From an uncultured Paracoccaceae bacterium (lineage in GTDB: Bacteria > Pseudomonadota > Alphaproteobacteria > Rhodobacterales > Rhodobacteraceae), in contig CAJXSR010000009.1 of the NCBI GenBank assembly GCA_913061275.1, positions 1 to 64,000 of the forward strand: DNA of 64,000 nucleotides, read 5' to 3'. The notes under the pieces were generated by a model. That model was given only the letters and a program-made list of their open reading frames with translations, made no database searches and was not told where the DNA came from. Shown here one piece after another: positions 1 to 64,000 of this stretch; position 1 is the stretch's first letter, and the number at the start of each line of letters is the position of its first letter. A program made the position numbers and the translations under genes.

Positions 1-42
1 TTCTGCCTGTCTCGTGGGCTCGGAGATGTGTATAAGAGACAG
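1..42 (+). other. Illumina Nextera i7 adapter remnant (synthetic)
   Basis: Bases 1-8 equal the Nextera N703 index as written in the adapter oligo, bases 9-23 are the constant read-2 primer part, and bases 24-42 are the 19-base Tn5 mosaic end (AGATGTGTATAAGAGACAG). The match covers all 42 bases without a mismatch to the adapter as I remember it. Genomic sequence therefore starts at base 43. This is untrimmed library sequence at a contig end, not a natural transposon end. Confidence 0.97.
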
Positions 43-749
43 ATTATATATTGGATGATATGTTTTAGCGTCTCGGTTTATTCGGAGTTCTTCACTGTTA
101 AGATATTCTTCAGTCTCTGTCTCAGTAAGGTGTTCTCTTCCAATAATTCGCCCCCAGACTGGGTCATGAACATTTCCTTCTTGGGCTAAAGAAGTGACCA
201 CGTCTCCAAGTGTTACTCGAGATATTCCTGTAGAAAACGCCCGGATTTTTGAGATTGGAATATTTGTTGCTATGCACCGTTTCCTAGCTTGAGGAGTGCC
301 AAACTCAGAAAAATCAAAGATTGCTATATTCGGCTTCAAATGCCTGTATTTGTAAAGAACATGTTCCTCATCAAGGAACCCTTGCTGAATAACTTTAGCA
401 ACACGGGGTACATTTTCCATAGCCCAGAATTTTGGCTTTAAATACGATACAATCTCAAAATACTTAACAAGGTCGACTAAACCATCTTCTACGTCGCCAC
501 TACCTCCTCGATTTGAATATGAAAATTGAGTGCATGGTGGACTACCAACAACAACATCAATATTCTTTGGCAAATCAGATAGCTCTAACTCTCTAATGTT
601 TGTAATTTCTAATTCAGTATCATGATTGCCATTATGCGTATCAACAGCAGGTTGCCACCATTCGTATGATGCAACAACATCTAGGCCGGCAAGACGTAAG
701 CCCAAGCTCCACCCACCGATACCTGCATATAGATCAATTGCTCGCATGT
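43..749 (-). CDS. DNA (cytosine-5) methyltransferase, 3'-truncated at contig end
   Basis: Transfers a methyl group from S-adenosylmethionine to cytosine C5 in a specific DNA site. Translating the minus strand from ATG at 749 gives about 235 open codons that run into the adapter. The family motifs appear in order: motif I DLYAGIGGWSLGL near residue 5, motif IV GSPPCTQFS with the catalytic Cys near residue 75, motif VI MENV near residue 118, and motif VIII FGTPQARKRC near residue 160. The target-recognition region and motifs IX-X would lie beyond the contig end. It stands 104 bp upstream-to-downstream from the recombinase gene on the same strand. No restriction partner is visible, so it may be solitary or part of a restriction-modification pair whose other gene is off the contig. 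The family call is secure; the recognition site is unknown. Confidence 0.9.
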
Positions 750-853
750 TCACTTTCAAATCACTTAAGAGTAGTTATATATAATTTATTGAGAGCCGAC
801 AAGATCCAACTTAAGTAATTCCGTCAACGAGCCTCTTAACTTTCATAAATTAA

Positions 854-1450
854 TCAAATTAGATCGACAACTTTCATTCTCGCCTCACTATCACCCTCTA
901 TGTACCGCTGTGTCGTTTGCAGTGATGTGTGTCCAGCCAAGAATTGAACATCTCTTAATGACCCACCGACGGTCGATATCTTCTTTGCAGCATTCGTTAT
1001 AAACGTTCTACGACCACTGTGTGAAGAACACCCAATTAACCCAAGATCAGAATACCATCTTTGAAACATATTAACGATTGCTTGAGCTGACGTGGCATCG
1101 GTTCTTTCCGTTCTAACAATCCTCGAACTTATATCGTGCCTATAATAGGATTTTTCATGAATGTATAATTCGGACAATTTGGATTTAAGCTGCTTGTTTA
1201 TAGGTATGATACGACCTGATTTACCTTTTGATGCAATATTCGTCAGGTTAATAAAATCACCCAACTCCCCATTTGCATCTGTAACCATTGGCCACGTAAT
1301 ATTAGCAATCTCTTTTGCCCTTAACCCTGCTCTAGCTGACATTAAGAAAATAACTTGGTTACGAATTCCGTTTCGTTTAGCTCCAAGATAGGTGTTTATC
1401 ATTTCAATTTGATTGCGATTTAATGTTTTAGCTTGCTTCTCAAGACCCAT
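854..1450 (-). CDS. Tyrosine recombinase / phage-type integrase, catalytic domain only
   Basis: Site-specific recombinase that cuts and rejoins DNA through a phosphotyrosine. The 198-residue product is essentially the C-terminal catalytic domain. Arg44 sits in SARAGLRAKEI, a Lys at 75 or 77 in the beta-hairpin, His144 and Arg147 in HSGRR, His174 in LAGH, and the nucleophile Tyr183 in TTQRYIEGD. All catalytic positions are present, so it could be active. The N-terminal SAM-like core-binding domain of ordinary integrases (usually 300-400 residues in total) is missing. Short core-only forms occur on some elements, so this need not be a truncation. It is the best candidate for mobilising the element in comM. 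Confidence 0.85.
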   Translation of the reverse strand: MGLEKQAKTLNRNQIEMINTYLGAKRNGIRNQVIFLMSARAGLRAKEIANITWPMVTDANGELGDFINLTNIASKGKSGRIIPINKQLKSKLSELYIHEKSYYRHDISSRIVRTERTDATSAQAIVNMFQRWYSDLGLIGCSSHSGRRTFITNAAKKISTVGGSLRDVQFLAGHTSLQTTQRYIEGDSEARMKVVDLI

Positions 1451-1868
1451 TTAACCCCCTGATATTAATGATAATATTATAGGATTTATTATATTATAAC
1501 CAGTTATGCCTGTACATATATAAGTTGGCCAATTATGTGTAATGAAATCAATAATTTATAGCATCTGATTATATATTTTATCATTTATAATCAGTTATTT
1601 ATGTCGTACTTCGTGTAGTAATCACATCAGTTTGTAAATAATTTCACCCTCATTTTTCCAATTATTAATGCTTGGTGTTTTACCCACCTTTAAAAAGCTC
1701 AGACGTATTGTTGCGCCTTGAGTTAATGACCGCTTTATCGGACATATCCACCCATCAGTTAAGTCTTGTACGGAGGCACGACATATGTATTTAATTATCT
1801 AATTTTATTAACTAGAAGTATCAAATTTTTATTAAACTATGCTAACTATAAGAAGATAAGGAACCTAC
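1451..1868. other. AT-rich intergenic region, island
   Basis: This 418-bp stretch lies between the divergent recombinase and Fic genes and should contain both promoters. It is very rich in A and T, with many chance TATAAT-like words, so no promoter can be singled out. No RNA gene, repeat array or convincing ORF is seen. AAGGA at about 1859-1863 is the ribosome site for the Fic gene. Confidence 0.5.
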
Positions 1869-3251
1869 ATGATTGAATTTGGAACGCCCTCTCGGATTAA
1901 ATTGCGCCAAGACACTGAACAGTTGCTGGAGCAAGTGGACATAGCCATAAAAGTGTTCAATAAACTACGGCCCTTAAATGATGATGTTAAAAATCGCATA
2001 AAGATGGCCTTTTTACCGGATCGAATTACATCCAGCTTAAATATGGAAGGCATAATTGCCACTCGCAGGCAAACTCTGGCCATAATGGACTCAATGACTA
2101 TTGCCGATTCATCTTCTAAGTCAGAGCAAGAGGTTATTAATGCTCTATCTGCAGACGAACTTACACTAGACGCAGCAGAAGACGGGCAAAAATTGAATGC
2201 CACATTATTGCGGCAAATTCACTTTTTAATTGAAGATAAAATTGGCGAGACCCCAGGGAGTTATCGGGAAAGAGATATCAAAATCTCTCAAGCTTTATTT
2301 ACCCCTCCATCTCACACCAGCGTACCCAGTTTGATAGATGAAATGCTCGCTGTTTTTATAAATGATGATACAGCACATCCAATCGTTCGTGCTGCATGGA
2401 TACACAACCGCTTCACTCACATTCACCCCTTTTTAGATGGCAATGGTAGAACCGCTCGTTTGCTGCAAGATTTCACACTACTTTCTGGGAAGTTATTTCC
2501 AACAGGGGTTCCATCAGCATTACGTGATGACTACTATGACGCTCTCGCAGCCGCAGATAAGGACGATTGGGATGACTTGGTTGCAATTATAGCTAATAGC
2601 CAACTTAGCATTATTTCGAAGGCCAGTGGCATTGCAAATGAGCGGGAAGAGCGTTCAATCTGGGTGCAAAGGTTGGCGAGAAAAGCTGATCACAAAAAAC
2701 GAGGAGCACAGCACAAGCAATATTTAGTTTGGGCACACAAAATGAACGAAATTCAATCCGCATTTGAGGCGACTGCACAAGAAATTAATGAAGCATCCGA
2801 CGTGTTATCGGTTAAACATCAATCCTATCCTGTTGTTGACTTCAAGGTGTGGAAACAACTTTGTGATGGTGAGTGGATTCGCGATGGCTGGTTCATAAGT
2901 CAAACACTCTCAATAGATGGAGAAAGGGCTTATGCTTTTGTCTTTTATTTCAGGAAGCACGTAACATTTCCGACGGACCCATTTGTTGAAACGGAACCTT
3001 TGATAGGCCTGAAGTTTACGGGTGGAAAACCAAATGAAAAATATGTCTTCGGATTATTTCAAGATGCTGACATTCGTCTCCGTGAGCTACTTTTTCATGC
3101 TGATGAACTATTTAGTTACTATTTCAAAGGGAAGATGCGAAAAGGTCGCCGTGAAGAAATAGAAGAATGGGAGGCAGAAACTAACTTAACTACAAATCAG
3201 GTTATCGAAGATTTATATGCTGATTTATTTGAGAATAAGAATGGCGTCTAG
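1869..3251 (+). CDS. Fic-domain protein (AMPylase family) with N-terminal inhibitory motif
   Basis: Fic enzymes usually move AMP from ATP onto a hydroxyl side chain of a target protein. The signature HPFLDGNGRTAR is complete at residues 186-197: catalytic His186, phosphate-binding GNGR, final Arg197. An inhibitory-helix motif of the form S-x-x-x-E-G is seen at residues 56-61 (Ser56, Glu60, Gly61), ahead of the Fic core. That marks a class II, self-inhibited Fic protein that needs no separate antitoxin. At 460 residues it has a long C-terminal part, which I cannot assign in detail; winged-helix domains are common there in this family. No partner toxin or antitoxin gene adjoins it. The start is the ATG at 1869 preceded by AAGGA. 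The target is unknown. Confidence 0.88.
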   Translation: MIEFGTPSRIKLRQDTEQLLEQVDIAIKVFNKLRPLNDDVKNRIKMAFLPDRITSSLNMEGIIATRRQTLAIMDSMTIADSSSKSEQEVINALSADELTLDAAEDGQKLNATLLRQIHFLIEDKIGETPGSYRERDIKISQALFTPPSHTSVPSLIDEMLAVFINDDTAHPIVRAAWIHNRFTHIHPFLDGNGRTARLLQDFTLLSGKLFPTGVPSALRDDYYDALAAADKDDWDDLVAIIANSQLSIISKASGIANEREERSIWVQRLARKADHKKRGAQHKQYLVWAHKMNEIQSAFEATAQEINEASDVLSVKHQSYPVVDFKVWKQLCDGEWIRDGWFISQTLSIDGERAYAFVFYFRKHVTFPTDPFVETEPLIGLKFTGGKPNEKYVFGLFQDADIRLRELLFHADELFSYYFKGKMRKGRREEIEEWEAETNLTTNQVIEDLYADLFENKNGV

Positions 3252-3565
3252 TGGGCTGGCCACAATTTTAATACATTGCAGATGAGTTATTCTTTATATG
3301 ATCACTAATCAGTAGGTTCAGTTGTGTAGTCATTAAGATGTTATTTACTTGGCATATTTGTTCAAAGTCATATTTTAGAGTTTTTGGTAATCTGAAATTC
3401 ATCAATGCCGTATTGGGTCTCATATTGGTAATACCTTTTTAGTTATTAGATTAATGTATTGAATTGTTAAAATACCTTTTAGGTACAACTAAAATTAAAG
3501 AACAACTCGGTCATACTTTTTTAGTTAATTGCAACAAATGAATAAGATTTGTAAGGAGGCTTAGC
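3252..3565. other. AT-rich intergenic region between convergent genes
   Basis: This 314-bp gap separates the 3' ends of the Fic gene and the HUH-like gene. The word AATACCTTTT occurs twice, near 3430 and 3471, which is the only repetition I see. No gene, RNA or clear terminator with a T-run is visible. Confidence 0.45.
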
Positions 3566-4027
3566 TCAGCGAACGCAATGCATATTATCCCAATCCACTT
3601 CGTCTAGTGGGCCGAGTTTTGTAATGTAATTGATCCAACCAAAATTCGCATTGTATTGGATATCTGTCTTGGAATAACCCCAACGGGTTTCACCCCAACA
3701 TAATTTGATTAGATTAGTAAATTTAGCTGTATCGTCAGGATATGGATTTCTAATTGCTAAATGTGTGTGCAATCGATCCTGATGTGAGTACTCGAGTACA
3801 GGAATAACATCTAATTTTTTATCAAACCTCTTGAAAGTGTTTTTATATACTTTCCTATTCAGGTGGTTTAAAAAGTGCCTATTGTTTGTCGAAGCCTCAA
3901 TTAGATCGAGATTTTGAGGGTAGATAAATTGCTTCATTGTTAATGTGACAGCCACCATATCCGTTAAATCAGTGTTTACAAGAAAGGCTCTTGTTTCTTT
4001 CCGTATTTCATTTCTGTTTTGATACAT
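3566..4027 (-). CDS. Small HUH-like (Rep/relaxase-type) protein
   Basis: A 153-residue protein whose layout resembles small replication-initiator-like proteins found on proteobacterial prophages and plasmids. A segment ending in KKLDVIPVLEYS is followed by RLHTHLAI with His87 and His89 as an H-x-H pair. A later segment WINYITKLG has Tyr134 and Lys137 spaced as in HUH single-strand nucleases, where His residues hold the metal and Tyr attacks DNA. The middle residue of the H-x-H is Thr rather than the usual hydrophobic residue. The ATG at 4027 has only a weak GGA upstream. Its place next to a recombinase and a DNA methylase suits a mobile element. The family call is an inference from motifs only. 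Confidence 0.55.
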   Translation of the reverse strand: MYQNRNEIRKETRAFLVNTDLTDMVAVTLTMKQFIYPQNLDLIEASTNNRHFLNHLNRKVYKNTFKRFDKKLDVIPVLEYSHQDRLHTHLAIRNPYPDDTAKFTNLIKLCWGETRWGYSKTDIQYNANFGWINYITKLGPLDEVDWDNMHCVR

Positions 4028-4161
4028 AAAATTCCAATCGTATATATGAGTTATTTATACAAACTAAGTTTTGAAAATGAATTTTTAGCGATTATTTGTT
4101 AATAAAATCGCAACTAATTGCCATTATTATAGGCTCCAGAATAATAAATTGGAGCCATTCT

Positions 4162-4338
4162 ATGAAACGCATTTCAATCGAACTTGGTTTAAATCTGACA
4201 CATGACAAAGAGCTCGTTAAGCTACAATATGACAAGCTACAGTCGGTTAAACTAAAAGAGCATTGCAACTGTGTTGATATGTTTTTGGATTTTCAACATG
4301 GTCAGTCTTATTTGGTGATCGTGTTGGAAAGCCCATGA
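4162..4338 (+). CDS. Hypothetical small protein
   Basis: A 58-codon frame begins at ATG 4162, eight bases after a GGAG ribosome site, which is why I prefer this start over an upstream one at 4096. The product begins MKRISIELGL and is Lys/Leu rich, with CNC and a short hydrophobic tail. I recognise no domain and see no signal peptide. It belongs to the AT-rich element and ends about 110 bp before the comM junction. It may be a small element gene or chance coding. Confidence 0.4.
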   Translation: MKRISIELGLNLTHDKELVKLQYDKLQSVKLKEHCNCVDMFLDFQHGQSYLVIVLESP

Positions 4339-4401
4339 AATTGTCAAGAAATACCCTTGTTATAATATACATTAAATAACGTATTTTTGCAAGCTTATTT
4401 T

Positions 4402-5862
4402 ATGGTAACAGCATGTAATTATTACTATTTAATAATATATACTATTAATATCGTAGGCTTGCCAGACAAAGCCGTGTCGGAAGCCCGCGAAAGGGTGCGT
4501 GCCGCATTAACTTCAATGGCTTTGGCTCTGCCATCAAAGCGCATCACGGTAAACCTATCGCCTGCTGATTTACCCAAAGAAGGCTCACATTTCGACCTGC
4601 CAATCGCCCTTTCCCTACTCGCCGCGATGGAAGTTATTCCCAATGATGAGGTCGCCCGCCAAGTGGCCTTGGGCGAGCTGTCACTGGACGGCAAGCTGAT
4701 CCCCGTGATCGGCGCATTACCTGCAGCATTAGCAGCGGCTGAGGCATCTTGCGACCTGATATGCCCAAAAGAATGCGGGGCCGAGGCCGCTTGGGTGGGA
4801 TCAGTGAACGTCATAGCACACGCAAACCTGTTGCAAGTGATGAACCATTTCAACGGTAAGCTGGTATTGAAATCCGCCGAACCGGGTGAAGTTCTAAAAA
4901 GCACCGAAGAACGCGATTTGGCTGATGTAAAAGGCCAAGAACGCGCAAAACGTGCAATGGAAATTGCCGCCGCTGGGCGACATCATCTGTTTATGGTCGG
5001 CTCGCCCGGTTCGGGAAAATCTATGATGGCATCACGCATGCCCAGTATTTTACCTGTGTTAGGCGCAGAAGAAGCCTTGGAAACTTCGATGATCCATTCC
5101 CTAGCAGGGTTACTAACCGAGGGTGGAATATCAAAGGTACGGCCCTTTCGTGATCCGCATCATACCGCCTCTATGGCGGCCATCGTCGGGGGCGGACGCG
5201 GTGCGAAACCGGGGGAAATATCACTGGCCCATAACGGGGTTTTGTTTCTGGATGAATTGCCTGAATTTTCCCGCCAAGTATTAGAAACCCTGCGTCAACC
5301 TGTTGAAAACGGCACCGTCATGATCTCACGGGCGAATGCACATGTAAAATATCCCTGCAAATTCATGCTTGTCAGTGCCGCCAACCCGTGTCGGTGCGGT
5401 TATCTGGCAGATGCAACACGCGCATGCGCACGCGTTCCCTTATGCGGGCAAGATTATTTGGGGCGCATATCAGGGCCATTGATGGATCGCTTCGATCTGC
5501 GGGTAGAAGTGCCACCTGTCTCAATGCAGGACTTGACACAGCCAGATACGGCGCATCGTGAAAGTAGTGCCGATATTGCCGAACGGGTAATGTCAGCACG
5601 CCTTACGCAGGCCGAACGTTACCGTGATATTGCTGATGTGGCCCTAAATACGGATGCCGAAGGTAAAGTATTGGAAACAGTTGCAACCCCTGACACAGAA
5701 GGGGCAGAAATGTTAGCAAAAGCTGCAGACAGATTTAAACTGACCGCACGGGGTTATCACCGGGTTTTGCGCGTGGCCCGCACCATTGCTGATTTAGATG
5801 CGCAGGAATGCGTTCGCAAACCCCATATTGCCGAGGCATTAAGTTACCGTTTAGCTTTTTAA
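4402..5862 (+). CDS. comM: ComM/YifB-family Mg-chelatase-like AAA ATPase, 5'-truncated
   Basis: ComM is a cytosolic hexameric helicase that drives branch migration during natural transformation. From IVGLPDKAVSEARERVRAA at 4450 to the C terminus the protein matches the family closely. It has the Lon-like N-terminal part, Walker A GSPGSGKS, Walker B VLFLDELPEF, a Cys-rich segment NPCRCGY and the C-terminal helicase-lid region. The usual first ~33 residues are replaced by an unrelated Tyr/Ile-rich stretch from AT-rich DNA. The frame stays open upstream to an ATG at 4402 and a TTG at 4387, neither with a ribosome site. I read this as comM cut by an inserted element. It is probably a non-functional remnant, although a hybrid start could still give a protein. 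The 3' end overlaps the convergent esterase gene by 12 bp. Confidence 0.85.
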   Translation: MVTACNYYYLIIYTINIVGLPDKAVSEARERVRAALTSMALALPSKRITVNLSPADLPKEGSHFDLPIALSLLAAMEVIPNDEVARQVALGELSLDGKLIPVIGALPAALAAAEASCDLICPKECGAEAAWVGSVNVIAHANLLQVMNHFNGKLVLKSAEPGEVLKSTEERDLADVKGQERAKRAMEIAAAGRHHLFMVGSPGSGKSMMASRMPSILPVLGAEEALETSMIHSLAGLLTEGGISKVRPFRDPHHTASMAAIVGGGRGAKPGEISLAHNGVLFLDELPEFSRQVLETLRQPVENGTVMISRANAHVKYPCKFMLVSAANPCRCGYLADATRACARVPLCGQDYLGRISGPLMDRFDLRVEVPPVSMQDLTQPDTAHRESSADIAERVMSARLTQAERYRDIADVALNTDAEGKVLETVATPDTEGAEMLAKAADRFKLTARGYHRVLRVARTIADLDAQECVRKPHIAEALSYRLAF

Positions 5863-6771
5863 AGCGTGTTTCTTGATAAAGGCCACGACTTCTGCCAGTG
5901 CTTGATCTGCCTCAGGCACAAGACCGCGCAGTATTTGGAATACGTGAAAGCTATTGTCGAAAACACTTAATTTCACATCAACACCCTGATCTGTCAGCAC
6001 TTTCAACATGGAGCGGCTATCATCAATGAGCATCTCACCTTCTGAAGCTTGCATCAAAATCGGGGGTGCGCCTGTAAAGTCAGCAAAAACAGGGGATAGA
6101 TAAGGCAATTTCATATCCTGATCGGGTGCATAAGCGCGACCCATTTCATCAAACCGATTGGCCACCAAAACGCAATCTTTCGATGCATTTTTTGTGATGC
6201 TTTCCGCCGTATTAGTCATGTCGGTAAGGGCCGCGAAGGTAAAGGCACATGCAGGCATTGGCAGCTCATTTGCCTTGATATAGGCCAGCAATGCAAAGGT
6301 CAGATTGCCCCCTGCACTATCACCCCCGATCACAATATTTTGCGGCTCATACCCCATTTCTATCAAAGCTCGATAACTGGCCACAATATCATCAAAGCCC
6401 ATTGGGTATGGGTTTTCAGGGGCCAATTTGTAATTGGGCAATACCGCTTTTATCCCCGCCTGCCCAGCTATGTCAGCCACCATATGTTTGTGTGTATCAG
6501 CACTGCCAAAAACGAAACCACCGCCATGTATATACAACAACACATGTGATTTAGATGGGTCAGCAAGGCTTGCCCAAACGACAGGTATGCTTTTACCACC
6601 GTGCGAAAGTGTGCCTATTTCATAGCGCGCACCCTTTGGGTTGATCCCATTCAATTTGGTCACAAAATCAAGATAGCGTCGCAATTTTTGTAAATTACGG
6701 ATACGTGCCAAAGCTGATTTGAAAAACAACTTTGAAGAAAAAGCGGCGATTTTGAAACGTAGCGACATCAA
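5851..6771 (-). CDS. Alpha/beta-hydrolase, hormone-sensitive-lipase-type esterase
   Basis: A 306-residue cytosolic hydrolase likely to cleave short-chain carboxyl esters. It shows the HSL-family oxyanion motif HGGGFVFG, then the nucleophile elbow GGDSAGGN, an acidic segment near EGEMLIDDS that should supply the Asp, and [10 protein letters not shown] with the catalytic His. The natural substrate cannot be told. Its ATG overlaps the stop of gshB by 4 bp, so the two genes are probably co-transcribed and translationally coupled. There is no signal peptide; the basic, hydrophobic first 20 residues resemble a membrane-associating helix. Confidence 0.85.
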
Positions 6772-7712
6772 TTTGCCCGTCGTGCTTCAATCGCTTCCCA
6801 TATTTTTTCTGCAACATTGATACCATCGAACCGTTCCAGTTCTTGAATACCGGTTGGTGAGGTCACATTAATCTCTGTCAGATTGCCCGCGATCACATCA
6901 ATGCCCACAAATATCTGGCCCTTTTCACGTAATAATGGCCCAATACGGGCGCATATTTCCAAATCACGTGCATCCATTTCCACCTTTTCAGGTCGGCCAC
7001 CCACGTGCATGTTTGATCGCGTTTCCCCCTTGGCAGGCACGCGGTTAATTGCCCCTACTGGTTCACCGTCGATAAGTATCACACGCTTGTCGCCTTTGCT
7101 GACATCAGGTAGGAATTTTTGCGCAATAAGAGGTTCACGGTTGATACCACTGAACAATTCGTGCAGCGAAGTCATGTTTTTATCATCTGGCCCCAAACGG
7201 AAAACACCAGCACCACCATTGCCATAAAGCGGTTTCAAAATAATATCGCCATGTTCTTCTTTGAAAGCTTTAAGCGTGTCCAAATCACGTGCAATCGTTG
7301 TGGGTGGCGTTAAATCTGGGAATTGTAAAACCAATAGTTTTTCAGGATAATTCCGCACCCATGTTGGATCATTTACCACCAAAGTTTTAGGATGGATCAT
7401 ATCCAGAATATGCGTAGTTGTGATATAACCCATATCGAACGGTGGGTCTTGTCGTAGCCAGACCACATCTTGCGTGCTTAAATCAATTTCCTGAAAGTCG
7501 CCAAGCGTAAAATGATTTCCCACTTCGCGGCGCACTTCCAATGGCCAGCCTTTTGCTGTTACACGGCCCTGTTGGTAGGCCAATTTATCAGGCGTATAAT
7601 AAAACAGCTCATGACCACGGGCTTGAGCTTCTTCGGCAATGCGAAATGAACTGTCTGCGTTAATATCTACCGGATCGATTGGATCCATTTGAAGGGCAAC
7701 TTTAAGGGGCAT
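6768..7712 (-). CDS. gshB: Glutathione synthetase
   Basis: Joins gamma-glutamylcysteine and glycine with ATP to make glutathione. The 314-residue length and the start [12 protein letters not shown] are typical of bacterial GshB. Features of the fold follow: [20 protein letters not shown], the ATP-grasp segment [16 protein letters not shown], and the C-terminal [17 protein letters not shown] with metal-binding Glu and Asn. It lies downstream of rsmI and yraN on the same strand with an 80-bp gap after yraN. That order is common in Rhodobacterales. Confidence 0.96.
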
Positions 7713-7791
7713 ATGATCACCTGATTAATTAGAACTCTTCCTAAATGAACCAGAGTGCAGGAACTTGCAATCCAACTTTTATACTTCACAT

Positions 7792-8142
7792 TTAAATGAA
7801 AGCGTTTTCAACAATTTCCACATGCCCATTTGCGTCAACAAATGCTGCATCAAACCGACAATCCACCACACCAAGCAACCCGAGCGTCGCTAGATACATT
7901 TCAGCCGCTGCATATAAGCGGTCGATTTGGCGTTGCGTGATGCGAACCGCAGCTTGCGCTATTGTTTTGCTGCATTTCACTTCTACAAACACCCACTGAT
8001 TATGTTTTTCCATCACAAGGTCAACTTCTCCATGCGCCGTTTTCATCCGCATGGCTTTTGATAGATGCCCCCTAGATTTATAATGCTCCGCCACAATATT
8101 TTCAGCCGCAATACCCTTGTAGTACGATGCGTTATTCATCAT
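7792..8142 (-). CDS. yraN: YraN family (UPF0102) endonuclease-like protein
   Basis: A 116-residue protein of the YraN/UPF0102 family, which has a restriction-endonuclease-like fold. Visible core residues are the N-terminal GIAAENIVAEHY, HGEVDLVMEK and WVFVEVKC, equivalent to the E...D...ExK core. The cellular role of the family is not settled; a link to DNA processing is presumed. The start overlaps the end of rsmI by 11 bp, so the pair is coupled. In E. coli the same neighbours (yraL, yraM, yraN) occur together. Confidence 0.92.
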   Translation of the reverse strand: MMNNASYYKGIAAENIVAEHYKSRGHLSKAMRMKTAHGEVDLVMEKHNQWVFVEVKCSKTIAQAAVRITQRQIDRLYAAAEMYLATLGLLGVVDCRFDAAFVDANGHVEIVENAFI

Positions 8143-9007
8143 CTTTCTTCACCTCTAATGCACGCATATATACTTGGTTGCGCGGTATGCCCAACAACTG
8201 GGCCACATGTTTAGCGGTATCTTTAACTGTCATTTCTTTCAAAGAAGTTAAAATCAACCGATCAATTTCAGCCTCTGTTATTTCTGGCACCACAGGCGGG
8301 CCTAAAACAATGACAATTTCACCCTTTGGCGTCGGGGCTTGCGCATAATAGTTTACCAACTCTTGTAGTGTACCATTACGCGCCTCTTCAAACTTTTTGG
8401 TCAATTCCCTACAGATTGTCGCACTGCGCTCTCCCGTGAATACCGCAACCATGTCATTCAAACACTTCAATAAGCGTTTCGGAGACTCGTAAAAAACAAC
8501 TGTAGACGGAATTGTCTTCACACTTACAAAATAATTTTTACGGGCTTGTGATTTGGTCGGGGAAAACCCCGCAAAAAAGAACTTATCGGTTGGTTGCCCT
8601 GCCACACAAAGGGCTGCCAACAGGGCCGAGGCACCAGGTGCGGCTATAACCTTATGCCCTGCATCTCGCACATATTGCGCCAAATGATACCCTGGGTCTG
8701 CCAGTAAAGGTGTTCCTGCATCTGAAACAAGGGCAACAGATTTGCCATTTTCCAATGCATCCAACAAATATGGACGTTTTTGGTGTCCATTATGGTCATG
8801 ATACGAAATAAGCTTTCTATCCCCCAGCGAAATACCGTGAATATCCATCAGTTTTCGCGTATTACGGGTATCTTCCGCTGCGATAATGTCCGCCATTGTC
8901 AATATATCAAGGCCCCGCAAAGTAATATCGCGGGCAGCGCCAATCGGTGTAGATACAATATATAGGCCAGATGATAGTTTTGCAGCACTCACTTGCTTAT
9001 TTCCCAT
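8132..9007 (-). CDS. rsmI: 16S rRNA (cytidine1402-2'-O)-methyltransferase
   Basis: RsmI adds the 2'-O-methyl group to C1402 in the decoding centre of 16S rRNA. The 291-residue protein starts the family pattern with GLYIVSTPIGAARDITLRGLD. It then has EDTRNTRKLMDIHGI, SYHDHNG and VALVSDAGTPLLADPGY, all typical of this tetrapyrrole-methylase-fold enzyme. The C-terminal helical region begins after GEIVIVLGPP. It is transcribed away from the LpoA-like gene and heads the rsmI-yraN-gshB-esterase run. Confidence 0.95.
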   Translation of the reverse strand: MGNKQVSAAKLSSGLYIVSTPIGAARDITLRGLDILTMADIIAAEDTRNTRKLMDIHGISLGDRKLISYHDHNGHQKRPYLLDALENGKSVALVSDAGTPLLADPGYHLAQYVRDAGHKVIAAPGASALLAALCVAGQPTDKFFFAGFSPTKSQARKNYFVSVKTIPSTVVFYESPKRLLKCLNDMVAVFTGERSATICRELTKKFEEARNGTLQELVNYYAQAPTPKGEIVIVLGPPVVPEITEAEIDRLILTSLKEMTVKDTAKHVAQLLGIPRNQVYMRALEVKKDDE

Positions 9008-9097
9008 CTATTTAAGTCAAGGCGTTGCTTTCGCTTATGACAGTACCTACCTTTGTTGGCAAACGAGTCGTTAATGGGATTTAGGGGGCGCCATCAT

Positions 9098-10264
9098 ATG
9101 CGCATAGATAAACAAATTATAAAAATTTTACGCATAAGCGTCATGATATTATCAATACCATTGCTCGCAGCTTGTATTGATACCTCTGGCGTTGGACGTC
9201 GTGTTGATCCTGGTAAGCCCGTAAAAGTTGCCATTCTGGTTCCCGCAGGAAGTGGGCAAGCACAACAAGATGCATTGGCAGATAGCCTTGTGAATGCAGC
9301 AAAGCTTGCCGCAAGTGATGTACAAGGGGCCCAAATAGACCTGATGATCTATGCAACTGCTGGGAATTCCGCGCAGGCTGCTACAGTTGCAAGACAAGCT
9401 GTTGCTGATGGGGCAAAAATCATTGTTGGCCCATTATTTGCCGAGGCGGCGAATTCTGTTGGCAGTGCGGTTTCAAGCCAAAATATAAATGTTCTAAGCC
9501 TTTCAAATAACACACAAATTGCAGGCGGAAACGTATTCGTTCTAGGAAATACTTTTGAAAATACCGCCAATCGTCTAGTGCAATATGCAGCGCGCAACGG
9601 TTTGAATAATATTGCCGCCGTAGCATCTGAAAACGCAGCGGGTGAGATTGCCCTTGATGCGGTACGCAAAGCCACAACTGCAGCAGGTGCAAACTATACT
9701 GGCTCTACTTCTTATGCATTCTCGACAGAAGGTGTTGTAGGCGCTGTCGCTGCCATAAAATCACAAGTTACAAGCACGGGAACACAAGCACTGGTATTTT
9801 CGTCTGATTCAGCTGGTGCACTCCCTATTCTTGCACAACTGTTACCTGAAAACGGATTAACCCCTGATGTTGTTAAATACATGGGGCTTACCCGTTGGGA
9901 TTTACCTGCATCAACATTAGATACACCAGGCTTGCAAGGTGGCTGGTTCACCCTGCCTGACACCAGTGCAATGTCTGCATTCACAAGCCGTTATTCTGCC
10001 GCTTACGGCGAAAGTCCGCATCCGCTTGCGGGTTTTGCCTATGATGGTATAGCCGCTATTGGCGCGCTTTTGGCAACGGGCTCACCTGATGCTTTAACAC
10101 GCACAAAATTAACACGCCCTGATGGTTTTGCTGGTGTGAACGGGGTTTTCAGATTATTGTCTGACGGAACCAATCAACGCGCCCTATCCATTGCAGAGGT
10201 ACGTGATGGAAAAGCAGTTGTAATTGATCCAGCACCGAGGGGATTTGGTGGAGCAGGCTCTTAA
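9098..10264 (+). CDS. LpoA-like penicillin-binding protein activator, lipoprotein
   Basis: Predicted outer-membrane lipoprotein with a periplasmic-binding-protein (type 1) fold, the family that includes LpoA, which stimulates peptidoglycan synthase PBP1A in E. coli. I start it at ATG 9098, about ten bases after a GGGGG ribosome site. That gives a signal peptide ending in IPLLAAC with Cys26 as the lipid-attachment residue. The mature part begins like a ligand-binding domain (VKVAILVPAGSGQ). The 388-residue length fits the C-terminal module of LpoA; its N-terminal TPR module is absent. The neighbours rsmI and yraN support the assignment, since yraM (LpoA) sits between yraL and yraN in E. coli. 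Activation of a PBP here is inference. Confidence 0.8.
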   Translation: MRIDKQIIKILRISVMILSIPLLAACIDTSGVGRRVDPGKPVKVAILVPAGSGQAQQDALADSLVNAAKLAASDVQGAQIDLMIYATAGNSAQAATVARQAVADGAKIIVGPLFAEAANSVGSAVSSQNINVLSLSNNTQIAGGNVFVLGNTFENTANRLVQYAARNGLNNIAAVASENAAGEIALDAVRKATTAAGANYTGSTSYAFSTEGVVGAVAAIKSQVTSTGTQALVFSSDSAGALPILAQLLPENGLTPDVVKYMGLTRWDLPASTLDTPGLQGGWFTLPDTSAMSAFTSRYSAAYGESPHPLAGFAYDGIAAIGALLATGSPDALTRTKLTRPDGFAGVNGVFRLLSDGTNQRALSIAEVRDGKAVVIDPAPRGFGGAGS

Positions 10265-13052
10265 CCTTTCAAAGAAATTTCAATCTGCACCTTCCGCAAG
10301 CGATTTAATCTGTTCCCCAGATTTGATATTTAACGCGTCGCAACTGCAACAAGATATGCAAACTGTCATTAATGACAGCGATGAAATTGATTACCGAAAC
10401 GCTTTTTCAGCACTTTTGCAATCAACCTATGCAAAGGGCCGTCTGGCGATAGAAGACGCCTATTCGCGTGCGCCATTTAACACACGCCAACTCACTACAT
10501 CATATACATTTTTGACAGATAAAATTGTATGTCAGGCTTATGAGTTTGCTTGGAATACACTTCACCCCAATGAAACTCCCGACAGGCATGATCGTTTATG
10601 CATAATGGCCGTCGGTGGATATGGTCGCGCCGAAATGGCACCATTTTCAGATGTTGATCTATTGTTTGTCACCACGAATAAACCAACCGAATGGGTGGAA
10701 ACTGTAATTGAGGCCACGCTTTATATTCTGTGGGATGTGAAGTTAAAAGTTGGGCATGCAACTCGTTCGATAGATGAGTGTGTGGAACTTGGCAAAGAAG
10801 ATTTAACCATACGCACATCGCTTTTGGAATGCCGCTACCTGACGGGCCGAAAAGCACTTTCCAAACAACTAGACCAACGCTTGTGGAAAAACTTATTTCG
10901 CAAATCCGGCCCTGAGTTTGTTGAACAAAAACTTATTGAACGCGAAACCCGCCACAAAAAACAAGGCGGGCAGAGGTTTATGCTGGAACCCAACGTAAAA
11001 GAAGGCAAAGGCGGCTTGCGCGACCTTCAAACATTATTCTGGATTACCAAATACTTAAGCCACGCTGAAAACCCCGAAGAAATGATAAAACAGGGGTATT
11101 TTACCACTGAAGAACACGAGCAATTCTATGAAGCTGAAGAGTTTTTATGGACAGTTCGATGCCACCTGCATATAGTTACAAAACGTGCAACTGAACAGCT
11201 AACCTTTGACACGCAAATTGAGGTTGCACAGGCCCTAAACTATAACGATCAAGATGGTCAGCGTGGCGTAGAAAAATTCATGCAAGATTATTTTCGCCAC
11301 GCCACTAAAGTGGGCGACCTTACACGCATATTTTTGACTGCATTAGAAGCACAGCACGTCAAAAAACAACCCAGCATCGGGCGCAGATTAATGCATGCCG
11401 TGGGTTGGGGCCGTGAAACCGCGGCCGATGGGTATGTGATCGAACATGGCCGTCTGAAGTTCGATAACGAAGACACTGTGTTTGAAGACCCCCTGAACAT
11501 ATTGCGCATCTACGAGGAAGCTTTACGTTCAGAGGTCTTAATTCACCCAGATGCCATGCGGATGATTGCCGCCAACCTGCACTTGATAGATGATAATTTC
11601 AGACGTAACCCCGAAGCAATTCGGATTTTCTTAGATACGCTTATTGAATGCGGCAATCCCGAACGGGCGTTACGTCGTATGAACGAATTGGGCGTTCTAG
11701 GGGCCTTTATACCAGAATTTCAACGCATAATTGCGATGATGCAATTCAATGTTTATCATCACTACACGGTCGATGAACACACAATCCAGTGCATCTCTAA
11801 CCTTGCGCAAATTGAACGGGGTGAATTAAAAGAAAGCCTGCCGATTGTATCGGGGTTATTAAACCGGGGCATAAACCGAAGGGTAATTTATGTAGCCCTT
11901 CTGTTGCACGATATTGGTAAAGGCTTGCCGGAAGACCACTCTATAGCTGGTGCCCGTATGGCTGAAACCATTGCCCCTAGGTTAGGTCTAGACCAACAAG
12001 AGGTCGAAACCGTTGTCTGGCTGATCCGTAACCATTTGGTTATGTCGGATGTAGCGCAAAAACGTGATCTGTCTGATCCGCGAACAGTGCGTGATTTTGT
12101 GCAAACTGTCAAAAGTACAAACAGGTTGCATCTGTTAACCATCCTTACAGTTTGCGACATTCGCGGTGTCGGGCCAAACACCTGGAATAACTGGAAAGCC
12201 CAGCTAATTCGCACGCTTTATTTTGCCAGCCAGCAGGCATTACAAGGCGGTGCAGTCCATACAGATCAACCGCATCGTTTAGAAGAAGCTAAAACTGCAT
12301 TGAAAGATGCGTTGGGCAAAAAGAAAGAGACTTTGTACCTTGCAGAGTTAGAGCGTCATTATGATCCGTATTGGCAAGGATTAGATACCGCAACACATGT
12401 AATTTTTGCAAAGCTTTTTGAAAAACTGAAAGGCGATAAAATCGGCATTGATATTATCGCTGATGCCGATCGTGATGCAACACAGGCCTGTTTTGTTATG
12501 CAAGACCATCCTGGTATATTCACCCGCCTTGCAGGTGCCTTAGCACTTGTAGGGGCTAATGTTGTGGATGCGCGCACCTATACCAGTAATGATGGCTACG
12601 CCACCGCCGCTTTTTGGGTGCAAGACATGGATGGCAAACCTTATGAAGAAGCCCGTATCATACGGTTAAGAAATATGATCCTGAAAACATTAAAAGGCGA
12701 AGTTATCGCCAGTGAAGCCCTAAAAACACGTGATAAGCTAAAGAAGCGCGAACGTGATTTTATTGTCCCCACAGTGATTACTTTTGATAATGAAGGCTCC
12801 GAGATATACACAATTATTGAGGTCGACACCCGTGATCGCCCAGGTCTTTTGCATGATCTTACCCATACGTTAAACCACGCAAATATTTACATCGCATCTG
12901 CTGTAATTGCCACTTACGGCGTTCAGGCTGTTGATGTATTCTATGTAAAAGATATGTTTGGCCACAAAATTCACGCAAAAACCAAACGTGACACTATTGA
13001 GAAAAAACTGCGTGATGCAATCGTTCAGGGCGCGAAAGGTGCAATGTCGTGA
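10248..13052 (+). CDS. glnD: [Protein-PII] uridylyltransferase / uridylyl-removing enzyme
   Basis: GlnD senses glutamine and adds or removes UMP on PII proteins, so controlling nitrogen assimilation. Domains in order are: nucleotidyltransferase with GGYGRAEMAPFSDVDLL, the PII-uridylyltransferase helical domain with KEGKGGLRDLQTL, an HD phosphohydrolase domain with LLLHDIGKG, and two ACT domains near the C terminus (HPGIFTRLAGAL and DRPGLLHDLTHTL). The length of about 934 residues is normal. The frame is open from TTG 10224. I prefer GTG 10248 because GAGGGGA at 10237-10243 precedes it. Either start overlaps the end of the LpoA-like gene. The last 4 bp overlap murJ. Confidence 0.95.
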   Translation: MEQALNLSKKFQSAPSASDLICSPDLIFNASQLQQDMQTVINDSDEIDYRNAFSALLQSTYAKGRLAIEDAYSRAPFNTRQLTTSYTFLTDKIVCQAYEFAWNTLHPNETPDRHDRLCIMAVGGYGRAEMAPFSDVDLLFVTTNKPTEWVETVIEATLYILWDVKLKVGHATRSIDECVELGKEDLTIRTSLLECRYLTGRKALSKQLDQRLWKNLFRKSGPEFVEQKLIERETRHKKQGGQRFMLEPNVKEGKGGLRDLQTLFWITKYLSHAENPEEMIKQGYFTTEEHEQFYEAEEFLWTVRCHLHIVTKRATEQLTFDTQIEVAQALNYNDQDGQRGVEKFMQDYFRHATKVGDLTRIFLTALEAQHVKKQPSIGRRLMHAVGWGRETAADGYVIEHGRLKFDNEDTVFEDPLNILRIYEEALRSEVLIHPDAMRMIAANLHLIDDNFRRNPEAIRIFLDTLIECGNPERALRRMNELGVLGAFIPEFQRIIAMMQFNVYHHYTVDEHTIQCISNLAQIERGELKESLPIVSGLLNRGINRRVIYVALLLHDIGKGLPEDHSIAGARMAETIAPRLGLDQQEVETVVWLIRNHLVMSDVAQKRDLSDPRTVRDFVQTVKSTNRLHLLTILTVCDIRGVGPNTWNNWKAQLIRTLYFASQQALQGGAVHTDQPHRLEEAKTALKDALGKKKETLYLAELERHYDPYWQGLDTATHVIFAKLFEKLKGDKIGIDIIADADRDATQACFVMQDHPGIFTRLAGALALVGANVVDARTYTSNDGYATAAFWVQDMDGKPYEEARIIRLRNMILKTLKGEVIASEALKTRDKLKKRERDFIVPTVITFDNEGSEIYTIIEVDTRDRPGLLHDLTHTLNHANIYIASAVIATYGVQAVDVFYVKDMFGHKIHAKTKRDTIEKKLRDAIVQGAKGAMS

Positions 13053-14593
13053 CAAAACAAATTCGACTTGTATCCGCATTTTTCACAGTCGGTATATGGA
13101 CATTCCTAAGCCGTATAGCTGGCTTTGTGCGCGACATCCTAATCGCCGCTTTCTTTGGTGCAGGCCCGATTGCAGAAGCTTTTCAAGTCGCTTTTGCCTT
13201 GCCCAACATGTTTCGCCGTTTCTTCGCAGAAGGCGCATTCAACATGGCCTTTATACCGATGTTTTCCAAAAAATTGGAAGCGGATGACGGCGCTGTTGAA
13301 TTTGCCCAAGATGCTTTTTCTGGCCTTGCATCCCTTTTAATTGTCCTCACACTTATTGCCCAGATTTTCATGCCGTGGTTCGTCTGGGCCATGGCCAGTG
13401 GTTTTGTGGGCGATGCGCGATTTGATACATCAGTCGATTTCGCGCGCATCTGTTTTCCCTATATTCTGTTCATCTCGCTTGCAGCCCTTTTAAGTGGTGT
13501 CTTAAATGCAAGCGGGCGTTTCGCAGCCGCAGCCGCCGCCCCCGTTTTATTGAACGCAATAATTGTCGGGGCAATGGGTGGGGCATACTGGTTAGGTTGG
13601 GACATTGCAAAAGCCCTAGTATGGGCCGTACCAGTTGCAGGTATTGCCCAAATGCTACTTGTCTGGTTTGCCGCCGATAAGGCAGGATTGCGGTTAATTC
13701 CACGCTTACCAAAAATGACCCCAGAATTGAAAAAACTGGCCATAATAGCAGCCCCTGCGGCAATGGCAGGCGGGGTTGTACAAATCAACCTTTTAGTCGG
13801 CCGCCAAGTTGCCAGTTTTTATGATGGCGCCATTCAGTGGCTTTCTGTGGCCGACAGGCTTTACCAATTACCTTTAGGCGTAGTGGGCATTGCAATCGGT
13901 GTGGTTTTACTACCTGACCTGTCACGCAAAATACGCGCAAAAGATACCGATGGCGGACGACATGCCTTTAACCGTGCTGCTGAATTTGCATTGGCTTTAA
14001 CCATTCCCGCCGCCGCCGCATTGTTTCTTGCAGCCCAACCGTTAATCTCAGTTCTGTTCCAACGCGGTGCTTTTACATTGTATGATGCACAGGCCACCGC
14101 CACAGCCCTTGCGATTTATAGTATTGGCCTACCTGCCTTTGTCTTTCAAAAAGTAATTCAACCCCTCTATTTTGCCCGTGAAGACACCAAAACGCCGTTT
14201 TATTTTGCAGTGGTATCTATGATAATAAACGTCGTGATTGCTGTCGGCCTATCGTATAAAATCGGGTATTTATCTGCGGCGGTCGGGGTTACAGTTTCTG
14301 CTTGGGGCATGACGGCTCTATTATGGTCTGGCACACGCAATATGGGGACAGCTGCACAATTTGATGCGCAGTTTTTTACGACAGTTCCAAAAATCATTTT
14401 TGCAACCGCCGTGATGAGTGTCGTAATATACTTTACCCAAAAGTATTTATCACAAGCCCTCGTAACCGATGGGGTGCGTTATTTAGCGCTATCAGGGTTG
14501 GTTGCATCAGGCATTATAAGTTATGCCGCAGCCTTACTTGGTTTTGGCACATATTCACTTAAAGAGATCAAACAATTTACAAAACGCGGCTAA
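13049..14593 (+). CDS. murJ: Lipid II flippase MurJ
   Basis: Integral membrane protein of the MVF/MviN family that moves lipid II across the inner membrane for peptidoglycan synthesis. The 514-residue chain is hydrophobic throughout, consistent with 14 membrane helices. The family segment FLSRIAGFVRDILIAAFFGA is at the N terminus and FRRFFAEGAFNMAFIPMF follows. It starts at a GTG that overlaps the glnD stop by 4 bp, so translation is coupled. Its 3' end meets the convergent rhomboid gene with a 4-bp overlap. Confidence 0.96.
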   Translation: MTKQIRLVSAFFTVGIWTFLSRIAGFVRDILIAAFFGAGPIAEAFQVAFALPNMFRRFFAEGAFNMAFIPMFSKKLEADDGAVEFAQDAFSGLASLLIVLTLIAQIFMPWFVWAMASGFVGDARFDTSVDFARICFPYILFISLAALLSGVLNASGRFAAAAAAPVLLNAIIVGAMGGAYWLGWDIAKALVWAVPVAGIAQMLLVWFAADKAGLRLIPRLPKMTPELKKLAIIAAPAAMAGGVVQINLLVGRQVASFYDGAIQWLSVADRLYQLPLGVVGIAIGVVLLPDLSRKIRAKDTDGGRHAFNRAAEFALALTIPAAAALFLAAQPLISVLFQRGAFTLYDAQATATALAIYSIGLPAFVFQKVIQPLYFAREDTKTPFYFAVVSMIINVVIAVGLSYKIGYLSAAVGVTVSAWGMTALLWSGTRNMGTAAQFDAQFFTTVPKIIFATAVMSVVIYFTQKYLSQALVTDGVRYLALSGLVASGIISYAAALLGFGTYSLKEIKQFTKRG

Positions 14594-15318
14594 CGTTGCT
14601 GCAATAACATACGTAAATACAGTATCCGCTGTTTGCCATCTGGCCCCAGAATAATGGTCATCAGAAAACCAACCAAGAAGCCAGTGAACTCTGCCAGCCA
14701 ATTATTTGAACCGCCGAAAATAATCTTAAATATTATCGTAATCGATATGAAGAAAATAATTAAATAGAACGCTTTAAATCCATTTTCCCCTTCGCTTTTC
14801 AATTTACTAAACCGCAACCATGTAAAGGCACCGATGAAGCCATATACCGCAGGTGTTGAGCCGACTAAGGCATACCGTTCATCGAACGCCATAGAATACA
14901 CCGCCGCCCCGATTGCACCACTTGCCAAGAATATACCCAAAACCACAAATGGGTTCACAATTTCGGCAACATATTTTCCAAGAGCTAGAATAAATACCAG
15001 CGACAAAACCATGTGCGTCAAAGTTTGATGAATAAACATATAACTGAAAAATCGTACCATATTATCCGCAGAATAAATATGGTTCAGGCGCATCCAGTCA
15101 AATATCGTATCACTAAAAGCAAATTTCTGTACCGCCTCAACGCGCCATCCAATACCTTGTGGCCCACCAATAATTCCTGCCTCAGCCGCCTGAAATACCA
15201 ATTCTACACCGCCTATTAGGCAAGTTAGTACAATCACTACCGCGGGTAACGGATTGATCGGGTGCGCATTTAAATCGTCGTTATACATATCAAACCTTGG
15301 TTGACGCCACGCGTGCAT
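14590..15318 (-). CDS. Rhomboid-family membrane protein, probably catalytically inactive
   Basis: Six-helix membrane protein of the rhomboid fold, 242 residues. Active rhomboids need Ser in a GxSG motif of helix 4, His in helix 6, and an Asn and His in helix 2. Here the helix 4 motif reads GSTPAVYG (residues 153-160), putting Thr155 at the nucleophile position. The helix 6 motif reads LAEFTGFLVGF, with Glu220 where His is expected. The helix 2 motif HMVLSL (102-107) has Ser106 where Asn is expected. The fold seems kept but no catalytic pair remains, so it resembles iRhom-type pseudoproteases. Its function is unknown. The alignment was made by eye. Confidence 0.8.
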   Translation of the reverse strand: MHAWRQPRFDMYNDDLNAHPINPLPAVVIVLTCLIGGVELVFQAAEAGIIGGPQGIGWRVEAVQKFAFSDTIFDWMRLNHIYSADNMVRFFSYMFIHQTLTHMVLSLVFILALGKYVAEIVNPFVVLGIFLASGAIGAAVYSMAFDERYALVGSTPAVYGFIGAFTWLRFSKLKSEGENGFKAFYLIIFFISITIIFKIIFGGSNNWLAEFTGFLVGFLMTIILGPDGKQRILYLRMLLQQR

Positions 15319-15360
15319 AACGCGATAAGCCCTATGTAATCCAGACGGGAATAGATTGCT

Positions 15361-16383
15361 ATGACAGATACAAAATTCACACCGCGCGTTTTTTCAGGAA
15401 TTCAGCCATCGGGCAACCTGACGCTTGGCAATTATCTGGGTGCCGTTCGTCGATTTGTAGAAATGCAAAACACAGGGATTGAGACAATCTATTGCATGGT
15501 CGACCTACACGCAATTACCGTCTGGCAAGACCCCGCAGATTTGCGCCAACGCACACGTGAATTGGCCGCTGCGTACCTTGCCTGTGGCCTTGATCCGCAA
15601 AAATCCATTCTGTTCAACCAAAGTCAGGTTCCCGCCCACGCCCAACTGGGCTGGTTGCTTAACTGTGTCACCCGCCTTGGCTGGATGAACCGCATGACCC
15701 AGTTCAAAGACAAAGCGGGCAAAAACGCCGAAAAAATGTCACTGGGGCTTTACGCCTACCCGTCGCTTATGGCCGCCGATATTCTGGCCTACAAAGCCAC
15801 CCATGTGCCTGTGGGCGAAGACCAGAAACAACACGTGGAACTGACCCGCGACATCGCCAATAAGTTCAATCACGACTACAAAGTGGATTTCTTCCCAGAG
15901 CCCGAACCGATCATCGACGGGGCTGGCACACGCGTGATGTCATTACGTGATGGCACCAAAAAGATGTCAAAATCCGACCCAAGTGACCTAAGCCGCATCA
16001 ACATGATGGATGACGCAGATACGATTGCCAAAAAAATCCGCAAAGCTAAAACTGATCCAGAACCCCTGCCCGATAATCTGGATGACCTTGCAGGCCGCCC
16101 AGAGGCGCGTAACCTGATTAACATATATGCAGGCATTTCAGACCAAACCCCCGAAGCCGTGATTGCGCAGGTCGCAGGCCAACAATTCGGCCAATTCAAA
16201 CCACTTCTGGCCGACCTAGCCGTCGCCCACCTGTCACCCATAGCAGATGAAATGCGCCGCCTGATGAATGATGTCACCGAGATCGACCGCATCTTAGGCG
16301 ATGGCGCCAACCGCGCCGCCGAGATCGCAGAGCCTATATTGGCAGACGCATATGATATTGTCGGGTTTGTACGGTCTCGGTAG
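15361..16383 (+). CDS. trpS: Tryptophanyl-tRNA synthetase
   Basis: Charges tRNA-Trp with tryptophan; class I synthetase. The HIGH-equivalent motif appears in [16 protein letters not shown] near residue 14, and the KMSKS motif is exact in [10 protein letters not shown] near residue 200. The length of 340 residues is standard. The codon use and GC content of this gene are noticeably richer in C and G than those of neighbours such as glnD, as expected for a highly expressed gene. The GC-rich hairpins that follow may end its transcript. Confidence 0.97.
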
Positions 16384-16459
16384 ATAGCTGTTTTAGACTG
16401 CCCCCACCCAAATCTTTTACCAAGTTCACAAATAACACACGAAGCGCCTGACCCTGGGT

Positions 16460-16518
16460 GGGCGCATGTGCGCCCTCCCGTGGGGAGGGTCGGGCGCGGC
16501 CCTCGTCTGGGGACGAGG
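16460..16518. repeat. Cluster of three GC-rich hairpins, REP-like
   Basis: Three perfect 7-bp stems follow each other. GGGCGCA pairs with TGCGCCC around TG (16460-16475). CCCTCCC pairs with GGGAGGG around GTG (16473-16489). CCTCGTC pairs with GACGAGG around TGGG (16501-16518). The first two share bases and are alternatives. The composition differs sharply from the flanks. No T-run follows, so a classical terminator is unlikely. A repeated extragenic palindrome is the better guess; copies elsewhere in the genome cannot be checked here. Confidence 0.6.
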
Positions 16519-16706
16519 TCTGGGAATGGTGGAGAGGTTTTGTAAATCTAAACTTCAGTTGTGCTTGGTAAGAATTTAGGGCCGTTGTTATTATTGGGTG
16601 TAATTTCTTATACTATACCTGCTTCGGTACATAGGTATCAGGAATAGTAACTCTCACAACTACACTCCTAAAATTTAACAAATTACTATAAATTTAAATA
16701 CTTAAC

Positions 16707-16730
16707 CCCATGTCCCAACTGGGACATGGG
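16707..16730. terminator. Strong palindrome between convergent genes
   Basis: CCCATGTCCCA pairs perfectly with TGGGACATGGG around an AC loop, an 11-bp stem. It lies 28 bp downstream of the dpaL stop codon on the minus strand and could also stop read-through from trpS. There is no T-run on either side, so it may be an RNA 3'-end stabiliser or a protein-binding palindrome rather than an intrinsic terminator. Confidence 0.5.
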
Positions 16731-16757
16731 CGCAGATCGCCGTAAATTTCTTATATT

Positions 16758-17939
16758 TTAATCCGCCATCAACTGTTCATAAATCTCCACGTCAGTCGCC
16801 CCTTCCGAGCCGATCAGCAACACGCGTGACATCTCATTCAAGCCAAGTTTAGCCCGCAAATCATCCTGACTGGCCCCTGCAATCACCGCTGCCAACCCAG
16901 CCACAGCACTCTCGCCCGCTATAATGCTTGGATCATTACCAATAGGCCTGCCAGCCAGTCGCATGGCAGGTGCCACGGTACTTTCTGGAATAGTCAAAAA
17001 ATCCTGCGCGTTTTCACGCAAGATATTCCAAGCCAATGGTGATGGCTCACCACAAGACAAACCAGCCATCAGGGTTTCTTCTTCAATCACCACATTAGTA
17101 GCAACACCCGCTTTTGCACTTTCAAACAAACACGCCGCCAATTCAGGTTCCACCACCACAACACGCGGTGCTTTATCCCCCCAATGTTGACGCAAGCCTG
17201 CAACCACACCTGCCGCCAAACCGCCAACACCGCCTTGCAAAAACACATGGCTTGGCGGGGTGTCTAATTCTTGCTCTATCTCGTTTACCATAACCCCGTA
17301 TCCCGCCATCACATCCGTAGGCGGTTGGGTATATCCCTGCCATGAGGTATCAGACACAATGAACCAGCCATTTGCATCAGCATCACGGCGCACATCATCA
17401 ACAGAAGCATCATAATCGCCGTCAACACGGGTAACAGTAGCCCCTAAATCCCGCATCGCTTGCGCACGGCCCTCACTAACATCGCGGTGGATATATATCT
17501 GACAAGGTGCGCCAAACCGTCCTGCCCCCCAAGCCAATGACCGCCCGTGATTACCATCCGTGGCTGATGCCAAAGTAATCTTGGCCACGTCATCCGCGTA
17601 AACACCTTTGCGAATATCAACCAATGTCACAGCGTTACCCAGACGCTTGCTTAACTCGCGTTGTAATATCCTTAAACCTGCGTAAGATCCGCCAAGGGCT
17701 TTGAAGCTACCCAACCCAAAGCGCGGGCCTTCGTCTTTGTATAGAATATCGCCCAAATTCAGAGATTTAGCTAGGTCTGTAAGGGCGTACAACGGCGTTG
17801 GTGCATAGCCACTCCATGCAGTTATTTCTGCGAATGAGGCCGCAAAATCATCACGGCTGATAACCGTTTCATGCGCATTGCCAACGGCTACCTGCATAGG
17901 TCTGTGGTCAATCTTGGCAGTTTTAAAATCTTCAAACAT
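16758..17939 (-). CDS. dpaL: Diaminopropionate ammonia-lyase-like PLP enzyme
   Basis: Expected to turn 2,3-diaminopropionate into pyruvate and two ammonia. The PLP lysine is Lys80 in FGLGSFKALGG. Asp128 in ASATDGNHGRSLAWGA matches the second acid-base residue known in E. coli DpaL (Lys77 and Asp120 there). The phosphate loop QGGVGGLAAG and the C-terminal LLIGSEGATD complete the fold-type II pattern. The length of 393 residues fits. Its ATG directly abuts the stop codon of the M20 amidohydrolase gene with no gap, so the two form an operon. The M20 enzyme may release the lyase's substrate from an N-acylated precursor; that is inference. A related dehydratase specificity cannot be excluded. Confidence 0.82.
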   Translation of the reverse strand: MFEDFKTAKIDHRPMQVAVGNAHETVISRDDFAASFAEITAWSGYAPTPLYALTDLAKSLNLGDILYKDEGPRFGLGSFKALGGSYAGLRILQRELSKRLGNAVTLVDIRKGVYADDVAKITLASATDGNHGRSLAWGAGRFGAPCQIYIHRDVSEGRAQAMRDLGATVTRVDGDYDASVDDVRRDADANGWFIVSDTSWQGYTQPPTDVMAGYGVMVNEIEQELDTPPSHVFLQGGVGGLAAGVVAGLRQHWGDKAPRVVVVEPELAACLFESAKAGVATNVVIEEETLMAGLSCGEPSPLAWNILRENAQDFLTIPESTVAPAMRLAGRPIGNDPSIIAGESAVAGLAAVIAGASQDDLRAKLGLNEMSRVLLIGSEGATDVEIYEQLMAD

Positions 17940-19118
17940 TCAGCTGTCCTTTTGTGGTAATTGTTCTGATACAAGGCGCGCCCAAAAAGCAGCCCCCAAT
18001 GTCAAAGCATCGTCATTAAAATCATAATCCGAGGCGTGCAACGGTTGGTTATTCGGATATTCGGTACCGTTGCCCATCAATATAAAGCAGCCTGGAACTT
18101 CGGCACTTAAACGGCCGAAATCTTCAGAAAATGACATCCGTGCGCGGTTTGGCAGAACCTGATCGCTTATGCCACTGGCCGCATGCATCGCCGCCTTCAC
18201 TTGATCTAGCGCATTCACAGTCTCTTCAAATTCCGTATTGAAACGCACGTCAATTCTAACATCGTGCGCCGTTGCAATGCCATTGGCAATCTGGCGCATC
18301 AGCCGCTCAATTTCATTGCGATCTTGGGATGTAAACGACCGCGTATCACCCTTCAGTATCGCATGCCCCGGCAATACATTGCGTTGCCCGTCAGTGATAA
18401 ATTCCGTGACCGAAACAACGGCACCAGTAGCGGGTGCCAGTTTGCGTGCAACAATGGTTTGCAACGCTTGCACTAATTCAGACCCAACCAAAATAGCATC
18501 CACCCCAACCTGTGGCATGGAAGCATGGCCACCTTGGCCGAAAATCTCAAACTCAAACAGGCTTTCACTGGCGCATATGGTACCTTCACGGGATGAAAAT
18601 TCGCCCAAAGGTGCGCCCGGCAAATTGTGAATACCAAAAACCTCATCTGGCTGGAATTGCGAAATCAACCCATCCTTTATCATCGCTTTCGCGCCCAGTC
18701 CGTGTTCTTCATTCGGTTGGAATAGAAATACCACAATACCGTCAAACAAAGGGTTTTCTGCCAAATATTTCGCCGCACCCAGCAACATCGTTGTATGCCC
18801 GTCATGGCCGCACGCGTGCATTTTACCTGAATGTTTAGACGTATACCCATGTGTGCTTGTTTCAGTGATCGGTAGTGCGTCCATATCAGCACGCAGCATG
18901 ATCGTGCGGTTGCCACCGCCATTACGCAAAACCCCGACAACGCCCGTACCGCCGATACCTTCATGCACTTCAATGCCGTAACTGCGCAATGCTTCTGAAA
19001 CTTTTGCAGCTGTACGATGCTCTTCAAACCCCAGCTCGGGGTGTTGGTGCAAATCACGACGAAAATCTACCATCATCTGGTGGATTGATTGCAATGCTTC
19101 TTGGGTAATATCAGGCAT
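17940..19118 (-). CDS. M20-family amidohydrolase (aminoacylase/hippurate-hydrolase type)
   Basis: Metal-dependent cytosolic hydrolase that removes acyl groups from N-acyl amino acids or similar amides. The 392-residue protein begins with the helical DFRRDLHQHPELGFEE. It has metal-site segments ADMDALPI and HACGHDGHTTMLLGAA, the catalytic-acid segment FQPNEEHGLGAKAMI, and the dimerisation-domain GQGGHASMPQVGVDAI. The substrate is not evident. It is immediately upstream of, and coupled to, the DpaL-like lyase, which suggests a two-step route from an acylated diamino acid. Confidence 0.88.
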   Translation of the reverse strand: MPDITQEALQSIHQMMVDFRRDLHQHPELGFEEHRTAAKVSEALRSYGIEVHEGIGGTGVVGVLRNGGGNRTIMLRADMDALPITETSTHGYTSKHSGKMHACGHDGHTTMLLGAAKYLAENPLFDGIVVFLFQPNEEHGLGAKAMIKDGLISQFQPDEVFGIHNLPGAPLGEFSSREGTICASESLFEFEIFGQGGHASMPQVGVDAILVGSELVQALQTIVARKLAPATGAVVSVTEFITDGQRNVLPGHAILKGDTRSFTSQDRNEIERLMRQIANGIATAHDVRIDVRFNTEFEETVNALDQVKAAMHAASGISDQVLPNRARMSFSEDFGRLSAEVPGCFILMGNGTEYPNNQPLHASDYDFNDDALTLGAAFWARLVSEQLPQKDS

Positions 19119-19200
19119 AGCGATTCTACATTTAATGTTTTTTTAAACTACCCACATTTTATATGAATACCAGATATAAATAATCATTCGTTGCCTATTA

Positions 19201-20502
19201 CTACCGCCCGATTGAAACGTAATCTAAGCCCGCTTCTTTGGCTTCACGCGGGTCATATATATTGCGCAGATCAGCCATTTTAGGTGTTTTCATTTCATCC
19301 GCTATCCGTTTTAGATCAAGTGCACGAAATTCGTTCCATTCAGTCAAAACAACTATCGCATCCGCATTTGTTGCAGCAACATACGGGTCTTCAATCCACG
19401 TAACTGTCGGCAACATTTCCTCACCCTCTTTGCGCCCTTGTGGATCGACCACATACACATCAGCACCCGCCCCCACCAAAGCAGGTACAATCGTCAAAGA
19501 CGGGCTGTCGCGCATGTCATCCGTATTGGGTTTGAACGTCACACCAAGGATCGCAATTTTTTTACCCTTCATTTTATCGCCGCATAAATGCATGATTTTA
19601 TCAATCATTTGCCGCTTACGTTCGTCATTGATCGTTATTACAGTTTCAATGATTTTAATCGGGCTGGCATGCTCTTGCCCAATCCGCGCTAATGCTTTGG
19701 TATCTTTGGGGAAACATGACCCGCCATAACCTGGGCCTGCATGTAGGAACTTGCCACCAATGCGGTTGTCCATACCCATACCCTTGGCAACAGACTGAAT
19801 GTCTGCGCCAACTTTTTCACATAGGTTGGCTATTTCATTAATAAAGGTGATCTTGGTCGCCAGAAATGCGTTGGCAGCATATTTAATCATCTCTGCACTT
19901 TCTAGGTCGGTATAAACGATCGGCGCTTCTCGTAGTGCAAGCGGGCGGTAGATCTTTGCCATAACATCTTTGGCCTGTTCACTTTCCAAACCTACAACCA
20001 CACGGTCAGGGCGCATAAAATCCTCTATCGCTGCCCCTTCGCGTAGAAATTCGGGGTTGGAACATACATCAAAATCAGCATCTGGGTTTTCAGCGCGGAT
20101 AACACGTTCCACTTCGCGGTTAGTTCCCACGGGTACAGTCGACTTAGTAACAATTACTGTATAGTCTTTTAATGCGCGCGCAATTTCACGTGCTGCATCA
20201 TACACGTAGGTCAGGTCTGCATGTCCATCGCCGCGCCGCGTAGGTGTTCCAACTGCAATAAATACAGCATCCGCCGAGCCAACTGCATCGTTCAGATCTA
20301 GTGTGAATTGCAACCGTCCGTTTGCGACATTCTTGGCCATCATATCTTCAAGGCCCGGTTCATAAATCGGCACTTCACCTTTGTGCAAAGCTGCGATCTT
20401 TTCTGACAACTTATCAACACATGTAACATCATGGCCAAAATCTGAAAAACACACGCCTGAAACCAGCCCTACATAACCCGTTCCTATCATCGTTAATTGC
20501 AT
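19201..20502 (-). CDS. ugd: UDP-glucose 6-dehydrogenase
   Basis: Oxidises UDP-glucose twice with NAD+ to UDP-glucuronate, a precursor of surface polysaccharides. It has the N-terminal Rossmann motif MIGTGYVGLVSGVCF, the conserved ESAEMIKYAANAFLATKI helix, and the catalytic Cys in GPGYGGSCFPKDTKAL. The C-terminal NAD/UDP domain carries ILGVTFKPNTDDMRDSPS. The length of 433 residues is usual. It stands alone, with no polysaccharide genes beside it. Confidence 0.95.
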   Translation of the reverse strand: MQLTMIGTGYVGLVSGVCFSDFGHDVTCVDKLSEKIAALHKGEVPIYEPGLEDMMAKNVANGRLQFTLDLNDAVGSADAVFIAVGTPTRRGDGHADLTYVYDAAREIARALKDYTVIVTKSTVPVGTNREVERVIRAENPDADFDVCSNPEFLREGAAIEDFMRPDRVVVGLESEQAKDVMAKIYRPLALREAPIVYTDLESAEMIKYAANAFLATKITFINEIANLCEKVGADIQSVAKGMGMDNRIGGKFLHAGPGYGGSCFPKDTKALARIGQEHASPIKIIETVITINDERKRQMIDKIMHLCGDKMKGKKIAILGVTFKPNTDDMRDSPSLTIVPALVGAGADVYVVDPQGRKEGEEMLPTVTWIEDPYVAATNADAIVVLTEWNEFRALDLKRIADEMKTPKMADLRNIYDPREAKEAGLDYVSIGR

Positions 20503-20603
20503 GTCTGCCCCTGTTTTTATTGTTTTCTATGCATTTTTGCGCAGAATCACGTCATAAATAGGGGGGTTTCATTCAACTTTCTAGGGGTAATAAGCTCTGC
20601 AAC

Positions 20604-20630
20604 ATCGTAGTAAGGCAATGCTATTACGAT
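20604..20630. terminator. Hairpin downstream of the sensor kinase gene
   Basis: ATCGTAGTA (20604-20612) faces TATTACGAT (20622-20630), a 9-bp stem with one G-T pair and a 9-base loop. It sits about 10 bp after the kinase stop codon on the minus strand and upstream of ugd. No T-run follows, so it is only a candidate terminator or processing site. Confidence 0.35.
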
Positions 20631-20640
20631 AGTGGAATAA

Positions 20641-22029
20641 TCACGGCGTTTCTTTCGGCAGTGTAATTAAAAATGTACTGCCGTCAGAGCCTGTTGAAGT
20701 TAATTCAAGCAAACCACCATGACCTTTGACAAGTTCCGCCGAAATAGCCAACCCAAGCCCAGAGCCGCCTTTACGCGCACCGCCTTCAAAGGCAGTAAAT
20801 AGGTTATCCATTGCTTTTTTGGGTAGGCCCGGGCCGTCATCTGAAATGGATATTATCCAGCTATCTTCAGTTTCGCGGCCCTCGACTAAAATTTTACCAC
20901 TCTGCTTTCTTGCCGTTAGAACTTGGCGCGCATTTCGCACAATATTGCTGACAATTCTGTACAGCTGTTCACGATCAGCTTTCACATTAATTCCGTTCGC
21001 TACATCAAGTGAAATATCTATCTCAGCCTCACCAATCGCCAAATGCTCTCCTTCAACAACCTCCACTAGCAAAGGTTTCATGGAAAAGCTTTTCAACTGA
21101 GGCGGGGTTTCTTCGGCCTTGCCAAATCGCAAGGTGCTTTCACAAAGGTTCACAGCACGTGACAACGATGTCACAAGTTTTGGTGCCGTCTTTTTAACGG
21201 CTGGATCATCGCTTAATTCCATTCTGTCTGCCAATAACTGTGTTGTCGTCAGTATATTGCGTAAATCATGGCTGATCTTTGAAACAGCCCCGCCAAGGGC
21301 TGCCATTCGGCCTTTTTGCTTCAAGGATTGACTTAATTGCAACTGCATAGATTGAAGTGCCGTTTCCGCTTCATGTAATTCAATCACACCCGCTTGTGGT
21401 TGAATTATTTGCCGCGCATCTTCAGGGGCTGCTGAAAATCCACGAATTTGTTGCACCAGACGGCTCATTGGACGAACGATGAAAAACCGCACAGCGATAA
21501 ACAACATAGAAGCTGTCACAACTGAAATAAACAAAGACAAATTGAAAATGGTTTTACCATAATCCAACATCGCATCGCGCAACGGCTTTTCATATAATGA
21601 CGCTTCAATCAGTTGCCCTGCTTCTTTGACGGGTTCTCCGATAACGCGAATGACACGATCATCATCATGCCAAAGCGTCATCATCGCATCCATGACAAGC
21701 TCCCACGCAGGCGGGTCACGAAGATCAAATGTTTGCCCAATGGGGGCCTTCATTGGTGAACTCAACATCAACTCACGAATGGCATTACGTTGTAAAGCCA
21801 CGTTCAGAACATCCGCATTACGCAGTAATTCCGCTTCTAGTTCTGGTTCCACCATTTCCGAAGGGGCGGCCAGCAATGCAAGTGTGGCAATTTGTGAGCT
21901 GTCTAACCTTGCTTGTAAGTAGTCCATTCTGAACCGTGAAACTGATGGAACAAAAATCAACACCTCAGCGAGCATCACGAAGACAATCGTCAGCAACAAG
22001 AAACGCCCTGAAAGTGAATTGAAAAACAT
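20641..22029 (-). CDS. Membrane sensor histidine kinase (orphan)
   Basis: A 462-residue two-component sensor. There is a membrane helix at residues 9-30, a periplasmic sensor region of about 130 residues without a recognised domain, and a second helix at about 161-185. A HAMP-like linker comes next, then the phospho-acceptor His254 in KISHDLRNILTTTQLL. The ATPase domain has an N box around NIVRNARQVL, ISDDGPGLP and GGSGLGLAISAELVKGHGG. No response regulator gene is adjacent, so its partner must be elsewhere. Confidence 0.9.
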   Translation of the reverse strand: MFFNSLSGRFLLLTIVFVMLAEVLIFVPSVSRFRMDYLQARLDSSQIATLALLAAPSEMVEPELEAELLRNADVLNVALQRNAIRELMLSSPMKAPIGQTFDLRDPPAWELVMDAMMTLWHDDDRVIRVIGEPVKEAGQLIEASLYEKPLRDAMLDYGKTIFNLSLFISVVTASMLFIAVRFFIVRPMSRLVQQIRGFSAAPEDARQIIQPQAGVIELHEAETALQSMQLQLSQSLKQKGRMAALGGAVSKISHDLRNILTTTQLLADRMELSDDPAVKKTAPKLVTSLSRAVNLCESTLRFGKAEETPPQLKSFSMKPLLVEVVEGEHLAIGEAEIDISLDVANGINVKADREQLYRIVSNIVRNARQVLTARKQSGKILVEGRETEDSWIISISDDGPGLPKKAMDNLFTAFEGGARKGGSGLGLAISAELVKGHGGLLELTSTGSDGSTFLITLPKETP

Positions 22030-22115
22030 AGTCCCCTCTTTTATGACTTAAAGTTATGGTGCTGTTCGTTATCTAGCAACTCTGCTTTTTTAGATCAGCA
22101 AAATCACGCGCAAAA

Positions 22116-23531
22116 TTAAAATCGCTGCACCATCCTTACGACCTTTTTCACAAAATCATTCTCAAATAGGCGCGGCGTGTAATACTGCCCCGCCGCACGT
22201 TTGTTAATCTCGCCCAAAGTCGGATAGGGTGCCACCATCGCGGCCACTGCCCCGATTTTCAACTTATTTGCGATAACCAATGCCCAAGTTTGAATTAGTT
22301 CACCCGCCTGCGCACCAACAATACTGGCGCCAACAGGCCGACCCTTAACAATCATCACCTTGATTAAACCGGTTGTAGCCAACTCTGCCCGCGCACGGTC
22401 ATTTTCAGCATATTCAAAACGCAACACTTCCAACTTTTCCCCATGTACCTCTTTTGCCTGAGCTTCGGTTAAACCTATTTGTGCCATCTCTGGGTCTATA
22501 TAGGTCGCCCAAGGAATGTGGGAAGAGCTGGCTTTGGATGGTAGCCCAAACAAAGCAGATTTTATAATCACGCCTGCATGGTATCCCGCAACATGGGTAA
22601 ATTGCAAACCACCTGCCACATCACCAATCGCATAAACCCGCTTATTTGTGGTTTTCAAAGACGCATCAACCTTCACGCCCGCGCGTGTTGGCTCTATGTT
22701 TGCAGCTTCTAAATTCAGCTTATCTGTATTTGGCTTGCGCCCCACAGACATCAACAAATGTGATCCTTTGTATTTTACGCCATCCTTGGTTTCCACGGTG
22801 ATAACAGCACCTCTTTGGCTGATTTTAGAGGCCAAAGCCTCTTCAACAATCTCTACGCCTTCGGCCCGAATGCGCTCAAGTGCAATCGCAGCCATTTCAG
22901 GATCATCGCGCCCAAGCGCCTTAAAGCCTTCGATGACTGTTACCTTTGATCCAAGACGCACATGCGCTTGCGCAAGCTCCATCCCGATGGGGCCGCCGCC
23001 TATAACAAGCAAATGTTTAGGCTGCTCGCGTAACTCAAAAATATCTTCATTGGTGTAGTATTTCACTTTTTCCAACCCAGGAATGGGCGGCACAAAAGGC
23101 GATGACCCCGTTGAAATCACAAATCGGCGTGCCTGAATAATTGTATCACCCGCCTGAATTTCTGTGGGTGAAATAAAGCTTCCGTATTCAGTGATAACCT
23201 TAACACCTAGCGCTTCAAATCGTTCAACACTGTCATGCGGCTCAATCCCTGCAATCACGCTGCGCACATGGTCTTTTGCTTTTGCATAATCCACAGTCGG
23301 CACCACTGGTGTTACCCCAAATGCGGCCCCGTTCGTCATGCCATGCGCATGTTTGCCCGCAGCGATTAAAGCTTTTGATGGGATACAACCGTAGTTCAAA
23401 CAGTCCCCCCCCATTTTACCGCCTTCTATTAGCACCACATCCGCACCCATCTGCACAGCACCCGCCGCAACCGAAAGACCACCAGAACCGCCGCCGATAA
23501 TACACAGATCAGTTTTTATACGTTTAACCAT
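22116..23531 (-). CDS. Pyridine nucleotide-disulfide oxidoreductase, mercuric-reductase-like
   Basis: FAD- and NAD(P)H-dependent flavoprotein of 471 residues. It has the FAD motif CIIGGGSGGLSVAAGA, the redox disulfide CLNYGC, the NAD motif LLVIGGGPIGMELAQAH, and the second FAD motif VYAIGDVAGG. The C-terminal interface reads APYPTLGEINKRA. The His of the His-Glu pair used by dihydrolipoamide dehydrogenase and glutathione reductase is replaced by Tyr here. That argues against both of those activities and for a MerA-like or still unknown substrate. No mer genes are nearby. It follows the TVP38 gene by 2 bp, a pairing common in proteobacteria. Confidence 0.85.
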   Translation of the reverse strand: MVKRIKTDLCIIGGGSGGLSVAAGAVQMGADVVLIEGGKMGGDCLNYGCIPSKALIAAGKHAHGMTNGAAFGVTPVVPTVDYAKAKDHVRSVIAGIEPHDSVERFEALGVKVITEYGSFISPTEIQAGDTIIQARRFVISTGSSPFVPPIPGLEKVKYYTNEDIFELREQPKHLLVIGGGPIGMELAQAHVRLGSKVTVIEGFKALGRDDPEMAAIALERIRAEGVEIVEEALASKISQRGAVITVETKDGVKYKGSHLLMSVGRKPNTDKLNLEAANIEPTRAGVKVDASLKTTNKRVYAIGDVAGGLQFTHVAGYHAGVIIKSALFGLPSKASSSHIPWATYIDPEMAQIGLTEAQAKEVHGEKLEVLRFEYAENDRARAELATTGLIKVMIVKGRPVGASIVGAQAGELIQTWALVIANKLKIGAVAAMVAPYPTLGEINKRAAGQYYTPRLFENDFVKKVVRMVQRF

Positions 23532-23533
23532 AC

Positions 23534-24286
23534 CTATTTACCTTTTATTTTCTTGATGATGACAGGAAGCACTGCAAGGGCTGCCAAACCTAGTAATGGG
23601 CCCAGAATTTGCCATTCAAAAATTATTCCTAAATTCGGCGTCTCGCCCTTTGCAAATACATCTGCAAGACCTGCCCCCACCCATGTATAGACCACACCAC
23701 CCGGTATGATCCCTACAAATGTCGTCCAGACAAACCGTTTCAGATTAACACCAACTAAAGCAGGAATTAGGTTTGCTATAAAGAAAGGTACCGCAGGCAC
23801 TAGGCGCATTATCAACAGATAACTGACCTCATCCGCTTTCAACCCGTCTTTAATCTTCTTCACCGCCCCTTGCGAGCCATCCATTTTAGCCGACAAAGCT
23901 TCACCAAAACCCATACGGGCCGCTAGAAATATTACTGTCGCCCCTATGGTCGCGGCAGTAATATTATAAACCGCACCCGGAAATAACCCAAACAGGAACC
24001 CCCCTGTTAGGGATATAATCGCGGCACCCGGAAGGGAAAAAGCAACAACAACAACGTACACTGCCATAAACACCAGCGAGGCCAGAATGAAATTACCATC
24101 ACGCCATGCTTGCAAGGCTTCTTGATTTTTCGCTAATTGCTCAAAGCTCAGGTAATCTTTTAAAAAGACAAAACCCAAAATTGCCACAAGAATAATTACG
24201 GCAAAAGGCGCCATGCGTTTTACAGAAAACCTAGACTGCACCACTTGCCTGTCTTGTGATGGGGGGGTGTTCATAATTTCATCCAA
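23534..24286 (-). CDS. TVP38/TMEM64-family membrane protein
   Basis: A 250-residue inner-membrane protein of the SNARE-associated/DedA-like superfamily, whose members have been linked to lipid transport and membrane-potential-dependent processes. Visible marks are the membrane helix around AVIILVAILGFVFL, the re-entrant segment SLPGAAIISLTGGFLFGLFPG, the conserved RLVPAVPFFIANLIPALVGV, and a following GIIPGGVVYTWVGAGL. It is the first gene of a two-gene operon with the flavoprotein; the stop and start lie 2 bp apart. The precise role is unknown. Confidence 0.88.
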   Translation of the reverse strand: MDEIMNTPPSQDRQVVQSRFSVKRMAPFAVIILVAILGFVFLKDYLSFEQLAKNQEALQAWRDGNFILASLVFMAVYVVVVAFSLPGAAIISLTGGFLFGLFPGAVYNITAATIGATVIFLAARMGFGEALSAKMDGSQGAVKKIKDGLKADEVSYLLIMRLVPAVPFFIANLIPALVGVNLKRFVWTTFVGIIPGGVVYTWVGAGLADVFAKGETPNLGIIFEWQILGPLLGLAALAVLPVIIKKIKGK

Positions 24287-24478
24287 ACTTATACATTATT
24301 ATTCTGTTACGCTTTATGTGCGCGATATTTGCCGCAGAAGATAGACCGATCACAAGCCAGTGATGATAGGTGATGGTTTTACCCTGTTTCATTTCAATTC
24401 AGGCAAGAACTGTAACAAAGCACATCGAAATTTGTTGGAAATAATGCATTTTGCATGATAAATTCCTTGCAAAGCGAA

Positions 24479-24507
24479 TTGACTTCATTGGTTTTCGCCC
24501 CTAAACA
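24479..24507 (+). promoter_or_regulatory. Predicted sigma-70 promoter of rpmH-rnpA
   Basis: TTGACT at 24479-24484 and TAAACA at 24502-24507 are 17 bp apart. They stand about 70 bp upstream of the rpmH start codon on the right strand. The -35 hexamer matches consensus at five of six positions and the -10 at four. Confidence 0.6.
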
Positions 24508-24575
24508 GCAGCTTCAGAATAGACGGGTTCGAATCTATATCGGATTTGCCCAAAATACCCGATCAGGAGATCGAA

Positions 24576-24710
24576 ATGAAACGCACATTCCAGCCGAGCA
24601 ATCTAGTTCGCAAACGCCGCCACGGTTTTCGCTCACGTATGGCCACCAAAAACGGTCGTATCATATTGAACCGCCGCCGTAATCAAGGCCGCAAAAAACT
24701 GTCTGCATAA
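24576..24710 (+). CDS. rpmH: 50S ribosomal protein L34
   Basis: A 44-residue, highly basic protein of the large ribosomal subunit. The start [20 protein letters not shown] and the end GRKKLSA match L34 over its full normal length. GGAG at about 24567-24570 is the ribosome site, a good distance before ATG 24576. It lies 27 bp upstream of rnpA, the nearly universal order. Confidence 0.98.
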
Positions 24711-24737
24711 GGCGCGGGCCATAAGGTCTATGAAATT

Positions 24738-25139
24738 ATGAAACCGTCGGAGGCGACACAAGGCACCCAAGGGAAAGCCGGTGAAACGCCCCCGGCGGTT
24801 TCCGTTTGTCTGGTGGTAATTAAAAACCGTAGTGACTTTCTGGCTTGCAACAAAGGCCGTTATCGCGGCGTAAAAGGCTTCGTGCTACAAGGCCGCGACC
24901 GCCAAGACGGCACTGACGACATTCGCATCGGCTACACCTGTTCCAAAAAAGTCGGCAACGCCGTCGCCCGCAACCGCGCCAAACGCCGCCTGCGCGAAGT
25001 TGCCCGCTTAAGCTTACCCACGATGGGCCGTGCCGGATGGGATTATGTCCTGATCGGCAAACGCGAAGTTACGGCAACGCGCGATTTTCAAGTTATGCTG
25101 GCAGATATGCGGTATGCTTTGAAGAAGGTGCATGAGTGA
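24738..25139 (+). CDS. rnpA: Ribonuclease P protein component
   Basis: Protein subunit of RNase P, which trims the 5' leaders of precursor tRNAs together with the catalytic RNA. The family signature RNRAKRRLREVAR is complete near residue 80, preceded by IGYTCSKKVGNAVA. The 133-residue length includes an N-terminal extension of about 20 residues rich in Gly, Thr and Pro, common in Rhodobacterales. The next gene in the usual order, yidD, is separated from it by an opposite-strand HNH nuclease gene. Confidence 0.96.
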   Translation: MKPSEATQGTQGKAGETPPAVSVCLVVIKNRSDFLACNKGRYRGVKGFVLQGRDRQDGTDDIRIGYTCSKKVGNAVARNRAKRRLREVARLSLPTMGRAGWDYVLIGKREVTATRDFQVMLADMRYALKKVHE

Positions 25140-25146
25140 CGGGAAT

Positions 25147-25896
25147 TTAATTCAATTGCGTATCGAAAAACTTTCTCCGGTGCCGTTCAAGATAATCTTG
25201 ATTTGGTAAAAATTTATCGGGCATTCGTAATTCAACAGTTGCAACATCCTCTAATTTTTCACGCGCTCTTTCAGGAATGTTCATTGATACAAGCATTCTA
25301 TAATTTTGATCAAAGCTGATCAAGTGTCTGTCAAAAGCGCGATCATGAAGAGCATTTAAACAAATCCCATTACTTGGATCCAATCGACTCTTTTTATCTT
25401 CGGCCCATCCAACTATATGGCTAGCCGTAAGTAACCTTGGCTCATCAATACCAGTCATCGCACATTTGCTGCGGTATGAGCTTAGTATCATATCACGGAA
25501 AACATCTTGCCCTACTCTTTGTTTACTTTGAACAAACCTGTCTTGGCCTTCCGCAAACCCATAGGCGTCATCTCTAGTCTTCGTGCCTTGTGTGATTTTC
25601 TTAAAACTCAAAGTATCTTGTGAAAAATTCACGATCAGATTTTTATCAGATGTCCATTCCTTCCAAACAGTTTTATCCATTTTGCTCCCATGCCTCATGC
25701 CTTTTCGATCGAGTGTTTGATCAAGTGCAGCAAGATTGGACATCTTAAGTGCAACCGCAGAAGGCGTGCGGTTTATTCTCTCGCTAAGGGCAATTATATC
25801 AGGGTTACCTTTGTGAATACGGCCAAATTCTGTTTTCAAATACAAGGCAAGGGCCGCCCAGACTTCCTCCCTTACCCAATTTCTTTGCTTTGCCAT
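25147..25896 (-). CDS. HNH endonuclease-domain protein
   Basis: A 249-residue protein with a C-terminal HNH nuclease fold. The segment reads CAMTGIDEPRLLTASHIVGW, then NGICLNALHDRAFDRHLISF, giving the His, Asn and His of the metal-finger. The N-terminal 80 residues (VREEVWAALALYLK, RTPSAVALKMSNLAAL) look like a helical DNA-binding region shared with related restriction-type HNH proteins. It lies on the opposite strand between rnpA and yidD and is more AT-rich than either, which suggests transfer. A role in restriction or defence is a guess based on family; no partner gene is present. Confidence 0.82.
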   Translation of the reverse strand: MAKQRNWVREEVWAALALYLKTEFGRIHKGNPDIIALSERINRTPSAVALKMSNLAALDQTLDRKGMRHGSKMDKTVWKEWTSDKNLIVNFSQDTLSFKKITQGTKTRDDAYGFAEGQDRFVQSKQRVGQDVFRDMILSSYRSKCAMTGIDEPRLLTASHIVGWAEDKKSRLDPSNGICLNALHDRAFDRHLISFDQNYRMLVSMNIPERAREKLEDVATVELRMPDKFLPNQDYLERHRRKFFDTQLN

Positions 25897-25959
25897 ATGG
25901 CCACAAATAAGTTAATTTTCTCTATAGATTACCCATTCTAAACAGTTTAGCAAATCCCC

Positions 25960-26181
25960 ATGACCCCACTCGCCTACATACTTTCCCTTTTCATACGTGC
26001 TTACCGCCTGATACTTAGCCCTTTGATTGGGCAAAATTGTCGGTATCATCCCACATGTTCTTCATATGCCTTAGAAGCTTTGCAAAAACACGGTGGGATC
26101 AAAGGCGGTTGGTTGGCGATCCGTAGAATTAGCAAATGTCATCCGTGGGGCGGTAGTGGCATTGATAATGTGCCGGATTAA
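25960..26181 (+). CDS. yidD: Membrane protein insertion efficiency factor YidD
   Basis: Small membrane-associated protein thought to help YidC-mediated insertion. The 73-residue chain carries the family pattern [29 protein letters not shown] in pieces: an amphipathic start, two Cys residues in the C-x6-C spacing and a C-terminal [13 protein letters not shown]. It is cut off from rnpA by the HNH gene, and yidC, which usually follows, is replaced by creatinase. Confidence 0.95.
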
Positions 26182-26253
26182 TTACTCAATCTCGTGACAA
26201 AATGTCGTTTTCTGACATGCCCAACCATACGCCAGAACCTATACACTCTTTAA

Positions 26254-26339
26254 GGACGATGGCGTCGTCCCAATTCATCACATTGTCCTGAACGCCCGGA
26301 CATCTCTAGGGGTGGTTTGGATAAGCCCCTATTAGGAGG
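26254..26339 (+). promoter_or_regulatory. Structured 5' leader of the creatinase gene
   Basis: Three stem-loops follow each other. GGACGA/TCGTCC is at 26254-26270, TGTCC/GGACA at 26284-26302, and TAGGGG/CCCCTA at 26307-26331. The last ends two bases before the AGGAGG ribosome site (26334-26339) of the ATG at 26345. I know no riboswitch class with this pattern. A regulatory role is inferred only from the density of stems and their place next to the ribosome site. Confidence 0.4.
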
Positions 26340-26344
26340 CTCTG

Positions 26345-27568
26345 ATGGAAAATACCCATTCAACACGTCCAGAATTTTACACCTACCACAACGAAGCCAT
26401 GGCACCTTTGCCGTTTGCCCAAGCCGAATACGATCAACGTATCGCTGGCCTGCGCAAAATTATGCAAGATCAGGATCTGACCGCGGTCGTCCTGACATCA
26501 ATGCACAACATCGCCTACTATTCAGGCTTTCTATATTGCAGCTTCGGTCGCCCCTACGCATGCGTTGTCACCCATGACACTACCCACACGATTTCAGCGG
26601 GCATTGACGCGGGCCAGCCTGCACGGCGTTCAGCTTGTGATAACATCACCTACACTGACTGGAAACGCGATAATTACTGGCGTGCAATTAAATCCTGCAT
26701 CAATGGCGCAAAATCCATGGGCATAGAAGGCGACCACCTGACCTTGATGGCGCAACAAAAACTACAAGAATTCCTTGGCCCTAAAAAAGTAGCTGATATC
26801 GCACCCGCCACCATGCTGCAACGCATGATAAAATCCTCTGCTGAAATTGCACTCATCAAGGAAGGTGCGCGTATCGCAGACGTCGGCGGTTTCGCCATTC
26901 GTGATGCGATCAAAGTCGGTACCCGTGAAATAGACGTGGCCATGGCAGGCCGTGATGCGATGGAACTGGAAATCGCCAAATCATTTCCAGACAGCGAAAT
27001 TCGTGACAGCTGGGTCTGGTTCCAATCAGGTATCAACACTGACGGTGCCCATAACCCCGTCACCACCCGCCGTCTGGAAGCGGGCGATATACTATCCCTG
27101 AACACCTTCCCGATGATCAACGGCTACTATACAGCCCTAGAACGCACGTTATTTGTAGGCGAGCCTAACCAAGCACAAATGCGGGTTTGGCAGGCAAATG
27201 TCGAAGCGCATGAGCTTGGCCTTTCGTTAATCAAACAGGGCGCCACCTGTTCAGGTATTTGCAATGAGATTAACGCATTGTTTGAAGCGCATAATTTGCT
27301 GCAATACCGCAGCTTTGGTTACGGCCATTCCTTTGGCATCCTATCCCACTATTATGGCCGTGAAGCAGGCCTAGAACTGCGCGAAGACATCGACACAATG
27401 TTGACCCCTGGCATGGTTGTTTCAATGGAACCTATGGTGACATTACCAGAAACAGACGCTGCCGCAGGCGGTTATCGCGAACATGATATCGTGGTGATAA
27501 CGGACAAAGGTGAAGAAAACATTACCAAATTCCCCTACGGACCCGAACATAATATCGTAGCCGCATAA
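26345..27568 (+). CDS. Creatinase (creatine amidinohydrolase)
   Basis: Hydrolyses creatine to sarcosine and urea in the cytoplasm. The 407-residue sequence follows the Pseudomonas enzyme closely from end to end. Shared segments include YYSGFLYCSFGRPYACVV, WFQSGINTDGAHNPVTTR, YGHSFGILSHYYGREAGLEL and ENITKFPYGPEHNI. The catalytic His lies at 236 and the creatine-binding Glu at 266, with a later Glu in VVSMEPM, all present. Like other creatinases it has the M24 pita-bread fold but lacks the aminopeptidase metal ligands. The sarcosine made could feed the soxBDAG oxidase 30 kb away. It stands alone downstream of yidD with its own ribosome site and leader. Confidence 0.94.
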   Translation: MENTHSTRPEFYTYHNEAMAPLPFAQAEYDQRIAGLRKIMQDQDLTAVVLTSMHNIAYYSGFLYCSFGRPYACVVTHDTTHTISAGIDAGQPARRSACDNITYTDWKRDNYWRAIKSCINGAKSMGIEGDHLTLMAQQKLQEFLGPKKVADIAPATMLQRMIKSSAEIALIKEGARIADVGGFAIRDAIKVGTREIDVAMAGRDAMELEIAKSFPDSEIRDSWVWFQSGINTDGAHNPVTTRRLEAGDILSLNTFPMINGYYTALERTLFVGEPNQAQMRVWQANVEAHELGLSLIKQGATCSGICNEINALFEAHNLLQYRSFGYGHSFGILSHYYGREAGLELREDIDTMLTPGMVVSMEPMVTLPETDAAAGGYREHDIVVITDKGEENITKFPYGPEHNIVAA

Positions 27569-27575
27569 ACAAAAC

Positions 27576-27601
27576 GGGGTGCGCAATAAAACGCGCGCCC
27601 C
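27576..27601 (+). terminator. Hairpin after the creatinase gene
   Basis: GGGGTGCGC (27576-27584) faces GCGCGCCCC (27593-27601), a 9-bp GC-rich stem with one wobble pair and an AT-rich 8-base loop. It begins 8 bp after the creatinase stop codon. The T-run of a classical intrinsic terminator is absent. Confidence 0.55.
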
Positions 27602-27686
27602 AGTCCCATCGGCAAAACTTAACCGAATTGACCACACGCACAAATTCGCCTTGTCAAATCAGGTGTAACCGCCCAAATGCTGTGCA

Positions 27687-27893
27687 ATGACCGATGCCTA
27701 TACCCTTCAACTCAAAGAAATTTCAGAACGGCTGATCCACAACATCGCCATGATGGAAATCTATGTAAAATTCGAAATCATCGCCCGTGATGAAATAGAC
27801 CAAGCCGTGCTGCATTCCGACAGTATGAAGGCCCTAGATCGCGCCGCCCAAAGGCTAAATGATACCCATACAAAAAAGCGAAAAACTGTGTAA
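27687..27893 (+). CDS. Hypothetical small protein
   Basis: A 68-codon frame begins with an ATG at 27687. The product is helical and charged (LKEISERLIHNIAMMEIYVK, then DEIDQAVLHSDS), with a basic tail KKRKTV. I recognise no family. It lacks a good ribosome site, but its base composition and codon use look more like a gene than like the AT-rich flanks. It could be a small regulator or chance coding. Confidence 0.35.
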   Translation: MTDAYTLQLKEISERLIHNIAMMEIYVKFEIIARDEIDQAVLHSDSMKALDRAAQRLNDTHTKKRKTV

Positions 27894-27906
27894 ACCGCAC
27901 AATTAC

Positions 27907-27955
27907 CCCTACGAAACGCCGATCATAAAACACCGTAGGGTGGGCTTCAGCCCAC
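27907..27955. repeat. REP-like palindromic element
   Basis: GTGGGC (27940-27945) pairs with GCCCAC (27950-27955) around TTCA. The preceding CGTAGGG (27934-27940) can also pair with CCCTACG (27907-27913). The GTAGGGTGGGCTTCAGCCCAC core is of a type scattered widely in proteobacterial genomes as repeated extragenic palindromes. Copy number in this genome cannot be judged from one window. Confidence 0.5.
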
Positions 27956-28090
27956 GCGTAGCAAAAACATCAGGGTCACACCTGACGCGCAGGTGCTGTA
28001 AATTGTCACAAGGTTATGCCTTTTCGATGCAAACCTTTGCCTTTATGGGCAGATAGGTTTGCCTTATAAGGCTAAATAATTGGGAAAGCG

Positions 28091-28117
28091 GTCATCTGAG
28101 TAAAATAGTCAGATGAC
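28091..28117. repeat. Inverted repeat upstream of MOSC locus
   Basis: GTCATCTGA (28091-28099) and TCAGATGAC (28109-28117) are perfect complements around a 9-base spacer. The right arm overlaps the direct repeat described at 28108-28131. It may be a terminator stem, a protein site or the end of a mobile segment; no T-run follows. Confidence 0.5.
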
Positions 28118-28131
28118 AGGTTAAAGCCCTT
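28108..28131 (+). repeat. Imperfect direct repeat, copy 1
   Basis: GTCAGATGAC followed by AGGTTAAAGCCCTT recurs at 29113-29136 as GTCAGATGAC followed by TGCTTATAGCCCTT. The two 24-base copies differ at three positions, lie 1005 bp apart in the same orientation, and enclose the MOSC gene. Confidence 0.6.
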
Positions 28132-28215
28132 ATACCTATTTTCTGTGACGCAGCTAAGGTCTGCCTTCAATGCGGTATCCATCCAGACAATCGAATATAA
28201 TCATTCCGAAGCCAC

Positions 28216-28866
28216 TTAATTGGCTCCTAATTCCGAAATTCGCTCGGCAAACAGGTTTTTCAGGACCTCCGACAGGGCTGCAGTCTGCACGACACGGCGC
28301 ATTTTACCTACATTTTGCTTGTCAAAGAACCGAAGCCGATGAACTTCTTCAACGCTGGGGGCTGCTTCGTTTGTTTTCACACATTCGATTGTATTTCCAG
28401 CCTCAATCGCGCCCTCTTGAAGCACACGAAGGTAAAACCCGGTTTTAGCAGTGGATATACAGGTTTCGAGTGCCTTAGAGTCACCCAATTTTACGCCGAA
28501 TTTAAAGCAGGGCATACGCGGCATCGTAACTTCAAACACAGCCTGACCCACCCTGAATTGGTCACCAATTCGCACTTCGTTCTCGACCAACCCCTCTGTC
28601 GTTAGGTTCTCACCAAAATGCCCGAATTCAAACGGCTCTTGCCCATAGAGATCGTGATAAAAGGAATAATGTTCGACCGGCGAAGCGAGCACTGTTTTAT
28701 CGGGGCCGCCATGTGCTTTCAGGTTGGCCTGTTCATCCCCGTCGATACCAGTCTTATGGACCATGTGCTGTCCGCCAACTGATATTTTGTAGATGGCCGT
28801 TGGAACGTCTTTGCCCATATACTGGATCGTTCTTGGTTTACCGATGCTGATTGCTAGAATACGCAT
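28216..28866 (-). CDS. MOSC domain-containing protein, YiiM type
   Basis: A stand-alone MOSC protein, the family that uses molybdenum cofactor or handles sulfur; E. coli YiiM gives resistance to N-hydroxylated bases. The 216-residue product begins MRILAISIGKPRTI at ATG 28866, chosen because GGAG lies six bases upstream. Visible family marks are GIDGDEQANLKAHGGPDKTV, FGHFGENLTTEGL, RIGDQFRVG and the conserved Cys in PRMPCFKFGVKLGD. It stands between two copies of a 24-bp direct repeat, with no related neighbours. Confidence 0.88.
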   Translation of the reverse strand: MRILAISIGKPRTIQYMGKDVPTAIYKISVGGQHMVHKTGIDGDEQANLKAHGGPDKTVLASPVEHYSFYHDLYGQEPFEFGHFGENLTTEGLVENEVRIGDQFRVGQAVFEVTMPRMPCFKFGVKLGDSKALETCISTAKTGFYLRVLQEGAIEAGNTIECVKTNEAAPSVEEVHRLRFFDKQNVGKMRRVVQTAALSEVLKNLFAERISELGAN

Positions 28867-29246
28867 TTTCACTCCATTCCCGGTGCACAACTTGGGCCGA
28901 TCTGAGTTCCATGCTTATCACAATGGCCAAACAATTCCTAATCTGGGGGTTCGTAGCCGCTCATTGCTGCCATCCGCATCAAATAATCTAATCACTACTA
29001 CCCGCCTAATACGCTCCCAGAGGCTGCCGCTGGCCCAATCGCAGCGAAAGTCGGTTTTGTCCGCATAACTGCCGTTGGGCCGTTTTCAGGAAGAAAATAC
29101 CTGATAGAAAATGTCAGATGACTGCTTATAGCCCTTCTATAACATTCAATGAAAATTGATTTCGGGGTCACTTGAATTCACGGCTGTTGCTCGCAAGCAG
29201 GTGCTCGCTTAATAAGACACTCTTGTCATTGTCTAAAGAAGTTAAA
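28867..29246. other. Intergenic region, MOSC to acetyltransferase
   Basis: This 380-bp stretch contains the promoter side of the divergent MOSC gene and the second copy of the 24-bp direct repeat at 29113-29136. I see no ORF with a ribosome site and no RNA gene. A frame upstream of the acetyltransferase start reaches back to 29172 but begins with TTG and has no ribosome site. Confidence 0.45.
29113..29136 (+). repeat. Imperfect direct repeat, copy 2
   Basis: Second copy of the repeat whose first copy is at 28108-28131: GTCAGATGAC, then TGCTTATAGCCCTT. Three positions differ. The left arm of the inverted repeat seen beside copy 1 is missing here. Confidence 0.6.
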
Positions 29247-29720
29247 ATGAAACACAAAATCACCTTTGCCCGATTGCATGAGATTGAGTCGGCAGAAATA
29301 ATTGCGCACATGTCTGATCCTCGTGTTGCGGAACACATGCCGCTACTCACATACGAATGGGACGAGGCTGCTGTGACCAAATTTATCAAGACTAAGGAAA
29401 AATGCTGGAGCCGCGATGGGCTTGGGCATTGGGCTATATTGTCAAACAATAAATATGTCGGTTGGGGCGGCTTTCAAAAGGAGGGAGACGAGTGGGACTA
29501 CGGTTTAGTTTTAAAGCCAAACTCCTTTGGGCTAGGAACACGCATTTCAAGAAAAGCAATCGAGTTTGCCCTTGCAGATGAGCGTATTCCTTTCGTAACT
29601 TTCCTCTTACCACCATCACGTAAAAACCTAGGCGCGCTTGATAGACTTGGAGCAAAACTTGTCGATGAGATAAAATATGATGGCGCAACGTTTCTTAAAT
29701 ATCGGCTTGATACTGAGTAA
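29247..29720 (+). CDS. GNAT-family N-acetyltransferase
   Basis: Transfers an acetyl group from acetyl-CoA to an amine; the acceptor is unknown. The 157-residue product from ATG 29247 has the order expected for the RimJ/RimL-like group: an N-terminal ITFARLHEIESAEII, central strands around GHWAILSNNKYVGWGGF, the CoA-binding loop LKPNSFGLGTRISRKAIEFA, and a late RKNLGALDRLGAKLVDEI. An in-frame TTG at 29172 would add 25 unrelated-looking residues, so I reject it. It has no functional neighbours. Confidence 0.82.
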   Translation: MKHKITFARLHEIESAEIIAHMSDPRVAEHMPLLTYEWDEAAVTKFIKTKEKCWSRDGLGHWAILSNNKYVGWGGFQKEGDEWDYGLVLKPNSFGLGTRISRKAIEFALADERIPFVTFLLPPSRKNLGALDRLGAKLVDEIKYDGATFLKYRLDTE

Positions 29721-29860
29721 CCGCTTTGTCCGCTCAGCCGCCATTGGTCAGGAATTTCTGAAGTCTGCTACCCATAGGCAAAGCTATGTGTCCATAAAGG
29801 CAATAGTGGTGCGTCATTCACTTTTCCGCCCTCCTAATACCAACCCCTTTAGCGATTGCA

Positions 29861-29877
29861 AAAAGGCAAAACCTTTT
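29861..29877 (-). terminator. Small hairpin between convergent genes
   Basis: AAAAGG and CCTTTT pair around CAAAA. On the minus strand the stem ends in a run of five T. It lies 31 bp past the end of the frameshifted BrnA-like gene and 140 bp past the acetyltransferase, so it might stop transcription from either side. The stem is short and weak. Confidence 0.35.
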
Positions 29878-29907
29878 GGCATTCCATAGGGGGGTGCGAA
29901 TGCGCCT

Positions 29908-30265
29908 TCATTCCTCTTCCCAACTCTGTTTCATAACCTCTTCAAAATACTGATGCGCCAGCGCGTTTTCCTCGTTCTTGGCGAAATGCGTGTTTAGCAA
30001 CCCCTGCACCATCGCCACATAATAAACCCGCAGAACTTGGTTCATACGGGCCTGATAGCGTGGCCCCATTTTTTTTGAACCAGCGCAACATGTCCGCGTC
30101 CACGCGCATGGTGATTTTGGTTTTATGCGGCTCGATCGGTTTATCTACTTCCAGAAAATTCCAGCCTTCGGGAATACTGCGGTCGACCCATGCGTCAGAC
30201 ATATCGTGCTGCATCCGCGCAAGGGCGGCTTTAACATCGTGGCGGCGTTGGGCTTTGGTTTTCAT
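29908..30265 (-). pseudogene. BrnA-like antitoxin gene with a frameshift in an A8 run
   Basis: BrnA proteins are DNA-binding antitoxins that neutralise the BrnT RNase and repress their own promoter. From ATG 30265 (AGGA nine bases upstream) the frame encodes KTKITMRVDADMLRWFKK, then meets eight A on the coding strand (30069-30076). After that it reads an unrelated tail to a stop at 29942. If one A is removed the frame continues as MGPRYQARMNQVLRVYY, the usual ribbon-helix-helix end of the family, and runs to a stop at 29908. So the gene carries a +1 base. It may be a true mutation, a sequencing error in the homopolymer, or a slippage site. No BrnT gene adjoins it. Confidence 0.75.
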
Positions 30266-30333
30266 CAGCGGCATCCTGTCTAAAAACCCCAGAATTGCGG
30301 CTAATCCTTAACAATTTCAAACCCCAGCGTTTG

Positions 30334-30372
30334 CCATACGTTTTCCATACACATTCCATACGGTTTCCATAC
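30334..30372 (-). promoter_or_regulatory. Four 11-bp phased repeats upstream of the BrnA-like gene
   Basis: On the plus strand CCATAC occurs at 30334, 30345, 30356 and 30367, exactly 11 bases apart; read toward the BrnA-like gene it is GTATGG. The bases between are mostly A or T. An exact 11-bp period puts every copy on one face of the helix. The array ends about 70 bp before the antitoxin start, where an operator would sit, and a BrnA-type ribbon-helix-helix protein binds such arrays. Function is inferred from position and spacing. Confidence 0.55.
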
Positions 30373-30474
30373 AGCCCAATACGGGCCAATTCCCAAAACC
30401 TTACCCAACCGTACCCCGCATTAACAAACCACCCGCAGGCCATGCGGGTATCGTACGCCATTTTAAGGTGTAAT

Positions 30475-31245
30475 CTATCGACCTTTAAACACGGGCTTTC
30501 GTTTTTCAACGAATGCCGTCATGCCTTCTTTTTGATCCTCTGTTGCAAACAGTGAATGAAAAACACGCCGTTCAAACAGCAGGCCTTCGGCAAGGCTTAC
30601 CTCATCGGCACGGTTCACCGCATCACGGATAAGCCCGGTTACCGGTTTTGAATAATCAGATATTGTTGCGGCAGCTTTCATAGCAACTTCAACAACTTGC
30701 TCGTCCTCCACAACCCGCGCGACAAGCCCACAAGCTAAGGCTTCTGCCGCATCCATCATCCTGCCTGTCAGGTGCATATCCATCGATTTAGCGCGGCCAA
30801 TAAGTTTGGTCATCCGTTGCGAGCCGCCCATACCAGCCATCACGCCCAGCTTAACCTCTGGCTGACCAAACTTGGCGCCCTCACCCGCAATAATGAAGTC
30901 ACACATCATCGCCAGTTCACACCCACCACCCAGCGCAAAACCGTTGACGGCAGCAATTTTGGGGGTGCGAAATGCCGTGAAAACATCCCAGTCAGCAAAG
31001 TAATCACTAGCAGCCATATCCGCATAATCCTTACCCTGCATTTCCTTAATATCCGCCCCCGCCGCAAAGGCTTTTTCATTGCCGGTCAACACAAAACAGC
31101 CAACACTGGGATCCTTGTCCAGCGGGGTCAACGCGGTAATAATTTCTTCCAGCAGCTGCGCGTTCAACGCATTCAACTGCTTGGGGCGGTCTATCTGTAC
31201 CAAAACAACGCCACCTTCACGGATGATTTTCAGGGTCTCTAACAT
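30475..31245 (-). CDS. Enoyl-CoA hydratase
   Basis: Crotonase-fold enzyme that adds water to 2-enoyl-CoA thioesters. In this cluster it probably serves tiglyl-CoA or methacrylyl-CoA from isoleucine and valine. The 256-residue protein has the oxyanion segments KAFAAGADIKEM and NGFALGGGCELAMMCD. The two catalytic Glu are present, one in GGCELAMM and one in FGQPEVKLGV. It is the last gene of the long minus-strand operon, 12 bp after the hydrolase gene. Confidence 0.92.
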   Translation of the reverse strand: MLETLKIIREGGVVLVQIDRPKQLNALNAQLLEEIITALTPLDKDPSVGCFVLTGNEKAFAAGADIKEMQGKDYADMAASDYFADWDVFTAFRTPKIAAVNGFALGGGCELAMMCDFIIAGEGAKFGQPEVKLGVMAGMGGSQRMTKLIGRAKSMDMHLTGRMMDAAEALACGLVARVVEDEQVVEVAMKAAATISDYSKPVTGLIRDAVNRADEVSLAEGLLFERRVFHSLFATEDQKEGMTAFVEKRKPVFKGR

Positions 31246-31257
31246 CGATTTTTCCTT

Positions 31258-32295
31258 TCACGTTACTACAGCAAAATCGCCATCTGCGGCGGATTGATAC
31301 AAACGATCAATCATGCTTTGCGGCACGCTTTCCAGCGTTGGGTATTTCCATTTTGGGGCGCGGTCTTTGTCGATCACTGCGGCACGAATGCCCTCAACCA
31401 GCTCACCGTCCTGCAAGCAAGTGCTGACAATGCGGTATTCATTGCGCAGAGCCATTTCCAACGATCCGTTTTGACGGGCAGTGCGAACAGCAGCCAGAGT
31501 AGTCTTCAGGCACAAAGGCGCGCCGCGCAATGCGCCTTTCAGGGCTGATTTTGCAAAATCCGACGGATCTGTTTCCAAAGCTTGCATAATATCCGAAACA
31601 TCACCTTGCCCAAAGATCGCATCAATCGCCTTGCGATTTTCCGCTAGTGTAGAACACTCTGGTACCATTGCATAATCCTGCAACACTGCTACATCGCCTG
31701 TTTCCAGCAATGCGGCTTTCAGGCTTACCAGCTTATCTGATGGCACAAAATAATCTGCTACCCCTGTATAAATACAATCGGCCCCTGACAGGCGCGCACC
31801 TGTAAGACCTGCATATTCACCGCAAGCCCCCGGCATTTTCCCCAGCAAATGCGTACCACCCACATCAGGGATCAGGCCAATGGCGCATTCGGGCATCGCA
31901 AACATTGTGCGTTCTGTGACAACGCGGTGTGAGCCGTGTGCAGAAATGCCAACCCCGCCACCCATCACGATCCCGTCCATGATCGCAACATAGGGTTTTG
32001 CATAGGTCGAAATCGCGTGGTTCAGTCGGTACTCATCGCGCCAAAATTTCAACGCATTTTTCACCTCCCCGCTTTTGCCTTCGTTATAGATTTTGACAAT
32101 ATCACCGCCTGCACAAAAAGCTTTTTCGCCTGCTGCATCAATCAGCAACAAACTAACATCATCATCCGCTGCGAAGTCATACATTGCGGCCTCAAGATCA
32201 AGACACATCGGGTGGGTCAACGCGTTCAGGGCTTGCGGGCGGTTCAATGTCACATGTCCCGCACGGCCCACTTTACGCACTATCAAGTCACTCAT
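31258..32295 (-). CDS. 3-Hydroxyisobutyryl-CoA hydrolase family protein
   Basis: Frees 3-hydroxyisobutyrate from its CoA ester, a step specific to valine breakdown. It is a crotonase-fold protein of 345 residues, longer than the plain hydratases. The family segments are AFCAGGDIVKIYNEGK, MDGIVMGGGVGISAHGSHRV and FAMPECAIGLIPDVGGTHLL. The longer C-terminal helical part with FAKSALKGALRGAPLCLKTT is also typical. Its start overlaps the acyl-CoA dehydrogenase stop by 4 bp. Confidence 0.9.
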   Translation of the reverse strand: MSDLIVRKVGRAGHVTLNRPQALNALTHPMCLDLEAAMYDFAADDDVSLLLIDAAGEKAFCAGGDIVKIYNEGKSGEVKNALKFWRDEYRLNHAISTYAKPYVAIMDGIVMGGGVGISAHGSHRVVTERTMFAMPECAIGLIPDVGGTHLLGKMPGACGEYAGLTGARLSGADCIYTGVADYFVPSDKLVSLKAALLETGDVAVLQDYAMVPECSTLAENRKAIDAIFGQGDVSDIMQALETDPSDFAKSALKGALRGAPLCLKTTLAAVRTARQNGSLEMALRNEYRIVSTCLQDGELVEGIRAAVIDKDRAPKWKYPTLESVPQSMIDRLYQSAADGDFAVVT

Positions 32296-33443
32296 GACAG
32301 ACCCCGCGCATTTAGAACGGAACGTGCGATAATCATACGCATGATCTCATTGGTGCCTTCAAGAATTTGGTGAACACGAATATCGCGCACGATTTTTTCA
32401 ATGCCGTAATCTTGCAAGTACCCATAGCCGCCCAGCAGTTGCAGCGCGTCATTGGCGACATCAAAGCAGTTATCGGTGACAAAAAGCTTGGCCATAGCAC
32501 AATGCTTACTCGCATCATGTGCGCCTTGATCCAATTTCCACGCAGCTTGGCGCAAAAACACACGAGCGGCTTCTAGCTTGGTTTCCATTTCCGCCAGCTT
32601 GAATTGTAGGGCCTGAAACTGGTCTATGGTTTTGCCGAAAGCTTTGCGTTCGCCCATATAGTTTGCCGCGACTTTTGCGGCTTGTGTTGCTGCCCCCAAG
32701 GAACATGCGGCGATGTTTAAGCGACCGCCGTCCAGCCCTTCCATCGCGTATTTAAAGCCAGAGCCTTCATCACCCATCAAATGATCGCTTGGTACTTCAC
32801 AGGCATCCATTTGCACTTGCGCAGTCGGTTGTGATTTCCAGCCCATTTTGTTTTCTTGCCCGCCAAAAGACAGACCATCGGTTCCATTTGGCACCAACAT
32901 TGTGGAAATACCCTTAGGCCCATCATCACCTGTACGCGCCATCACCAAGTAAAGATCGGCAAAGCCACCACCAGAAATAAATGCCTTGTTACCGCTAAGT
33001 TTAAACCCACTGTCAGTTCTTTCCGCTTTGGTGCGCAAGGCAGCGGCGTCTGATCCTGAACCCGGTTCGGTCAAACAATAAGCAGCATAAATATCAAACC
33101 CGATCAGGCGATCCAGCCATTCGGATTTAAAGCTATCAGTGGCATATTTTGCCACCATATTGGTGCACATATTATGGATAGACATAAACGCTGACACCGA
33201 TGGGCAGGCCATTGCCAAGGCTTCAAAGATCAGCACGGCGTCAAGACGGCTAAGCCCCGTGCCACCCAATTCTTCTGGCACATAAATACCACCAAAACCC
33301 AAATCACCTGCCGCTTTCAACACGCTACGCGGGATCGTGCGATCATCGTCCCATGCCTGTGCATTGGGTGCAATTTCGTCCTGTCCAAACGCATAAGCGG
33401 TGTCAAAAAACAGCTGTTGTTCTTCGTTCAAATTAAACTGCAT
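32292..33443 (-). CDS. Isobutyryl-CoA dehydrogenase-like acyl-CoA dehydrogenase
   Basis: FAD enzyme that oxidises a branched short-chain acyl-CoA, here most likely isobutyryl-CoA to methacrylyl-CoA (valine). The 383-residue protein has YCLTEPGSGSDAAALRTKA and FISGGGFADLYLVMART for FAD binding. The C-terminal HQILEGTNEIMRMIIAR holds the catalytic Glu at the position used by most of the family, unlike isovaleryl-CoA dehydrogenase. It lies between the SDR gene and the hydrolase gene, which act later in the same route. 2-Methylbutyryl-CoA is another possible substrate. Confidence 0.9.
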   Translation of the reverse strand: MQFNLNEEQQLFFDTAYAFGQDEIAPNAQAWDDDRTIPRSVLKAAGDLGFGGIYVPEELGGTGLSRLDAVLIFEALAMACPSVSAFMSIHNMCTNMVAKYATDSFKSEWLDRLIGFDIYAAYCLTEPGSGSDAAALRTKAERTDSGFKLSGNKAFISGGGFADLYLVMARTGDDGPKGISTMLVPNGTDGLSFGGQENKMGWKSQPTAQVQMDACEVPSDHLMGDEGSGFKYAMEGLDGGRLNIAACSLGAATQAAKVAANYMGERKAFGKTIDQFQALQFKLAEMETKLEAARVFLRQAAWKLDQGAHDASKHCAMAKLFVTDNCFDVANDALQLLGGYGYLQDYGIEKIVRDIRVHQILEGTNEIMRMIIARSVLNARGLS

Positions 33444-33452
33444 GTCATATCC

Positions 33453-34223
33453 CTATCTAGGTTGCATCCGCGTGGCACCATCCAAGCGCACGACCTCGCC
33501 GTTCATAAAACTGTTTTCAATCATGTGGTATACAAGGGAAGCAAATTCTTCTGGGGCACCCAATCGGGATGGGAACGGAATGTTCGCAGCCAACGCATCT
33601 TGCACCTCTTGCGGGAATGCGGCAACCATCGGGGTTTTAAAAATACCGGGTGCCACAGACAAAACCCGAATGCCTGATTTTGCCAAGTCGCGCGCCATGG
33701 GCAGGGTCATTGCAGCGACACCACCTTTGGATGCGCCATATGCCACCTGCCCTATCTGGCCTTCAAAGGCGGCCACGGATGCGGTGTTGATAATCACGCC
33801 ACGCTCATTATCGTCGTTCAAAACATCCGCATTTGACATACCCAATGCCGACTGACTGGAGACATTAAACGTACCAACAAGGTTCACGTTGATGACTTTC
33901 TGGAACAATGCCAGATCGTGCGCCGCCCCACGTGACACTGTTTTTGCTGCAGGTGCGATACCTGCACAATTCACGCAAATACGTTCCTGACCGTTGGCGG
34001 CGCGGGCTTTCCCAAGCGCATTTTCCACACTGGCCTGATCGCTGACATCGGCTTGGCAAAACACGCCGCCCAATTCAGCTGCCAGCGCCTCACCCGCTTG
34101 CACATTCATATCCAAAAGGGCCACTTTCACGCCTTTTGATGCCAGTAACTTAGCAACAGCGGCCCCAAGGCCAGAGGCGCCGCCTGTAATGATGGCAGAA
34201 AACTGGTCGATATTATTCATCAC
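33453..34223 (-). CDS. Short-chain dehydrogenase, 2-methyl-3-hydroxybutyryl-CoA dehydrogenase type
   Basis: NAD-dependent short-chain dehydrogenase of 256 residues, similar to the HSD17B10 group. Those enzymes oxidise 3-hydroxyacyl-CoAs, including 2-methyl-3-hydroxybutyryl-CoA from isoleucine. The cofactor motif is ITGGASGLGAAVAKLLASKG and the catalytic Tyr and Lys are in QVAYGASKGGVAAM. The late PMVAAFPQEVQDALAANIPFPSRLG and the short C-terminal end are typical. The start directly follows the thiolase stop. Its place before a dehydrogenase and after a thiolase supports the isoleucine role. Confidence 0.9.
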   Translation of the reverse strand: MMNNIDQFSAIITGGASGLGAAVAKLLASKGVKVALLDMNVQAGEALAAELGGVFCQADVSDQASVENALGKARAANGQERICVNCAGIAPAAKTVSRGAAHDLALFQKVINVNLVGTFNVSSQSALGMSNADVLNDDNERGVIINTASVAAFEGQIGQVAYGASKGGVAAMTLPMARDLAKSGIRVLSVAPGIFKTPMVAAFPQEVQDALAANIPFPSRLGAPEEFASLVYHMIENSFMNGEVVRLDGATRMQPR

Positions 34224-35405
34224 TTAGACCCTTTCAATAGCAATGGCAGTACCTTCACCGCCACCGATGCAAATTGCCGCCACGCCGCGTTTTAGCCCGC
34301 GTGTTTCCAACGCATTCAGCAGTGTCACAATGATCCGAGACCCTGAAACCCCGATCGGGTGGCCCAATGCACAAGCACCACCGTTCACATTGACAATATC
34401 ACGCGAAATGCCGAACTCTTTCATAAACGCCATTGGCACAACTGCAAAAGCTTCGTTAATTTCCCATAAATCAACATCCGACACATCCCAACCGATGTTT
34501 TTCAATAATTTTTTAGCAGCAGGAACTGGTGCTGTGGTAAACCAACAAGGTTCATGCGCATGACTGGCATGGCCTACGATACGGGCTCGAACAGTCAGGC
34601 CTTTTTCATGTGCCACATCTTCGCTGGTCACAATCATCGCCGCTGCACCGTCCGAAATAGACGAAGCATTCGCCGCGGTTACTGTGCCATCTTTCTTAAA
34701 AGCGGGGCGCAAAGTTGGTATTTTTTCCGGACGTGCTTTTGCTGGTTGTTCATCACGTGTTACCTCAACATCGCCTTTGCGGGTTTTTACTGTGAAGGGG
34801 ACGATCTCAGCATCAAAGGCGCCTGTTTTCTGCGCCTCCAGTGCGTTCGTCAAAGATTGTAATGCGTAAGCATCCTGATCTTCACGGGTAAACTGATACT
34901 TTTCAGCACATAATTCAGCATACTGCCCCATCAGCGTACCTTTTTCATAGGCATCTTCCAGACCGTCCAGAAACATGTGATCTTTCATTTCCACATGTCC
35001 CAACCGTGAACCACCACGAGTCTTCAAGGACAGATAAGGCGCAAGCGTCATGCTTTCCATACCACCAGCAATCATCAAATCTTGTGAACCAGCCATGATT
35101 TGATCATGTGCCACCATCACGGTTTTCATACCAGAGCCACAAACCTTATTGATCGTGGTCGCAGGCACAGATTGCGGCAATCCCGCACCCAATGTTGCTT
35201 GACGTGCCGGCGCCTGTCCCAGACCCGCAGGCAGAACACAGCCCATTAGAACCTCGTCCACATCATCAACGCTTACTTTGGCATTGGCTAGCGCGCCTTT
35301 AATGGCAGCAGCCCCAAGTTCAGGCGAAGGGGTACCTGCGAAATCACCTTGAAATCCACCCATTGGCGTGCGGGCAGCACCCACAATTACAACTGTTTTT
35401 GTCAT
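34224..35405 (-). CDS. Acetyl-CoA acetyltransferase (thiolase)
   Basis: Cleaves 3-ketoacyl-CoA with free CoA, or condenses two acetyl-CoA. In this operon it would split acetoacetyl-CoA or 2-methylacetoacetyl-CoA, ending leucine and isoleucine routes. The 393-residue protein has the acyl-holding Cys in NKVCGSGMKTVMVAHD and the GGMESMTLAPY loop. The NEAFAVVPMAF and GACALGHPIGVSGSRI segments supply Asn and His, and the C-terminal CIGGGEGTA ends the pattern. Its start overlaps the liuC stop by 4 bp. Confidence 0.95.
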   Translation of the reverse strand: MTKTVVIVGAARTPMGGFQGDFAGTPSPELGAAAIKGALANAKVSVDDVDEVLMGCVLPAGLGQAPARQATLGAGLPQSVPATTINKVCGSGMKTVMVAHDQIMAGSQDLMIAGGMESMTLAPYLSLKTRGGSRLGHVEMKDHMFLDGLEDAYEKGTLMGQYAELCAEKYQFTREDQDAYALQSLTNALEAQKTGAFDAEIVPFTVKTRKGDVEVTRDEQPAKARPEKIPTLRPAFKKDGTVTAANASSISDGAAAMIVTSEDVAHEKGLTVRARIVGHASHAHEPCWFTTAPVPAAKKLLKNIGWDVSDVDLWEINEAFAVVPMAFMKEFGISRDIVNVNGGACALGHPIGVSGSRIIVTLLNALETRGLKRGVAAICIGGGEGTAIAIERV

Positions 35406-36172
35406 GTCATATCCTTAAAAAAAGCAGCAATACGCTGCTGTGCTTCGTATGTTTCCCAACGGTCTGCCAAGGCGTTGACCGTCAATTCAATATCATTTTC
35501 CACATCACGGCCCTGCATCTGTTGCAACAGGGCTTTAGCCTGCGCCACAGCACCGGGTGCGCTTTGCAAAATTGGTTTAATTTCCGCCTCAATCGCTGCA
35601 TCCATTTCATCTGCCGCACAAACCGAACTGACCAACCCCGCACGCAGGGCCAGTTCCGTATCAAACGGTTTGGCCGTAAAAAATACTTGGCGCGCATAAG
35701 TTTCCGACAAGCGGCGCAAAACAAAAGGCCCGATGGTCGCCGGGATCAAACCCAATTTGGTTTCGGTTAGGGCAAAACGCAGACCTTTAGTGGCAACAAC
35801 AATATCGCAAACCGCCATCATGCCGATACCACCGCCATAAGCATTGCCTTCCAACCGCCCGATCAAGGGTTTTGGCAAGGTGTTCAGACCTGCCAGCATA
35901 TTGGCCAATACGCGGGCCTCGGCGATTTTACCTGCACGGTCTTGTGCTGCTTGTGCCCGCATCCAGTTCAGATCGGCACCTGCACAAAAGCTTTTACCCT
36001 GCGCGGTCAGAATAACCGCACGCACCGTACTATCGGCGGCAAGCATTTTAGTCGCAGCTGTAATCTCTGCCATCATTTCGCTGTTCATCGCATTGTGTTT
36101 TTCAGGTCGTGCCAATGTCAACGTAGCAATGCCGCGTGTATCCGTTGAAACTTCGATGGTGTTATAAGCCAT
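35402..36172 (-). CDS. liuC: Methylglutaconyl-CoA hydratase-like crotonase
   Basis: Crotonase-fold enzyme expected to hydrate 3-methylglutaconyl-CoA to HMG-CoA in leucine breakdown. The 256 residues include SFCAGADLNWMRAQAAQ, LEGNAYGGGIGMMAVCDIVVA, and the FALTETKLGLIPATIGPFVL region, which is typical of the LiuC/AUH group. It sits between the HMG-CoA lyase and thiolase genes and overlaps both (11 bp and 4 bp). The substrate is assigned from this context. Confidence 0.88.
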   Translation of the reverse strand: MAYNTIEVSTDTRGIATLTLARPEKHNAMNSEMMAEITAATKMLAADSTVRAVILTAQGKSFCAGADLNWMRAQAAQDRAGKIAEARVLANMLAGLNTLPKPLIGRLEGNAYGGGIGMMAVCDIVVATKGLRFALTETKLGLIPATIGPFVLRRLSETYARQVFFTAKPFDTELALRAGLVSSVCAADEMDAAIEAEIKPILQSAPGAVAQAKALLQQMQGRDVENDIELTVNALADRWETYEAQQRIAAFFKDMT

Positions 36173-37034
36173 GTGTTACCCCTGCGATATTTTTTTGCAA
36201 ATAGGCCTGTGCCATGCGTAATTTTTCCATATCCAACCCGGTTTCCCAGCCACTATCATGCAACATTTCTACCAATGGGATGGTAGATAAATTCCCCTTG
36301 GCACCTGGCGCATAAGGGCAGCCGCCCAAGCCACCAATGGCACTGTCAAAACAACGCAAACCGTAATCTAGTGCCGTTGTGACATTCGCCAATGCAGTAC
36401 CGTCAGTATCATGAAAATGCCCAGCAAGCTTATTCGCAGGTACAGATTTCAGCAAATCATCAAGCAATAAAACCGTAGTTTCAGGCGAGCCTTTACCAAT
36501 AGTATCGCCCAATGAAACTTGATAACAGCCCAAATCCAGCAACGCTTGCGCTACCTTGCGCACTTGCGCCGGTGCAATAACGCCCTCATAGGGGCATGCA
36601 ATAACACAAGACACATAACCGCGCAAAGAAACACCCGCTTCAAGGGCCGCTTTGGCGACAGGTGCAAAGCGTTCCAGACTTTCCGCAATGCTACAGTTTA
36701 TATTCTTCTGGCTGAAACTTTCCGACGCTGACCCAAAAATAGCAACCTCATCCACTCCAGCCCTTAACGCGGCTTCCAGCCCTTGCATATTCGGAGTCAA
36801 AGCCGCATAGATCACACCCTTTTTACGGGTAATTCCCGCCATCACATCCAGCGCATCCGCCATTTGCGGCACCCATTTAGGTGACACGAAACTTGTGGCC
36901 TCAATAAAGCGCAACCCTGTGTCAGACAGCAGATCAATCAACCCGGCTTTATGCTTAGTCGACACAATCCCCGCTTCATTTTGCAACCCATCGCGCGGGC
37001 CAACTTCGTATATGGTAACGAATTTATCGGTCAT
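36162..37034 (-). CDS. liuE: Hydroxymethylglutaryl-CoA lyase
   Basis: Splits HMG-CoA into acetyl-CoA and acetoacetate, the last step specific to leucine. The 290-residue TIM-barrel protein begins with the metal- and substrate-binding EVGPRDGLQNE. It has SFVSPKWVPQMAD, the HFHDTDGTALANV metal His pair, and the signature GLGGCPYAPGAKGNLST with the catalytic Cys. It overlaps liuD by 4 bp and liuC by 11 bp, so translation is tightly coupled. Confidence 0.96.
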   Translation of the reverse strand: MTDKFVTIYEVGPRDGLQNEAGIVSTKHKAGLIDLLSDTGLRFIEATSFVSPKWVPQMADALDVMAGITRKKGVIYAALTPNMQGLEAALRAGVDEVAIFGSASESFSQKNINCSIAESLERFAPVAKAALEAGVSLRGYVSCVIACPYEGVIAPAQVRKVAQALLDLGCYQVSLGDTIGKGSPETTVLLLDDLLKSVPANKLAGHFHDTDGTALANVTTALDYGLRCFDSAIGGLGGCPYAPGAKGNLSTIPLVEMLHDSGWETGLDMEKLRMAQAYLQKNIAGVTHGL

Positions 37035-38980
37035 TCGGCCAACTCTTCCAGCACAATCAACTGGTTGCCTTCATCCACGGCACTTGATGGAATGCACATC
37101 ACTTCGGCTATCACCCCGTCACGCGGTGCTACCATAACATGCTCCATCTTCATCGCTTCCAACACCAACAACGGATCGTTCTTCGTCACGCGGTCACCGG
37201 CAGCCACATTCACGATTGTCACAACACCTGTCATTGGTGCAAAAACGCAATCGGCGTTATCATCTTGGGCATGGCTTGCATCAAGTGGATCGTTAACTTC
37301 AAAGCTAAATTGTTCGCCATCAATTTTTACCGTAACCGATCTACCCTGCTTAACCACAAGGGCCATCAAGTTTTTTGACCCAGCCCGCGCGGAGACATGG
37401 GCCGCATTACGCGTCACATTCTGAAAGGCATGAATTTCATCATCCTGCAGCAAGCTGATATTTTGCGCACCATCAAACTGCAAAGCTCCTGCGACATCAG
37501 CTAAATTCAAAGGTTGTGTCGCCTTGCCCCATAACTGCCAGCCAAGCCGAGCCGCACTAGGGTCAATTTCGCCCGCCACAAGACCTGCCACCATATAGGC
37601 AAAAGGCGGCGGCGTAATTTCTGCCATAAGACTACCAGATTTACGCGCGATCAACCCTGTGTCAAAACTGGATTTCACGAAATCTGGGTCAGCGCAAAGC
37701 CGCGACAAGAATGACATATTGGTTTGCGTTCCCGCGCAAATCGTCTGGTGCAAGCCCTGTTGCAACGTAGTCAAAGCAGCACCCCGTGTGGCTTCATGCG
37801 AGATGAGTTTAGCGATCATCGGATCATAAAACGGGCTTACTTTATCGCCACTGCGCACACCTGTATCAGCGCGGCATTCAGCACCGAACTGCACATGATG
37901 CAACGTTCCCGGCGCGGGCATAAAATCGTTCTGCGGATCTTCGGCATAGATACGTGCTTCAAACGCATGACCATTTATCGCAAGCGCGTCTTGGGCCAAT
38001 GGCAACGGCTCACCTGCTGCCACACGCAACTGCCATTCCACCAAATCCTGTCCGGTTATCGCTTCAGTCACAGGGTGTTCCACCTGCAAACGCGTGTTCA
38101 TTTCCATGAACCAAAAACCATCCACGCGAAGGGGGCCTGACCCATCTACGATAAACTCAATAGTGCCAGCACCTTCATAAAAAATCTGCGCCGCTGCCTG
38201 AATTGCAGCTGTTGTCATCGCCGCACGTACATCTATCGGCATGTCTGGCGCAGGGGCTTCTTCAATTACCTTTTGGTGGCGGCGTTGTAGTGAACAATCG
38301 CGTTCAAAAAGATGCACGATATTGCCGTGGCTATCACCAAAAACCTGCACTTCAATATGGCGCGGGGCGGTGATATATTTCTCGATCAAGACATGGGCGT
38401 CACCAAAACTGGCCTGCCCTTCGCGCTGTGCAGATGCAAGACTTACATGGAATTCACTTGCTACTTCAACCAGACGCATCCCCTTACCGCCGCCACCTGC
38501 ACGGGCTTTGATCAACACGGGATACCCGATTATAGCGGCCTCATCCGCTAGAAAACCAGCGTCTTGGTTGGTACCATGATAACCTGGTACAACTGGAACC
38601 CCTGCCTTTTCCATCAAATGCTTGGCCTGATCCTTTAACCCCATTTTGCGAATAGCATCAGCAGACGGGCCAATGAAAACCAACCCCGCTTGCGCCAATT
38701 TTTCGGCAAAATCAGGGTTTTCCGACAAGAAACCATAGCCCGGGTGTACCGCCTGCGCCCCGGTTTGCAAAGCGGCTGCAACCACACGGTCACCTTGTAG
38801 GTAACTGTCCGTTGCCGCAGACCCACCGATATGCACGGCCTCATCAGCCATTGCCACATGCATCGCATCCGCGTCCGCATCCGAATAAACTGCTACAGTG
38901 GTCACGCCCATGCGTTTGGCGGTTTTGATAATACGGCAAGCAATTTCACCACGATTTGCAATCAGGATTTTTTCAAACAT
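37031..38980 (-). CDS. liuD: Methylcrotonyl-CoA carboxylase, biotin-containing alpha subunit
   Basis: Carries biotin and charges it with bicarbonate and ATP, for the carboxylation of 3-methylcrotonyl-CoA in leucine breakdown. The 649 residues hold the biotin carboxylase start KILIANRGEIACRIIKTA, the ATP-grasp loop KARAGGGGKGMRLV, and MNTRLQVEHPVTEAITG. A linker domain follows, and at the C terminus the biotin site LEAMKMEHV lies near residue 614. It pairs with LiuB, whose gene precedes it by 12 bp. Confidence 0.96.
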   Translation of the reverse strand: MFEKILIANRGEIACRIIKTAKRMGVTTVAVYSDADADAMHVAMADEAVHIGGSAATDSYLQGDRVVAAALQTGAQAVHPGYGFLSENPDFAEKLAQAGLVFIGPSADAIRKMGLKDQAKHLMEKAGVPVVPGYHGTNQDAGFLADEAAIIGYPVLIKARAGGGGKGMRLVEVASEFHVSLASAQREGQASFGDAHVLIEKYITAPRHIEVQVFGDSHGNIVHLFERDCSLQRRHQKVIEEAPAPDMPIDVRAAMTTAAIQAAAQIFYEGAGTIEFIVDGSGPLRVDGFWFMEMNTRLQVEHPVTEAITGQDLVEWQLRVAAGEPLPLAQDALAINGHAFEARIYAEDPQNDFMPAPGTLHHVQFGAECRADTGVRSGDKVSPFYDPMIAKLISHEATRGAALTTLQQGLHQTICAGTQTNMSFLSRLCADPDFVKSSFDTGLIARKSGSLMAEITPPPFAYMVAGLVAGEIDPSAARLGWQLWGKATQPLNLADVAGALQFDGAQNISLLQDDEIHAFQNVTRNAAHVSARAGSKNLMALVVKQGRSVTVKIDGEQFSFEVNDPLDASHAQDDNADCVFAPMTGVVTIVNVAAGDRVTKNDPLLVLEAMKMEHVMVAPRDGVIAEVMCIPSSAVDEGNQLIVLEELAE

Positions 38981-38992
38981 TATAATTCACCC

Positions 38993-40600
38993 CTACATTC
39001 TAAAGACGCTAAATTGCGTCTCTTTTATAGGCGCGTTCAAAGCCGCCTTTAACGATAAAGCCACCACATCACGGGTTTTACGCGGGTCGATAATGCCATC
39101 ATCCCAAAGCCGCGCTGACGCGTATAGCGGTTGAGATTGTTCTTCAAACTGATCCAGTATCGGTTGCTTTAACTTGCGTTCGTCTTCAGCACTAAAAGTA
39201 CCACCTTTGGCTTCAATCGCGTCCCGCGTCACAGTCGCCATCACACCTGCAGCCTGCGCACCACCCATCACAGAGATCTTGGCATTGGGCCACATCCACA
39301 TAAACCGTGGCCCGTAAGCCCGCCCGCACATACCGTAATTGCCCGCACCATAAGAGCCGCCAACCACCACGGTTATTTTCGGCACATCCGCACAAGAAAC
39401 AGCGGCCACCAGTTTGGCCCCATCCTTGGCAATACCGCCTGCTTCATATTTGGAACCCACCATAAAACCAGTGATGTTTTGCAAAAACAAAAGCGGGATT
39501 TTACGTTTGCAACACAGTTGAATGAAATGCGCGCCCTTCTGGCTACTTTCCGAAAACAACACCCCGTTGTTGGCCAGAATGCCCACGGGCATGCCATCAA
39601 TATGGGCAAAGCCGCAAACCAATGTAGCCCCGAAGCGTTCCTTGAATTCTTCAAACTCTGACCCGTCAACAATCCGTCCGATTATTTCACGAATATCAAA
39701 CGGGCTTTTGGCGTCTTTGGGGACAACACCCAACATTTCGGATGGATCAAGTGCAGGGTGTTTGGGCGCACGCCCTTTAATGGCAGGTGCTGGTATATCA
39801 CCTAGATTGCGCACGCATTGACGTGCCAATGCCAACGCATGGGCATCATCATCTGCAAGATAATCCGCAACCCCTGACAGGCGGCTGTGCGTATCGCCAC
39901 CGCCTAATGTTTCGGCATCCACAACCTCACCCGTCGCCTCTTTCAACAGCGGCGGGCCTGCAAGGAAAATCGTACCTTGTTCCTTGACGATAATCGTCTG
40001 GTCAGACATCGCAGGCACATAAGCCCCACCAGCGGTACATGAGCCCAGAACCACAGCGATTTGGGTGATACCCTTGGCACTCATCCGCGCTTGATTGTAA
40101 AAAATCCGCCCGAAATGGTCTTTGTCGGCAAACACCTCATCTTGGTTGGGCAGGTTGGCCCCACCACTATCAACCAGATAGATGCAGGTTAGGTTATTTT
40201 CTTCGGCAATAGCTTGGGCACGCAGATGTTTTTTCACTGTAAGCGGAAAATAAGTGCCGCCTTTGACAGTCGCGTCATTGCACAGGATCATACAATCACG
40301 ACCTTCAACTTTACCGATCCCAGCAATTACACCAGCGGCAGGCAGATCGGTGCTATAAACATCATGGGCTGCAAACAAACCTATTTCAAGAAAAGCGGAG
40401 CCTGCATCAAGTAACCCCGCGACACGGTCGCGAGACAGCATCTTACCGCGTGCAATATGGCGGTTACGTGAGCGTTCATTGCCACCTTTTGAAATTTCGG
40501 CGGCAAGTTCAGAAACCTTATCCAACAAAGCTTGGTTTGCGTCTGTGTTCTGCTCAAAATCCGCGCCTTGAACATTCAGTTTTGTTTTAATCACAGCCAT
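38993..40600 (-). CDS. liuB: Methylcrotonyl-CoA carboxylase, carboxyltransferase beta subunit
   Basis: Moves the carboxyl group from biotin to 3-methylcrotonyl-CoA. The 535-residue protein has two crotonase-like halves. The N half has [20 protein letters not shown] and [17 protein letters not shown], and the C half has [20 protein letters not shown] and [18 protein letters not shown], all typical of the MCC beta subunit. The first base of its ATG is the last base of the upstream ligase gene's stop codon. Confidence 0.96.
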
Positions 40601-42186
40601 TATTCAGCCCCTGCTTCTGCGCATGCAAGCGCTTTCAATTCTTTACGGATAATCTTGCCCGTGACCGTCATCGGCAAGGCATCTACAAAAGCAACCTCAC
40701 GCGGATATTCGTGGGCGGCCAAGGTCAGCTTAACATGGGATTGCAGTTCTTTAGCCAGCGCGCCACTTGGCAAGATACCATCACTTAGCTTCACGTAGGC
40801 CTTCACAATTTCGGTGCGTTTAGGGTCAGGTTTACCGACAACAGCCGCCGCCGCTACTGCCGCATGCGCTAACAAACAGTTTTCAATAGCACTTGGCCCG
40901 ATGCGATACCCCGACGAGGTAATCACATCATCCTCGCGCCCGACAAACCGAATAAATCCATCTTCCATAATACCTCGATCGCCCATCACCAGCCAGTCGC
41001 CGCGAAACTTTTCAGCGGTGGCAGTTGGGTTTTGCCAATATTCCAACATCATCACGGGGCTGCCACGGCGCACCGCAATATCGCCTTCATGCTTGGTTGG
41101 CAGACCGTTTTCATCAATCACAGTCACATCGTGACCGGGAACGATACGGCCCGCACAACCATCGCGGGAGGTAAAAATAACGTTGCAAGACGACACAACC
41201 ATGTTGCATTCCGTCTGGCCATAAAACTCGTTTATCGTCACGCCAAGGGCCTGTTTGCCCCAGTTTGTTAATTCACTTCCCAAGGGTTCACCACCCGATG
41301 CGACCGTGCGCAATCCGGTAATCTGCGCAGCTTCTTGCTTCAACATTTTCAGGGCCGTAGGCGGGAAAAACACATTGCGAACGCCACCTTGTTCGATGAC
41401 TTTTTGACAACCCGCCACGTTGAATTTTTTCATGCGCGCAGCAACCACAGGTATGCCGTGATGCAAGCCCGGCATCAGCACATCCAGCAAACCGCCAATC
41501 CATGCCCAATCCGCGGGTGTCCAAAGACAGTCACCTTCCTGTGGCAGAAAATCGTGGCTCATCTCAACGCCCGGCAAATGGCCCAGCAATGTGCGGTGCG
41601 CCAACAATGCACCTTTAGGCGCGCCCGTAGTGCCAGAGGTGTAAATCAAAATTGCAGGATCATCGGCCAAAGTATCATGCGGCTCAAACCCTGTAGCATC
41701 TTGATTAAACGCGATGGTTTCAGGGCATATCACATGTTCTATAACGGGTAGCTGATCCAGCAAAGGCGTGATGATTTGCAATGCACTTTCATCAACCACA
41801 ATGGCTTTCGCGCCCGCATCACTCAAGCGTGACAACAACGCTTCTGCCCGAAACAAAGTAAATAATGGAACGGAAATTGCACCCAACTTCCATATCGCAA
41901 TATGTGCCGCTGCCGTCCAAACCGACTGGGTGCGAAACACGCCAACGCGATCACCCACGCCAATGCCATTGGCTTGCATGTGGTGCGCCAGATGATCTGA
42001 CAAATATTGCAATACAGCAAAACTAACTTCTGAACGTTCGCCGTCTGTCAGGTCTATTATCGCGGTGCGATCAGGATCAATTTCTACCCATTTATCGCAC
42101 ACATCCACACCGATATTGTACCGTTCAGGAATGTCCCAAACGAAGCTAGTCAACAAGTCATCGTATGATGTGGCGGGGTGCAGCAT
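40600..42186 (-). CDS. AMP-binding acyl-CoA synthetase, medium-chain type
   Basis: Activates a carboxylic acid to its CoA ester through an acyl-AMP. The 528 residues have the P-loop-like [21 protein letters not shown], the [12 protein letters not shown] motif, [21 protein letters not shown] and the C-terminal catalytic Lys in [12 protein letters not shown]. By length and pattern it belongs with the ACSM/short- to medium-chain group. It lies between isovaleryl-CoA dehydrogenase and LiuB, so isovalerate or acetoacetate are likely substrates. The sequence cannot tell which. Confidence 0.85.
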
Positions 42187-42189
42187 GGG

Positions 42190-43356
42190 TTAGCCCGCAG
42201 TCTCATTAAACAACTCTCGCCCGATTAGCATACGGCGGATTTCAGAGGTGCCCGCACCGATTTCGTAAAGCTTTGCATCGCGCAACAAACGGCCCGTCGG
42301 GTAATCGTTTATATAGCCGTTACCACCCAAACATTGGATCGCTTCAAGTGCCACTTGCGTCGCCTTTTCAGCTGCATATAAAATGCACCCAGCGCTGTCT
42401 TTACGAGACGTTTGCCCGCGATCACACCCCTGCGCCACCGCGTAAACATAGGCGCGACACGCGTTCATCGTGGTGTACATATCAGCAATCTTTCCCTGCA
42501 TCAGCTGGAAGGTGCCGATAGGCTTGCCGAACTGTTCACGTTCATGCACGTAAGGTACAACCACGTCCATTGCTGCCGCCATTATACCAACAGGCCCAGC
42601 GGCCAAAGTAACCCGTTCATAATCCAGACCCGACATCAAAACATTCACGCCTTTGCCTTCTTCGGCCAGAATGTTTTCGAAAGGCACCAGACAATCTTTG
42701 AAGATCAGCTCGCAGGTGTTTGACCCGCGCATCCCCAGTTTATCCAGCTTTAGGCCAGTAGAAAAACCATCCATGTCGCGTTCAACCAAAAGGGCAGTCA
42801 TGCCCTTGGAACCAGCATCAGGATCAGTTTTGGCATAAACAATCAGCGTATTTGCATCCGGCCCGTTGGTGATCCACATTTTATTACCGTTCAACATAAA
42901 GCCATCGTTGCGCTTTTCTGCCTTAAGCTTCATAGAAACAACATCTGATCCGGCACCCGGTTCGGACATAGCCAAAGACCCAACATGTTCACCGGAGATC
43001 AGTTTCGGCAGATATTTTGCCTTTTGCTCAGCAGTTCCCCAGCGGTTGATCTGATTGATACATAGGTTGGAATGTGCCCCATATGACAGGCCTACAGATG
43101 CACTGGCGCGGCTAATCTCTTCAATCGCAATGCAATGCGCAAGGTATCCCATGGCGACCCCGCCATCCGCTTCTGGAACCGTGATACCGTGTAGCCCAAG
43201 CGCGCCCATTTTTTCCCACAGGTCAGCGGGAAATTCATTTGTCTGGTCTATTTCAGCCGCACGCGGTGCAATTTCATCCATTGCAAAACGGCGCACAGTT
43301 TCGCGTAAAGCGTCAATATCCTCGCCAAGATTAAAATTCATTGTTGCATCAAACAT
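42190..43356 (-). CDS. liuA: Isovaleryl-CoA dehydrogenase
   Basis: Oxidises isovaleryl-CoA to 3-methylcrotonyl-CoA with FAD and electron-transfer flavoprotein. The 388-residue product has [18 protein letters not shown] and the segment [15 protein letters not shown]. Its Glu is the catalytic base peculiar to isovaleryl-CoA dehydrogenases. The usual position near the C terminus is Gly instead ([10 protein letters not shown]). I start it at ATG 43356, eight bases after AGGGA; an in-frame GTG-type start at 43404 would add 16 unrelated residues. It overlaps the end of the TetR gene by 8 bp. Confidence 0.95.
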
Positions 43357-43963
43357 CTGTCTTCCCTTTTGCATCATAGCCAACACTGCGCAATAAAATG
43401 GCAACGTAATAATCTTCGATTTTTTCTTTAGATAACCGTCCCTTGGCGCGGTACCATGTGTTTACCCCGATCAAGGAACCCAATACGGACATTGCCGCAA
43501 CATGCGCATCTTCGACATTGAACTGGCCTGTTTCTTGACCCTCGCGGATAATTTTTCGTACCACATCTTCGTAAGCGCTACGTTTTTGCTCTATTCTTTT
43601 ATGGCCTTCAGGCTCTAATGAGCGCAATTCCATAAACGAGATAAAAACATCATCGGCACGCGTAATATTATAGCTGATATGAAAGCGCACAAAACTTTCT
43701 AACCGCTCAACAGGCGTCATACTCTGCGTATCAACATCTGCCCACGCGGCCAGCAAACCATCCATGTGTTCTGACATCAGTAAAACCAGAATATGTTGCT
43801 TGGATGGAAAGTGATTATAAAGCGCACCTGCATTCACACCAACCGCATCTGCGATCATACGCATCGACACAGCGGCATAACCAAACCGCGCAATAAGCGG
43901 CAAAGTTTTTTCCAGAATACTGGCCTTAGTTTGCGACCCGATTGATCCTTTTATACGTGCCAT
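43349..43963 (-). CDS. TetR-family regulator of the branched-chain acid operon
   Basis: DNA-binding repressor-type protein of 204 residues. The N-terminal helix-turn-helix reads [20 protein letters not shown], then [18 protein letters not shown], typical of TetR. The C-terminal ligand domain is of the TetR_C type seen in acyl-CoA-responsive regulators. It is the first gene of the degradation operon and overlaps liuA. A promoter with the palindrome GAACGTTCGTTC on its -10 end lies directly upstream (43981-44020), so self-repression with release by an acyl-CoA is likely. The ligand is not known. Confidence 0.9.
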
Positions 43964-43980
43964 GCGACTCTCAATTAAAT

Positions 43981-44020
43981 GAACGTTCGTTCTTTTAATA
44001 AATTAATAAGATTATGTCAA
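43981..44020 (-). promoter_or_regulatory. Promoter and TetR-type operator of the degradation operon
   Basis: On the minus strand TTGACA (44015-44020) is the consensus -35 hexamer. After a 17-bp spacer follows TAAAAG (43992-43997), a -10 with four of six matches. The palindrome GAACG-AA-CGTTC (43981-43992) begins at its end, where transcription should start. The ATG of the TetR gene is at 43963, so the site blocks RNA polymerase if bound. Operators of this form are common for TetR-family repressors. Confidence 0.7.
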
Positions 44021-44035
44021 GGAAAATGACATATC

Positions 44036-44992
44036 CTAGCTGTAGCTTCTCAAACAGATCTTTGCCTGTGAAACCATCATATCAATGATTTCCCACGCAG
44101 GTTTAACATCATGGATCAATCCTGTCGCCTCACCCACAAAGGTATTGGCAATAGCTGTATTGCCCGCGCTTAACGCATCATTCCATGTTTGCTGTGCCAC
44201 TTTATCTGTTTTTAATGCAGATTCGCGCCCGTGCCAATCTTTGGAAAAATCGTTTTCCACCAAATTGATAGTATAGCGGTCTGGCCAATCGCGGCTGCGC
44301 ACAATATCCACGATTTTGGAACGCAACGTGTCATCACCTGTCGCATCAATAGCGGCCTGCCACATGTTAGGATGCACCAAAGCCTCTGATGCCGCCCAAA
44401 ACCGTGAACCTACCAGAACACCATCCGCACCCAGCATCAAACTTGCGGCTAACCCGCGCCCATCGGCAATTCCGCCTGCTGCAACCAACAACACATCAGG
44501 GGCGGTTTTCGCGATATAATCTGCGACCTCTGGCACCAGTGTAAAGGTTGCACGTTTCTCACCGTGCCCACCTGCTTCGGCGCCTTGGGCAACGATAATA
44601 TCCGCACCAGCATCTATCGCATGTTTTGCGTCTCGCAACGTTTGCACCTGACAAATCAGCAAAGCCCCCGCTTGTTTGATTTGTTCTACAAAGAGTTCGG
44701 GATCACCAAAGGAAAGGAATATCGCTTTTGGGCTACGTTCCAAGGCTTGGGTTAATAACTCTGGCTGATTAGCCAATGACCAAGTGATGAAACCACACCC
44801 GACCATTGCATTACCAGCTGCAGTAAACTCTTGTTCCAGCCAGTCTTTATCGCCGTATCCACCGCCGATAAATCCAAGGCCGCCCGCCTGTGTTACAGCA
44901 GAGGCCAAAGCACCGCCCGAAGCAAAGGCCATTGGGGCCAACAGTATCGGCGCATCAATATTCAGTTTTTCTGTCAGGCGTGTTTTTAACAT
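44036..44992 (-). CDS. Nitronate monooxygenase-family flavoprotein
   Basis: FMN-dependent TIM-barrel protein of 318 residues in the nitronate monooxygenase / 2-nitropropane dioxygenase group. It has the N-terminal PILLAPMAFASGGALASAVTQAGGLGF in pieces, GADIIVAQGAEAGGHGEKR with the catalytic-type His, VAAGGIADGRGLAASLMLGA, and GVLVGSRFWAASEA. The family also includes FabK-like reductases, so the exact reaction is open. It ends the minus-strand cluster that runs from the acyl-CoA ligase gene at 53358 and follows the PaaK-like gene by 9 bp. Confidence 0.85.
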   Translation of the reverse strand: MLKTRLTEKLNIDAPILLAPMAFASGGALASAVTQAGGLGFIGGGYGDKDWLEQEFTAAGNAMVGCGFITWSLANQPELLTQALERSPKAIFLSFGDPELFVEQIKQAGALLICQVQTLRDAKHAIDAGADIIVAQGAEAGGHGEKRATFTLVPEVADYIAKTAPDVLLVAAGGIADGRGLAASLMLGADGVLVGSRFWAASEALVHPNMWQAAIDATGDDTLRSKIVDIVRSRDWPDRYTINLVENDFSKDWHGRESALKTDKVAQQTWNDALSAGNTAIANTFVGEATGLIHDVKPAWEIIDMMVSQAKICLRSYS

Positions 44993-45001
44993 ATCAGCAC
45001 C

Positions 45002-46228
45002 TTAGGCTGTAACGCGCCTATCCGCGATAACCAAACCATCACGTGGCAGATCACCCTTGGGGCAAAGCACGACATCGGCCCGTAATTTCAACAATTCACG
45101 AATAGAGTTTTCATAACCAGCACATTCGGTGCTTTCGGTTTCAAGCCGCACCAAAAGCGTATCATTTTGACCGTCATGGTTAACCTCGACACGTGCTTTA
45201 TGCACTTCTGGGTGGCGTTCCAATAATGCAGCCACCTGTTCAGGGCGCACAAACATACCCTTCACTTTAGTTGCCTGATCTGCACGCCCCTTCCAACCTG
45301 TGATACGCATATTGGTGCGCCCGCATGGGCTAACACCCGGCAAGATGGCCGACAAATCACCCGTAGCGAAACGGATCAATGGATAATCTGGATTTAGGGT
45401 TGTCACAACCACTTCACCGATTTCACCAGCGGCAACTGGTATTCCAGTGCCTGGAATAACGATTTCAACAATCACACATTCATCAACAATCAGGCCATCC
45501 ATTGCTTCGGTTTCATAAGCAATATGACCCAAATCAGCGGTGGCATAGCACTGCAAGCAGGTAATACCGCGATCAATATAACCTTGGCGAATTTGTGGAA
45601 ACAATGGGCCACCACTAACTGCTGCCGCACGAATTTTTGACAAATCCAGCCCCAGCGCATCGCCCTTTTGCAAGATTGTGTTCAAGTAATCTGGTGTACC
45701 CGCATAACACGTCACCCCCAGATCAGCCGCAGCACGGGCTTGCAATTCAGTTTGGCCCGGCCCCGCAGGAAACACAGTTGCCCCAACCGCTTCAGCGGCA
45801 TTTTCAAACATCATGCCCGCAGGTGTGAAATGGTATGAAAATGTATTTTGCACCACATCATCCGCGCCCACACCCAACGCGTGCAGGAAGCGGCCAAACC
45901 GCCACCAATCATGGCTTTTTTGTCCCACCTCATAGATCGGGCCAGGGGATTGAAATAGGTGCCGTATATCTTTTGGTGCAAGGGCGGCAAACCCACCCAA
46001 AGGGGCATTGGCCTTTTGAGCAGAACTCAAATCGGACTTGCGTAAAACGGGCAAGCTAACCAAGTCCGCTACTTGAGTGATTTCACCAACATCAACACCT
46101 GCTAAAACAACCGCAAAACCAGCGGAATTCTTCTGCGCATTGGCGATCTGTTGCGGTAAATCACGCGACAAATCATGCGCCCGTTGATCGTCCGATCGGG
46201 TCTCTAAGTTGTCATAAAAACCAGCCAT
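45002..46228 (-). CDS. Phenylacetate-CoA ligase-like (PaaK family) adenylate-forming enzyme
   Basis: A 408-residue acyl-adenylate enzyme similar to PaaK. The order is an N-terminal SLPVLRKSDLSSAQKA, then SYHFTPAGMMFENAAEAVGA, VSGGPLFPQIRQGYIDRG, YATADLGHIAYETE, and the C-terminal IRFATGDLSAILPG, RITGWKGRADQATKVKG and EQVAALLERHPEV. It probably activates an aromatic or aliphatic acid taken up by the neighbouring ABC transporter. It directly follows the ATPase gene, with start and stop sharing one base. The substrate is unknown. Confidence 0.87.
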   Translation of the reverse strand: MAGFYDNLETRSDDQRAHDLSRDLPQQIANAQKNSAGFAVVLAGVDVGEITQVADLVSLPVLRKSDLSSAQKANAPLGGFAALAPKDIRHLFQSPGPIYEVGQKSHDWWRFGRFLHALGVGADDVVQNTFSYHFTPAGMMFENAAEAVGATVFPAGPGQTELQARAAADLGVTCYAGTPDYLNTILQKGDALGLDLSKIRAAAVSGGPLFPQIRQGYIDRGITCLQCYATADLGHIAYETEAMDGLIVDECVIVEIVIPGTGIPVAAGEIGEVVVTTLNPDYPLIRFATGDLSAILPGVSPCGRTNMRITGWKGRADQATKVKGMFVRPEQVAALLERHPEVHKARVEVNHDGQNDTLLVRLETESTECAGYENSIRELLKLRADVVLCPKGDLPRDGLVIADRRVTA

Positions 46229-47079
46229 CAGCTAAGCCATCTTTTGCGACGGCGGTAAGAACGCACATCGCGGAACGATTTGCGGCCCTCGTCTGACATA
46301 CCCAGATAAAACTCTTTTACATCAGGGTTTTCGCGCAGTTCAGCGGCAGGGCCATCCATAACCACGCGACCCGACTCCAAAATATAGCCGTAATGGGCAA
46401 AGCGTAGTGCTACATTAGTGTTTTGTTCGGCCAACAGAAATGACACGCCTTCGCGTTCATTCAAATCCTTCACAATGCCGAAAATCTCTTCCACCAGTTG
46501 CGGTGCCAGCCCCATGCTAGGCTCATCCAACAGAACCGTTTCAGGGCTGCTCATTAAAGCGCGGCCTATAGCGCACATTTGTTGCTCACCACCAGACGTA
46601 TAACCTGCCTGTGATTTGCGCCGCTCTTTCAGGCGCGGGAAATACGTGTAGACCATATCCAAAGCGTCAGCCAGTTGGGCACGATTGTACTTTTGTGTAT
46701 AGGCACCTGTCAGCAGGTTTTCTTCTATTGTCAGGTGTTCAAAACAGTGACGGCCTTCCATCACTTGGATCACACCTGATTTCACCAATGCGGCTGGATT
46801 CAGCTCTGCAATCGGCTCGCCGCGATAATGTATCGAGCCTTTGGTTACCTCACCGCGTTCAGAGTGCAGCAGGTTCGAAATTGCTTTCAGTGTGGTAGTT
46901 TTACCCGCACCGTTTCCACCCAGAAGGGCCGTGATGCCGCCTTTGGGAACTGACAAACTAACACCTTTCAACACAAGGATCACATGGTTGTAGATCACTT
47001 CAATGTTGTTCACTTCCAATAGGTTTTCTGATGTCGGTGTCGCGTCTAACATAAGGTCATTCCAGCGGTTAAAATTCAA
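46228..47079 (-). CDS. ABC transporter ATPase, LivF-like
   Basis: One of two ATPases of a HAAT (branched-chain amino acid-type) importer. The 283 residues hold Walker A LLGGNGAGKTTTL, the signature TSGGEQQMCAIGRALM (variant of LSGGQ with T-S), Walker B TVLLDEPSMGLAP, and the switch His region LAEQNTN. LivF members are usually about 235 residues; the extra length here is an N-terminal 20 residues and a basic tail. It lies after the binding-protein gene, separated by a strong hairpin. Confidence 0.9.
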   Translation of the reverse strand: MNFNRWNDLMLDATPTSENLLEVNNIEVIYNHVILVLKGVSLSVPKGGITALLGGNGAGKTTTLKAISNLLHSERGEVTKGSIHYRGEPIAELNPAALVKSGVIQVMEGRHCFEHLTIEENLLTGAYTQKYNRAQLADALDMVYTYFPRLKERRKSQAGYTSGGEQQMCAIGRALMSSPETVLLDEPSMGLAPQLVEEIFGIVKDLNEREGVSFLLAEQNTNVALRFAHYGYILESGRVVMDGPAAELRENPDVKEFYLGMSDEGRKSFRDVRSYRRRKRWLS

Positions 47080-47085
47080 GATTGT

Positions 47086-47113
47086 CCCTCTGGCCGCACA
47101 TGGGGCCAGAGGG
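47086..47113 (-). terminator. Hairpin between the binding-protein and LivF-like genes
   Basis: CCCTCTGGCC (47086-47095) and GGCCAGAGGG (47104-47113) form a perfect 10-bp stem with an 8-base loop. No T-run follows. It lies 11 bp after the binding-protein stop codon and should act as a partial terminator or RNA 3'-end shield, raising the amount of the binding-protein message over the genes beyond. Confidence 0.6.
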
Positions 47114-47124
47114 CGTATTAGGGC

Positions 47125-48411
47125 TTAGTTACAGCCTTCAGTAATGTTGTTTTCAGCAGCAAACGCAGCACTATCTTCTGCAATCAACGCACCGATAACT
47201 TCCATATCGGATGGGCCGAAATCAGTAATCAAAGACCAAGATTTTGCAGCCGCATCCCATTGCTGAACCACACCCAGACCCGGGCCACCGTGGTTTTCAC
47301 ATGAAACGCTGAAGGATGGGCCAAAGTTTGGCATACCCAAAGCTGCCATTTTAGCTTCGTCGATCACAAGGTTTTCCATGCCATCACGCATCATCGCAGG
47401 TGTGATGTTTGCTGTGCCGTGCATTTCTTGTGCGGTTTTCGCCGCTTCAACTGCAAGCATCGCTGCATACATGCCACGGTTATAAAGCACCGTACCAGAT
47501 TGGTCGCCAGCACCCGCTGCATTACCTGCATCATAAACGTGTGTTTTCAGATCAGCATAAAGCGGAAAATCAGAACCAACATTGTGCATGTTCAAAGCTT
47601 TGTAACCGTTTGCACCGTCACCAGCTGGCAGCGTGTCATTTTCAGACCCTGACCACCAGATACCAATGAAGTGATCCATTGGGAAACGGATGTTCGCAGC
47701 TTCCTGAATGGCAACTTGGTTCATAACACCCCAGCCCCACATCAAAACATAATCAGGCTTTTCACGGCGGATTTGCAGCCATTGTGATTTTTGTTCTTGG
47801 CCCGGATGATCCACAGCCAGAAGACTTAGTTTAAAGCCATGCTTTTTAGATAGCTCTTCCAATGTGCGGATAGGTTCTTTGCCGTAAGCAGAGTTGTGAT
47901 AGACTAGCGCAATAGTCTTACCTTTAACATCACCACCTTCTTCTGCCAAAATGTGGTTAACCGCGATTGACGCACCATTCCAGTAGTTTGCAGGATAGTT
48001 AAAGATGTTGCGGAAAACTTTACCGTTTGCAGCAGACGTACGGCCATAACCCATAGAGTGTACAGGAATACCGTCAGCCGTAGCTTTCGGGATCAACTGG
48101 TATGTAATACCTGTTGAAAGCGGTTGGTACACAAGTGCGCCTTGGCCTTTGGTGCTTTCATAACATTCCACACCTTTTTCGGTGTTATAGCCAGTTTCAC
48201 ATGCAACAACCTTAGCAGGTACGCCACCGATGCCGCCATCACGTGCATTTACAAGTGCGAAGTAATCCGCATAGCCATCTGCAAACGGAATGCCGTTTGC
48301 CGCATATGGGCCAGTACGATAGTCCAGTGATGGGAACACAAGGTCCGCCAAAACCGGGCCTGCGGCTACTGTTGCCGCTACAGCTATTGCTGCCAGTTTA
48401 GTTAGTTTCAT
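47125..48411 (-). CDS. ABC transporter substrate-binding protein, LivK-like
   Basis: Periplasmic solute-binding protein of 428 residues, type 1 fold of the HAAT family. It begins with the signal peptide MKLTKLAAIAVAATVAAG ending in an Ala-x-Ala-type site (VLADLVF). The mature domain has GIPFADGYADYFALVNARDGG and YHNSAYGKEPIRTLEELSKKHGF. It is longer than LivK proteins for amino acids (about 350) and resembles binding proteins found beside acyl-CoA ligases, so an organic acid may be its ligand. It is third from the end of the transporter operon. Confidence 0.9.
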   Translation of the reverse strand: MKLTKLAAIAVAATVAAGPVLADLVFPSLDYRTGPYAANGIPFADGYADYFALVNARDGGIGGVPAKVVACETGYNTEKGVECYESTKGQGALVYQPLSTGITYQLIPKATADGIPVHSMGYGRTSAANGKVFRNIFNYPANYWNGASIAVNHILAEEGGDVKGKTIALVYHNSAYGKEPIRTLEELSKKHGFKLSLLAVDHPGQEQKSQWLQIRREKPDYVLMWGWGVMNQVAIQEAANIRFPMDHFIGIWWSGSENDTLPAGDGANGYKALNMHNVGSDFPLYADLKTHVYDAGNAAGAGDQSGTVLYNRGMYAAMLAVEAAKTAQEMHGTANITPAMMRDGMENLVIDEAKMAALGMPNFGPSFSVSCENHGGPGLGVVQQWDAAAKSWSLITDFGPSDMEVIGALIAEDSAAFAAENNITEGCN

Positions 48412-48445
48412 GTCAGTTTCCTCCCTTAGGTTGACATAGTTTGAT

Positions 48446-48461
48446 GCGTCGTGTGCGACGC
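48446..48461 (-). other. Short hairpin upstream of the binding-protein gene
   Basis: GCGTCG and CGACGC form a 6-bp GC-rich stem around TGTG. It lies 13 bp after the LivM-like stop codon and 34 bp before the binding-protein start. Together with the hairpin at 47086 it brackets the binding-protein message. This suggests protection of a processed RNA; that role is inferred. Confidence 0.4.
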
Positions 48462-48474
48462 GGAGTATTTGGCC

Positions 48475-49551
48475 CTAATGTGGGAAGGGCCATAATCTTA
48501 GTTTTTCTTTTGCCAGACGCCAAAGCTGCGCTAACCCGTGTGGCTCTACGATCAAAAATATTATAATCAGACCACCGACGATAACAAATTGAAAATGTGA
48601 TGCCAGATCAGTAGGCCAACCCATTTGGCCAACCATGATGTTCTTCAACAATACTGGCATTAGGATCATAAAGGCAGCACCCGCGAATGAACCAAATATA
48701 GATCCTAGCCCACCGATAATTACCATGAACAGGATCAGAAATGATTTTTCTATTCCAAAAGCTTCGCCCACTTCTGCGGCCCCAAGGTAGACTGCAAACA
48801 GTAATGCGCCTGCAATACCAATGTAAAAAGAGCTAACACCAAACGCCGTCAATTTAGCTTTCAGCGGGTCAACACCGATAATTTCGGCAGCAATATCCAT
48901 GTCGCGGATTGCCATCCATTTACGGCCATTAGCACCACGCGTCATATTGCGTGCAGCCCACGCCATCACAAACACAAAGCCAAGGCAGAACAAGTAACTT
49001 GTGGCAGGGTTTGCATTGGCACCAGTTACCGCAAACCCGAACAAGCTGCGTTCGGGCGCACTGATTTGGCCAGAAGCAGAATAATTATAAAACCACGGCA
49101 CTTTGTTAAACAACCAGACCAGAAAGAACTGTGCTGCAAGTGTCGCCACCGCCAAATAAAAGCCTTTGATCCGCAGGCTTGGCAGGCCAAAAAGTATGCC
49201 GACAAGGGCGGTAATACCGCCAGATAGCAGGATAACAAAAACGATATTTAGGTCTGGGAAAGCCGTCATCAATTTATAAGAAGCATAAGCCCCCACAGCC
49301 ATAAAGCCACCCGACCCTAGGCTAACCTGCCCGCAATATCCGATCAGAATATTCAGACCCAGTGCTGCAATCGCATAGATCAGGAATGGCAGAACAACCG
49401 CATTCGTCCAATAGTCGTTTAGTACAAACGGAACTACCAGAACAGCGAATGCAATGGTCAGAAAATACCCATAGCGGTCAAACGCGATGGGAAAGGTTTG
49501 TTGGTCTTTGGCATAAGACGTTTTGTAATCGCCCGCTTCACGGTACAACAT
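48475..49551 (-). CDS. ABC transporter permease, LivM-like
   Basis: Inner-membrane permease of 358 residues, one half of the HAAT import channel. Hydrophobic segments include LPFLIYAIAALGLNILIGYCG with the LNxLxGYCGQVSLG family mark, GGITALVGILFGLPSLRIKG, and a long C-terminal SFLILFMVIIGGLGSIFGSF. The LivM-type cytoplasmic loop MAIRDMDIAAEIIGVDPLKAKL, which contacts the ATPase, is complete. It starts 2 bp after the LivH-like stop codon. Confidence 0.92.
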   Translation of the reverse strand: MLYREAGDYKTSYAKDQQTFPIAFDRYGYFLTIAFAVLVVPFVLNDYWTNAVVLPFLIYAIAALGLNILIGYCGQVSLGSGGFMAVGAYASYKLMTAFPDLNIVFVILLSGGITALVGILFGLPSLRIKGFYLAVATLAAQFFLVWLFNKVPWFYNYSASGQISAPERSLFGFAVTGANANPATSYLFCLGFVFVMAWAARNMTRGANGRKWMAIRDMDIAAEIIGVDPLKAKLTAFGVSSFYIGIAGALLFAVYLGAAEVGEAFGIEKSFLILFMVIIGGLGSIFGSFAGAAFMILMPVLLKNIMVGQMGWPTDLASHFQFVIVGGLIIIFLIVEPHGLAQLWRLAKEKLRLWPFPH

Positions 49552-49553
49552 AT

Positions 49554-50552
49554 CTAAACCCTCTCAATAATCTTCTCGCCGAACAGACCTTGCGGTCTGA
49601 AGACAAGAAATAATAAGGCCAGCATATAGGCGAACCAGTTTTCTGTAGCACCACCCAGATAGGGTACACCTATCAGGAATTCGAACATTTTTTCACCGAC
49701 ACCAATAATCAAACCACCGACAATCGCACCTGGGATAGAGGTAAATCCCCCCAGCATCAGCACGGGCAGTGCTTTAAGCGCGATCAATGACAGCGAAAAC
49801 TGAACGCCCGATTTAGAGCCCCACATGATGCCTGCAACTAACGCTACAAAACCCGCGATAGACCAGACAATCACCCAGATTGCACGTAATGAGATACCTA
49901 CGGATAGGGCCGCTTGGTGATCGTCAGCCACTGCACGCAGCGCACGACCAGTTTTGGTATATTGGCTAAACAACACAAGTGACACCACCAGAAGGCCCGC
50001 AAATACCGTGGCCCACATATCCAGATTATCCAAATAGAAACCGTAGAAATCAGGGCCGCCCAGAAATGCTGTATGTTCTTCCAACCAGACATTACCGCCC
50101 TGCGGCAGACCCACATCAAGTTTCTTGATGTCGGCACCCCACATCAAATCACCGAAACCTTCCATGAAGTAGGCCAGCCCGATGGTGGCCATAAACAGAA
50201 TGATTGGTTCTTGATTGACCAGATGTTTCAGCACATATTTTTCTACCAAATAAGCGAATAAAATCATCACCAGCAATGTGAGTATAATCGCAAGAATTGC
50301 AGGCATATGCCAACCGAAATGGTGAATATTGGTACCAAAAACCGCATTAATCAAATGTGAAAATGGGATTTGACCGTTTTGAAAACCCACAAGCGTCAGA
50401 GCAGCAAATAGCGCCATCACCCCTTGGGCATAGTTGAAAATACCCGACGCTTTGAAAATCAAAACAAATCCCAAAGCCACAAGCGAATAAAGCACGCCGG
50501 CCATCATGCCGTTTAGGAATACTTCGATCCCGTAATAGAAATTAGCAGACAT
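49554..50552 (-). CDS. ABC transporter permease, LivH-like
   Basis: Second permease of the importer, 332 residues with about eight membrane helices. The N-terminal FLNGMMAGVLYSLVALGFVL and ASGIFNYAQGVMALF are typical of LivH. The ATPase-contact loop TGRALRAVADDHQAALSVGI is present, as is GGFTSIPGAIVGGLIIGVGE. It follows the LivG-like ATPase gene by 32 bp. Confidence 0.92.
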   Translation of the reverse strand: MSANFYYGIEVFLNGMMAGVLYSLVALGFVLIFKASGIFNYAQGVMALFAALTLVGFQNGQIPFSHLINAVFGTNIHHFGWHMPAILAIILTLLVMILFAYLVEKYVLKHLVNQEPIILFMATIGLAYFMEGFGDLMWGADIKKLDVGLPQGGNVWLEEHTAFLGGPDFYGFYLDNLDMWATVFAGLLVVSLVLFSQYTKTGRALRAVADDHQAALSVGISLRAIWVIVWSIAGFVALVAGIMWGSKSGVQFSLSLIALKALPVLMLGGFTSIPGAIVGGLIIGVGEKMFEFLIGVPYLGGATENWFAYMLALLFLVFRPQGLFGEKIIERV

Positions 50553-50584
50553 ATGAGCCTCCGATAACAGATGTGTGCAACAAA

Positions 50585-51400
50585 TCAGTCATGTGCCACC
50601 CCCAGATATGCGTCAATGACGTCTTGATTGTTGCGCACTTCGTCAGGCGTGCCATCACCGATTTTTTTACCGTAATCCATCACAACAACACGGTCGGCGA
50701 TGTCCATCACCACGCCCATGTCGTGTTCGATCAGCGCGATCGTAGTGCCAAACTCGTCGTTCACATCCAGAATAAATCGCGACATGTCTTCTTTTTCTTC
50801 CACATTCATCCCCGCCATCGGTTCATCCAGCAACAATAGCTTTGGCTCAGCGGCCAACGCACGCCCCAATTCCACCCGCTTTTGAAAGCCATATGGCAAA
50901 CGGCCAACAGGGGTTTTGCGGATCGCCTGAATTTCCAGAAAGTCGATGACTTTTTCCACAATCGCGCGGTTAGCAACCTCTTCTGTTTGCGCACCGCCCC
51001 ACCAAGCCATCTGCGAAAAAAGGCCTGATTTCATATGGGTCAGACGACCTGTCATAATATTATCCAGCGTCGACATACCCTTGAACAAGGCGATATTTTG
51101 GAACGTCCGCGCAATACCCTGCTTGGCAATTTGGTGTGGCTTCATCGCAAGGCGTTTTTTGCCACGAAACCAAACCTCGCCCTCTTGCGGGTGATAAAAC
51201 CCGTTAATCACATTCAACATAGACGACTTACCAGCACCATTAGGCCCGATAATCGCCCGCACTTCGCCTTCTCGTATATCAAACGAAATATCCTGGATTG
51301 CGGTCACCCCACCAAAGCGTAAAGTGATGTTTTTCATCTCCATCAAAGGTGCGCCAATAGTGCGCCCGTCAGCGGTTATATATGTGTCAACTGCGTTCAT
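50585..51400 (-). CDS. ABC transporter ATPase, LivG-like
   Basis: First of two ATPases, 271 residues. It has Walker A IGPNGAGKSSMLNVI, the long LivG-type insertion between MSTLDNIMTGRL and the signature region, PYGFQKRVELGRALA in place of LSGGQ, Walker B LLLLDEPMAGM and LIEHDMGVVMDIAD. The signature PYGFQKR is a variant of the usual YGxQRRLE form. Its ATG overlaps the acyl-CoA ligase stop by 4 bp, binding ligase and transporter into one operon. Confidence 0.92.
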   Translation of the reverse strand: MNAVDTYITADGRTIGAPLMEMKNITLRFGGVTAIQDISFDIREGEVRAIIGPNGAGKSSMLNVINGFYHPQEGEVWFRGKKRLAMKPHQIAKQGIARTFQNIALFKGMSTLDNIMTGRLTHMKSGLFSQMAWWGGAQTEEVANRAIVEKVIDFLEIQAIRKTPVGRLPYGFQKRVELGRALAAEPKLLLLDEPMAGMNVEEKEDMSRFILDVNDEFGTTIALIEHDMGVVMDIADRVVVMDYGKKIGDGTPDEVRNNQDVIDAYLGVAHD

Positions 51401-53358
51401 GCCGCCACCTTTTTACGGTCATAAGTCTGCGCATCCCTAATTTCCAATGTCGCTGTAATAGCACCCTTGCGACCGTCTTCATAAGTCACTTCGGTTTTGG
51501 TAAATATACTATCCGAACCATCATAAAGTGCGCCCAGAAGATCATCATATTTCTCGGCAATAATATTGCGACGCACTTTTTGTGTGCGGGTCAGCTCACC
51601 ATCATCCGCATCCAGTTCTTTGTGAAGGATCAGGAAACGCGTGATTTGGCAGCCCGATAGCATTTCATCTTGCGCCACTGACGCATTCACCGCCTGCACA
51701 TTGGATTGTATCATACTGTAAACTTCGGGATGTCCCGCAAGTTCTTGATAAGAGGAATAAGCAATATTGTTGCGTTCTGCCCAGTTGCCTACGGCTGTCA
51801 AATCAATATTGATAAACGCCACACAGGTATCTTTGCCGTTACCGAACACCACAGTTTCCAGAATATTTGCATAAAACTTCAACTTGTTTTCCACAAACTT
51901 AGGCGCAAACATGGAGCCGTCTTTCAACTTGCCCACATCCTTGGCACGATCAATAATCCGTAAATGCCCGCTGTCACTTTCGATAAAGCCCGCGTCACCC
52001 GTGGCAACCCAGCCTTCTTTATCTTTTGTTTCCTTGGTACTTTTGGGGTTCTTATAGTAATGATCAAACGCACCCGCAGAACGGTAAAAAACCTCACCAT
52101 TGTCAGCAATACGCAACTCTACACCGGGCGACGGTGTGCCAACCGTATCGGCGCGCACTTCACCATCTTTTTGTTGGGTGATAAAAACGCTGGCTTCGGT
52201 TTGGCCATAAAGTTGTTTTAGATTGATACCAAGGGATCGGTAAAAATCAAATAGTTCGGGGCCGATCGCTTCACCCGCCGTGTAGCCCACACGCACACGG
52301 CTAAGACCCAATGTATTCTTCAAAGGGCCTGTTATCAGGATTGCACCAAGATTATACTTCAGCCGATCCATCAGCCCGACAGGTTTAACGTCCAGCAATT
52401 TCGGTCCAACAACTTTTGCGTGATCCATAAAAATTTTGAACAGCCAACGCTTGAACGGCCCCGCATCTTCCATGCGGATTTGCACAGAGGTCAACAAGCC
52501 TTCAAAATAACGCGGTGGGGCAAAGAAATAGGTCGGCCCAACTTCGTTTAAATCCTTTTGCATGGTTTCCTGACTTTCAGGGCACCCCACACAAAACCCG
52601 CTCCAATAGGCCTGACCGATAGAGAAGATAAAATCACCAACCCACGCCATCGGTAAATAGGCAAGTACACTGTCATCTGCGACAAGGCTGTCAAATTCAC
52701 AGCTATTTTTTGCGGTTTCAATAATGTTGCGGTTCGACAAAACCACGCCCTTTGGCCGGCCTGTAGTGCCAGAGGTATACAGCATAACACAGGTTGTATC
52801 AGAGCCTTGTGCAGCCAGACGTTTATCCAACTCACCTTGCAATTCAGATTTTCGGTCACGCCCGATTTGTTGCAATTCGCGGTAACTAGAAAGGGCAGAT
52901 TTATCGTATTTGCGCATCCCACTTGGATCCAAAAATATGATGCCTTCCAAAGTTTCCAAATCATCCATCACGTCGATCATCTTATCGACTTGTTCCTGAT
53001 CTTCGGCCACAACAAAACGCGCAGAACAATGATCCAGAACATAGGCCATTTCTTCCGCAACCGCATCACGGTATAAAGGTACAGGAACGGCCCCTACAGA
53101 TTGGGCTGCAACCATCGCCCAGTAAAAATACGGGCGGTTTCGGCCAACAATGGCAATATGATCACCAGGTTTCACCCCAAGGGTCAACAACCCCAAAGCC
53201 AAACTTTGAATTTCTTCAAAAGTCTGTCCCCAAGTCCAGCTTTGCCAGATACCATATTCTTTTTCACGATAGGCCGCTTTTTCAGCATAAGTCTTAGCGT
53301 TTCGTGCAAGAAGCCTTGGCACCGTATCCAATGCAGCAGCAGTCGTCGTATTAGTCAT
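51397..53358 (-). CDS. Long-chain-type acyl-CoA synthetase (AMP-forming)
   Basis: Activates a carboxylic acid with ATP and CoA. I start it at ATG 53358, close behind GGGAGG, giving 653 residues; the frame is open further up but that part is non-coding. It has VMLYTSGTTGRPKGVVLSNR, GQTEASVFITQ, WVATGDAGFIESDSGHLRIIDR and the C-terminal KVRRNIIAEKYDDLL. The large size and DRAKDVGKLKDG segment place it with the FadD15/FAA1-like group. As first gene of the transporter operon it may trap an imported acid as its CoA ester. Confidence 0.9.
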   Translation of the reverse strand: MTNTTTAAALDTVPRLLARNAKTYAEKAAYREKEYGIWQSWTWGQTFEEIQSLALGLLTLGVKPGDHIAIVGRNRPYFYWAMVAAQSVGAVPVPLYRDAVAEEMAYVLDHCSARFVVAEDQEQVDKMIDVMDDLETLEGIIFLDPSGMRKYDKSALSSYRELQQIGRDRKSELQGELDKRLAAQGSDTTCVMLYTSGTTGRPKGVVLSNRNIIETAKNSCEFDSLVADDSVLAYLPMAWVGDFIFSIGQAYWSGFCVGCPESQETMQKDLNEVGPTYFFAPPRYFEGLLTSVQIRMEDAGPFKRWLFKIFMDHAKVVGPKLLDVKPVGLMDRLKYNLGAILITGPLKNTLGLSRVRVGYTAGEAIGPELFDFYRSLGINLKQLYGQTEASVFITQQKDGEVRADTVGTPSPGVELRIADNGEVFYRSAGAFDHYYKNPKSTKETKDKEGWVATGDAGFIESDSGHLRIIDRAKDVGKLKDGSMFAPKFVENKLKFYANILETVVFGNGKDTCVAFINIDLTAVGNWAERNNIAYSSYQELAGHPEVYSMIQSNVQAVNASVAQDEMLSGCQITRFLILHKELDADDGELTRTQKVRRNIIAEKYDDLLGALYDGSDSIFTKTEVTYEDGRKGAITATLEIRDAQTYDRKKVAA

Positions 53359-53370
53359 ACATCCTCCCAA

Positions 53371-53384
53371 CGTCATAAATGACG
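53371..53384. promoter_or_regulatory. Palindrome next to the acyl-CoA ligase start
   Basis: CGTCAT and ATGACG pair around AA. The site lies 13 bp ahead of the ligase start codon on the minus strand, within the 5' leader. It could be an operator for a dimeric repressor or a leader hairpin; there is no further support. Confidence 0.35.
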
Positions 53385-53455
53385 CGCCCAGACAAACCGA
53401 ATCTAGGTTATTCCTCAAGCTTAACTTGCAATATAGGTTTTGCAGAATTATTTCT

Positions 53456-53476
53456 GAAATGTTACGAAATGTAACA
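53456..53476. promoter_or_regulatory. Tandem 10-bp repeat, candidate OmpR-type regulator box
   Basis: GAAATGTTAC (53456-53465) is followed at once by GAAATGTAAC (53466-53475), two direct copies differing at one base. The same bases also contain the inverted repeat TGTTAC-N5-GTAACA (53460-53476). Direct repeats with a 10-bp period are the usual binding form of OmpR/PhoB-family regulators. The site lies in the 153-bp divergent gap between the ligase operon and the kinase-regulator operon, so it could serve both. Confidence 0.6.
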
Positions 53477-53511
53477 AGTGCAGATTTTCTGGCTCTGGTC
53501 AAACCGCGACT

Positions 53512-55458
53512 ATGAATGATAGCACTTACCCCATGACCAGAACCGTACATGAAATCGCCCAAATGACCCAGTCGGGTTTGAACCTGATTAAACAGGCTAT
53601 TTCCATTTATGATGCAGATCTGAAACTTGCGGTATCCAACCAACGGTTTCAGGACATGTTCAGCCTTCCTGATGAATTGGTTGAAATTGGCAAACCATTT
53701 GCCGATTGCATCCGCTATCTGGCTTCAAAAGGGGACTACGGCTCGATTGAAGATCTTGATGCATACGTGGCCGAAAAAGTTAAGCAAGCCAAAGCGTTTC
53801 AGCCACATTACATTGAACGTGATCGGGCGAACGGCACCCGAATTTCTATTGAAGGCAGCCCTTTGCGCCAAGGCGGTTGGGTTACGGTTTACACCGACAT
53901 CACCGACATCAAAAAACAGGAAGCCTTGCTACGTGACCGTTCAAAAGATCTATCACACCAACTGTTAACCCGTTCCGAAGAATTGTCCCAGACCAACCGT
54001 GAATTAACCGCATCCATCATTGCACTTGAACAGGCCCAGCGCGAACTGATTGCATCCGAATCGCGTCTTAACCTGACAAACTCGATGATCCCCGCACATA
54101 TCGCACGGATCAATGTTGACGGGTGTTATACCTACACCAACCAAAAACTGGACAGCGTCATTCCCGGGCGACCCAAGAATATTCTGGGTAAGCATTACAA
54201 AGAAGCTTTGGGCGTTGAAGCTTATGAAGAAGTTTACCCTCATTTTTTGAACGCCCTGAAAGGGCAACCAAGTGCCTTTGAATTTGCGTTGAAGGATCGT
54301 GGCAAACAGGTGCGCGTGGCATTAACCCCCGATGAAGACAAAAATGGCCACGTAATCGGGGCCTATCTTTTGTCGATGGACATTACGGAAGAAGCAAACG
54401 CAAGACGCGCGCTAATGCACGCCCGCAGGCGCGAATTAGCAGCGCAGTTAACAAGCGGGCTAGCGCATGATTTTTCCAATTTACTGACGATTATTTTAGG
54501 CCAGCAAAACAAACTTGAAGCCATTGATGACTTGCAACCGCGCGTCAAAGAAATCGTCGCCACAACAAAAACCGCAGCACTGCGCGGCGGCGCCTTACTT
54601 GATGGCCTTTCCCAGCTTGACGCAAAACGTAGCCTGTCCCCTAGTTCTATTGATTTTACGAACCTTATCAATAATTTAAGCCGTCTTGGAAATGCTACAT
54701 TACCTGAAGATATACACCTTGATATTGACAATCAGGTTGGCTCGGTTCGTGTCATTCTGGATCAAGGTTTCACGCAAGATGCCTTGCTGAATCTAATCCT
54801 GAACGCACGTGAAGCAATCAATGGCTCGGGCACAATCTCTATAACCGTACGGCATGTTGAAAACTGGCTGGAATTCATTGTCCGGGATACCGGAACTGGC
54901 TTTAGCAAGGACGCTATAAAAAATGTATTCACACCATTTTTTACGACTAAAAAAGGTGCTACTGGGCGCGGCCTTGGGTTAACCACGGTTTTTGACTTTG
55001 CCAAAATCAGCGGCGGCCGTGTGGATGTGAAAAACCACAAAGACGGCGGTGCCATTGTATCAATGCGCATCCCTTATGCCGAAGCAGTGCAGGTTGAGCC
55101 TGGCCTGGTTTTGCTGGTCGAAGACAATGCCAATATCCGCCAAACCATCCGTGATTACCTACGCGATATGGGCCACTCTGTTTTGGAAGCGGACAGCGCG
55201 GAAGAAGCCCTGAAGTTAAGCAATATTTCCGATCTGACACACATCATCACGGACTTGATGCTAAAGGGTGTGATGACAGGCTATGATCTGGCAAAACAAT
55301 TACGTGACCAAGGTATAACATTACCGATAACCATCATCACGGGCCTACCCAAAGATGATCCGTTAAGACACACGGCATCTGAATCATTCCCAGTTCTGCA
55401 CAAACCTTTCACTGATGCACAGCTTGCAACGGTTTTCCAAGAAAGCGCCGCCAAATGA
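53512..55458 (+). CDS. PAS-containing hybrid sensor histidine kinase
   Basis: Cytosolic sensor of 648 residues without membrane helices. An N-terminal PAS_7-type domain spans about residues 20-140 (AISIYDADLKLAVSNQRFQDMF). A coiled stretch at about 140-185 and a second PAS domain at about 185-300 follow. The phospho-acceptor His319 lies in SGLAHDFSNLLTIILGQ. The ATPase domain has NLILNAREAI, VRDTGTGFSKDAI and GRGLGLTTVFDFAKISGG. A C-terminal receiver with LVEDNANIRQT and ITDLMLKGVMTG closes it. The ligand must be cytosolic, perhaps an acid or acyl-CoA handled by the divergent operon. Its stop overlaps the regulator start by 4 bp. Confidence 0.92.
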   Translation: MNDSTYPMTRTVHEIAQMTQSGLNLIKQAISIYDADLKLAVSNQRFQDMFSLPDELVEIGKPFADCIRYLASKGDYGSIEDLDAYVAEKVKQAKAFQPHYIERDRANGTRISIEGSPLRQGGWVTVYTDITDIKKQEALLRDRSKDLSHQLLTRSEELSQTNRELTASIIALEQAQRELIASESRLNLTNSMIPAHIARINVDGCYTYTNQKLDSVIPGRPKNILGKHYKEALGVEAYEEVYPHFLNALKGQPSAFEFALKDRGKQVRVALTPDEDKNGHVIGAYLLSMDITEEANARRALMHARRRELAAQLTSGLAHDFSNLLTIILGQQNKLEAIDDLQPRVKEIVATTKTAALRGGALLDGLSQLDAKRSLSPSSIDFTNLINNLSRLGNATLPEDIHLDIDNQVGSVRVILDQGFTQDALLNLILNAREAINGSGTISITVRHVENWLEFIVRDTGTGFSKDAIKNVFTPFFTTKKGATGRGLGLTTVFDFAKISGGRVDVKNHKDGGAIVSMRIPYAEAVQVEPGLVLLVEDNANIRQTIRDYLRDMGHSVLEADSAEEALKLSNISDLTHIITDLMLKGVMTGYDLAKQLRDQGITLPITIITGLPKDDPLRHTASESFPVLHKPFTDAQLATVFQESAAK

Positions 55459-56162
55459 CAACTTCACCCCAACTGGTCACTATTTTAGACGACTCTCCCG
55501 AAATTCGGGAAATACTGTCAGTTGCATTACAAAATGCAGGTTTTCAAACAAAATGCTTTGCCCGCGCAACCGAATTCGAGCATGCAATTAAAACAATGTC
55601 GCCACATGTTTGCATCGTTGATCTTGGCTTGCCAGACAAAGACGGGTTATCCTTGGTCAACAAACTTGCTTTGGAAAGCGGTGCTGCGATTATCATCATT
55701 TCTGGGCGCTCAATGGTGCAAGACAAAGTGGTAGGGTTGGAGCTAGGAGCAGACGACTATATCACAAAACCTTTTGAAGCCGCTGAAGTGGTGGCCAGAA
55801 TACGTGCATTATTGCGCCGCAGCAAAGTTGAAACCAATAAACCTGCAAACCAGATTATGAAATTTTCAGGCTGGGTTGCTGATTTTGATCAACATATCCT
55901 GACCTCACCCAAGGGTGATATCCAAAGCCTGTCTTTTGCAGAAGCGCAAGTGCTACATCTGTTTTTATCTGCCCCGAACCGCCTGATTTCACGCGATCAT
56001 ATGTTGGAAAAACTGGGTGGTACTGCAAGCGATAATTTTGAACGTGCGATGGATGTGCGGGTATCCCGCTTGCGTACTAAATTACAGGATGACCCGCAGA
56101 ACCCGAAGATTATCAAAACAATTTATGGGGCCGGTTATATTTTCATCGGCGATATGGTTTAG
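55455..56162 (+). CDS. OmpR/PhoB-type response regulator
   Basis: Two-domain transcription factor of 235 residues. The receiver has the acidic pair in TILDDSPEIREI, the phospho-acceptor Asp in CIVDLGLPDKDG near residue 54, and Lys in DYITKPFEAAEV. The C-terminal winged helix reads SLSFAEAQVLHLFLSAPNRL, then MDVRVSRLRTKL and IIKTIYGAGYIFIG. It is translationally coupled to the hybrid kinase. The tandem repeat at 53456 is its most likely binding site. Confidence 0.95.
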   Translation: MTTSPQLVTILDDSPEIREILSVALQNAGFQTKCFARATEFEHAIKTMSPHVCIVDLGLPDKDGLSLVNKLALESGAAIIIISGRSMVQDKVVGLELGADDYITKPFEAAEVVARIRALLRRSKVETNKPANQIMKFSGWVADFDQHILTSPKGDIQSLSFAEAQVLHLFLSAPNRLISRDHMLEKLGGTASDNFERAMDVRVSRLRTKLQDDPQNPKIIKTIYGAGYIFIGDMV

Positions 56163-56590
56163 GGGCGATCCCACGGTAGTAACTTACTCAGAAGGCCTGC
56201 CAGAAATGCCGTACTTAACCCTATATTTAGCAACCCCGTAACTGACGCCATTGCGCCATAAATCCGAAAATCCTCGCCTAGAAGAACATCACCATACCCA
56301 AGCGTTGTATAGGTGGTCAGCGAAAAATACACTGCGTCGCCAATATGCGGAATTGCTGTTGAAATAACAAAAGAAAACGCCAATATCCAAACCTGTATAG
56401 AATGCGAAATAATCACAAACCCAAATGCCTTGCCCAGCAAAACACTTAACCGCACCTTGGCAGAATATCGTGTTAACTTTGGGCCCAAAACTTTCATCAG
56501 CGATATTGACCATACAATAATCGTAATATGGACCACTGAACATATACCCAGAACGATACTGCCCCAAAATATCTGTATTGCTATTGTCAT
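56159..56590 (-). CDS. Two-helix ion channel protein (potassium-channel type)
   Basis: A 143-residue membrane protein with three or four hydrophobic segments. It contains a potassium-channel selectivity filter: SLTTYTTLGYGDVLLG, with TLGYGD in place of TVGYG, preceded by the pore-helix segment VYFSLTTY. It probably forms a tetrameric cation channel of the Ion_trans_2 group. There is no cytosolic ligand domain. It converges on the response regulator gene with a 4-bp overlap of the stop codons, so the two are not in one operon. Confidence 0.85.
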   Translation of the reverse strand: MTIAIQIFWGSIVLGICSVVHITIIVWSISLMKVLGPKLTRYSAKVRLSVLLGKAFGFVIISHSIQVWILAFSFVISTAIPHIGDAVYFSLTTYTTLGYGDVLLGEDFRIYGAMASVTGLLNIGLSTAFLAGLLSKLLPWDRP

Positions 56591-56623
56591 ATCAGTATCA
56601 TTTCCAGAAATGCGCGCAGAATA

Positions 56624-57628
56624 CTAAACCGATGGCACCGGTGCATTCTTATTCACGCGAAACATATTTATTTTTTCACGGTCTTCCAGAGGCGACAAGC
56701 CAAATTCATCTTTATAATACTTTATGAATGGCGCAGGGGTAACATAACCCACACAAAGTGCAATTTCTGAAAGTTTATCACCAGAATAAAGCACCATCTG
56801 TCGCGCGGCATTCATTCTTTTACTGCGATAATAATGTAACGGGGTTTGCCCTGTTGCCTGCTTGAATTTTCGCTCAAGCTGGCGCGCCGACAGGCCAACA
56901 ATTTTAGCAACATCCGTAACACTTATCGGTTCCTCAAAGCTATCCGAAAACAACTGTACCGCTTTTTGAACCGGCCCAGGCAACATATCATCAGTACTGC
57001 TTGACCCCACCGTCGGTATGCGTTGTTGTACCCCTGCCCCCCGCACAAGCGGGTGTTGGAACCAACACGCGACTTCGGTCATTATTTCTGAGGTTAATTC
57101 ACGCTCTATCAAATTGAGCATCGCATCAAACCCAGCGGCGGCACCAGAGATTGTTAAGCGTGTACGATCCGTAAATATCACATCATCAACGGTATCAATA
57201 TTTGGGAACTCCACCTCAAACGCCGCGCGATAACACCAATGCACACTGCTGGTATAGCCTTCCATTAAACCTGTTCGCGCAAGTGGAAAAACCCCACCAC
57301 TAATGCCACCAATAAACATGCCATGTTGAACTAACTTGCGCAAAACTCCATTTGATGCTTTGGGGTTTTCGAAACTTGATTGAGGTGCACCCATCAAATA
57401 CAGGTAATCCAACCCGCGCACATCTGCCAAGGCAATGTCTGGATCAAAGCCCACTTTCGCACTGGAAGTCACGCGCATATCTGTTTCACCAATAACTTCC
57501 CAGGTAAACGCAGTCTGGCCTAAAATTTCATTTGCAGCGCGCAGTGGCTCGATCATAGATGTTAAGCATGACATGGGGAAACCATGAAATATCAAAAACC
57601 CTAAGCGTTTCGGTTTTATATCTGCCAC
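56624..57628 (-). CDS. GlxA-family (amidotransferase-like plus AraC) transcription regulator
   Basis: A 334-residue regulator with an N-terminal DJ-1/PfpI amidotransferase-like domain (KRLGFLIFHGFPMSCLTSM). In the nucleophile loop GGISGGVFPLARTG the Cys is Ser, so it is not an enzyme. The C-terminal pair of AraC helix-turn-helices reads SVTDVAKIVGLSARQLERKF and LSEIALCVGYVTPAPFIKYY. Proteins of this type in Pseudomonas (GbdR, SouR) sense glycine betaine, dimethylglycine or sarcosine. It is divergent from soxBDAG, so it is probably their activator. The effector is inferred. Confidence 0.88.
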   Translation of the reverse strand: MADIKPKRLGFLIFHGFPMSCLTSMIEPLRAANEILGQTAFTWEVIGETDMRVTSSAKVGFDPDIALADVRGLDYLYLMGAPQSSFENPKASNGVLRKLVQHGMFIGGISGGVFPLARTGLMEGYTSSVHWCYRAAFEVEFPNIDTVDDVIFTDRTRLTISGAAAGFDAMLNLIERELTSEIMTEVACWFQHPLVRGAGVQQRIPTVGSSSTDDMLPGPVQKAVQLFSDSFEEPISVTDVAKIVGLSARQLERKFKQATGQTPLHYYRSKRMNAARQMVLYSGDKLSEIALCVGYVTPAPFIKYYKDEFGLSPLEDREKINMFRVNKNAPVPSV

Positions 57629-57710
57629 AACATCCCTTACTAAATATGCATATTTTCAGCATTCTTGGTAGACCTTAAATAACAAATAGATATGACGCCA
57701 ACAAAATTTT

Positions 57711-57742
57711 AAATACTAAACCAGTAAACTAGTTTAGTATTT
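57711..57742. promoter_or_regulatory. Inverted repeat operator between the GlxA-type gene and soxB
   Basis: AAATACTAAAC (57711-57721) and GTTTAGTATTT (57732-57742) are perfect complements around 10 bases. Inside lies a second palindrome, TAAACTAGTTTA (57725-57736). Read as half-sites this gives ACTAAAC, AGTAAAC and the reverse GTTTAGT. It stands about 100 bp before the soxB start and 80 bp before the regulator gene, the expected place for an activator site. Confidence 0.6.
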
Positions 57743-57783
57743 TCACAAACTTCCTATGTCGGATAAAAATCTATCGTTGTCGC

Positions 57784-57813
57784 AAACCATCAAGACGCGC
57801 CATGATGGTTTTT
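57784..57813 (+). terminator. Terminator-like hairpin in the soxB leader
   Basis: AAACCATCA (57784-57792) pairs perfectly with TGATGGTTT (57803-57811) around ten bases, and TTTTT closes the stem (57809-57813). It lies 30 bp before the soxB start codon, within the leader. This is the form of an intrinsic terminator, so it could attenuate the operon. A second weak stem covers the bases before the AGGAG ribosome site. Confidence 0.55.
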
Positions 57814-57843
57814 AGTACCGTCTTTCGGACAGGAGACATATGT

Positions 57844-59094
57844 ATGCGCTTTTCAGGTTTTAAAGTTATCAAAGAGGCCCTAATGGGCCACAAAGGATGG
57901 GGGCCGCAATGGCGTAATCCTGAACCAAAACCGCATTACGATATCATCATCATCGGTGGCGGAGGTCATGGGCTTGCAACCGCATATTATCTGGCCAAAG
58001 AGTTTGGCCAAAAAAACATTGCAGTACTGGAAAAAGGCTGGATTGGTGGTGGCAATGTCGGGCGCAATACAACCATCATCCGTTCAAATTATCTGCTAGA
58101 CGGCAATGAGCCATTTTATGAATTTTCCCTAAAACTGTGGGAAGGTCTTGAACAAGATTTCAACTATAACGCCATGGTCAGTCAACGCGGTATTTTAAAC
58201 CTTGTGCATTCTGACGGCCAACGCGATGCGTTTATCAGGCGCGGCAATGGAATGATACTGAACGGGGCCGATGCAGAATATCTAACAGCTGAGCAAATAC
58301 GGGCTGAATGCCCCTTTCTAAATTTCGACGATGCACGTTTCCCGATCAAAGGTGGGCTGGCCCAAAGACGTGGCGGTACTGTGCGCCACGATGCGGTTGC
58401 ATGGGGGTATGCCCGTGGTGCGGATCAACACGGTGTTGATATCATTCAAAACTGCGAAGTAACAGGATTGCGCATCGAAAATGGTGTTTGCAAAGGTGTG
58501 GAAACTTCGCGCGGATTTATCGGTGCAAACAAAGTCGGGTCTTGCGTCGCAGGTTCTTCAAGCCGAATTATGGCGCATGCCAATATACGCCTACCGATTG
58601 AAAGCCATGTGTTGCAAGCGTTCGTATCCGAAGGACTGAAGCCTGTTATCCCCGGCGTCATCACCTTTGGCGCAGGCCATTTCTATGTCAGCCAATCTGA
58701 TAAGGGCGGTCTGGTCTTTGGTGGCGACCTTGACGGCTATAACACCTATGCCCAACGCGGAAACTTACCCACGGTTGAAGACGTTTGCGAAAGCGGCATG
58801 GCCATTATGCCGATGATCGGGCGTGCACGTCTGTTGCGCATGTGGGGTGGCGTCATGGATATGTCTATGGATGGCTCACCCATCATCGACAAAACCCATA
58901 TTGACGGGCTCTATTTTAACGGCGGTTGGTGTTACGGCGGTTTTAAGGCCACACCTGCTTCGGGTTGGTGTTATGCACACTTGCTTGCAAAAGACGAGCC
59001 ACATGAAGTTGCCACCGCATACCGTTTGGATCGTTTCCAGCGCGGTCACTTAATCGACGAAAAAGGGATGGGCGCACAGCCCAATTTGCATTGA
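57844..59094 (+). CDS. soxB: Sarcosine oxidase, beta subunit
   Basis: Catalytic subunit of heterotetrameric sarcosine oxidase, which demethylates sarcosine. It binds FAD through DIIIIGGGGHGLATAYYLA. The covalent FMN should attach to His182 in GGTVRHDAVAWGYA, which matches the known FMN His in this subunit. The length of 416 residues is usual. I start it at ATG 57844, eight bases after AGGAG; the earlier in-frame ATG at 57802 lies inside the leader hairpin. It heads soxBDAG; soxD follows after one base. Confidence 0.95.
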   Translation: MRFSGFKVIKEALMGHKGWGPQWRNPEPKPHYDIIIIGGGGHGLATAYYLAKEFGQKNIAVLEKGWIGGGNVGRNTTIIRSNYLLDGNEPFYEFSLKLWEGLEQDFNYNAMVSQRGILNLVHSDGQRDAFIRRGNGMILNGADAEYLTAEQIRAECPFLNFDDARFPIKGGLAQRRGGTVRHDAVAWGYARGADQHGVDIIQNCEVTGLRIENGVCKGVETSRGFIGANKVGSCVAGSSSRIMAHANIRLPIESHVLQAFVSEGLKPVIPGVITFGAGHFYVSQSDKGGLVFGGDLDGYNTYAQRGNLPTVEDVCESGMAIMPMIGRARLLRMWGGVMDMSMDGSPIIDKTHIDGLYFNGGWCYGGFKATPASGWCYAHLLAKDEPHEVATAYRLDRFQRGHLIDEKGMGAQPNLH

Positions 59095-59095
59095 T

Positions 59096-59383
59096 ATGAT
59101 TATTAACCATCCCATCCTTGGCCCGCGTGACGCCGCTGAATTCACTTATCTGGGTGACGCGTCGCTTTTAAACCGCCCCGACTGGCAGGCAAAAGATGCC
59201 GCTGAGCAATTCTATGAATATCTTTATTTGCGCGATAATGTGGCAGGCGTACACCGCGAACTTTGGTACCATGAACAAGGTGATCGCAGTTGGCTGCTTG
59301 TCACCCGAAATACATTGACCCACGAAATATCCAAAGTTGAACTTGCCAGTGATGTAGCCCGTGCAGGGGGGAACAGTAAATGA
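59096..59383 (+). CDS. soxD: Sarcosine oxidase, delta subunit (zinc-site cysteines absent)
   Basis: Small structural subunit of the oxidase, 95 residues. The bacterial subunits of known structure hold zinc with Cys6, Cys9, His59 and Cys63. Here the N terminus reads MIINHPILGPRDAAEF, with His5 and Leu8 where the two Cys should be. The later segment reads WYHEQGDRSW: His59 is kept, and Asp63 replaces Cys. The rest of the chain (EFTYLGDASLL, YLYLRDN, HRELWYH, RNTLTHEI) fits the family. So a classical zinc site cannot form. Its ATG lies one base after soxB and the stop overlaps soxA by 4 bp. Confidence 0.92.
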   Translation: MIINHPILGPRDAAEFTYLGDASLLNRPDWQAKDAAEQFYEYLYLRDNVAGVHRELWYHEQGDRSWLLVTRNTLTHEISKVELASDVARAGGNSK

Positions 59384-62337
59384 CCCAACCGAACCGTTTA
59401 CAGGGTGGCCTGATCGACCATTCCAAATCTCTGAATTTCACATTTGACGGCAAGTCCTACCAAGGTTGCGCAGGCGATACACTGGCCTCGGCCCTATTAG
59501 CCAACGACGTGCGCCTCATGGGGCGTTCCTTCAAATACCACCGCCCGCGCGGTCCACTTACCGCAGGGTCAGAAGAACCAAACGCCATTGTCGAGCTGCG
59601 CACAGGGCCGCGACTTGAACCCAATACACGCGCCACCACGGCCGAGCTATTTGATGGGCTTGTCGCCAAAAGCCAAAACCGTTGGCCCTCTTTGCAATTC
59701 GATGCAATGGCAATCAATGATCGCTTTTCCAACTTCCTGACCGCAGGATTTTACTACAAAACCTTCATGTGGCCCGCCGCATTTTGGGAAAAGGTCTATG
59801 AGCCGATCATCCGCAAGGCCGCAGGTCTTGGATCACTTTCAATGCAGGACGACCCCGATGCTTACGACAAAGGCTTCTTGCATTGTGACCTCTTAGTCAT
59901 CGGTGCTGGCCCCGCAGGCCTTGCCGCTGCCCTAACCGCAGGTCGTGCTGGTGCAAACGTCATTCTAGCCGATGAAGATTACACCATAGGCGGGCGCCTA
60001 AATTCCGAAACTTTCACGCTGGATGATGCCCCCGCAGCTGACTGGATTGCCACAACACTGGCTGAATTGAACAGCCTTTCAAACGTGCGCGTCATGCCTC
60101 GCACAACAGTTATTGGTGCATTCGATCACGGCATATACGGCGCGGTTGAACGGGTATCAGACCACCTTGCAACCCCTGCCCCAGATAAGCCGCGACAAAT
60201 CATGTGGCGTATCTATACCAAGCGCAGCATACTTTGCGCGGGCGCCATTGAACGCCCCATCGCGTTTGAAAACAACGACCGTCCCGGCATCATGCTAGCA
60301 GGTGCCATTCGTTCCTATGCCAACCGCTGGGCCGCGACACCCGCACAAAACATTGCGATTTTCACTAACAATGATGACGGCCACCACACTGCGTCCGATC
60401 TGCTTGCCAAAGGCGTGAATGTCTCTGCAATTATTGATACCCGCGCAGATGCACCAAACTCTTCTGAAGTTGAGGTTCTCGCAGGTGCGCAGGTCACAGA
60501 TACACTGGGCCGCTTGGGCGTAAAGCAACTAACCGTTCAACTGGCAGATGGATCAAAACGCCACGTACAATGCGAAGCTTTGGGCGTATCGGGTGGCTGG
60601 AACCCCAACGTTCACATCAGCAGCCACCAACGTGGCCGCCCTGAATGGCGCGCCGACATTGCCGCCTTCGTTCCCGATAAAAACGGCCCACCAGGCCTAA
60701 GTTCTGCCGGTGCTGCATCTGGCATATTCTCAACCGCAGGCGCATTGGAAAGCGGCGCTAAATCTGCTGTCGCTGCGTTAAAAGACCTAGGCATCAACGC
60801 CAAAGTAGCCAAACTGCCACGCGCCGAAGATGCCCCTGTAAATCTGCAACCTTTCTGGCACGTCAAAAGCGGTAAAGGCCGCGCATGGTTGGATCAACAA
60901 AATGATGTCACCGTGAAAGATGTCAAGCTTGCGCATCAGGAAAACTTCCGTTCTGTTGAACACCTGAAACGCTATACCACACTTGGCATGGCTACCGATC
61001 AGGGCAAAACCTCTAACATGGGTGGCTTGGCTATCATGGCCGAATTGGCTGGCAAATCTATCCCAGAGGTTGGCACCACTATTTTCCGCCCACCTTATAC
61101 CCCCGTTTCAATGGGTGCTCTTGGCGGTCGTGCCGTTGGCAAACACTTCCATCCTACGCGCGAAACCCCAAGTCATAATTGGGCGGTAGAACAAGGTGCA
61201 ATCTTTGTTGAGGTCGGCAACTGGCTACGCGCACAGTGGTATCCGCAAAAGGGCGAAACCCACTGGCGGCAATCGGTTGATCGAGAGGTTATAGCCACCC
61301 GCAAATCCGTTGGAATTTGCGATGTGACCACATTGGGTAAAATTGATGTACAAGGCACCGATGCCGCAACCTTCCTGAATAAAATCTACTGCAACGGTTT
61401 CGCCAAACTCGCCGTCGGCAAAACCCGTTACGGGTTGATGCTACGCGAAGACGGTATTGTGATGGATGACGGCACCGCCGCCCGCCTAGCAGAGGATAAT
61501 TTCGTTGTCACCACCACCACCGCCAATGCGGTAGGTGTTTACCGACACATGGAATTTTGCCGCCAATGTCTGTGGCCTGATCTGGATGTGCAACTGATTT
61601 CCACAACCGAGGCATGGGCGCAATATGCGGTCGCAGGGCCGAACGCCCGCAAGCTATTACAAAAAATCGTTGACCCTGAATTTGACATCACGAATGAGGG
61701 TTTTCCGTTTATGGGATGTGGCAACATCACCATATGCGGCGGGTTGCCCGCAAGGCTGTTCCGCATCTCGTTTTCGGGCGAACTAGCGTTTGAAATCGCC
61801 GTTCCCACGCGCTACGGCGATGCGTTAATGCGCAAGCTAATGGACGCAGGCAAAGAATTTGATGCCACCCCTTATGGCACCGAAGCTTTGGGTGTTATGC
61901 GCATTGAGAAAGGCCACGCCACAGGCAACGAATTGAACGGCACAACCACCGCATTAAACCTAGGCATGGGCCGTATGATTTCGAAGAAAAAAGACAGTAT
62001 CGGATCGCTGCTGTCGGAACGCGCGGGATTGAATGAGGACGATGCCTTGATGCAAGTGGGCTTAAGGCCCGTTGACCCGTCAGAGCCCGTGGTCGCTGGT
62101 TCACATTTAATAGCCAAAACAGGGCCAGTGAATGCGAAAACAGATCAAGGGTACATCACCTCTGCCGCCTATTCCCCGATCCTGGAAACATCCATCGGAT
62201 TAGGGTATCTAAAGGATGGTGGCAACCGCAAGGGCGAGATTATCCGCGCAGTTAACCCATTGCAAAATCAAGAAGTTTTACTGGAAGTGGTCAGTATGCA
62301 CTTCTTTGATCCAGAAGGGGAGCGGTTACGTGCATAG
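59380..62337 (+). CDS. soxA: Sarcosine oxidase, alpha subunit
   Basis: Large subunit of 985 residues that binds NAD and, in a C-terminal domain, tetrahydrofolate, so that the methyl group leaves as methylene-tetrahydrofolate. The N-terminal part has a ferredoxin-like fold (GKSYQGCAGDTLASALLAN). The NAD-binding domain starts at DLLVIGAGPAGLAAALTAGR. The last ~380 residues form a glycine-cleavage T-protein-like domain, with GKIDVQGTDAATFLN, NFVVTTTTANAVGVYRHME and YGTEALGVMRIEKGHATGNE. It is coupled to soxD before it and soxG after it. Confidence 0.95.
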   Translation: MTQPNRLQGGLIDHSKSLNFTFDGKSYQGCAGDTLASALLANDVRLMGRSFKYHRPRGPLTAGSEEPNAIVELRTGPRLEPNTRATTAELFDGLVAKSQNRWPSLQFDAMAINDRFSNFLTAGFYYKTFMWPAAFWEKVYEPIIRKAAGLGSLSMQDDPDAYDKGFLHCDLLVIGAGPAGLAAALTAGRAGANVILADEDYTIGGRLNSETFTLDDAPAADWIATTLAELNSLSNVRVMPRTTVIGAFDHGIYGAVERVSDHLATPAPDKPRQIMWRIYTKRSILCAGAIERPIAFENNDRPGIMLAGAIRSYANRWAATPAQNIAIFTNNDDGHHTASDLLAKGVNVSAIIDTRADAPNSSEVEVLAGAQVTDTLGRLGVKQLTVQLADGSKRHVQCEALGVSGGWNPNVHISSHQRGRPEWRADIAAFVPDKNGPPGLSSAGAASGIFSTAGALESGAKSAVAALKDLGINAKVAKLPRAEDAPVNLQPFWHVKSGKGRAWLDQQNDVTVKDVKLAHQENFRSVEHLKRYTTLGMATDQGKTSNMGGLAIMAELAGKSIPEVGTTIFRPPYTPVSMGALGGRAVGKHFHPTRETPSHNWAVEQGAIFVEVGNWLRAQWYPQKGETHWRQSVDREVIATRKSVGICDVTTLGKIDVQGTDAATFLNKIYCNGFAKLAVGKTRYGLMLREDGIVMDDGTAARLAEDNFVVTTTTANAVGVYRHMEFCRQCLWPDLDVQLISTTEAWAQYAVAGPNARKLLQKIVDPEFDITNEGFPFMGCGNITICGGLPARLFRISFSGELAFEIAVPTRYGDALMRKLMDAGKEFDATPYGTEALGVMRIEKGHATGNELNGTTTALNLGMGRMISKKKDSIGSLLSERAGLNEDDALMQVGLRPVDPSEPVVAGSHLIAKTGPVNAKTDQGYITSAAYSPILETSIGLGYLKDGGNRKGEIIRAVNPLQNQEVLLEVVSMHFFDPEGERLRA

Positions 62338-62896
62338 TCTTATAGCCACCACCGCATTAGGCGGCTCAGAAGCGCAAGTTGATACCATTGCGGGCCTAAC
62401 AATTACCGAATGCCCCGACTGGGCCATAGCCTCTGTTGCCGCGCGACATAACTGCGAAAAACCGCTGGCTGCCGCTTTCAAAAAAGCCATGGGGTTTGGC
62501 CTGCCGAAACCGATGCAAAGCACTGGAAAGGGTGACATAACCGCGTTTTGGACAGGCCCCGACCAATACTTTATTGAGGCCCCGATTGCAGATAATGAAC
62601 TGCTTGCAGACACACTTGCAACAGCGCTTAAACAAACCGCTTCGATAACTGACCAAACAGGCGGCTGGGTACGGTTTGATGTGGCGGGCTCTGGCTGTTC
62701 CAACGTGTTTGAACGGCTTTGCATTCTGGACACACGCACGATGGATGATGGGGCGGTTTCACGCACATCATTAGAACATTCAGGCTGCTTTATCCTGTGC
62801 CGCAAATCCGATCACTTCAGCGTCTACGGGCCACGCTCAACGGCTGGGTCTATTCACCACGCGCTGGTGACAGCGGCGAAATCTGCGTTGGGGTGA
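62330..62896 (+). CDS. soxG: Sarcosine oxidase, gamma subunit
   Basis: Third soluble subunit, 188 residues, with a fold like the folate-binding domain of GcvT. I start it at GTG 62330, which overlaps the soxA end by 8 bp and follows AGGGGAG at an ideal distance. The frame upstream of it lies inside soxA. The chain has LTITECPDWAIASVAAR, FWTGPDQYFIEAP, TDQTGGWVRFDVAGSG and RTSLEHSGCFILCRKSDHF, all in the family order. It closes the operon. Confidence 0.92.
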   Translation: MHSLIATTALGGSEAQVDTIAGLTITECPDWAIASVAARHNCEKPLAAAFKKAMGFGLPKPMQSTGKGDITAFWTGPDQYFIEAPIADNELLADTLATALKQTASITDQTGGWVRFDVAGSGCSNVFERLCILDTRTMDDGAVSRTSLEHSGCFILCRKSDHFSVYGPRSTAGSIHHALVTAAKSALG

Positions 62897-63053
62897 TATT
62901 GTTAAAAACTAGGGCTTTTATATTCTCAGGTATAAATAAACAATTACAATATGTTAGAGATATTTCCCAATCGAGACATTAGCCTAATCACATGTAAAGC
63001 CTTACTTCGGCCCCAACCGCAAAGCTTTTAAAACCTTCCGTCTTTTTTGCTAG

Positions 63054-64000
63054 CTAGTATCCACAATTTTTATATTTCTGCACAATGCACGAACGTGCCA
63101 TTTCTTGGGCTTTCGAAATGTCAGCTTGCGATATTCCATTAGCCAAAAATTCCATGGCTTTAGCCCCATCACTATTACCGTTAGTATCGGCAAGATTAAA
63201 CCACATGTAAGATATTATATAATCCTGTGGAACGCCTTCACCGTCCCCGTATTTCATACCTAGTCCAGATTGGGCATTGGCATCACCCTGTCCAGCCGAT
63301 AACCTGTACCACTTCACCGCCTCTTTAAAATCCTGAGGAACGCCTCGACCGAAATCGTATATCGCACCCAAACTATACTGGGCTGCGGCATTACCCTGCT
63401 CGGCCGCTAGTCTGTACCATTTCGCGGCTTCATTAATATTATATGGAACGCCTTGCGTATATTCGTACATGTAACCCATATTAAGCTGGGCATTGGCATT
63501 ACCTTGTTGCGCTGCGCGTCTGAACTTAAACTGTGCTTCTCTGTATTCCTGTGGCACACCTAGGCCACTATCAGATACGTAACCCAGAATTAACTGGGCA
63601 CTGACATTATCCTGTTCAGCCGATAATTCATACCACTTCAACGCTTCTTTATCATCTAGCGGCACGCCTAGGCCAAGATCATATAGCACACCCAAATTAA
63701 ACTGCGCGCTGTCATTGCCCTGCTCGGCTGATAATCTAAACCATTTTGCGGCTTCCTTATAATTTCGTGGAAGCGCACGACCTAAATTATACATACGGCC
63801 CATGTTCTTTTGGGCATCGGCATCACCTTGTTCAGCCGCTAATCTATACCACTTCACCGCTTCTTTATCATCCTGAGGCACGCCTCGGCCCTTGGCATAT
63901 TGCGCACCCAGATTATTTTGGGCACTCACATCACCCTGTTCAGCCGCTAATTTATACCACTTCACAGCTTCCTTATAATCCTGCGGAACACTAAAACCCT
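63054..64000 (-). CDS. Sel1-repeat protein, 5' end beyond the window
   Basis: Solenoid protein for protein-protein contact. The open frame runs from the window edge to TAG at 63054 and encodes at least 315 residues. I count seven full repeats of 36 residues of the form KWYRLAAEQGxAxAQxxLGxxYxxGxGVPQD, plus a partial one at each end. The tail LANGISQADISKAQEMARSC with two Cys (SCIVQKYKNCGY) is not repetitive. The true start and any signal peptide lie outside. Apparent starts at 63965 and nearby are internal. Its partner is unknown. Confidence 0.88.
   Translation of the reverse strand, partial: GFSVPQDYKEAVKWYKLAAEQGDVSAQNNLGAQYAKGRGVPQDDKEAVKWYRLAAEQGDADAQKNMGRMYNLGRALPRNYKEAAKWFRLSAEQGNDSAQFNLGVLYDLGLGVPLDDKEALKWYELSAEQDNVSAQLILGYVSDSGLGVPQEYREAQFKFRRAAQQGNANAQLNMGYMYEYTQGVPYNINEAAKWYRLAAEQGNAAAQYSLGAIYDFGRGVPQDFKEAVKWYRLSAGQGDANAQSGLGMKYGDGEGVPQDYIISYMWFNLADTNGNSDGAKAMEFLANGISQADISKAQEMARSCIVQKYKNCGY

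Follow-up and report, generated by a model that had tools for sequence, protein, structure and literature searches.

The window analysed here (64,000 nucleotides, positions 1-64,000 of contig CAJXSR010000009.1 of GCA_913061275.1, an uncultured Paracoccaceae bacterium; below, C9) opens with about half of an element that interrupts comM, and the remainder lies on a second contig of the same genome, C6. The initial annotation of this DNA had named recombinase, methylase, Fic and HUH-like genes next to a truncated comM, and profile searches confirm all of these. The features are listed below; coordinates refer to the window unless C6 is given.

1-42, no strand: adapter remnant at the contig end, not genomic
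43-759, minus strand: C5-cytosine DNA methylase, N-terminal part (PF00145, E 1.5e-30)
C6 46-969, plus strand: C5 methylase, continuation (PF00145, E 7.6e-11)
C6 966-1583: BstYI-like restriction enzyme, abutting the C5 methylase
854-1450, minus strand: solo tyrosine recombinase, catalytic domain only, 198 aa (PF00589, E 2.3e-17; phrog_216, E 1.6e-32)
1869-3251, plus strand: Fic-domain protein, 460 aa, with the motif HPFLDGNGRTAR, cargo (PF02661, E 2.9e-19)
3268-3423, minus strand: small RelB/DinJ- or Arc-like (RHH) protein, 51 aa (TIGR02384, E 5.2e-5, under the cut-off of that model; phrog_582, E 8.9e-4)
3566-4027, minus strand: HUH-motif Rep-like protein, 153 aa, H87-x-H89 with Y134 and K137 (PF23343, E 2.9e-7)
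4096-4338, plus strand: 80-aa open frame with no match in Pfam, NCBIfam or PADLOC
4425-4446, plus strand: attP half-site (P arm) at the right end
4447-4448, plus strand: AA crossover core, with its left copy at C6 4306-4307 and so present at both ends
4447-5862, plus strand: 3' part of comM/yifB, codon 32 to stop (TIGR00368, E 1.7e-153)

Both contigs begin with an identical adapter, which we take to be that of a Nextera/Tn5 library, and the genomic insert starts directly behind it (C9 position 43, C6 position 46). The element start at 43 had thus been placed correctly. The two contigs join at a single cut of the library transposase: they overlap by exactly 9 bp, and over this overlap the methylase forms one open frame of 548 residues in all. 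Although adapter sequence at the ends of both contigs is what an assembly or contamination artefact might leave, we consider such an artefact extremely unlikely given the exact overlap, the continuous methylase frame, the contig sizes (117 and 130 kb) and the comM flanks, which match the same locus of relatives.

Once joined, the element measures about 8.66 kb. Its backbone consists of a large serine recombinase (LSR), the solo tyrosine recombinase, the HUH-motif protein and the small RHH-like protein; its cargo of the C5 methylase, the Fic protein and two restriction enzymes, one BstYI-like and one of the BglII family. The LSR lies on C6, adjoins the comM start and has the domain set resolvase, recombinase and zinc ribbon (PF00239, E 9.3e-21; PF07508, E 2.4e-13; PF13408, E 1.7e-7). 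It is this protein, not the tyrosine recombinase of the window, that is the likely integrase. The BstYI-like enzyme is homologous to BstYI along its length (PDB 1sdo, E 5e-70), and it stands side by side with the methylase, its putative partner in type II restriction-modification. The second enzyme on C6 (246 aa) is assigned to the BglII family by Pfam; a sequence search of the PDB gave no informative match. The Fic protein also matches the SoFic model PDLC03963 (E 6.5e-36).

The REP_ORF2-G2P (HUH) profile matches positions 3566-4027 on the minus strand. In the protein alignment H87 and H89 are invariant in all 10 rows, as are Y134 and K137 in the 9 rows that extend there. Sequence search of the PDB gave no match to this protein and Foldseek none at E <= 0.001; the AlphaFold model, with a mean pLDDT of 53, is too weak to confirm the HUH fold. 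From motif and profile, the protein could be either a Rep or a relaxase. The AT-richness noted in the initial annotation is real but modest: GC is 0.32-0.45 in windows over positions 1-4500, about 0.53 in comM and about 0.43-0.49 past comM.

Profile searches recognised no Tns/Tni transposition genes among the frames scanned, and Pfam no secretion genes in the window and C6 parts of the element. A search for capsid, terminase and tail genes (PHROGs and Pfam for the window part, Pfam for the C6 part) gave nothing convincing, the window part showing one tail-protein match at E 0.14; a prophage identity was rejected on this ground. A Tn7-like origin (Tn6022/AbaR) was rejected as well, given that no Tns/Tni genes were recognised and that the insertion lies at codon 32, not in the Walker B region. 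The same holds for a Tsy element: one solo tyrosine recombinase is present, no second was recognised, and the codon is again other than Walker B.

LSR sites are defined by a 2-bp core and symmetric attP arms, and for Bxb1 the central dinucleotide is reported to set orientation. Here the right edge of the element is position 4446, and its P arm mirrors the left P' arm in register at 16/22 positions; 200 shuffles never gave more than 14 (0/200 as high). The crossover at the AA core falls in comM codon 32 (numbering of L005), so that the frame is cut after codon 31 rather than at codon ~34 as originally estimated. Codons 1-31 were found on C6 on the minus strand, ending at core 4306-4307; a second contig, next to the element's far end, is indeed where the initial annotation had proposed to look for the missing comM start. 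Joined across the core the flanks read LAPGLPAFNIVGLPDK, and the comM attB is inferred as CCGCTTTC-AA-TATCGTAGGC. When the related loci described below were treated likewise, core finding failed at L093 (symmetry 4/22) and was weak at L088 and L080 (39/500 and 18/500 shuffles as high).

An empty site with the same flanking DNA is present in three genomes of the same genus (G006, G024 and G001). There comM is intact, and the alignment of the left flank stops at the very base where that of the right flank begins; the initial annotation had proposed this comparison. Since in these genomes the flanks of both halves match a single uninterrupted comM locus, the insertion is not a product of chance. 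The proposal of an accessory element in comM is therefore supported by both the other comM end and the empty site. We consider it probable that this is a complete integrative element of about 8.66 kb, placed in comM by its own LSR.

It might be argued that comM still functions, translation of its 3' part beginning at a start codon that the element provides. An ATG at 4402 and a TTG at 4387 are in frame, and the ATG opens a frame of 486 residues into comM, with which partial ComM function is possible. The 31 native residues are gone, however, and the six elements at this site (site A) differ in their upstream extensions, one of them lacking any start codon. No start is conserved among the six; rescue by a conserved new start was rejected for this reason, and continued function in general appears quite unlikely. 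The host genome's own comEC and dprA frames are open.

A second comM element, of about 8.7 kb, was found in another Rhodobacteraceae genome (G053, locus L160). It shares the comM target, the LSR/tyrosine recombinase/HUH/RHH backbone, largely the same host neighbours and a similar size (identity 59% for the tyrosine recombinase, 43% for HUH and 45% for RHH), but it differs in lying in the Walker A region at codon 213, with core TT, in opposite orientation and with other cargo. This bears on whether the present element is a composite, in which a tyrosine recombinase-HUH element sits within, or has merged with, an island of LSR and restriction genes. In the stretches taken from G006, G089 and G051, the tyrosine recombinase and HUH genes do occur together apart from this LSR family. 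Nevertheless, the same genes accompany the LSR in the G053 element, and in L071 the tyrosine recombinase follows directly behind the LSR, which makes a composite rather unlikely.

Recombinases related to the LSR of the element recur in comM or comEC. A scan that started from four LSRs, three of which were known beforehand to lie in comM, was limited to the 80 best of 190 relatives. It placed 54/80 loci no more than 250 bases from comM (at either of two sites) or comEC, and 60/80 leniently. The six lenient-only loci are L037, where 4.4 kb separate the comM fragment from the LSR start; L062 and L066, whose comM matches are weak (E 0.11 and 0.064, respectively); and L042, L048 and L053, with comM on the far side. 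None of 30 control LSRs lies at comM or comEC; these controls have a flank of about 1.5 kb or less, come one per genome from one class only and were picked by best score. In a quick tree the comEC insertions fall in two well separated LSR groups; 23 of the 80 inner branches of this tree are open, it gives no direction of change, and L023 (a duplicate of L054) and the fragments L026 and L063 were left out. Among plasmid and phage records, 13 and 17 respectively contain relatives of the LSR, all below 60% identity and none above 41% among the matches listed, a list that covers all but two phage records.

Target choice could depend on DNA sequence alone, the LSR reading a similar right attB arm in both comM sites while comM breakage brings no benefit. 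A count by eye gives 10/15 identical positions between the right arm of site A in this element (TATCGTAGGCTTGCC) and that of a typical site B, for which L094 is an example (GATGGTCGGCCCGCC). Stable attB sites are offered by conserved coding motifs, and 20/80 loci were assigned to neither comM nor comEC. On the other hand, of the 11 occurrences of the common word ATNGTNGGCNNGCC in this genome only 2 are in comM; the sole comEC junction with both ends has core GT, with the similar word shifted by 3 nt; the comEC insertions fall in separate LSR groups; and the 30 control LSRs show no such bias. We regard choice by sequence alone as possible, though somewhat doubtful. We give an even chance to the reading that one LSR clade has specialised on the DNA-uptake machinery and not on one DNA site: it would have switched repeatedly between comM codons 32 and 213, in either orientation, and at least twice between comM and comEC, because an element can escape being recombined out by disrupting transformation or the reception of gene-transfer-agent (GTA) DNA. 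The Rhodobacteraceae element would have gained its tyrosine recombinase-HUH-RHH backbone and restriction cargo.

In the reading of a complete integrative element given above, the LSR would have recombined a circular attP with the comM attB. Excision would need a directionality factor, and none was recognised in the element. The HUH-motif protein is probably a nickase that lets the circle, once excised, replicate by the rolling-circle mode or be mobilised. Multimers are probably resolved by the solo tyrosine recombinase; a small serine resolvase is present in 11 of 13 sister elements. Restriction-modification, and perhaps Fic too, may serve as selfish or defensive cargo. Breakage of comM probably shields the element from removal. 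According to the available text of published work (PMC10883770, PMC6473078, PMC11472951), ComM helps recombination of imported DNA, ComM and ComEC have roles in uptake and GTA reception, and Rhodobacter ComEC, ComF and ComM serve the entry of GTA-delivered DNA; a break in comM would therefore lower curing by homologous recombination.

Escape from recombinational removal by competence-gene breakage rests so far on a modest set of cases. This clade offers natural replicates, since its members hit comM at two sites and in either orientation, and in separate branches also another uptake gene, so that selection and sequence chance become directly testable against each other. As comM and comEC also serve GTA-DNA reception in Alphaproteobacteria, the self-protection logic could extend to GTA-mediated curing. 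The practical yield is a set of predicted attP/attB pairs with defined cores for one LSR group.

Several known systems are comparable. AbaR/Tn6022 and Tsy elements also break comM, and cargo for defence or resistance is frequent in elements that interrupt this gene; according to the portions of PMC10293859 and PMC11472951 consulted, they use Tn7-like or TnsF/YRec machinery and a Walker B target, whereas here no such genes were recognised and the codon is another. Competence-gene prophages and islands (Croucher et al. 2016, PMC4774983) insert in comM, comFA, comYC and comK, which is read as self-protection from removal by transformation; they differ in integrases and hosts, and the available text does not name comEC as disrupted. 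In Piscirickettsia salmonis (PMC12955456) comEC is also broken by mobile elements, described in the accessible part as various transposable elements with no mention of an LSR. With BstYI restriction-modification the element shares the homologous enzyme, and it differs by its additional BglII-family one. The initial annotation knew of no well-described Rhodobacterales element with this gene set; this stands among the literature matches listed (where comM as a word also matched, for example, community), but LSR elements in this gene are in print as a class. The available text of Durrant et al. 2022 (PMC10083194) states that 12.4% of predicted site-specific LSRs target the gene annotated 'magnesium chelatase/ATP-dependent protease' and that DNA competence genes are enriched, so that LSR insertion into a comM-family gene and competence-gene enrichment are already published. 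Those elements resemble the present one in having an LSR and, as far as annotation tells, the same target gene family. That text gives no insertion codons, comEC, or changes of site or orientation; the present analysis adds the cargo and the tyrosine recombinase-HUH-RHH backbone, and its newer part is that a single LSR clade switches between sites, orientations and genes.

The insertion in comM is a real element of the large serine recombinase (LSR) type with restriction cargo, and can be joined from two contigs of the same genome (G000, 56 contigs). The window opens contig C9 (116,879 bases) with an adapter remnant in bases 1-42, and the identical adapter occupies bases 1-45 of a second contig, C6 (stretch L019). 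After trimming, the two ends share an exact overlap of 9 bases, ATATATAAT, which is the stagger size of a Tn5 cut, and a C5 methylase frame of 548 residues is continuous across the join. Given this overlap and the methylase read-through, the element is complete at about 8,655 bases. Other contig ends of the assembly may be joinable likewise (common adapter and 9-bp overlap).

The initial annotation had described an AT-rich element with recombinase, methylase, Fic and HUH-like genes interrupting comM. These genes were indeed located in window 43-4446 (N-terminal part of the C5 methylase, tyrosine recombinase, Fic, a small RelB/DinJ- or Arc-like (RHH-like) protein and an HUH-motif protein matching REP_ORF2-G2P), followed from 4447 by comM without its start. 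The proposal to look for this start on another contig was borne out: a same-genome search with the ComM N terminus hit C6 at 4299-4400 on the minus strand (query residues 1-34), the frame there being 45 residues long and adjoining the LSR. In comM orientation the order is as follows.

comM codons 1-31
LSR, 596 aa
BglII-family restriction endonuclease (REase), 246 aa, reverse
BstYI-like REase, 205 aa
C5 methylase, reverse
solo tyrosine recombinase, reverse
Fic
RHH-like protein, reverse
HUH-motif protein, reverse
80-aa frame
comM from codon 32 (window 4447 onward)

Both REases match PF09195, and the 205-aa enzyme matches BstYI (PDB 1sdo) at E 5e-70. Elsewhere, the genome carries two additional LSRs along with a phage-portal gene (C8:109504-109785, C4:87405-87677, C4:9353-10210).

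With AA set as core, the flanks join as ...CCGGGGTTACCCGCTTTC-AA-TATCGTAGGCTTGCC... and read LAPGLPAFNIVGLPDK; a relative, L005, reads LSPGLPAFNIVGLPDK. LSR attP sites typically show mirrored arms around a dinucleotide, and here the outward-read element ends are identical at 16 of 22 positions (shuffle maximum 14, n=200). The empty site that the initial annotation proposed to seek in relatives was found as a continuous comM locus in three genomes of the same genus (G006, G024 and G001), where the alignments of both flanks (74-79% DNA identity) meet at the same base.

To place the LSR among its relatives we used an alignment of four LSRs to scan genome_contigs (one genome per species, 84,980 species), and fetched the best 80 of the 190 relatives found. 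Among these 80, a comM or comEC fragment lies <=250 bases from the LSR start (E below 0.01) in 54 loci, against 60 when counted leniently. The strict set comprises 10 loci at comM codon 32 (site A; LSR beside the 5' part in 6 and the 3' part in 4), 32 at codon 213 in the Walker A region (site B; 15 and 17) and 12 in comEC (11 and 1). Ten of the 12 comEC-type upstream frames were run against Pfam: nine match PF13567, which we take to be the N-terminal domain of ComEC, three of them also matching PF03772 over its first 28 or 29 positions, slightly under the cut-off, and the L116 frame matches PF03772 itself. Ten other upstream frames fall in other families (7) or have no match (3). Hosts of the lenient 60 are Alphaproteobacteria (34), Beta- (10) and Gammaproteobacteria (10), Myxococcota, Planctomycetota and Verrucomicrobiota (1 each), with 3 not placed more closely. 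Among 30 control PF07508 loci (the best match of 30 genomes among 190 searched in the class), none showed comM or comEC.

Two pairs of loci are worth recording. On one contig, L075 and L076 hold identical comEC-type LSRs that also share their element end; one of the two is at a comEC fragment and the other elsewhere. L105 and L112 are closely related LSRs of one Bosea genome, one in comM and one with a different upstream region that matches that of L103, where an SPFH domain lies in the frame upstream.

In a quick tree built from 84 LSRs, the minimum number of changes is 8 between sites A and B, 7 for orientation at site B, 3 between comM and comEC, and 23 for all target labels. Apart from L116, the comEC insertions form two groups with good support (L073-L079, L083-L095), and the LSRs of L044 and L047, both at site B in opposite orientations, are mutual nearest (support 81). 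Cores were analyzed for the window element together with 13 sisters for which both junctions are at hand; a second pass covered 12 of the 13 and the element of G053, a second Rhodobacteraceae genome. At site B, 10 of 11 elements have their best core at one common position in codon 213 (CT in 8, TT in 2), and core finding failed for L093; at site A it falls at codon 32 in all three (AA, AC, AC), and the sole comEC element having both ends gives GT. Symmetry exceeded all shuffles for the window element, L061, L067, L072, L092, L083 and G053; in the second pass it was equalled by 3-11 of 500 shuffles for L110, L094, L108, L049 and L107, by 18 for L080 and by 39 for L088. Since the comM-strand core at site B is mostly CT in both orientation classes, an attP with the reverse-complement core suffices for a flip.

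Whether sequence alone accounts for these targets can be judged from the sites themselves. Counted by eye, 10 of 15 bases agree between the right arm of site A and that of site B, a likeness that may ease switching between the two sites. The 14-base word common to both sites occurs at 11 places in the element's own genome and only 2 of these lie inside comM, so the word alone fails to single out comM. We lean slightly towards selection for disrupting DNA uptake over an effect of sequence alone, as the likelier reading rather than an established one. Loyalty to DNA-uptake genes despite changes of site, orientation and gene raises the interest of the element.

The 13 sister elements measure 5.2-10.4 kb, each with a G+C below that of its flanks. 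Their 75 frames, less 13 LSRs and one LSR-overlapping frame, leave 61 proteins for scanning, 11 of which match PF00239; judged from mutual similarity there is one per element, giving a small serine resolvase in 11 of 13. The PADLOC matches listed, which cover the first 25 of 107 families, include methylases and type IIG enzymes as well as four mad2 proteins and ShosTA-like proteins. Across six site-A elements there is no conserved start codon for expression of the comM 3' part. A protein of about 510 aa is common to four comM elements (L092, L093, L107, L108); its L107 and L108 copies, scanned singly, gave no Pfam match.

Within the family, the LSR is matched at E <= 1e-20 in 7 and the HUH gene at E <= 1e-6 in 9 of 394 genomes (own genome included). 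The G053 element (about 8.7 kb, both comM parts in hand) is inserted at codon 213 with a TT core (symmetry 17/22, equalled by 0 of 500 shuffles). Its orientation is opposite to that of the window element, and the host neighbours are largely the same; identities are 41% for the LSR (residues 5-415), 59% for the tyrosine recombinase, 43% for HUH and 45% for RHH. Tyrosine recombinase and HUH gene are also found paired in the absence of this LSR family, in fetched stretches of three Rhodobacteraceae genomes (G006, G089, G051); at loci L150, L159 and L161 the pair has no such LSR nearby. In HUH homologues H87 and H89 are invariant (10/10), as are Y134 and K137 in all 9 rows extending there. On four metagenomic contigs classed as viral (L167-L170, 8-15 kb) the HUH gene adjoins a divergent serine recombinase (23%), with a C5-methylase-like gene in 3 and an RHH-like gene in 1. 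Gene-by-gene reading alone, done for L167, recognised no structural gene there, so this contig may represent an integrative element and not a virus.

Two other interruptions of comM were seen. In G038 about 26.6 kb with mirrored ends splits the gene at site B (L030 6350, L031 12980), and this genome has no PF07508 match at E <= 1e-10. In G028 about 1.75 kb (L029 7359-10728) splits it somewhere in codons 304-339, close to the Walker B motif (codon ~297) at which, in the extract consulted, Tn6022 and Tsy insert (PMC10293859).

Among the matches listed in the literature on LSRs with comM, YifB, comEC or competence, supplements aside, we recognised no published account of this Rhodobacterales element or of target switching within one LSR clade. 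The extracts consulted do report that the magnesium chelatase/ATP-dependent protease family, to judge by annotation that of the window's comM, is the target of 12.4% of predicted site-specific LSRs, whose targets are enriched in competence genes (PMC10083194), and that insertions in comM, comFA, comYC and comK are interpreted as self-protection (PMC4774983). They likewise describe varied defence-bearing elements breaking Acinetobacter comM (PMC11472951), deal with prophage and transformation in pneumococcus (PMC12637031), and involve ComEC, ComF and ComM in GTA reception (PMC6473078, PMC10883770). Transposable elements are reported to interrupt comEC in Piscirickettsia salmonis (PMC12955456), so comEC breakage as such is already published. 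Overall, the element in comM belongs to an already known kind.
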